Position numbers and translations under genes: made by a program
The notes under the pieces: generated by a model
Seen by the model: the letters and a program-made list of their open reading frames with translations, nothing else
What the model was told of the DNA's origin: nothing
The model's database searches: none
Virus record (IMG/VR): IMGVR_UViG_3300022698_000224
Location: 1-21,890 of that record
DNA from: a virus
DNA length: 21,890 nucleotides
Reading direction: 5' to 3' (one strand)
Shown here: positions 1 to 21,890 of the stretch, in pieces
How the letters are laid out: each line of letters starts with the position of its first letter
Numbering within the stretch: the first letter of the stretch is position 1

Positions 1-1238
1 TGACGAGGTGGGCGAAGATGTGGAACGCCTGCAATCCGAAGGATGAGATACCGGAGAAGAATTTCAAGCGCTTGGAACTCACGATACCGCACAAGAGCGG
101 AGAGAGCAGGCTGATTGCAGTTTCGAGCAACCCTGACGCAGCAGCTGGTAAAGGCGGATCACTGATAATCGACGAGCTCGCCCTGCACAGAGACCCCGAG
201 AGGCTCATGTCTGTCGCTCAGCCGATAATCATGTCAGGAGGCAGGCTCTCTGTGCTCTCAACGCACCGCTCAAGGAACTCCCTGTTCAACCGGCTCGTGA
301 AGGAAGCGAAGAAGCCCGATTCAGAGTGGGAGCACCATGCGACGACGATTTACGATGCTGTTGATCAGGGGCTCGTCGAACTGATCGTCAATCCGAAGAT
401 GGTCAAGATGGGGAACGAACCGTATGAGTCACGCGATGCATTCATTAACTGGCTCAAGAGCACCTACGACGAACACACGTTCTCGCAGGAGTTCTGCTGC
501 ATACCTGCCGACGATGCGTGCTCTCTCCTTGCGGTTGCTGAGGTCGAGAGAGCAGAGGAGCGCTTGGAAAAAGAGGGGCACATGGGGAGCGGCCCGCTCT
601 ACATGGGGTACGACTGCGCAGAGAGCATAGACGGCGACTTCGCAGCGGTTTGCGTGATCAGAGCGCTCGGAGATGAGGTTGAAATCGTCGAGCCCTATTA
701 TTTTCCGAAAGGCACTCCGATAGAGGATCAGCTCGACCTGTGCGAGGATTTTGCCAAGCGCTATGCTGTTAGGAAGCTCGTCAGCGACAACGCAGGCATA
801 GGAAGGCACCCGACGTCTATACTTCAGAAGCGCTTGGGAGAATCGAGGGTCGTCGCTTTCGACCCGACGCTTCCGAGCAAAGGAGAGATGTGCACGAAGG
901 TGAAGCGCTACTTCCAGAACGGAAAAGTGAGGATGCGTGCGGATAAAGCGGTTGCGGACGACTTCCTCTCCATCGACAGAGTGATCACGCCGTCAGGGAA
1001 CATCGTCTATCAGTCGGTCAGGTCCGGCAACGGCGGACACGGCGACATGTTCTCTGCTTTCGCAATGGCGCTCACCGCTGTTCCTGAGAGCTCCAACCCG
1101 GACATCCTCGCTGTCGAGTCAGACAGGTCGAGCGAGCTGGGAGAAACGCCAGAGCCCAGAGACGGAACGTCTATACGAGACAGGATCAGGCGAAACAGGA
1201 AGCTCGACGAGATTGCGAAGAAGAGGTTCACGATGTAG
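1..1238 (+). CDS. terL: Terminase large subunit, C-terminal part (5' end cut by window edge)
   Basis: This is the motor-nuclease that pumps DNA into the prohead and cuts it. The reading frame is open from base 3, so the ATG at 18 is internal and the true start lies outside this edge. A Walker B-like LIIDEL (about 162-179) is followed by a conserved H-x-D-P-E stretch. The C-terminal RNase H-like nuclease shows an acidic YDCAESIDGD (about 609-638), VSDNAGIG (about 780) and a final HGDMFSAFA (about 1038-1066). The style matches the Mu gp28-like terminase group. The N-terminal piece with the Walker A-like site is at 21700-21890; joined, the protein would be about 476 aa, a normal terminase length. 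The tail end is basic (RDRIRRNRK). Family call is strong; exact junction is inference. Confidence 0.93.
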   Translation, partial: TRWAKMWNACNPKDEIPEKNFKRLELTIPHKSGESRLIAVSSNPDAAAGKGGSLIIDELALHRDPERLMSVAQPIIMSGGRLSVLSTHRSRNSLFNRLVKEAKKPDSEWEHHATTIYDAVDQGLVELIVNPKMVKMGNEPYESRDAFINWLKSTYDEHTFSQEFCCIPADDACSLLAVAEVERAEERLEKEGHMGSGPLYMGYDCAESIDGDFAAVCVIRALGDEVEIVEPYYFPKGTPIEDQLDLCEDFAKRYAVRKLVSDNAGIGRHPTSILQKRLGESRVVAFDPTLPSKGEMCTKVKRYFQNGKVRMRADKAVADDFLSIDRVITPSGNIVYQSVRSGNGGHGDMFSAFAMALTAVPESSNPDILAVESDRSSELGETPEPRDGTSIRDRIRRNRKLDEIAKKRFTM

Positions 1239-1249
1239 CTCCGCTGCGT

Positions 1250-1287
1250 GCTCAGCAACGACCAGAAAAAATCTGAGCGTTTATAAT
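1250..1287 (+). promoter_or_regulatory. Possible promoter with dyad upstream of the portal gene
   Basis: The 78-nt gap between terL and the portal gene is one of the larger gaps in the packaging and head block. It holds a 6-bp inverted repeat (GCTCAG 1250-1255, CTGAGC 1273-1278) and then a perfect TATAAT at 1282-1287. No convincing -35 hexamer sits 16-18 nt upstream. It could be a weak promoter, a site for the phage's own sigma factor, or a chance match. Confidence 0.3.
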
Positions 1288-1316
1288 GAGCACAAACCAA
1301 CGGAGACAGACCCCAG

Positions 1317-2462
1317 ATGCCTGCAATCACCGACGGACGCATCACATTCCTCCCGCTCGACAGATCAGCAATCAGCGAGCAGTCGCCCAACATAACCCCT
1401 GCTGCATACACTGCGATTTTCAACGCTGCTGCGAACGAAGGGGAAACGACGAACTACTTCAAGTTCCTCTCTGAGATCGCAGAGAAGGACCCCGACATAC
1501 TCCACTCTCTTGAGACGCGCACATCGTACGTCACATCGAAGCAATGGTATGTCGAAGGGCCAGAGGCGAGAGCAGCAGAGAAGCTCACGGAATACATCAA
1601 GAACATCAGCGGCGACCCTTCAGAGGGCCTCCTGTCGACAGACGGGCTGATAAATTCCATGCTCGGACCTTCCTACCTCGTCGGAATCAAGCTCGCTGAG
1701 ATAGTCACAGACGATGAATCAATCGTCGGCTTCAATCCGATACCTCCGCAGTTCCTCACATTCAACGGAGCTGTGAACTATCCGAAGCTCTGGACTCAGA
1801 AGAATCCGATGGGCGTCGATTTCAACAAGAATAAGATGATCTCGCACTACCTCAACCCAGGTCAGGAAGATCCGGCGAGGGGCTGGCTCGGAAACTGCGT
1901 CTCATGGCTCTACGTCCTCAAAAGGACGTCGCTCGAAGCGAAGCTGAAGTTTCAGAAGAAGTACGGCAGAGGTTTCCTGCTCTGCAACATGCCAGGAGAC
2001 AAAGACTCCTATGCGCAGGCTTGGCAGAACGCAGAGGACCTGATCGAAAACTACTCCGACGTTGACGGCGCTGTCTTCCCAGCAGATGTCCAGGTCGACT
2101 TCAAAGAGACCGCAGGGACGCTCAACGGACAGTACTTCTTCGACGTCGAAGACTCCATCAAGAAGTCAATCGTGCAGGTGATACTCGGCCAGGACTCCAC
2201 ATCTTCCTCGGAGAGTTCGAACAGGAGCACAGCAGAGGTACACATGGAGGTTCTTGAGCAGCGCATCATCGACGACATCTCTGCGATTGAGACGACCCTC
2301 ACGGACCAGCTCGTCGACCGCGTCAACAAGCTCCCAGGATTCAATTTCCCCGGCAAATACCAGTTCAAATTCGAGCAGTCCGACATAGAGCAGACGCTCG
2401 ATGAGGATCAGGAGAGCCCGGAAGAAAAAACCGAAGTTTCAGAGGAATCAGAAGATGTCTGA
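1317..2462 (+). CDS. Portal protein, Mu gp29-like (DUF935)
   Basis: The portal forms the ring at the capsid vertex through which DNA passes. The 381-aa protein carries the family hallmark near residues 55-80 (HSLETRTSYVTSKQWYVEGP, the position where the family has a 'list of alternative sites ... W.V' segment) and a later VILGQDSTSSSESSNRSTAEVH stretch with the typical Ser/Thr-rich region followed by a helical EVLEQRIIDDISAIETTL. It is shorter than Mu gp29 itself. The gene follows terL directly, as expected. The C-terminus is acidic. The start at 1317 has a GGAGACAG upstream. The stop overlaps the next gene in an ATGTCTGA arrangement, suggesting translational coupling. The end of the ORF is purine-rich and blends into the scaffold gene. 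Confidence 0.88.
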   Translation: MPAITDGRITFLPLDRSAISEQSPNITPAAYTAIFNAAANEGETTNYFKFLSEIAEKDPDILHSLETRTSYVTSKQWYVEGPEARAAEKLTEYIKNISGDPSEGLLSTDGLINSMLGPSYLVGIKLAEIVTDDESIVGFNPIPPQFLTFNGAVNYPKLWTQKNPMGVDFNKNKMISHYLNPGQEDPARGWLGNCVSWLYVLKRTSLEAKLKFQKKYGRGFLLCNMPGDKDSYAQAWQNAEDLIENYSDVDGAVFPADVQVDFKETAGTLNGQYFFDVEDSIKKSIVQVILGQDSTSSSESSNRSTAEVHMEVLEQRIIDDISAIETTLTDQLVDRVNKLPGFNFPGKYQFKFEQSDIEQTLDEDQESPEEKTEVSEESEDV

Positions 2463-3024
2463 AGAAGAAGAGAAGAAGGAAGAGGAAAAAGAGGAAGAAT
2501 CCTCAGAGGGCCAGGAAGGAGAGGAGGAGGAAGAGCAAAAAGAGGAAGAATCCTCAGAGGGCCAGGAAGGAGGTGAGGAAGAATCCTCAGAGCATGAGGA
2601 AGAGTCAGGGGAAGAAGACGACATCGTGACCAGAGCGATGCGCGAGAACGAAGAGCTGAAAAAACAGCTCGAAGAGCTCAAAAACAACTCCTCTGACGTC
2701 TTCGAGCAGAACGAGATTTTGAAGACAGAGCTTGAGAACCAGAAGAAGCTCGTCGCAGTCGCAAAAGAGAACGAAGAGATCAAAGCGCAGCTCGGAGCGA
2801 TTAAAAAGAACACGCTCATCGAAAAACTCATAGCATCAGGCTCCATCAACAACAACCTCAGAGAGTGGGCAGAGAGCCAGACGTTCGAATCTCTTCAGCT
2901 CTTCGCTGAGCATGCTCCGAAAGTGAAGACGATTCTTCAGCAGAAGAACAACGGCACAGAGAGCGGAGATGAAGAGCTCAAGAAGTGGCGCGAGGATCAG
3001 ATGAAGTCGAGGATAATTTCCTGA
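2455..3024 (+). CDS. Capsid scaffolding-type protein, acidic coiled coil
   Basis: Encodes 189 aa with an extremely Glu/Ser-rich N-terminal third (about residues 2-60), a central coiled coil (heptad-like MRENEELKKQLEELKNN onward, about 60-120) and a basic C-terminus (LKKWREDQMKSR). Acidic/coiled-coil proteins with basic tails located between portal and capsid genes are usually internal scaffolds that template the shell and leave or are degraded. An ATG at 2401 is in frame but lies deep inside the portal gene; the start at 2455 has a GAGGAA site and the coupled 8-nt overlap. No serine protease domain is present. Function is inferred from position, composition and length rather than from a recognised domain. 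Confidence 0.75.
   Translation: MSEEEEKKEEEKEEESSEGQEGEEEEEQKEEESSEGQEGGEEESSEHEEESGEEDDIVTRAMRENEELKKQLEELKNNSSDVFEQNEILKTELENQKKLVAVAKENEEIKAQLGAIKKNTLIEKLIASGSINNNLREWAESQTFESLQLFAEHAPKVKTILQQKNNGTESGDEELKKWREDQMKSRIIS
2486..2592 (+). repeat. In-frame direct repeats in the scaffold gene
   Basis: A 36-bp identical sequence occurs at 2486-2521 and 2537-2572 (period 51 bp, 17 codons, reading EEESSEGQEG). A third truncated copy of 18 bp (GAGGAAGAATCCTCAGAG) lies at 2575-2592. Periods are multiples of three, so copy-number changes would keep the frame. Confidence 0.9.
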
Positions 3025-3050
3025 ACCCCAACTAGCTAGGAGAACAAGCT

Positions 3051-3464
3051 ATGGCTGGTGCAAACAGAAAAGCGACACGGACTGGAGAGGCGAAGTTCTC
3101 CTACGTGGACGCTCGTACGATCTTGGATACCGCCAAGATCTATGTTGGAGAGATGGTCCAGGCCGACTCGAACGGTGAAGTTGCTCCTGCAACGGACACC
3201 GCATCGAAGGTGGTTCTGGGTGTCTCCACACAAGAAGTCGATAACACTGACGACGGTGAGGAGCTGAGCTTCATCAGCACAGCAGTGCACCTCATCGGCA
3301 ACCAGAGCGATGTCACAGTCGCCAACATCGGTGCTCAGTGTTATGTCATGGACGCTGCGAAAGTGACCATGGACCACTGCACGAACTACAATGTCGCAGG
3401 AATCGTTGCCGAAGTCACCTCTGACGGTGTCTTCGTTGACTTCGACCCTGCGAAGAGACAGTAA
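3051..3464 (+). CDS. Probable capsid decoration/cement protein
   Basis: A 137-aa protein without signal peptide or membrane segment. Its layout (N-terminal extended segment, G-E-M-V near residue 36, central 'VLGVS', C-terminal 'AGIVAEVTSDGVFVDFDPAK') resembles the beta-rich DUF2190/cement proteins that sit on phage capsids. It lies between the scaffold and the major capsid protein, the usual place for a decoration gene, and ends 12 nt before the capsid gene. The start at 3051 has CTAGGAGAA upstream with good spacing. Codons resemble the capsid gene, with more GGT and CGT than neighbouring genes, which fits strong expression. Domain identity is by general resemblance only. Confidence 0.65.
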   Translation: MAGANRKATRTGEAKFSYVDARTILDTAKIYVGEMVQADSNGEVAPATDTASKVVLGVSTQEVDNTDDGEELSFISTAVHLIGNQSDVTVANIGAQCYVMDAAKVTMDHCTNYNVAGIVAEVTSDGVFVDFDPAKRQ

Positions 3465-3476
3465 GGAGATTGAATC

Positions 3477-4376
3477 ATGGGTAACATCAATGATGCAAGT
3501 CTCCAGGACCTGAACAAGCAGCTCAACGCAAAGTGGACAACCGCTTTCGAAGCTGGTGTTCAAAGTCAACTCACGTCACTGGCGACAACCTACACATCCA
3601 CGACCGCGTCGAACTTCTACGCATTCCTTGAAGCCCTCGGCGGATGGAGCGAGTGGAACGGTGCGCGTCAGTTCAAGGACGTTGCGAGTCAGCAGTTCGA
3701 AGTCCTCAACAAGGACTACGAAATGTCCATCAAGATGCCGAAAAATCAGATCGAAGACGATCAGATTGGCATGTACGTGGACCTCGTTCCGAACATGGTG
3801 CAGGGCTGGTTCAAAAAGCAGCAGTCCCTGATTGCTGGCGTGATGACCTCGAACCCCAAGGCGTATGACGGCATTGCTCTCTTCAGCGCTGCCAGCCGTT
3901 CGTACGGAAGCAACGTCATAAACAACTACACGACCAGCGCTCTGTCGGCAACGACATTCGAGACTGCCCGTGTGGCGATGATGAGCTACCTCGACCACAA
4001 CGGCGAACCCCTCGCTGTCACCCCGAACGTCCTGACCGTCGGACCCAAGCTGGAGAAAACAGCGTGGGACATCGTCAGGAACTACTTCGGCATCGACAGT
4101 TCGAGCACGATTCAGATTGAGAACTTCTACAAGACGACTGGCATGACTGTCAACGTCAGCCCGTACCTCATCGGTACGTATGACGACTACTGGTTCCTTT
4201 CGGACACCACGGACGTCATCAAGGGAGTCCTCCTTCAGATCCGTGAAGTTCCTTCGCCGATTATGAGCAATGCTCAGGAAGTTGCGAGAAATAAAACCAT
4301 CGACTACATGGCCGATGGTAGGATGGCCGCAGCTCCAGGAGCTCCTCATAAAATCTATGGCGGTTACAAGTCTTAA
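3477..4376 (+). CDS. Major capsid protein, Mu gpT-like
   Basis: The 299-aa protein fits the Mu major head subunit (gpT) family, an HK97-fold shell protein. Supporting segments are the YEMSIKMPKNQIEDDQIGMYVDLVP region (about residues 81-106, written here as the family's 'd.ieDDq.g.y' signature), the FKKQQSLIAGVMTSNP helix, the DGIALFSAASRSYGSN segment, and the TPNVLTVGPKLEKTAWDIV segment (about 180-200). Start at 3477 has AAGGAG seven nt upstream. It directly follows the decoration gene and is followed by a 10-bp hairpin that may separate high capsid expression from the genes downstream. Size and position both fit. Confidence 0.88.
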   Translation: MGNINDASLQDLNKQLNAKWTTAFEAGVQSQLTSLATTYTSTTASNFYAFLEALGGWSEWNGARQFKDVASQQFEVLNKDYEMSIKMPKNQIEDDQIGMYVDLVPNMVQGWFKKQQSLIAGVMTSNPKAYDGIALFSAASRSYGSNVINNYTTSALSATTFETARVAMMSYLDHNGEPLAVTPNVLTVGPKLEKTAWDIVRNYFGIDSSSTIQIENFYKTTGMTVNVSPYLIGTYDDYWFLSDTTDVIKGVLLQIREVPSPIMSNAQEVARNKTIDYMADGRMAAAPGAPHKIYGGYKS

Positions 4377-4391
4377 TCAGGCTTGAAGCAG

Positions 4392-4420
4392 CTCCCTCCC
4401 GCGTAAAAAACGGGAGGGAG
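4392..4420 (+). terminator. 10-bp GC-rich hairpin after the major capsid gene
   Basis: CTCCCTCCCG (4392-4401) pairs perfectly with CGGGAGGGAG (4411-4420) around a 9-nt loop containing six A. The 3' flank is TAACCTCC rather than a T run, so it is not a canonical intrinsic terminator on the + strand. It may act as a partial terminator, an mRNA 3'-end stabiliser or a processing site. It is the only clear structure in the 75-nt gap. Confidence 0.55.
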
Positions 4421-4451
4421 TAACCTCCATTACAATGAGTGAGGCAGAGAG

Positions 4452-4862
4452 ATGTACGTCACACTTGCTGAAGCGAAGACGCTTCTCAACCGCGTGCTTG
4501 CCGTCTACAAGGTCAACGGAACGGTCGATGAAGACCACCTGACTATGATCCTGACTGCGGCAGAGGGCATGGTCAATGCGGCAATCGGCTCACGCTACAC
4601 AATCCCAGTCACGGATTCGGTTGCGGTCGACTACATAAGAGGTCTCGTCATACCGATCATGCGCTACAAGACGTGGGTGCAGTTCGGAGACCAGGAAGAA
4701 GAATTTCCCAAGGGCATCATGGAAGAGTACAAATCGACCATGAAGTCGCTCGACATGCTTGCGAAACAGGTGACTTCACTGCCGAACGAATCGGAGAAGT
4801 CAACAGGCAGGCCATCGCACATCACGTACGCAGAAACAACATCTGAAATTGAGGGCTACTGA
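4452..4862 (+). CDS. Head-tail connector, DUF1320/Mu gp36-like
   Basis: A 136-aa protein of the adaptor type that binds beneath the portal. The family layout is visible: short N-terminal 'YVTLAEAKTLL', a helix ending 'ILTAAEGMVNAAIGSRYTIPV' (about residues 30-52), then 'IRGLVIPIMRYKTW' and a DQEEEFPKGIMEEYKSTMKSL helix. In Mu-like phages the DUF1320 gene follows the major head gene, exactly as here. The start at 4452 has GAGGCAGAGAG upstream. Next gene starts two nt after the stop. Confidence 0.8.
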   Translation: MYVTLAEAKTLLNRVLAVYKVNGTVDEDHLTMILTAAEGMVNAAIGSRYTIPVTDSVAVDYIRGLVIPIMRYKTWVQFGDQEEEFPKGIMEEYKSTMKSLDMLAKQVTSLPNESEKSTGRPSHITYAETTSEIEGY

Positions 4863-4864
4863 TC

Positions 4865-5104
4865 ATGGCTACTGAGATCATGGATGCCAACAGCATCTAT
4901 CAGGTGAACCTCGACGGTTACGCAAGGAAAGTGACCGTAGACGGCACAGACACCTACATCGGCCACGCTGTGCCTGGTACAGCACAGGCAACAGCAGCAT
5001 GGCGCTGCCAGAAAATCGACACGAACGGAACGAGGACCTGGGCAGACGGAGACACCCTCTTCGACAACGTAGCGACGGACCTCACGGCGCTTTCCTACAG
5101 CTGA
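4865..5104 (+). CDS. Small conserved virion-type protein, function unknown
   Basis: Encodes 79 aa, beginning two nt after the connector gene. It has the pattern Y-I-G-x-A-x-x-G-T-A-x-A-x-A-A-W-R-x-x-K-I (residues about 31-51), then T-W-A-D-G-D-x-x-F-D-N-V and ends L-x-A-L-S-Y-S. This style of short beta-rich protein is common in phage structural blocks and tends to be encoded next to fibre or decoration genes, but I know no assigned function. No signal peptide, membrane segment or metal motif is seen. It may be an adaptor for the large surface protein encoded next. Confidence 0.6.
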   Translation: MATEIMDANSIYQVNLDGYARKVTVDGTDTYIGHAVPGTAQATAAWRCQKIDTNGTRTWADGDTLFDNVATDLTALSYS

Positions 5105-5122
5105 AAAAAGTGAGGAGCTCCA

Positions 5123-6850
5123 ATGGCTTATAAGGGAATTTCAAAATCGAACGGAAGAGTACGTTTTTTTGTAGACCCTATATCCGTAGGAGTGACAAGA
5201 GACGTTGACGGGAGGATTGCGCTTTTCAAAGCTCACGGCGCAGACTCTGTTATCGACCTGAGGACAGGCGAGGTCTTCCTCACGTCAGACACGCCGATGA
5301 CATGGACAATCGAAACGACCACAACGCCGCACACCTACGCATTCGGCATCGGCGGCACAGTGAATGAAGACGTCATGGTCGACTGGGGTGATGGTTCGGC
5401 TATCGAGGTGTTTTCGTCAAACGGCAGGAAGACCCACTCCTACGCGACACCAGGCACCTACAACGTCTCCATCGTCTCTGCTGACGTCACATACATTCAG
5501 CTCTACGATGCTATCGGCTCAACCCACCTCCTGATCACGGCGTTCTCAACCGCTGGCGCTGATCTGGGGATCACGAGCACAGAGAGCATGTTTAGAGAAT
5601 GCACGAACATCGCTTCATGGGGCTCCCCGTTCATCAACACTGCGTCCATCATAACCTTCGACTCCATGTTCAAGGACAACACAGCGTTCAACGAGGACAT
5701 ATCTGGATGGAGCACAGGTTCCTGCCTGAACTTCACCAGCATGTTCGACGGAGCGACGGCATTCGACCAGGACCTTTCAGGATGGGACGTCACATCTCTC
5801 ATCGACGCATCAAGCATGTTCGACAATGGAGCAGGGCTGAGCACAGATAATTATAATGCACTCCTCATAGGATGGGAAGCGCAGGACGTTCAGGACGACG
5901 TGACTCTGGACGCCGGAGATTCGTATTATGGATTGAGTGCAGAATCTGCGAGAGCTGCCCTGATAGCAGACCACAACTGGACGATCAACGATCAGGGTCT
6001 GGAGATACCTCTTCCGAGTTATTCGACCGTTTACGCTGTCGCTGGTAACGACGGAAGCTCTGAACTCATAGACAACGATGCTTTCAACGGATCATCTTGG
6101 TCGTCAGACACTTCACTGCCGTCTCCAATCAGGCAGGCCCCAGCAGCAGCGACAATCGGCTCAAATATGTATGCGTTCGGCGGATATGTCTCGTCGACAA
6201 CATCAAATCTCACAGATAATGATGCTTTCAACGGATCATCTTGGTCTGCTGATGTAGACTTGCCGTCTCCTGGGAGGAGGTCTCACTCTGGATGCGAGAT
6301 AGGAACAGCGCTCCACTGTCTTTTCGGATACACAGGAGTGTATCTGCGAGATAATGACAAATTTGACACGTCTTCATGGTCTGCTGACACTAACGGACCA
6401 ACACCAGGAAGGTACAATTTTGGATGTGCCAGGCTCAACTACACCATTTATGCTTACTACGGACACTCATCAGGAGGGCGAATGAGAGACTGCGATTCGT
6501 TCGACAGGTCATCATGGTCGTCTCTGACGAGCGGTCCTCTTCCAACGAGGAATGGAGTTGTCGGAAGCACCATTGGATCAAAGGTGTACTCATACGGAGG
6601 ATACAGCCCGTCGTTGCTCACGACCGTTGAAGGATTCGACGGCTCTTCGTGGTCATCAGAGACTTCCATGCCAGCCCCAGGAAGGTCAAATTGTGCAGCA
6701 AGCACAATCGGCACTTCGACAGCATATGTATATACCGGCTGGGATGGAACGAGAATCAGAGATTGTGACTCATTCGATGGTTCTTCATGGACGAACGAAC
6801 AAGACATTCCTTCGCCTGGCAGGAACTCAGTATACGGAAGCGGATTGTAG
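5123..6850 (+). CDS. Large PKD + BspA-like (DUF285) + kelch surface protein
   Basis: A 575-aa mosaic protein. Residues about 1-57 are a unique N-terminus (possible virion anchor). Residues about 58-125 look like a PKD-type beta sandwich (VDWGDGS ... THSYATPGTYNVSI). Residues about 154-256 carry DUF285/BspA-like units with SMF--N--AFN-DISGW and SMFDGATAFDQDLSGWDV. Residues about 302-575 form six kelch-like repeats (see separate entry). It sits between a head-connector gene and tail genes. PKD, BspA-like and kelch domains are typical of cell-surface binding, so a head fibre or accessory receptor-binding protein is the likeliest role. Start at 5123 has GAGGAG upstream. No catalytic motif was found. 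Domain recognition is solid; virion location is inference. Confidence 0.8.
   Translation: MAYKGISKSNGRVRFFVDPISVGVTRDVDGRIALFKAHGADSVIDLRTGEVFLTSDTPMTWTIETTTTPHTYAFGIGGTVNEDVMVDWGDGSAIEVFSSNGRKTHSYATPGTYNVSIVSADVTYIQLYDAIGSTHLLITAFSTAGADLGITSTESMFRECTNIASWGSPFINTASIITFDSMFKDNTAFNEDISGWSTGSCLNFTSMFDGATAFDQDLSGWDVTSLIDASSMFDNGAGLSTDNYNALLIGWEAQDVQDDVTLDAGDSYYGLSAESARAALIADHNWTINDQGLEIPLPSYSTVYAVAGNDGSSELIDNDAFNGSSWSSDTSLPSPIRQAPAAATIGSNMYAFGGYVSSTTSNLTDNDAFNGSSWSADVDLPSPGRRSHSGCEIGTALHCLFGYTGVYLRDNDKFDTSSWSADTNGPTPGRYNFGCARLNYTIYAYYGHSSGGRMRDCDSFDRSSWSSLTSGPLPTRNGVVGSTIGSKVYSYGGYSPSLLTTVEGFDGSSWSSETSMPAPGRSNCAASTIGTSTAYVYTGWDGTRIRDCDSFDGSSWTNEQDIPSPGRNSVYGSGL
6025..6840 (+). repeat. Six kelch-like repeats predicted to close a beta-propeller
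   Basis: Six units of about 45 residues each contain [DE]-x-F-[DN]-x-S-S-W-[ST] followed by a P-x-P-x-R turn and then an aromatic-x-x-x-G strand (YAFGG, YAYYG, YSYGG, YVYTG). The first unit opens with a lone YAVAG strand, and the last unit stops after SVYGSG without its final strand. That is the arrangement used by six-bladed propellers to close the ring with strands from both ends. Confidence 0.75.
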
Positions 6851-6858
6851 GAATGACA

Positions 6859-7509
6859 ATGAAATTGAACGACATCCTAAACGACCACCAGACAGGCCAG
6901 GACGACATTCAGCTGCAATCCTTCGTCCTCGGAGGGCGCACCCCCTGGGGCACCTACAAACAGGCGCTCAGAGAGCTCTACAAGCGCGTCCGAGGCATCC
7001 GAGACTCGCAGACGGAGCTCGACCTCCTGCTCATCGACATCGAAGAGCTCGAAAACGGGCAGAGCCCGGTCGATACGTTCGAATACAGGAGAGCAGCCGT
7101 CAAACTGCGTCAGAAGCGCGGTCAGCTCGAAGAGGCGAACAGAGGGCTCAACGACCTCAAGCGCGAATGTGCAATCTTCTACCGCGAAGCCCGAAAGCTC
7201 AAGGAAGTGATAGGCGAAGTAACGCCGGAGCGCAGGACAGAGCTCGACAGGGAAGAGTGGAAGCACTGGCTGATTAAAACAGCAGCGCTCGGAAAGCTCA
7301 CGACAGGGCGAATCCCTGAGGTCGTGCTCAAGAACGCTTACGGCATGTCAGAAGAGGAGCGAAACGAACTGCTCTCTTCAATCTCTGTAAATCCGGAGCA
7401 CTTCATCGAAAGAGGCGAGTACGGAATCTCAGCTGTTCCTCCCCCGTCAGAAGAAGACATAAAACTGCTAGAAAGGGAAATTTCAGATGATCATCTCATT
7501 TCAGGTTGA
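6859..7509 (+). CDS. Helical protein of unknown function
   Basis: A 216-aa, highly charged, mostly helical protein. A coiled coil is likely over the ELDLLLIDIEELENG to LRQKRGQLEEANRGLNDLKRE region, and the second half has EEWKHWLIKTAALGKLTTGR followed by NAYGMSEEERNELLSSI. The frame is open upstream to 6787, inside the kelch gene, but the ATG at 6859 has TAGGA at 6849-6853 with five-nt spacing and begins just after the previous stop, so it is preferred (ATG 6853 is too close to that site). Codon use is of the GC-rich type. The gene overlaps the ParB-like gene by 23 nt, so the two are probably co-translated. I do not recognise a family. Confidence 0.7.
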   Translation: MKLNDILNDHQTGQDDIQLQSFVLGGRTPWGTYKQALRELYKRVRGIRDSQTELDLLLIDIEELENGQSPVDTFEYRRAAVKLRQKRGQLEEANRGLNDLKRECAIFYREARKLKEVIGEVTPERRTELDREEWKHWLIKTAALGKLTTGRIPEVVLKNAYGMSEEERNELLSSISVNPEHFIERGEYGISAVPPPSEEDIKLLEREISDDHLISG

Positions 7510-7954
7510 CCCCAATGACGTTCAGACGTACCACGAGACAGGAACAGAGCCCGTGGAAAAAATCTCTGCGATCAAATCGAGAGATGAGTACACAGCGCTC
7601 AAAACTCTGCTCACAGAACAAGGGATCACAGACCCCATCCTGATCAGGGTTGAAAAGGACAGGACCTACGTCGAAGTCGGAGAGCAGCGCGTCCTGATCG
7701 CAAGAGAAGCAGGGGTCACAACGCTCTCCGCAATCGCATACTCATTCAAGGAAGCCCAGATCCCTTTCTCCGGCACAGAGCTCAAAAGCATCGAGGACGT
7801 CATGAGGTGTTTCCCCCGCAAGGAGTTCAGCGTCACAGAGCGCGATGTGTGCCCCTTCTGCTCTCACGACTCCGGAGAGAAGACGTCAACGGTTGCCGTC
7901 CCTGCGCTCAAAACTCTGGAGCGCTACATCGAAGCTGGAATCGCAAAGTTCTGA
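7487..7954 (+). CDS. ParB/sulfiredoxin-like N-terminal domain protein
   Basis: A 155-aa protein. Residues about 38-85 follow the ParB-like pattern: a helix, then G-I-T-D-P-I-L-I-R-V, a beta strand Y-V-E-V, G-E-Q-R-V-L-I-A-R-E-A-G (the counterpart of the family's D-G-x-H-R-x-x-A-x-x-x-x-G) and a short 'TTLSAI'. A CPFC pair lies near residues 121-124 and may bind metal with other ligands not identified. ParB-like domains in phages include nucleases, CTP/ATP-binding switches and inactive DNA-binding proteins; which applies here cannot be decided. It lies within the structural block, an unexpected place for a partition-type domain. Start overlaps the previous gene; GGGAAA lies upstream. Confidence 0.62.
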   Translation: MIISFQVDPNDVQTYHETGTEPVEKISAIKSRDEYTALKTLLTEQGITDPILIRVEKDRTYVEVGEQRVLIAREAGVTTLSAIAYSFKEAQIPFSGTELKSIEDVMRCFPRKEFSVTERDVCPFCSHDSGEKTSTVAVPALKTLERYIEAGIAKF

Positions 7955-7961
7955 GGAAAAA

Positions 7962-8117
7962 ATGTCCTTTCAGATATTCGGACAAGAAGCCACAGAAGAC
8001 CACAACTATCTGAAGGTCAACGAAGATGGTTCGATTGACAGTCGGCTTGTGGATAAGGAGACTTCCCGATCAGTTGAAATCGAAACACTTGGTGCATTGA
8101 AGGTGGTATACGAATGA
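7962..8117 (+). CDS. Small acidic protein, unknown
   Basis: A 51-aa ORF starting at an ATG with TGAGGAAAAA directly upstream and ending in an ATGA overlap with the gp10-like gene, which argues that it is translated. The frame is open from 7845, but that upstream part lies inside the ParB-like gene. The sequence is hydrophilic (NYLKVNEDGSIDSRLVDKE) with an amphipathic C-terminal strand (ALKVVYE). Base and codon use changes to a more AT-rich type from about here, so this is the first gene of a tail module of different origin. Function unknown. Confidence 0.6.
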   Translation: MSFQIFGQEATEDHNYLKVNEDGSIDSRLVDKETSRSVEIETLGALKVVYE

Positions 8118-8491
8118 GTTTATCTTGGGGATCTTCAGTTTCATCATTCGTGAGAAGCACGGAAAAGTCTCAAAAAGAGATGGAACGTGGTGTTCGGGAC
8201 ATTGTTGACAAGACGGCCACCGAATTATTTGACAAGGCAAAAATCAATACGCCTGTAAGAACAGGCAAGTTGCAGTCTTCATGGAAGCTTCGGAAGACAG
8301 GCAAAGGTGGGAAAAGAAAGGGCACCATTTCAAACTTGGTACATTACGGAGTTTATGTTGAGTTTGGCACCCGAAAAATGCCTCCAACATACATGCTGAG
8401 CAATGCCGTAATGATTGCCAGACGTCGGCTTCAGAAGAGACTTGAAAAACTGCAAAGAAAGACAGCAAGCAGCTTTAACAACGGGGCTTAA
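8114..8491 (+). CDS. HK97 gp10-like tail completion/neck protein
   Basis: A 125-aa protein. It shows the family signature: a helix ending A-K-I-N-T-P-V-R-T-G-K-L-Q-S-S-W (about residues 41-56), a loop, then Y-G-V-Y-V-E-F-G-T-R-K-M-P-P (about 75-88) and a basic helix at the C-terminus. HK97 gp10-like proteins sit at the head-tail joint or complete the tail. It is coupled to the preceding small ORF by ATGA and is followed after two nt by the candidate tail terminator, the normal order in siphoviruses. Confidence 0.82.
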   Translation: MSLSWGSSVSSFVRSTEKSQKEMERGVRDIVDKTATELFDKAKINTPVRTGKLQSSWKLRKTGKGGKRKGTISNLVHYGVYVEFGTRKMPPTYMLSNAVMIARRRLQKRLEKLQRKTASSFNNGA

Positions 8492-8493
8492 CA

Positions 8494-8931
8494 ATGCCAA
8501 GAACACTTGACATAGAGAGCGTTATTGAAGATTCGGTAATCGCTCACATTAAGACCTTTTTCGACAACAACGTCACGGTCAAGGCTTGGGAGGACATCAA
8601 GGAGAAAGACCTGACCGAATCAGTGAAGGTTAAGGCAACACTGGTTGATGAGGAGGGGGGAACTGTCAATTACTTTGTTGCAGAACGTGTTCTTTTAACC
8701 GTTGGAGTTTCCACTTCGAAGCGCATCGATGAGAACGGCAGAGCGGCCAACGCTCTGCGCGGTGAAGTCAGAGAATTCTTCAATCAATCTGACATTGTAA
8801 CGGTCCTGAATACCACAGAAGGGCTGAATGTTTACAATAACGGTGTAATCCCACAGGGGTCAGTTGATGTTTCAGATGACAAACTGTGGCAGAAGAATCT
8901 CATAATTTTGATTGTAGCGACTACGTCATAA
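8494..8931 (+). CDS. Probable tail terminator protein
   Basis: A 145-aa protein with an N-terminal amphipathic helix (IESVIEDSVIAHIKTFF), a central beta sheet (YFVAERVLLTVGVSTSK), and alternating strand and helix to a C-terminal IILIVATTS strand. Order (gp10-like, this gene, tube, chaperone, tape measure), length and predicted alpha-beta layout all match tail terminators such as lambda gpU type proteins, which stop tube growth and form the joint to the head. No specific motif proves it, so the assignment rests on context. Confidence 0.6.
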   Translation: MPRTLDIESVIEDSVIAHIKTFFDNNVTVKAWEDIKEKDLTESVKVKATLVDEEGGTVNYFVAERVLLTVGVSTSKRIDENGRAANALRGEVREFFNQSDIVTVLNTTEGLNVYNNGVIPQGSVDVSDDKLWQKNLIILIVATTS

Positions 8932-8950
8932 CCTAAAAGAGGAACAAATC

Positions 8951-9313
8951 ATGGCAGGTTTGCAAGATGGAACAGTACTGGTCTTCAGTATCGAAACGGC
9001 AACTGGCCCAATCTACACTTACGGTATCGTTCAGAACTACAGTGTGAATCACACGACTGAACGTGCTGAAGCGAAAGGCACTGACGGCAACACGGTATCC
9101 GTGCAGGAGTACGATGACAAAATCGAACTCTCCCTGAACTACCTTGAAATTAACGGTCAAGAGGCAGCCAACCCAATCGGAACGGCATTCGACTTTGTCA
9201 CGGAGCAATACGGAACACAGAGCTATCTCATCAGTTCCAGGAACGCCACGGACACTGTTGACGGCTTCAGGTCTGTTGACATCACAGCAACAGCATATCC
9301 GCACTTGCCATAA
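8951..9313 (+). CDS. Probable tail tube (major tail) protein
   Basis: A 120-aa beta-rich protein just upstream of the frameshifted chaperone, where the tail tube subunit is normally encoded. Visible features are alternating strands such as TVLVFSIETATGPIYTYGI and KIELSLNYLEING, and a C-terminal SVDITATAYPHLP strand. A tube subunit of 120 aa is at the short end for siphoviruses. The start has AGAGGAACAAATC upstream, a strong site consistent with a highly expressed structural gene. The alternative is a small baseplate or decoration protein. Confidence 0.55.
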   Translation: MAGLQDGTVLVFSIETATGPIYTYGIVQNYSVNHTTERAEAKGTDGNTVSVQEYDDKIELSLNYLEINGQEAANPIGTAFDFVTEQYGTQSYLISSRNATDTVDGFRSVDITATAYPHLP

Positions 9314-9328
9314 TCTGAGGTCTTTGTA

Positions 9329-9937
9329 ATGGAAGTCACCGTAGACAATGAGACCCTCAGAAGTAAGAAGCTGAACGAACTCGACCCCGAAGAGGTTAAG
9401 AGCCTCCTGAATCAAACCGCTGAAGAGGTTGAAGAGGAAATTGAAGAAGAGGATTCTACTCTCAACCTCGGCAGCATTGGCGGCAAATACCAGATTGGGC
9501 CGATTGATGTGACGGTTGCTATTGGTAATGTGGTTCTTCTCGCTGAGATCGACAGTCCCTTCATCAAAGGTGAGCTTGAAGAAGGGGCTCCTTTAGACCC
9601 AATGGACTGTATGAAGGCTTTGTACGTCCTTGGTGAAGGTAAGAAGGCTATCAAGCCCATCATGGCTATGAAACAGCGCATCAAACAGATGATGATGTTG
9701 AAGCCGATGGTGGAAAAGAATCCAGATCTATTCCAACAACTTCTGGATAGAACTGAAAAGATTGCGGATGCTGAGAAGGATTTTGAGGAGGCAGCAAGAA
9801 GTTTCTACGAAGCCAACTTCGTAGGATATGACTTCCAAGAAACAGTTGACGCTGTTTTCATTGCCCTCTCAGATGTCATTCTTATGTCAGAAGATTTACC
9901 ATCGAATGATGTAAAAAAAAAGGACCTAATCGATTAG
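9329..9937 (+). CDS. Tail assembly chaperone, short (non-shifted) product
   Basis: A 202-aa acidic, helical protein located between the tube gene and the tape measure gene. It ends in VKKKDLID, where the codons AAA AAA AAG form a slippery run. In most long-tailed phages this position holds a pair of tail assembly chaperones (lambda gpG and gpG-T) that coat the tape measure before tube polymerisation. The N-terminus is strongly acidic (EEVEEEIEEED), and residues about 95-135 contain a Met/Lys-rich helix. Start has GAGGT upstream. Identity rests on position plus the frameshift signal rather than on sequence similarity. Confidence 0.78.
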   Translation: MEVTVDNETLRSKKLNELDPEEVKSLLNQTAEEVEEEIEEEDSTLNLGSIGGKYQIGPIDVTVAIGNVVLLAEIDSPFIKGELEEGAPLDPMDCMKALYVLGEGKKAIKPIMAMKQRIKQMMMLKPMVEKNPDLFQQLLDRTEKIADAEKDFEEAARSFYEANFVGYDFQETVDAVFIALSDVILMSEDLPSNDVKKKDLID

Positions 9938-10152
9938 ACTACGATTGGGCTATTACTTATGTCTGGTTGGTTGTTTCAGAGACAAATGAGTCAATCGAAG
10001 ATGTTCTCTGGAATATGAGCTGCCTCATTGTGTTCAAGATTGTTGCCCTTGGGTATTCCAAAAACACAGGCAAAATACCAATGAGCCACAAAGACAAGAA
10101 AATCTTCAAAGCACAACAGGAAACCTTCAAGAGATTGAAAAATGGCGAATAA
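9329..10152 (+). CDS. Tail assembly chaperone, long -1 frameshift fusion
   Basis: The zero frame (9329-9922, 198 residues) joins by a -1 shift to a 76-residue extension (9922-10149, stop to 10152), giving about 274 aa. The extension reads GPNRLDYDWAITYVW at its start and ends in a basic helix (KAQQETFKRLKNGE). It has no good independent start: the first ATG in that frame (9961, then 10015) lacks a ribosome site, whereas the whole stretch from the slippery site is stop-free. It overlaps the tape-measure gene by 11 nt. By analogy with gpG-T, the extension would bind tube subunits while the shared part binds the tape measure. Confidence 0.78.
9916..9922 (+). promoter_or_regulatory. Predicted -1 ribosomal frameshift site A AAA AAG
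   Basis: A run of nine A (9913-9921) is followed by GG. In the zero frame the ribosome reads AAA AAA AAG; the heptamer A AAA AAG is one of the most efficient bacterial -1 slippery sites. After a -1 shift the frame stays open from 9922 to 10152. The zero-frame stop is at 9935-9937, only 12 nt later. No strong stimulatory hairpin was seen downstream (only a weak CTAATCGATTAG palindrome). Confidence 0.82.
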
Positions 10153-11269
10153 ACTGAAAGCCGTCGTATCGGCTGACATCAAGCAATTCATGTCTTCGAT
10201 GAATAGTGTCGGTCTTGCTGCATCCAGTGCCTCTCTTGCTGCTGTTGGTGCCTTTGCCGCCGTTGCTTCTGGTATTCTCGCCATGACCAAGGAAACGGTT
10301 GATGCATCAAAATCATTTGAGACACTGAAGATTCGTCTTCAGCTTCTTGCTGGAGACATGAAGGCAGGTGCCGAAGAATTTGAATTCATTCGAGAGCGTG
10401 CCAAAAGAAGCTCATTTGAAACAGACAAGCTGATTGATGCCTATGTCAGACTCAGGGCAACAGCAGGAAAAGAATTTGCCTTGAAAAACCTCGACAATAT
10501 CAGTTATGCAGCAAATGTGGCCAACGTAAGCTTATCGACGATGGCGAGCAGAGTTGGTGAGCTTGCCATTCGTATTGAGACCGGCCTGAGTGGCGCACTT
10601 TTGAAGAAATCCCTCCGTACATTTGCAACAGCACTTGGTCGAGAAGGTGTTCTCAGCCTGACGAAGCTTGTAGATGCAGGAGCAAGCTCGGCAAAAATTC
10701 TTGATAAGCTTCAAGAGAGCCTGAACCGATTTGGCGAGGCAGGCAGGGAAGCATTCGAAGAATCAGCAGAAGGTCTCGAAGACCGTCTTGGTGGTTTAGT
10801 CAAAGACATATTCGCAAAAGGTGGAGAAGGTGGAGGCGGAGCACTTGATAGCTATAAGGAAATTCTGAAAGCAATTATCAACACATTGCAGGAACTGGAA
10901 TCTTCAGGTGCGCTTGATGAACTCAAAAATGCCATCTCAAGGGTTGCTGAACAAATTGCAGAAATGACCAAGGACGAGTCATTTATGTCATTCCTGCTCT
11001 CCACAATTGAGCTCGTTACAGCAGCAACAAATGCATTTGCAATTTTCCTGAAAACACTTCGTGAAGTTATTAGTGTTTATAATGGTGCAGTCAACTCAGT
11101 TGCAACCTTGTCGAACTGGATTGAAGGAAGAGGTGCAGCAACGCCAACTGGAAAAAGCGTAACAGCACAGAGAGAACGTGAAGCTGCTGAAGCTGCAAGA
11201 TTCAATGGTGGTAGGTCTTTAGAAGTGAAGGTTATAAACACAGGTAGCGATCCAAAATACGCTTTGTAA
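10142..11269 (+). CDS. Short tape measure protein
   Basis: A 375-aa, mostly helical protein. It starts with a classical tape-measure N-terminus ('KAVVSADIKQFMSSMNSVG', then an Ala-rich hydrophobic helix 'SLAAVGAFAAVASGILAM' at about residues 32-49), followed by long amphipathic helices and a Gly-rich linker (KGGEGGGGALDS, about 226-237), and another apolar helix (about 283-300, FLLSTIELVTAATNAFAIFL). It sits straight after the frameshifted chaperone. At about 0.15 nm per residue it would set a tail of roughly 55 nm, short for a siphovirus. Apolar helices may help form a membrane channel. Codon use is AT-rich compared with the head genes. Confidence 0.82.
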   Translation: MANKLKAVVSADIKQFMSSMNSVGLAASSASLAAVGAFAAVASGILAMTKETVDASKSFETLKIRLQLLAGDMKAGAEEFEFIRERAKRSSFETDKLIDAYVRLRATAGKEFALKNLDNISYAANVANVSLSTMASRVGELAIRIETGLSGALLKKSLRTFATALGREGVLSLTKLVDAGASSAKILDKLQESLNRFGEAGREAFEESAEGLEDRLGGLVKDIFAKGGEGGGGALDSYKEILKAIINTLQELESSGALDELKNAISRVAEQIAEMTKDESFMSFLLSTIELVTAATNAFAIFLKTLREVISVYNGAVNSVATLSNWIEGRGAATPTGKSVTAQREREAAEAARFNGGRSLEVKVINTGSDPKYAL

Positions 11270-11281
11270 AGGAGTCAAATC

Positions 11282-11740
11282 ATGGCAGTAACAGGAAACA
11301 TCCGAGCATCAATTGCACTCACCAACACCCTTGCTGGTGTTGACCTCAGCACACCGAGCGAGCAGATCTCAGAATCCGTGAGCAAACAGCCAGGATCAGG
11401 CTGCATCGTCTACCATGACGAGCTGAGCATAGCAACCGGAGTTCAGTCGAGCCTCAACGTCGGAGACGACTCCCTCAGTGACGTCTACGGAAACACCGTT
11501 GCGATGGTCGGTATTCAAGGTATATACGTTGAAGCCGACTCTGACAACGCAGGTGACGTGTTCATCGGATCAGCAACAGGAGTCCAGTCCGCAATTCAGC
11601 CGCTCCCTGCCCTCTCTGCCGGTGAAGCGATGAGCATAGCTGCTGACATCGATGTGAACACGAACGCGGTCATATACATCACGAACGGCGCGGCAACCGC
11701 AGCATTGAAGATTGTGATCGTCGGTACTGAAATTGCATAG
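11282..11740 (+). CDS. Virion-type protein, unknown, beta-rich
   Basis: A 152-aa protein rich in Ala, Gly, Ser and Val with many predicted beta strands (GCIVYHDELSIATG, VAMVGIQGIYVEADS, NAVIYITNGAATAALKIVIVG). No Cys-rich, catalytic or membrane motif is evident. It starts 12 nt after the tape measure with an AAAGGAG site at ideal spacing, so strong translation is likely. Its codons are of the GC-rich type, unlike both neighbours, so it appears inserted between two AT-rich genes or is the relic of the original module. It may be a distal tail or decoration component; I do not recognise a family. Confidence 0.62.
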   Translation: MAVTGNIRASIALTNTLAGVDLSTPSEQISESVSKQPGSGCIVYHDELSIATGVQSSLNVGDDSLSDVYGNTVAMVGIQGIYVEADSDNAGDVFIGSATGVQSAIQPLPALSAGEAMSIAADIDVNTNAVIYITNGAATAALKIVIVGTEIA

Positions 11741-11749
11741 AGGTAGAAT

Positions 11750-12367
11750 ATGTCCTTTCCAAATCTGGTCATAACAGGTGATACTTCTAGTTACACATAT
11801 ATTTCCGATATCAGTCTTCAGTATCCGAATGTAAATGAATCAAGCCTTCCAAAAGACCTAATTCGTTCGAATTATTCTGTTTATAAAGAGACAGGTGTCA
11901 GGAATGTCAATCAGGCAACGCCAATCAGAATCCCTGATATTGCGTATGATATATTCCGCGTTGTTCATAAATGGACAGGATATGCTGATGTTCTTACAGA
12001 AAGCGTGAGTGGCGGAACAACAGCACAAGCTGATACGAACCTTGCACTTATACGAAATGCAGTTGTTCTAGAAACACTAGAAGATGTTGTTACATATCAG
12101 ACTAAAGAATTTTTAGATGCAGATAGAGGACCGTCTAATACTTCTCAGGGGAGCAATTACTTTGCGGCCTATGATTATAGTCCAACATGGGCATATGGAG
12201 CGATTAAGGGTGGATCAGAATACACACTGAAGACGACAAGCAAGTGGTTCATTAGAGGTATGCAGTTATCCGATAATGAAAATAACTCAACAAGATTTAC
12301 GATGCAACTTGAAGTAAAAACACCATGGTTCGATGTCTCTACAACTATTGATTCACTTGATCTTTAA
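11750..12367 (+). CDS. Unknown tail-associated protein
   Basis: A 205-aa protein with an AGAGGTAGAAT site upstream. It contains aromatic-rich beta-type segments ([51 protein letters not shown]) and a central helix. It lies between the tape measure block and the fibre, where distal-tail or baseplate proteins are encoded, but I see no Dit or hub signature. Base composition is clearly AT-rich and continuous with the first 290 codons of the next gene, so the two probably arrived together. Confidence 0.6.
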
Positions 12368-12378
12368 AAGGCTATAAA

Positions 12379-14262
12379 ATGGCTTTGAACATATTAGGCA
12401 GCAACGAGCAGGGTCCTAGTCGAAGGGTTCCAACGACTCAAGAATGGAATAATATCAATAGTGTTCTGACAAACATTAGAATTGGAACGAACACATTCGA
12501 AACACTTGGAGCTGCTGATGGTGAATTGTATATATCTCAGGATCAGTTTTTCCACCAACATGCCGCTGGAATCGATTTCAATAATACAGATGCAGTCATT
12601 GGCCCAGAAAGGGGCCAAGAATGGTATCCATATGTAGATGCGTTGGCTCTTCCAACGATTATAAAAACAACTTCCTATACGAGCTATACGGGACTTGCCG
12701 GACCTTACTATTTCAATGGTAATGAACATTCAAGAGTTGATTCTAAGACCGTTCTCTTCCAAGAACCTCAGACTATAGAGGTGGAAAAACCACTGTTTTC
12801 TGAAAACGTTGCTGTAGGATATTCATGGTTTCTTGAGATTGGCGTTTCCGATGTCTCCTTCGGTCAAGATGTCTTTGGCAATCATGTGATGACGGTAACA
12901 TACATATGGGAACCAGGATTATATTTTGATTCAGATTTTCAGGCAACACTCTTCTCAGGTGCATTAACTGATGATGATGAGTTATGGACAAATAAAACGG
13001 ATTGGCAGGCTTCGGGTATCAGCAAAACTGACGTTATTAATCTATGGTTAGATAGATTTGCTCTACCTCATATTTCAATTCTCGCCGCTGATGATAGTGC
13101 TCTACAGTTGTCGATAATAATTCCTGTTGCCCTCTATCAATGGAATAGCAATCAAACAATTTTAGATCGTTGTGTTCAATTGCTCTTTGGTAGTTGGCTC
13201 GTTGTGGGTTCTGGCGAAAATGAAAGACCAATTGATTTTGGTGGATATGGACTACAGGGCCCGCAGGGTCCAGTCGGCCCGCAGGGCCCGCAGGGCTCGC
13301 AGGGTCCAGTCGGCCCGCAGGGCTCGCAGGGTCCAGTCGGACCTACTGGTCTGCAAGGCCCTACTGGTCCGCAGGGGCCTCAGGGAACGCAGGGGCCTCA
13401 GGGAACTCAGGGGCCTCAGGGAAACTCAAACGTGACAGGAATCCAGTCGATAGAGAAGCTCCCACCAGCCTTCCCAGGAGGACCGGAGCGCTTCCACCTC
13501 GTCAACGATGAGGACAACCCTTCCGCAGGCAGCGACTGGCGCGTCTACGGCTCAGACGACGGCGGAGACAGAGGATGGTATGAGATGGGGCTCGTGATCA
13601 TCGGCCCAGGAGACACCCCAGAAGACCTCTCAACGAAGTGCCTCGATTCGTGGGGCATACAGATAGACGTTGCAGGGACGGACCCTGATCAGCTGATCTG
13701 GTCTGCTGTCACGCAGAAATCTGTGGAGAACTCCGTCAACGGAATCCAGTTAGTCAACGATGAGCTGAACCCTTCAGGGTGGTCGTACTACGGACCTGAC
13801 GAGAATGGGACGAACGAGAGCAAGGAGTGGCGAGAGTTCTCACTCCTGAAGAAGCAGAGCATAGACTTCGACACGACAGAGGGCGCTTTCCACCTGCTCA
13901 ACGATGAAGACGACCCGGAGAACTACAACGTCTACTCCACAACGACAGGAGGCGACCCTGCATGGAACTCCATCGGTGATCTGGCGAAAGAATCCATAGA
14001 AGCAGACGGAGCGCAGGGACAACTCCACCTCATCAACGACGACGCATCTCCAGGCAACCGCTACTGGTACGGCACGGACGCATCAGGGACGAAGGGCTGG
14101 CACGCTTTCCAGCAAGTCTCTGTCGTCGTCGGAGTCCAGATGACAGGCTTAAATCTGGAGCGCTGCATTCAGAGCGTGTGGGTTGCAGACAAGGGCTCCG
14201 TCTCATGGGCGACTGTCTCAGGCTGGCAAGGCGTGCAATGCGGAAGCGGAAGCGGGAGCTGA
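12379..14262 (+). CDS. Tail fibre with collagen-like stalk, chimeric
   Basis: A 627-aa fibre. Residues 1-290 form an AT-rich-coded N-terminal domain, presumably the tail attachment end. Residues 291-350 are 20 collagen-like Gly-X-Y triplets (mainly GPQ, GPV, GSQ, GTQ). The C-terminal part has four related units, at about 13486-13590, 13741-13850, 13876-13985 and 14020-14112, each with [FIL]-[HQ]-L-[VLI]-N-D-[ED], a Pro-containing turn, a Y-[GS] and often G-W; these probably form receptor-binding or trimerising beta modules. The coding style switches from AT-rich to GC-rich exactly at the collagen block, so the gene looks like a recombinant of two fibres. Stop is three nt before the next gene. 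Confidence 0.82.
13249..13428 (+). repeat. Collagen-like Gly-X-Y repeat tract
   Basis: Twenty consecutive Gly-X-Y codon triplets. The DNA is built from near-identical 9- to 27-bp units (for example CAGGGTCCAGTCGGCCCGCA and CAGGGGCCTCAGGGAAC), so slippage and recombination are easy here. Collagen-like repeats form trimeric stalks in phage fibres. Confidence 0.93.
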
Positions 14263-14265
14263 TGG

Positions 14266-14796
14266 ATGGCATCTGTTCAGTTCTACAACGGAAAGGTCCT
14301 CTTCGTTGACGGCAAGGTAGCGATGGACCCCGCCTGCTGCTGCACCACATCAAACCCCTGTGACCCGAACCCTGAGATGCTGCTCACCGTCTCTGGCTCA
14401 TCAGGCACAATCAACTGGTGCGGCGAGACGTGGAACCTCCCTGGAGATTCAGGCGTTCAGAAATCTGTATGTCCTACAGATTACACTAAATCAGTTCCAA
14501 CTCCGTCTTCGGTTTCTCATAGGTGGGTATATTCAAAATCAGGGAGTACAGGTCTTTCGCTTCGTAGAAAATTCACAGGAGTGGGTTTTAATGGAATAGA
14601 CCTGTATCCTGTTGCCTCGTATGCACATTTCGAGACAGCATTCTCTGGAACCTATTATTATGCGAATCCTACAACGTGGTACCCAGGACTCGGACCTATA
14701 CCCACTACAAATGATTTCTACCTTGGGAATGCATTCTTCACGTCTATAACCGTATCTGGCGTGACCTACACATGGCAAAAAGGAGCTGGGTGGTGA
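14266..14796 (+). CDS. Small Cys-rich N-terminus virion-type protein
   Basis: A 176-aa protein starting three nt after the fibre stop. The N-terminus (VQFYNGKVLFVDGKVAMDPACCCTT) has a strand-turn-strand and a CCC cluster, then CDPNP. Related short proteins with an opening 'FY-GKVLF--GKVAM--.CCC' are a recurring type near phage fibre genes, with no established function that I know. The remainder is beta-type and rich in Tyr/Trp/Gly (YYYANPTTWYPGLGPIP, TYTWQKGAGW), plausible as a binding domain. Base use shifts from GC-rich to AT-rich around 14462-14482, where a perfect inverted repeat sits, so the C-terminal domain may have been exchanged. It overlaps the glycosyltransferase start by GTGA. Confidence 0.65.
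   Translation: MASVQFYNGKVLFVDGKVAMDPACCCTTSNPCDPNPEMLLTVSGSSGTINWCGETWNLPGDSGVQKSVCPTDYTKSVPTPSSVSHRWVYSKSGSTGLSLRRKFTGVGFNGIDLYPVASYAHFETAFSGTYYYANPTTWYPGLGPIPTTNDFYLGNAFFTSITVSGVTYTWQKGAGW
14462..14482 (+). repeat. 8-bp perfect inverted repeat at a composition switch
   Basis: AATCTGTA (14462-14469) and TACAGATT (14475-14482) flank a 5-nt spacer within the coding sequence of the Cys-rich protein. It marks the point where codons turn AT-rich. Confidence 0.6.
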
Positions 14797-15470
14797 TACC
14801 GGTAGGCATAATCACGAAGAACAGAGCTGTTTACCTCAACGAAACGCTGCGCAGCATTGGAAGAGTGCCCGTCACGGTCTACGACGACTGCTCAGACGAC
14901 AGGGCAGCACGCGACATGCTCTATTCGGACAGGGAATTCTCCGTCGAACACTCCTGGCCCTCATGCCTGGAACACTGCGCTCTCGAAGATGACCCGACAA
15001 TCCGTGGTATAGACGGATTGATCCCCGTCGTGCGCTTCGAAGAGCCGCACGGAGTCGTCAACGGATCATGCAGGGCAATCACCGACATGTTCGAGGACAA
15101 TCCGGAAGCAGATGCCGTGATCTTGCTCCAGGACGATGTCGTGATGCTCTCAACCGACTGGTACAGGCGCATGACGTCTGTGACGAGGGACGGACTGGGA
15201 ATCCTCGCAGGGATGACTCTTTTCAAGCGCAGAGGATTCTACAGCGCACAGTGCTACCTGATAACGAGGGAGTTCTTTGAAAAAACCGGGTTCTTCCTCG
15301 AATTCCACGGAATGCTCAACTTCGACCTGCTCATATGCAGAGATGCGAAAGAGCACAGGATGAGGGTCGACCTGATCACTCCGAACATATGCGAGCACAT
15401 CGGCGTCAAATCCCAGGTGAGGCCGGACAGAGGATTTCAAAACAGGAACGGAGCGAGGGTTGCGAAATGA
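14793..15470 (+). CDS. GT-A fold glycosyltransferase (family 2-like)
   Basis: A 225-aa protein from a GTG start at 14793 that overlaps the previous stop as GTGA and has AAAGGAG at the ideal distance; the ATG at 14772 in the same frame lies inside the neighbour. The N-terminus IPVGIITKNRAVYLNETLRSI is typical of family 2-like enzymes, followed by VYDDCSDD (nucleotide-binding strand), then DAVILLQDDVVM (about residues 106-117), a QDD in the place of the metal-binding DxD, and a distal H (CEHIGV). It should transfer a sugar from a nucleotide-sugar. Targets may be virion proteins such as the fibre, or host surface glycans. Coding style is GC-rich, as in the head genes. Confidence 0.8.
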   Translation: MIPVGIITKNRAVYLNETLRSIGRVPVTVYDDCSDDRAARDMLYSDREFSVEHSWPSCLEHCALEDDPTIRGIDGLIPVVRFEEPHGVVNGSCRAITDMFEDNPEADAVILLQDDVVMLSTDWYRRMTSVTRDGLGILAGMTLFKRRGFYSAQCYLITREFFEKTGFFLEFHGMLNFDLLICRDAKEHRMRVDLITPNICEHIGVKSQVRPDRGFQNRNGARVAK

Positions 15471-15727
15471 TGAAAGAGATAGCTGATCTGATATCGAACT
15501 ACGGAATGTCAGGGGTGTGCATCGTGCTTTTCGGAATCGTCACATGGCTGATCAGAGTCCTGATATCCATACAGAAGGACACATCAGATGCTTACAAGAA
15601 AAATACGGAAGCATACACCAAGAACACCGATACGCTTGCGAGTCTGGAAAAAACCATTCAGGAAGACACCAGAGAGACGAGGAAGCTCTCCGAGATGTTG
15701 ATCACCCACATCGCAAAAGACCACTGA
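15467..15727 (+). CDS. Holin-like small membrane protein
   Basis: An 86-aa protein with one N-terminal membrane helix (about residues 13-35, GMSGVCIVLFGIVTWLIRVL...) and a charged coiled-coil tail (KDTSDAYKKNTEAYTKNTDTL). It starts at 15467 with an ATGA overlap with the glycosyltransferase. Size, single helix and location at the end of the late block fit a holin or a membrane adaptor for lysis. An endolysin would be expected next to it, but none is recognised. The alternative is a tail-associated membrane protein. Strand and operon placement are certain; function is inference. Confidence 0.62.
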   Translation: MMKEIADLISNYGMSGVCIVLFGIVTWLIRVLISIQKDTSDAYKKNTEAYTKNTDTLASLEKTIQEDTRETRKLSEMLITHIAKDH

Positions 15728-15874
15728 AAACGTCTCTCTGGTGAATCTGAGAGCAAATCAAGCTATTCATAAGCGGAGAGCCGAGGAACGCATCTCTCGT
15801 TACAGCACGGCGTAAAAACAAACGACTCCCTGACCCAAAAGACCATGGAAGCACACCGCATCCAGGGTTTACTC

Positions 15875-15904
15875 TTGAAATGATGCGGGGGCTGTGCATA
15901 TAGT
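15875..15904 (+). promoter_or_regulatory. Early promoter P1, sigma70-like
   Basis: TTGAAA (15875-15880), 18-nt spacer, TATAGT (15899-15904). It lies in the 15728-15904 gap, which otherwise holds no gene. A 7-bp inverted repeat CCGCATC (15856-15862) / GATGCGG (15882-15888) flanks the -35 and may be an operator. The +1 would fall at about 15911, which is the A of the next gene's ATG. Confidence 0.6.
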
Positions 15905-15910
15905 GTGGGC

Positions 15911-16261
15911 ATGAGAGATTCAATCGACATACCGAAAGAGATGTACAGGAAGGGAGTATCCGCTCCTGCGATAGGGCTGTGGAGCTACATCGCCTACAAA
16001 CTGGAGAGAGACCCCGACCACCCGTTCTGCGTCAGGGACATATCGAGGAGCACTTCCGTCTCGCACAGGCGAGTCGGCGAATACCTCAAGGAGCTCAAGC
16101 TCGGCGGATGGATCAAGAGGAGGCGTCTCGAATGCTGCAAGATCACCTACGACATCTCGCGGACTGGAGGTGAAGACGAATACACCTGCAAGCGCTCAGA
16201 GCTCATGGAGCCCGCAGGGAAAGTGTCACCCGCAGTGAGGAAACTCGGCGTAACTATTTGA
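15911..16261 (+). CDS. Small winged-helix DNA-binding protein
   Basis: A 116-aa protein. Residues about 5-75 form a winged helix: a helix PAIGLWSYIAYKLE, then a recognition part DISRSTSVSHRRVGEYLKELKLGGW (residues about 41-65) and a basic wing IKRRRLE. This fold is typical of replisome organisers and small phage regulators (HTH_36/DnaD N-terminal type). A GTG at 15905 is in frame, but it abuts the -10 hexamer, so the ATG at 15911 is the natural first codon. No ribosome binding site is visible. The stop overlaps promoter P2. It could be an early regulator, perhaps of P2 or P3. Confidence 0.68.
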   Translation: MRDSIDIPKEMYRKGVSAPAIGLWSYIAYKLERDPDHPFCVRDISRSTSVSHRRVGEYLKELKLGGWIKRRRLECCKITYDISRTGGEDEYTCKRSELMEPAGKVSPAVRKLGVTI

Positions 16262-16286
16262 AATGCCGCTCCATCTGACTTATGAT
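16258..16286 (+). promoter_or_regulatory. Early promoter P2, sigma70-like
   Basis: TTGAAA (16258-16263), 17-nt spacer, TATGAT (16281-16286). The -35 overlaps the stop codon of the winged-helix gene. Start of transcription is expected near 16293. It reads straight into a structured leader with an intrinsic terminator and then the replication initiator gene. Confidence 0.7.
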
Positions 16287-16292
16287 AAGCGC

Positions 16293-16369
16293 AAGGCGGA
16301 GTTAAACACGCATCACAAAGATTTGCCCACCGGAGCCCTAGAGGCTTGTTTAACCCGGTGGGCTTTTTT
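16293..16369 (+). ncRNA. Attenuator leader or small RNA from P2
   Basis: About 77 nt from the predicted P2 start to the end of the T run. Elements in order: GTTAAACA (16301-16308); linker; GCCCACCGG (16325-16333); a small hairpin AGCC-CTAGA-GGCT (16334-16346); TGTTTAAC (16347-16354), which is the exact complement of 16301-16308; and CCGGTGGGC (16355-16363) pairing with 16325-16333. The order A-B-A'-B' allows a pseudoknot or competing helices. No open reading frame with a start is seen in it. It is either a free small RNA or a leader that controls read-through into the replication gene. Confidence 0.5.
16325..16369 (+). terminator. Strong intrinsic terminator inside the P2 leader
   Basis: A perfect 9-bp stem GCCCACCGG/CCGGTGGGC with a 21-nt loop that contains a minor 4-bp hairpin, directly followed by TTTTTT. 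The start codon of the replication gene is only 21 nt further (16391), with AAGGAGAGAG in between and no room for another promoter. Confidence 0.88.
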
Positions 16370-16390
16370 ATTTATCAGAAGGAGAGAGCG

Positions 16391-17242
16391 ATGAATCTCT
16401 TGCTCGATTCACAACCTCTAGTCGTCATTCCAGAACTTGCAGAGCTCATAGGACTCAACGAATCGATAGTGCTTCAGCAGATTCACTACTGGATTCAGAA
16501 ATCAGAGAACGAGCATGACGGTCATGTGTGGGTTTACAACTCAGCAGAGGAATGGGCAGAGCAGTTTCCTTTCTGGTCTACCGACACCGTGAGGAGGACG
16601 TTGAGGAAGCTGGAGAATGAAAACTTCCTGGTCACCGGCAACTACAACACCGACAAGAGAGACCGGACGAAATGGTACAGGATCAACTATGAAGAGTTGC
16701 AAAATGCAATTGGGCAATCTGCACAATTGCAATTGGGCAATATGCACAAACCATTACCAGAGACTACTACAGAGAGAGTAAAAGGAAAAAGGAAAAAGGA
16801 AAAAGAGGAGAGCCGCTCTGATATGACCGAAGAGAAATACCGAGAGCTCATGCACAAGTTCCTCAGCTTCTTCAAAATGCCAGAGGGAGCGGCAAGCAGC
16901 TTGATAGAGTGCGATGTCGTGTGGCTCAAGAGGAAGTACAAGAAAGAAGTGTTCTGGAAAGATAACTTCGACCACTGGCTGAAAAGGTACAAGAGCGGAG
17001 GGGAGGAAACGATCATGCTCTGGGCAATCTGGTGCAAGGTCTACAGATCCATCCTCCCGTCATACCCGGACAAGAGCATCCTCTCGGGTACATTTTATGA
17101 ATCGGCAGTACGCTTCTCAGAGGAAGTTCCTATGCACGCGGTTGAGAACTACTTCACGGACATGGTGAATTGCGGAAAGAAAAAATTCAAATGGGTCCTG
17201 GAGACGGAGAACTTCAGATCATGGCAGGGCACATGCTCATGA
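16391..17242 (+). CDS. Replication initiator / replisome organiser
   Basis: A 283-aa protein from ATG 16391, which has AAGGAGAGAG upstream (the frame is open to 16346, but that part is the terminator). Residues about 1-105 are a winged helix of the phage replication-protein type: LIGLNESIVLQQIHYWIQKS, W-V-Y-N-S-A-E-E-W, FPFWSTDTVRRTLRKLENENFL and DRTKWYRINYEEL. A Lys/Glu-rich linker (about 120-145) leads to a helical C-terminal domain (KYRELMHKFLSFF ... KFKWVLETENFRSW) that probably contacts host helicase or loader. Origin-like iterons lie in the gene at the domain junction, as in lambda O. It is coupled to the next small gene by ATGA. No helicase motif is present, so host replication enzymes are presumably recruited. 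Confidence 0.8.
   Translation: MNLLLDSQPLVVIPELAELIGLNESIVLQQIHYWIQKSENEHDGHVWVYNSAEEWAEQFPFWSTDTVRRTLRKLENENFLVTGNYNTDKRDRTKWYRINYEELQNAIGQSAQLQLGNMHKPLPETTTERVKGKRKKEKEESRSDMTEEKYRELMHKFLSFFKMPEGAASSLIECDVVWLKRKYKKEVFWKDNFDHWLKRYKSGGEETIMLWAIWCKVYRSILPSYPDKSILSGTFYESAVRFSEEVPMHAVENYFTDMVNCGKKKFKWVLETENFRSWQGTCS
16695..16808 (+). other. Putative replication origin: iterons plus A-rich tract
   Basis: Two adjacent 23-bp units (16705-16727 and 16728-16750) are identical at 21 of 23 positions, sharing the 14-bp core TGCAATTGGGCAAT and a TGCACAA end. Each has hyphenated dyad symmetry (ATTG-GG-CAAT within TGCA...TGCA). TTGCAAAATGCAA just upstream is a partial third site. About 30 nt downstream is a purine tract with GGAAAAA repeated every 7 nt (16780-16808). 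The 23-bp period is not a multiple of three, so protein repetition cannot explain it. Confidence 0.6.
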
Positions 17243-17478
17243 AGACAGAAATCAATCATGATGACTTGATAGATGCGATGAGAGCATTTTTGAAGAGGAT
17301 CACTATAGATCCGGTCATGAGTGCATCTACGTTTGCAGCAGACAGCAAAAAACTTCCATTCCCAACGCATGATGAGGTGATGAAGAGCATGGAAGAGCTT
17401 TATGCACGGACAGAGCGCACGGACTGGAAGGTACAGGACTTCTACACAGGGCACATCATTCATGAATGGGGTGGGTGA
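17239..17478 (+). CDS. Small acidic/helical protein, unknown
   Basis: A 79-aa protein from ATG 17239, which forms an ATGA overlap with the initiator stop; in-frame ATGs at 17221 and 17233 are alternatives with comparable upstream sequence, and the frame is open to 17170. It begins MKTEINHDDLIDAMRAFLKRI, a helix, and includes LPFPTHDEVMKSMEELYAR and the final FYTGHIIHEWGG. Tight coupling to the replication gene suggests a partner in replication, for example a small loader or clamp-type protein, but no motif proves this. Confidence 0.5.
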   Translation: MKTEINHDDLIDAMRAFLKRITIDPVMSASTFAADSKKLPFPTHDEVMKSMEELYARTERTDWKVQDFYTGHIIHEWGG

Positions 17479-17521
17479 TGAAGAAACATGAAAAAAACTC
17501 CTTTTCGGCTCCCCAAAGGTC

Positions 17522-17556
17522 TTGACAACGTATATACTTTGGACTATAGTATATAC
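17522..17556 (+). promoter_or_regulatory. Early promoter P3 with overlapping operator dyad
   Basis: TTGACA (17522-17527), 17-nt spacer, TATAGT (17545-17550): nearly the full sigma70 consensus. Laid over it is a 27-bp dyad, GTATATACT (17530-17538) - N9 - AGTATATAC (17548-17556), which covers the spacer and the -10. Repressor binding there would block the polymerase. An A-rich leader and GGAG site then lead into the gene at 17582. Confidence 0.78.
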
Positions 17557-17581
17557 ATAGACAAAAAAAAGGAGTCACAAG

Positions 17582-18031
17582 ATGAACACAATCACCCGCA
17601 ACGAAGCAGAGCGCAAAATCCGCAACACAAACGGCAAAATCTTCACGGTCGTCTTCACCAAGCGCACCACAGGGGAGAGGAGGGAGATGAACTGCCGGAT
17701 GAAGGTGAAGAAGCACCTCAAGGGCGGAGGACCTGCTTACAACTTCAAAAAGAAAAACCTGATCTCGGTCTACGACCTCGGCAAAGAGGGCTACCGCTGC
17801 ATCCCAATCGAAGGCATCACACACCTGAGGGTCGGTGGAAAATCTTTCAAAGTCGAAGACTGGAGCTTCAAGAGGGACCTCTTCACATGCGCTCACCGGT
17901 ACGCAAAGAAGCTCAAGAGCTTCCGTCCGAACGCAACATACCGCGAGTGCTTCGCAGAAGCGCTCAGAGCAGGGTGGGCGAGCAAGAGCATGAGCCGCAC
18001 ATCAGCAGCTTACCAGAAGTTCTGGAAATGA
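17582..18031 (+). CDS. SH3-like barrel phage protein, probable first early product
   Basis: A 149-aa basic protein. It contains a beta-rich core: F-T-V-V-F-T-K-R-T-T-G-E-R-R-E-M-N-C-R, K-K-H-L-K-G-G (residues about 40-46), N-L-I-S-V-Y-D and Y-R-C-I-P-I-E, resembling small phage SH3-type barrel proteins, then G-G-K-S-F-K-V. A C-terminal helix FRPNATYRECFAEALRAGW follows. Reading from the strongest promoter of the window suggests high early expression, as for host-takeover or nucleic-acid-binding proteins. Start at 17582 has AAGGAG eight nt upstream. Function unknown; the fold is suggested by motif resemblance. Confidence 0.62.
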   Translation: MNTITRNEAERKIRNTNGKIFTVVFTKRTTGERREMNCRMKVKKHLKGGGPAYNFKKKNLISVYDLGKEGYRCIPIEGITHLRVGGKSFKVEDWSFKRDLFTCAHRYAKKLKSFRPNATYRECFAEALRAGWASKSMSRTSAAYQKFWK

Positions 18032-18043
18032 GGAGAGCAGACC

Positions 18044-18442
18044 ATGAAGAGCTTGCTGAGACTGTGCGACGAGAGAGCGCCTGACAGATATGAAGAGTAC
18101 CTTGATATGAACTGCAGAGACTACTTCGCATTGAATCCCGAGAAGGAGGAAATTCAGATGAGCGTGGAAAAAAAGGAAGTGAGCGGAACGAAGAAGAGGG
18201 ATGTGGTCATAGCAATAGCGGCAGGGTTGCTGTTCATGGCGGCATACTTCACTCTCGAAAACTACACGTCCGACATGCCTAGAGCATCAACGTCAAGCGA
18301 TGTCAGGCTTCAGAAGAAAAGAGAAGAGGAGCAGAGGGAGGCCGAGTATGAGAGGCTCAAGAAAAAATCAGAGCCCTGGGACAGAGAGCACCTGAGCGAC
18401 AGGGACTACTACCTCATTCACGGACGCAACAAAGGAGAGTGA
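18044..18442 (+). CDS. Single-pass membrane protein with two possible starts
   Basis: 132 aa from ATG 18044 (AGGAG at 18031-18035), or 94 aa from an in-frame ATG 18158 that has AAGGAGGA at 18143-18150, the strongest ribosome site in the area. A membrane helix lies at about residues 53-70 of the long form (VVIAIAAGLLFMAAYFTL), preceded by a basic KKR patch and followed by a charged coiled coil (KKREEEQREAEYERLKKKSE). N-in orientation is expected. The two forms would differ by a 38-residue charged N-terminus. It could be an early membrane-active protein, an antiholin or a spanin-like protein; no motif decides. Confidence 0.65.
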   Translation: MKSLLRLCDERAPDRYEEYLDMNCRDYFALNPEKEEIQMSVEKKEVSGTKKRDVVIAIAAGLLFMAAYFTLENYTSDMPRASTSSDVRLQKKREEEQREAEYERLKKKSEPWDREHLSDRDYYLIHGRNKGE

Positions 18443-18445
18443 ACG

Positions 18446-18646
18446 ATGAGAGACGGAGTAATCGCTGTAGCTGGCGTGCTCTATAGAGCATACTCTCACC
18501 TGGACGTAACGGAGGAAGAAGTTGCCGACATGGTCAGGGAGCAAGAGGTCGAGCACGGTATATACGCAGGTTCCATGCGCGTTGAAAAAATACTCAGAGA
18601 GTGGAGCAGAGACGAAGATGGAGCGGAGGTGAGTTATGAAGACTGA
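18446..18646 (+). CDS. Small acidic protein, unknown
   Basis: A 66-aa protein preceded by AAAGGAGAG, three nt after the membrane gene. It has an N-terminal apolar stretch (VIAVAGVLYRAYSHL) and an acidic helical rest (VTEEEVADMVREQEVEHG). It overlaps the HNH ORF by 11 nt. One GTATATAC palindrome occurs in it (18558-18565). No family recognised. Confidence 0.6.
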   Translation: MRDGVIAVAGVLYRAYSHLDVTEEEVADMVREQEVEHGIYAGSMRVEKILREWSRDEDGAEVSYED

Positions 18647-19424
18647 GCACAGGATGATCCTCAGGCGGCTCAAGAAGAAGCTCATGGATATGCCCATGAG
18701 CACAGGGTATAACCACATGATCAGGGACGGACTCATATCGTATGAGAGGGAAGACAGGGTCGAGCACAGGAGGCTCTGGGAGATCTGGATGCTCATGCAC
18801 AGGAGAGCGACGGCAGAGTTCCGCACAGAGAAAGTGATGCGCACCTACAAGGACGTCAGCGTGTGTGAGGAATGGAGGGTGTGCAGGAAATTCATCAACT
18901 GGGCTCTGGAGAACGGATACTCCGACGACCTGACGCTGGAGCGCACCGACAACAGCGGAGATTACACGCCAGACAACTGCAAGTGGGCGACGTGGAAGGA
19001 GCAAGCGGGGAACCGCAGAGACAGCATACGTGTGCAGTACGGCGGAGAAAACATGTGTTTGAAGCACGCATGCGAGCTGGCAGGAACCTCATACACGATG
19101 GTCAAGAAGAGGATGGGGCGCGGCTGGGATTTCGAGAGAGCGATCACACAACCCTCAATGAGGAAGAGAGGAGACGACATGAAGGATAAGCTGATCACGA
19201 TGAAGGTGACAGAGGAGGAGCGCGAGGAGTGGAAGAAGCTCGCTGACGATGTCGGCTGCTCCCTGTCAACCCTGATCAGGATGCTCCTGAAGCGCGAGAA
19301 GGAGCATTCGATGACGGCGGTCAAGAGGACCGTGTCTTCCGTCCTGCGCAGGGCGAAGCTCAGAGCGCAAGAATCAGAACAGCGCTGCCCCGTAATCATA
19401 CCTGGAGTTACAGAAGATGTGTGA
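18636..19424 (+). CDS. HNH-type endonuclease ORF with in-frame RHH C-terminus
   Basis: A 262-aa frame with a strong GGAGGTGAG site. Residues about 71-127 match the phage-encoded HNH family whose core reads Y-K-D-V-S-V-C-E-E-W, F-x-x-W-A, L-T-L-E-R-T-D-N-S-G-D-Y-T-P-D-N-C-K-W-A-T and E-Q-A-G-N-R-R. A helix-turn-helix-like segment (CLKHACELAGTSYTMVKKRMGRGW, residues about 141-164) follows, as in homing endonucleases of this kind. Such enzymes nick or cut DNA and are often free-standing selfish genes. The frame then continues without a stop into a ribbon-helix-helix domain (from codon 182), which also has its own start. Normal members of the family end about where the RHH part begins. Confidence 0.75.
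   Translation: MKTEHRMILRRLKKKLMDMPMSTGYNHMIRDGLISYEREDRVEHRRLWEIWMLMHRRATAEFRTEKVMRTYKDVSVCEEWRVCRKFINWALENGYSDDLTLERTDNSGDYTPDNCKWATWKEQAGNRRDSIRVQYGGENMCLKHACELAGTSYTMVKKRMGRGWDFERAITQPSMRKRGDDMKDKLITMKVTEEEREEWKKLADDVGCSLSTLIRMLLKREKEHSMTAVKRTVSSVLRRAKLRAQESEQRCPVIIPGVTEDV
19179..19424 (+). CDS. Ribbon-helix-helix regulator nested in the HNH ORF
   Basis: An 81-aa product from ATG 19179 with AGAGGAG six nt upstream, in frame with the HNH ORF. Residues about 4-40 (LITMKVTEEEREEWKKLADD... then SLSTLIRMLLKREK) fit the Arc/CopG RHH fold: a beta strand that pairs with its dimer partner to contact DNA, then two helices with the G-C-S-L-S-T-L-I turn. The C-terminal half is basic (VKRTVSSVLRRAKLRAQ). 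RHH proteins are common phage repressors; the P3 dyad is a candidate target. Whether the protein exists alone, fused, or both is open. Confidence 0.62.
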   Translation: MKDKLITMKVTEEEREEWKKLADDVGCSLSTLIRMLLKREKEHSMTAVKRTVSSVLRRAKLRAQESEQRCPVIIPGVTEDV

Positions 19425-19722
19425 GCACATGGACAACATGGACATGATGGTGAACGAGCTCAATTACGGAGAGAGGGTGAAGCAGACTCTGGCTCTGGAG
19501 CCTGACGGGAGAGTGCAGAAGACGCAGAAGTACCTCATGGCGGAAACCGTTGATGAGGTGCTGCGTATATACGGAAGCTGCGGACTCACTCCCGAAGAGC
19601 ACGGCAAGATCAGAGAGGAGCTCTTCGAATGGTGCTGCGAGCATTACAATCCTGAGCACGAGAATGCGGAGAACATCATCTTCTACTCTGCTTACGCCAA
19701 AACGAGCTCGCTGATGAGATGA
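19417..19722 (+). CDS. Unknown early protein
   Basis: A 101-aa protein whose start overlaps the previous stop by 8 nt (ATGTGTGA), the same arrangement as at the portal/scaffold junction; GGAG lies upstream. The N-terminus is Met-rich (MCEHMDNMDMMVNEL) and a central helix reads QKYLMAETVDEVLRIYG, followed by a Cys pair (EWCCEHY). It is linked by ATGA to the next gene. No family recognised. Confidence 0.6.
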   Translation: MCEHMDNMDMMVNELNYGERVKQTLALEPDGRVQKTQKYLMAETVDEVLRIYGSCGLTPEEHGKIREELFEWCCEHYNPEHENAENIIFYSAYAKTSSLMR

Positions 19723-19904
19723 CGCTCAGGGAAAAGTGCAGGAGAGCAGAGATGGTCCTAGGTATAGACGCTGATGTGATCATGCGCTCTGTACTGTCTC
19801 TGCGGATGGAAAAAGAGCGGCCCAGTGGCATAAACTATGAGGAGAAGTGTTGGTTCTCCATACCGGACGGACACCTGATTTGCCTTCAGAAGGAGAGAGT
19901 ATGA
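19719..19904 (+). CDS. Unknown small early protein, PDGHLxCLxKER end
   Basis: A 61-aa protein coupled by ATGA on both sides. It is basic with a helical N-terminus (REKCRRAEMVLGIDADVIMRSVLSL) and a C-terminus SIPDGHLICLQKERV. The last 12 residues recur at the end of the next protein (LPDGHLFCLFKER). The codons for KER provide the ribosome site (AAGGAGAG) of the following gene. Confidence 0.6.
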   Translation: MTLREKCRRAEMVLGIDADVIMRSVLSLRMEKERPSGINYEEKCWFSIPDGHLICLQKERV

Positions 19905-20212
19905 TAGGGTCAGTGTGCGGCGTAGGATTCACAATCGATTCCATCGAAGAGGTATGGACGCAGGACTGTGTAAGAACCATCAAGATCACGACGATGACCC
20001 CGATTGACATCTCTGTCGGCGGTCCTCACACCATGATCATTTCGGGGAATCGCTCATCTGTGAACTGCATCATCGAAGAGGTCACGCAGCACACAGACAG
20101 CAGAAGAGGTATATACGGCATTCTGTGGGAGATGAAGATGTGGGTGATCGGAAGAGAGATGGAGAACATACTCCCTGACGGACACCTGTTCTGTCTCTTC
20201 AAGGAGAGGTGA
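19901..20212 (+). CDS. Unknown early protein, PDGHLxCLxKER end
   Basis: A 103-aa protein from ATG 19901 (overlapping ATGATAGG; the open frame upstream to 19847 lies within the previous gene). Beta-rich: SVCGVGFTIDSIEEVW, CVRTIKITTMTPIDISVGG, MIISGNRSSVNCIIEEV. It ends LPDGHLFCLFKER, the same ending as the protein before it, which indicates a shared short domain or local duplication. Cys and aromatic content is high. A GTATATAC site lies near its end (20109-20116) and another is just after the gene (20217-20224). No family recognised. Confidence 0.6.
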   Translation: MIGSVCGVGFTIDSIEEVWTQDCVRTIKITTMTPIDISVGGPHTMIISGNRSSVNCIIEEVTQHTDSRRGIYGILWEMKMWVIGREMENILPDGHLFCLFKER

Positions 20213-20267
20213 TTCCGTATATACCAGAAGGAAACAGGAAAAGCACAGAAAAACAAAGGAGACAGAG

Positions 20268-20564
20268 ATGACAGATCAGACAGGACCGATGGGCGTCCTC
20301 GAACCTGGAGGATTATGCCCGAAACCGTCAGGGAATCAGAGTCCTGGCGCAAACTTCTTGAAACTGGAAGACATCATGGTGAGCGCAGAGGTCTCTCTGT
20401 GCAACACAGAGACGGTTCAGAGGGTTTCGGAGTTCCTGACCTACAAGATGGTCGAACAGATCAAGAAGAAAGTCGCTGAGAACCTCGAAGTGAGGAACGA
20501 GGACAACGGAACGGCAACAATCCGCTGCAGACTGGGAGTGATAAGCCTGAAGGATGTGAAGTGA
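20268..20564 (+). CDS. Unknown early protein upstream of the packaging block
   Basis: A 98-aa protein with AAAGGAGACAGAG upstream. The first 30 residues are Pro/Gly-rich and probably disordered (PMGVLEPGGLCPKPSGNQ), then comes a helical region (SEFLTYKMVEQIKKKVAENL) and a short beta end (TATIRCRLGVISLKDVK). It is the last small gene before a hairpin and the terS-like gene. Function unknown. Confidence 0.6.
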   Translation: MTDQTGPMGVLEPGGLCPKPSGNQSPGANFLKLEDIMVSAEVSLCNTETVQRVSEFLTYKMVEQIKKKVAENLEVRNEDNGTATIRCRLGVISLKDVK

Positions 20565-20582
20565 GTAAAAACTTGTGACTCG

Positions 20583-20623
20583 GGGCGGTACCCGCTGAGC
20601 TCGGTGCTCAAAAGGTGCCGCCC
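20583..20623 (+). terminator. Two-tier hairpin before the terS-like gene
   Basis: GGGCGGTACC (20583-20592) pairs with GGTGCCGCCC (20614-20623), 10 bp with one G-U pair; inside it GAGC-TCGGT-GCTC forms a second hairpin. The 3' side is CTCTTG, not a T run. It lies in the 124-nt gap 20565-20688, which has no gene. It may terminate early transcripts or act as a processing or regulatory RNA structure. Confidence 0.5.
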
Positions 20624-20688
20624 TCTTGCACATCTGCACGCACCACGTTCAATTAAATGCATCAGGCTCCATTTCAGGAGGAAAAACA

Positions 20689-21204
20689 GTGGCACGTTCG
20701 AAAGGGAGGAAGAAGAAGCGCAAGCGCAGAGCGAAAAGGGCGCTCAACAAGGCAGAAGAGGTCCAGAAAGTCATAGACGAGTCCCTCGTGACGGTTGAGA
20801 GCGACAGGGACGACTACCCGAACGTACAGTCTATACCCATGGTCAAGATTGCCGTGATTGAGCTGCTTAGGGGGACGAACGTGACCGACCTGATGGAGGT
20901 ACTGCGAGACAGGGGATACATATGCGGCAGGGACAAGTGCTACCGGCTCATGAAGCTCGCGAAGAAAGAGATCATGCGCAGGTCAGAGAAGGACATCGCA
21001 GCGAACTTCGCCTGGGCTGAGGAGAATTTCAAGCGCATAATGCGTGAAGCGATGCAGAAGGGAGACCACAGAGTTCAGATAGTCGCGATAAAAGAGCTCG
21101 TGTCTCTCTGGGGCCTCAACAATCCGGAAAATTCAGCGATGGTTCAAGAGCTGGAAGTGACGCCGGAAATGATAGAGCAGTTCGAACAGATGATCCTGAG
21201 GTGA
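20689..21204 (+). CDS. Terminase small subunit-like protein
   Basis: 171 aa from a GTG start with AGGAGG seven nt upstream (the frame is open to 20626, but without a good site). The N-terminus is very basic (RSKGRKKKRKRRAKR), then a helix-turn-helix-like segment VIELLRGTNVTDLMEVLRDRG (residues about 62-82) followed by KCYRLMKLAKKEI, and a helical region IAANFAWAEENFKRIMREA. It ends with a VTPEMIEQFEQMIL helix. It lies two genes upstream of terL; DNA-recognition subunits of the terminase have this type of layout. The family is not certain by sequence, but position and HTH support it. Basic N-terminus may bind the packaging site. Confidence 0.7.
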   Translation: MARSKGRKKKRKRRAKRALNKAEEVQKVIDESLVTVESDRDDYPNVQSIPMVKIAVIELLRGTNVTDLMEVLRDRGYICGRDKCYRLMKLAKKEIMRRSEKDIAANFAWAEENFKRIMREAMQKGDHRVQIVAIKELVSLWGLNNPENSAMVQELEVTPEMIEQFEQMILR

Positions 21205-21208
21205 GCGG

Positions 21209-21703
21209 TTGGACTTCAATGAAGAGGTGGTCCTGAAGTATAAGCTGATGGTCTGCCGGATAGGCTGGCAGCACACTTCCGACCCCACGCTTCACGAAGA
21301 CCTCGTCCAGGAAGGCATGCTCGGCCTCAAGAAAGCGTGCGAGACGTTCGACCCGACTTTGGGTGTCGTTTTTTCCACGCACGCATACAATAAGGTGCGC
21401 GGCGAGATCATGCGCTACATAAACTACAAGGTGAAGACCGTGCACGTCCCTGTTGCAAAAGGCGAGACATCTTCGACGACAGAGCTCACAGACGAGAGCA
21501 CTCATCATTGTCCTGACTTCTGGATAGACCTCGGAGACGCCATATCGTCTATACGTGACAGAGAGCTCAGGAACATGGCTGGCATGGTCCTGATAATGGG
21601 GATGAACAGGAGGGAGATCTCAGAGAGCACAGGAATCCACTATGAGCGGGTGAAGAAGCTCTGCAGGAGAGCCATCGGACTCGTCAGGGAGAGGATGCTG
21701 TGA
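21209..21703 (+). CDS. Phage RNA polymerase sigma factor (sigma70-like)
   Basis: 164 aa from a TTG start at 21209 with GAGGTGA upstream. Residues about 29-71 are a sigma region 2: H-E-D-L-V-Q-E-G-M-L-G-L-K-K-A, then F-D-P-T-L-G-V-V-F-S-T-H-A-Y-N-K-V-R-G-E-I-M-R-Y-I, the segment that opens and reads the -10 element. Residues about 131-158 (MNRREISESTGIHYERVKKLCRRAI) form a region 4-type HTH. Region 3 is short. Its product should redirect host RNA polymerase to phage late promoters. It lies between terS-like and terL genes and overlaps terL by GTGA. Confidence 0.85.
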   Translation: MDFNEEVVLKYKLMVCRIGWQHTSDPTLHEDLVQEGMLGLKKACETFDPTLGVVFSTHAYNKVRGEIMRYINYKVKTVHVPVAKGETSSTTELTDESTHHCPDFWIDLGDAISSIRDRELRNMAGMVLIMGMNRREISESTGIHYERVKKLCRRAIGLVRERML

Positions 21704-21890
21704 AATTCATGCCATATCAGAAGGATTGGATATTCAGCAAAGCCAGACTGAAGATACTGGAGAAAGCGAGGCGCATAGGAGGTACGTTCTCAACATCGTA
21801 CGGGGTGTGGCGGGAGATGATGAGCGTCAAGAGCCACGATGTGATTGCGGTGACGAGAGATGAGCGCCTGGGGACAGAGTTCGTCGCTGA
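21700..21890 (+). CDS. terL: Terminase large subunit, N-terminal part (3' end cut by window edge)
   Basis: Starts at GTG 21700 (GTGA overlap; an alternative ATG is at 21709) with GGGAGAGG upstream. The 63 complete codons read YQKDWIFSKARLKILEKARR and then IGGTFSTSYG, the Walker A-like region of Mu gp28-type terminases (R-R-I-G-G-T), followed by AVTRDERLGTEFVA at the edge. The rest of the same gene enters at base 1 of the window. Two bases are needed between the two ends to keep the frame. Confidence 0.9.
   Translation, partial: MKFMPYQKDWIFSKARLKILEKARRIGGTFSTSYGVWREMMSVKSHDVIAVTRDERLGTEFVA

Follow-up and report, generated by a model that had tools for sequence, protein, structure and literature searches.

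The 21.9-kb virus record (the window) carries, between a small upstream open reading frame (ORF) and a replication gene, a compact leader in which a promoter, P2, is followed by two interleaved pairs of complementary segments, A-B-A'-B', and a run of six T residues (Table 1). The preliminary description had read this arrangement as promoter, foldable leader, terminator and replication gene, and every part, from P2, A, B, the inner hairpin, A', B' and T6 to the start codon of the replication gene, was found where it had placed them, including the exact complementarity of A and A'. P2 matches the promoter consensus at 10 of 12 positions, a score obtained by 0.5% of the 60-nt pieces of the window; its -35 box overlaps the stop codon of the upstream ORF, and transcription is expected to start at about position 16293. 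The ATG of the replication gene (16391) lies 21 nt past the T-tract, with a Shine-Dalgarno sequence (SD), AAGGAGAG, directly after the terminator. Upstream, the 118-aa product is a candidate regulator; neither it nor the 149-aa protein encoded at 17582-18031 has relatives in IMG/VR. Leader-peptide attenuation was considered and rejected: the short ORF running from ATG 16283 to TAA 16304 begins within the -10 box and shows no conservation. Two other promoter-like sites were noted in this region. TTGAAA-18-TATAGT (15875-15911) ends directly before the GTG (15905) and ATG (15911) of the 118-aa ORF, whose message may therefore be leaderless, and TTGACA-17-TATAGT (17522-17550; 11/12), the best promoter-like site of the region, stands ahead of the 149-aa ORF, whose product has weak WYL_2 similarity only.

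Table 1. Features of the leader and the adjoining genes, in positions of the window.
Feature	Position	Strand	Description
Upstream ORF	15905..16261	+	118 aa, winged-helix-like small protein; no detectable relatives
Promoter P2	16258..16286	+	TTGAAA 16258-16263, 17 nt, TATGAT 16281-16286
Antiterminator P1, 5' strand	16297..16308	+	CGG, bulged A16300, segment A GTTAAACA
Segment A	16301-16308	+	GTTAAACA, exact reverse complement of A' TGTTTAAC
Loop L1 (A to B)	16309..16324	+	16 nt
B, terminator 5' arm	16325..16333	+	GCCCACCGG
Inner hairpin	16334..16346	+	AGCC-CTAGA-GGCT, common to both alternative folds
A', antiterminator 3' strand	16347..16354	+	TGTTTAAC; unpaired 8-nt bulge once the terminator forms
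B', terminator 3' arm	16355..16363	+	CCGGTGGGC; CCG 16355-16357 also pairs with CGG 16297-16299
T6 tract of intrinsic terminator	16364..16369	+	expected 3' end of the ~77-nt RNA
Replication gene	16391..17242	+	283 aa, DnaD-like helicase loader / O-like initiator; phrog_6493, E 6e-47

Exact-stem terminators of this strength are rare in the window, where this is the only one on the + strand and the - strand has one comparable case; shuffling the window 200 times with dinucleotides preserved gave a mean of 0.02 per shuffle. The folding energy of the leader is by itself unremarkable (z = -1.85). For the A:A' match alone, the probability of a chance origin was about 0.2-0.8%, depending on the null; in shuffles, a complement of A' anywhere in the 38-nt leader had p ~0.002, and p fell to ~1e-4 with a CGG-N- extension that was chosen post hoc. 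On the window sequence alone, the A:A' pairing is a suggestion at most, and it is the recurrence of the pairing in two other metagenomic phages that, in our reading of the alignments, settles that it is not due to chance.

Scanning all fetched loci for the order A-B-A'-B' followed by T5 returned one site besides the window's own, in the sister phage G001 (IMG/VR record 3300017989_000436, 24 kb), whose major capsid protein is 80% identical to that of the window. There, the element lies at positions 6310-6390 of locus L018, of which the scan matched 6314-6390, 11 nt before a 192-aa early HTH gene, and encloses the inner hairpin AGACT-TTCG-AGTCT. The two sequences differ yet have CGGAGT, CCGGAG, and ACCCGG in common at equal spacing, and a pattern built from these common blocks and the T-tract found a third member, L044 (positions 6086-6156; record 3300028920_000016), followed by a 64-69 aa ORF and then by an O-like replication initiator that differs from the window's replication protein and whose N-terminal half is related to Akkermansia phage proteins. 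A 19-base pattern returned 18 stretches, namely G001, L044, and 16 without the helices, which indicates that the helices seldom arise by chance; a 21-base pattern returned G001 and four chance matches, again without helices. The sample is thus three sequences, two of which come from phages whose structural genes are related. CGGAGT is kept in all three, and L1 measures 16 nt in the window, 16 nt in G001, and 15 nt in L044. A good promoter stands just upstream in two of the three (the window and L044, the latter with TTGAAA-16-TATAGT 8 nt before CGGAG), the one near the G001 element being weak (8/12), and in two of the three the gene or operon that comes next is related to replication. G001 has a different replication or early region, with two divergent operons (L018 3400-8900), one of which is headed by the element; the intergenic stretch adjoining it (L018 6001-6240) contains alternating acgcgtacgcgtgtacatacgtgt-type repeats and is possibly an origin or operator region. 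No such leader was found at 14 loci encoding relatives of the window's Rep protein (42-58% identity, N-terminal domain).

Covariation in related phages had been proposed in the preliminary description as a check on the leader, and the three members bear the structure out. Across them, A/A' read GTTAAACA/TGTTTAAC, GTGAAGAA/TTCTTCAC, and GTAAGACA/TGTCTTAC, and B/B' read GCCCACCGG/CCGGTGGGC, GAGCTCCCGG/CCGGGAGCTC, and ACCCGCCGG/CCGGTGGGT. Standard pairs occupy all 51 cells (17 pairs in three sequences), and both sides have changed in 4 of the 8 A:A' pairs and 4 of the 9 terminator pairs (8 of 17 in total). Controls with slid partners were 31-51% paired, and on four of five measures no shuffle came up to the observed values. 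These covarying changes are independent of any protein-coding constraint, with statistics limited by the three sequences. When G001 was omitted from training, it was the best untrained match of a nested model in 364 kb (22.1 bits, E 0.02; next best, 17 bits), a modest score because such a model cannot use A:A'; likewise, the RNAalifold consensus recovers the terminator only, since the alternative fold cannot be represented. Because the device recurs with compensating base changes in two other phages, the compact element is very probably a real RNA switch and not a chance fold: we consider its RNA structure near certain and a function in attenuation likely. That the A/A' inverted repeat serves as a DNA operator was also considered and dropped, as an operator would leave the matched changes in both halves unexplained. 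The same data bear on the simplest reading of the locus, in which a plain terminator closes an upstream transcript and A:A' pairs by chance. Taken alone, the terminator is ordinary-looking, and upstream transcripts run into it too; however, A:A' recurs in two further phages with four compensatory pairs, and no other promoter lies within reach of the next gene, so that this reading is hardly credible and appears largely refuted by the covariation already.

The preliminary description had derived a switch from the order A-B-A'-B'. The switch stands, but the argument was incomplete because A:A' by itself overlaps neither terminator arm, and the helix is longer than described. Exclusivity comes from pairs overlooked there, between CGG (16297-16299) and the CCG of B' (16355-16357), which extend A:A' into an 11-bp antiterminator helix, P1, with one bulged A and the inner hairpin enclosed (16297-16308:16347-16357). 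Since this CCG is the loop-proximal start of the terminator 3' arm, the two helices, the second of which ends in the intrinsic terminator, are mutually exclusive in nested form, and the same CGG:CCG pairing is found in all three phages. Considered alone, the antiterminator is paired in 33 of 33 cells, with both sides changed in 4 of its 11 pairs; the CGG:CCG pairs are invariant, and they fit the model while being unproven by covariation because they never vary. Both helices are conserved by compensatory change and exclude each other through CGG:CCG, and the conserved CGGA has no other explanation than the P1 pairing.

In folds of successive prefixes of the three leaders, P1 has the lowest energy among nested structures when the terminator arm is almost fully transcribed (-16.7, -19.3, and -17.7 kcal/mol), and in longer prefixes the terminator replaces it (-23.4, -25.7, and -21.2 kcal/mol). 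The distance from the end of P1 to the end of the U-tract is 12, 16, and 13 nt in the three members, about the length of RNA usually covered by RNA polymerase, and P1 can therefore be complete with the polymerase still on the U-tract. At equilibrium the terminator is favoured by about 3.5-7 kcal/mol, which implies that switching must be kinetic or assisted. A pseudoknot, in which the eight A:A' pairs and B:B' form at once, is also possible and is likewise compatible with the constant 15-16 nt L1; the folding programs used handle nested structures only and cannot score it.

The next ATG follows the T-tract after 21 nt in the window, 11 nt in G001, and 18 nt in L044, with an SD between, and no promoter-like site scoring at least 9/12 occurs within the motif in the three phages, so that transcripts from P2 or from farther upstream have to cross this terminator to express the next gene, which thus depends on read-through. 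Taking these features together, we propose that the leader is probably a cis-acting transcription attenuator that heads a phage replication or early operon, releases a ~77-nt RNA, and belongs to a small, uncatalogued family of switches. In this model, the RNA started at P2 would pair, through its first bases CGG-A-GUUAAACA, with UGUUUAACCCG once the latter exits RNA polymerase, so that the antiterminator would occupy the first three bases of the terminator 3' arm. If it held while the polymerase crossed the U-tract, transcription would continue into the replication gene; if it were prevented or displaced, GCCCACCGG would pair with CCGGUGGGC, and transcription would stop with release of the ~77-nt RNA. 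Termination and read-through themselves, and which of the two is the default state, we infer, and the ratio between them might be set by a phage or host protein, by another copy of the RNA, or by the speed of the polymerase.

Terminated transcripts necessarily yield a ~77-nt RNA, and attenuator and small RNA are consequently inseparable by sequence, which makes two small-RNA readings relevant. In the first, the released RNA would act on its own kind: its A' would capture the A of new leaders, free their terminators, and shut off replication in proportion to the number of phage copies, as in P4 CI-RNA immunity or plasmid copy control. The terminated fold does leave A' unpaired and A free at the 5' end, the two are exactly complementary in all three phages, and phage P4 and plasmid pIP501 offer precedents (PMC4825925, PMC4981023). 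Against this, the near-constant length of L1 hints at intramolecular pairing, each RNA is able to form A:A' by itself, and there is no consistent antisense promoter: the best - strand sites score 8/12 in the window, 9/12 in G001, and 7/12 in L044, hence none of at least 9/12 in the window or L044, although promoter scans are weak evidence. We regard such a loop as unlikely; if it were true, phage DNA copies would report their own number, limiting replication or giving immunity, and one transcript would serve as attenuator and as its own trans inhibitor without a separate antisense gene or repressor. In the second reading, which strikes us as unlikely too, a stable small RNA would have its targets among other messages of phage or host, with the terminator as no more than its 3' end and read-through incidental. 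An own promoter, a compact fold, a strong terminator, and a length of ~77 nt would suit such an RNA, and the IsrK prophage locus can be small RNA and leader both (PMC4825925); yet in all three phages the SD of the next gene follows immediately on the T-tract, and an antiterminator overlapping B' is conserved that would have no obvious use in a plain small RNA.

The preliminary description had further called the element riboswitch-like, and while its view of an attenuator or switch is supported, nothing positive was found for a ligand. A ligand riboswitch or protein-bound attenuator would use the fold of L1, B, and the inner hairpin as its binding site, and the compact fold and a partial conservation of L1 between the window and L044 (CGCA..CA..AGATTT) could be taken in this sense. 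However, L1 is hardly conserved in G001, no Rfam riboswitch matches even at E 10, and metabolite riboswitches are not typical for replication genes, making this reading quite improbable.

The proposed attenuator resembles several known systems in mechanism. In plasmids pIP501 and pT181, a leader terminator of the initiator gene (repR or repC) sets the amount of initiator, as proposed here. A separate 136-nt antisense RNA attenuates repR transcription in pIP501 (PMC4981023), whereas the leader in the window extends only ~77 nt before its terminator and has no consistent antisense promoter. The small DNA-binding protein CopR of pIP501 acts at the same promoter, and the window has its unrelated 118-aa winged-helix-like ORF just upstream. 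Phage P4 also uses a short RNA from the leader of its replication operon, and in its seqA-seqB-seqC immunity, RNA pairing by CI RNA drives premature termination and blocks the phage's own replication genes (PMC4825925). CI RNA is, however, processed from a longer transcript and has two separate pairing sites, while the element here is complete with a single promoter, a single pairing partner, and a single intrinsic terminator; sequence relation between the two was checked by Rfam only. The put RNA of HK022, a structured phage RNA of ~70 nt near an early promoter, affects termination as well (PMC9378689), but it consists of two stem-loops with no terminator of its own and targets distant terminators, whereas here the main hairpin is itself the terminator. 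In prophage Gifsy-1, the IsrK transcript either ends early, giving a short RNA, or extends into the genes downstream (PMC4825925); it differs in sequence and structure and acts on translation of the read-through mRNA. With attenuators and riboswitch platforms in general, the element shares two mutually exclusive helices and a U-tract, and it differs from them in its unusual compactness, the 5' end of the RNA being the antiterminator strand, and in the lack of a known aptamer or of a leader peptide common to all three members. A type III toxin-antitoxin RNA, expected as tandem pseudoknot repeats ahead of a terminator and a ToxN-like toxin gene, was rejected, there being one copy here and a helicase loader or initiator as the downstream gene.

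None of the three members matched an Rfam family at the gathering threshold, the best sub-threshold match being Qrr (18 bits, cut-off 50). Exact leader patterns had no matches, blastn against INPHARED and PLSDB returned chance matches and no recognisable copy, and in a pattern search of 289 genomes the matches among the fetched loci had no T-tract and no more than 6 of the 8 A:A' pairs. Model searches did not find the element in the phylum (388 genomes) and class (198 genomes) to which a Lentisphaerae metagenome-assembled genome (MAG) belongs, a sample of about 590 genomes related to the nearest prophage with such a capsid, or in the phylum of an Armatimonadetes MAG (201 genomes). It was likewise absent from the 6-kb regions checked in Akkermansia phages with an L044-like initiator. 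Three sub-threshold model matches were rejected on examination, one (L048) being an ordinary terminator beside an acetolactate-synthase-like gene and the others L052 and L053. The literature provided mechanistic analogues and not this element. As far as these collections show, it is thus a new RNA family of a known mechanistic kind, a structured RNA absent from Rfam and placed ahead of replication or early genes in phages. The nearest hints of a host, a Victivallales/Lentisphaerae prophage for the capsid and Akkermansia phages for the L044 initiator, point to the little-studied Verrucomicrobiota-Lentisphaerota group. With 11 antiterminator pairs and three bases common to the terminator, the proposed attenuator offers a precise, testable model of replication timing at the RNA level, and the case of G001 shows an RNA control unit that persists through an exchange of the replication module downstream.

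Several observations were made elsewhere in these genomes. Within the replication gene of the window, two 23-bp direct repeats, AAATGCAATTGGGCAATCTGCAC (16702-16747), precede a purine-rich stretch of A and G (AAAAGGA x 3.7; 16780-16815), both lying between the conserved N-terminal domain of Rep and its C-terminal part, a lambda-type layout with the origin inside the initiator gene. In L044, the gene for the O-like initiator has short direct repeats GGCAATG at 6687, 6735, and 6747 and then an AGTAGA-type purine run (6687-6785 overall) in the same place, and GGCAAT is also found in the repeats of the window. A 627-aa tail-fibre-like protein of the window contains collagen-like GPQGPQG repeats (13255-13428). 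Finally, the large terminase gene exits the right end of the window (21700-21890) and resumes at its left end (1-1238), from which we take the record to be a nearly whole, circularly permuted phage genome; a direct join of the two ends is out of frame relative to G001, where the sequence is longer by about two bases.
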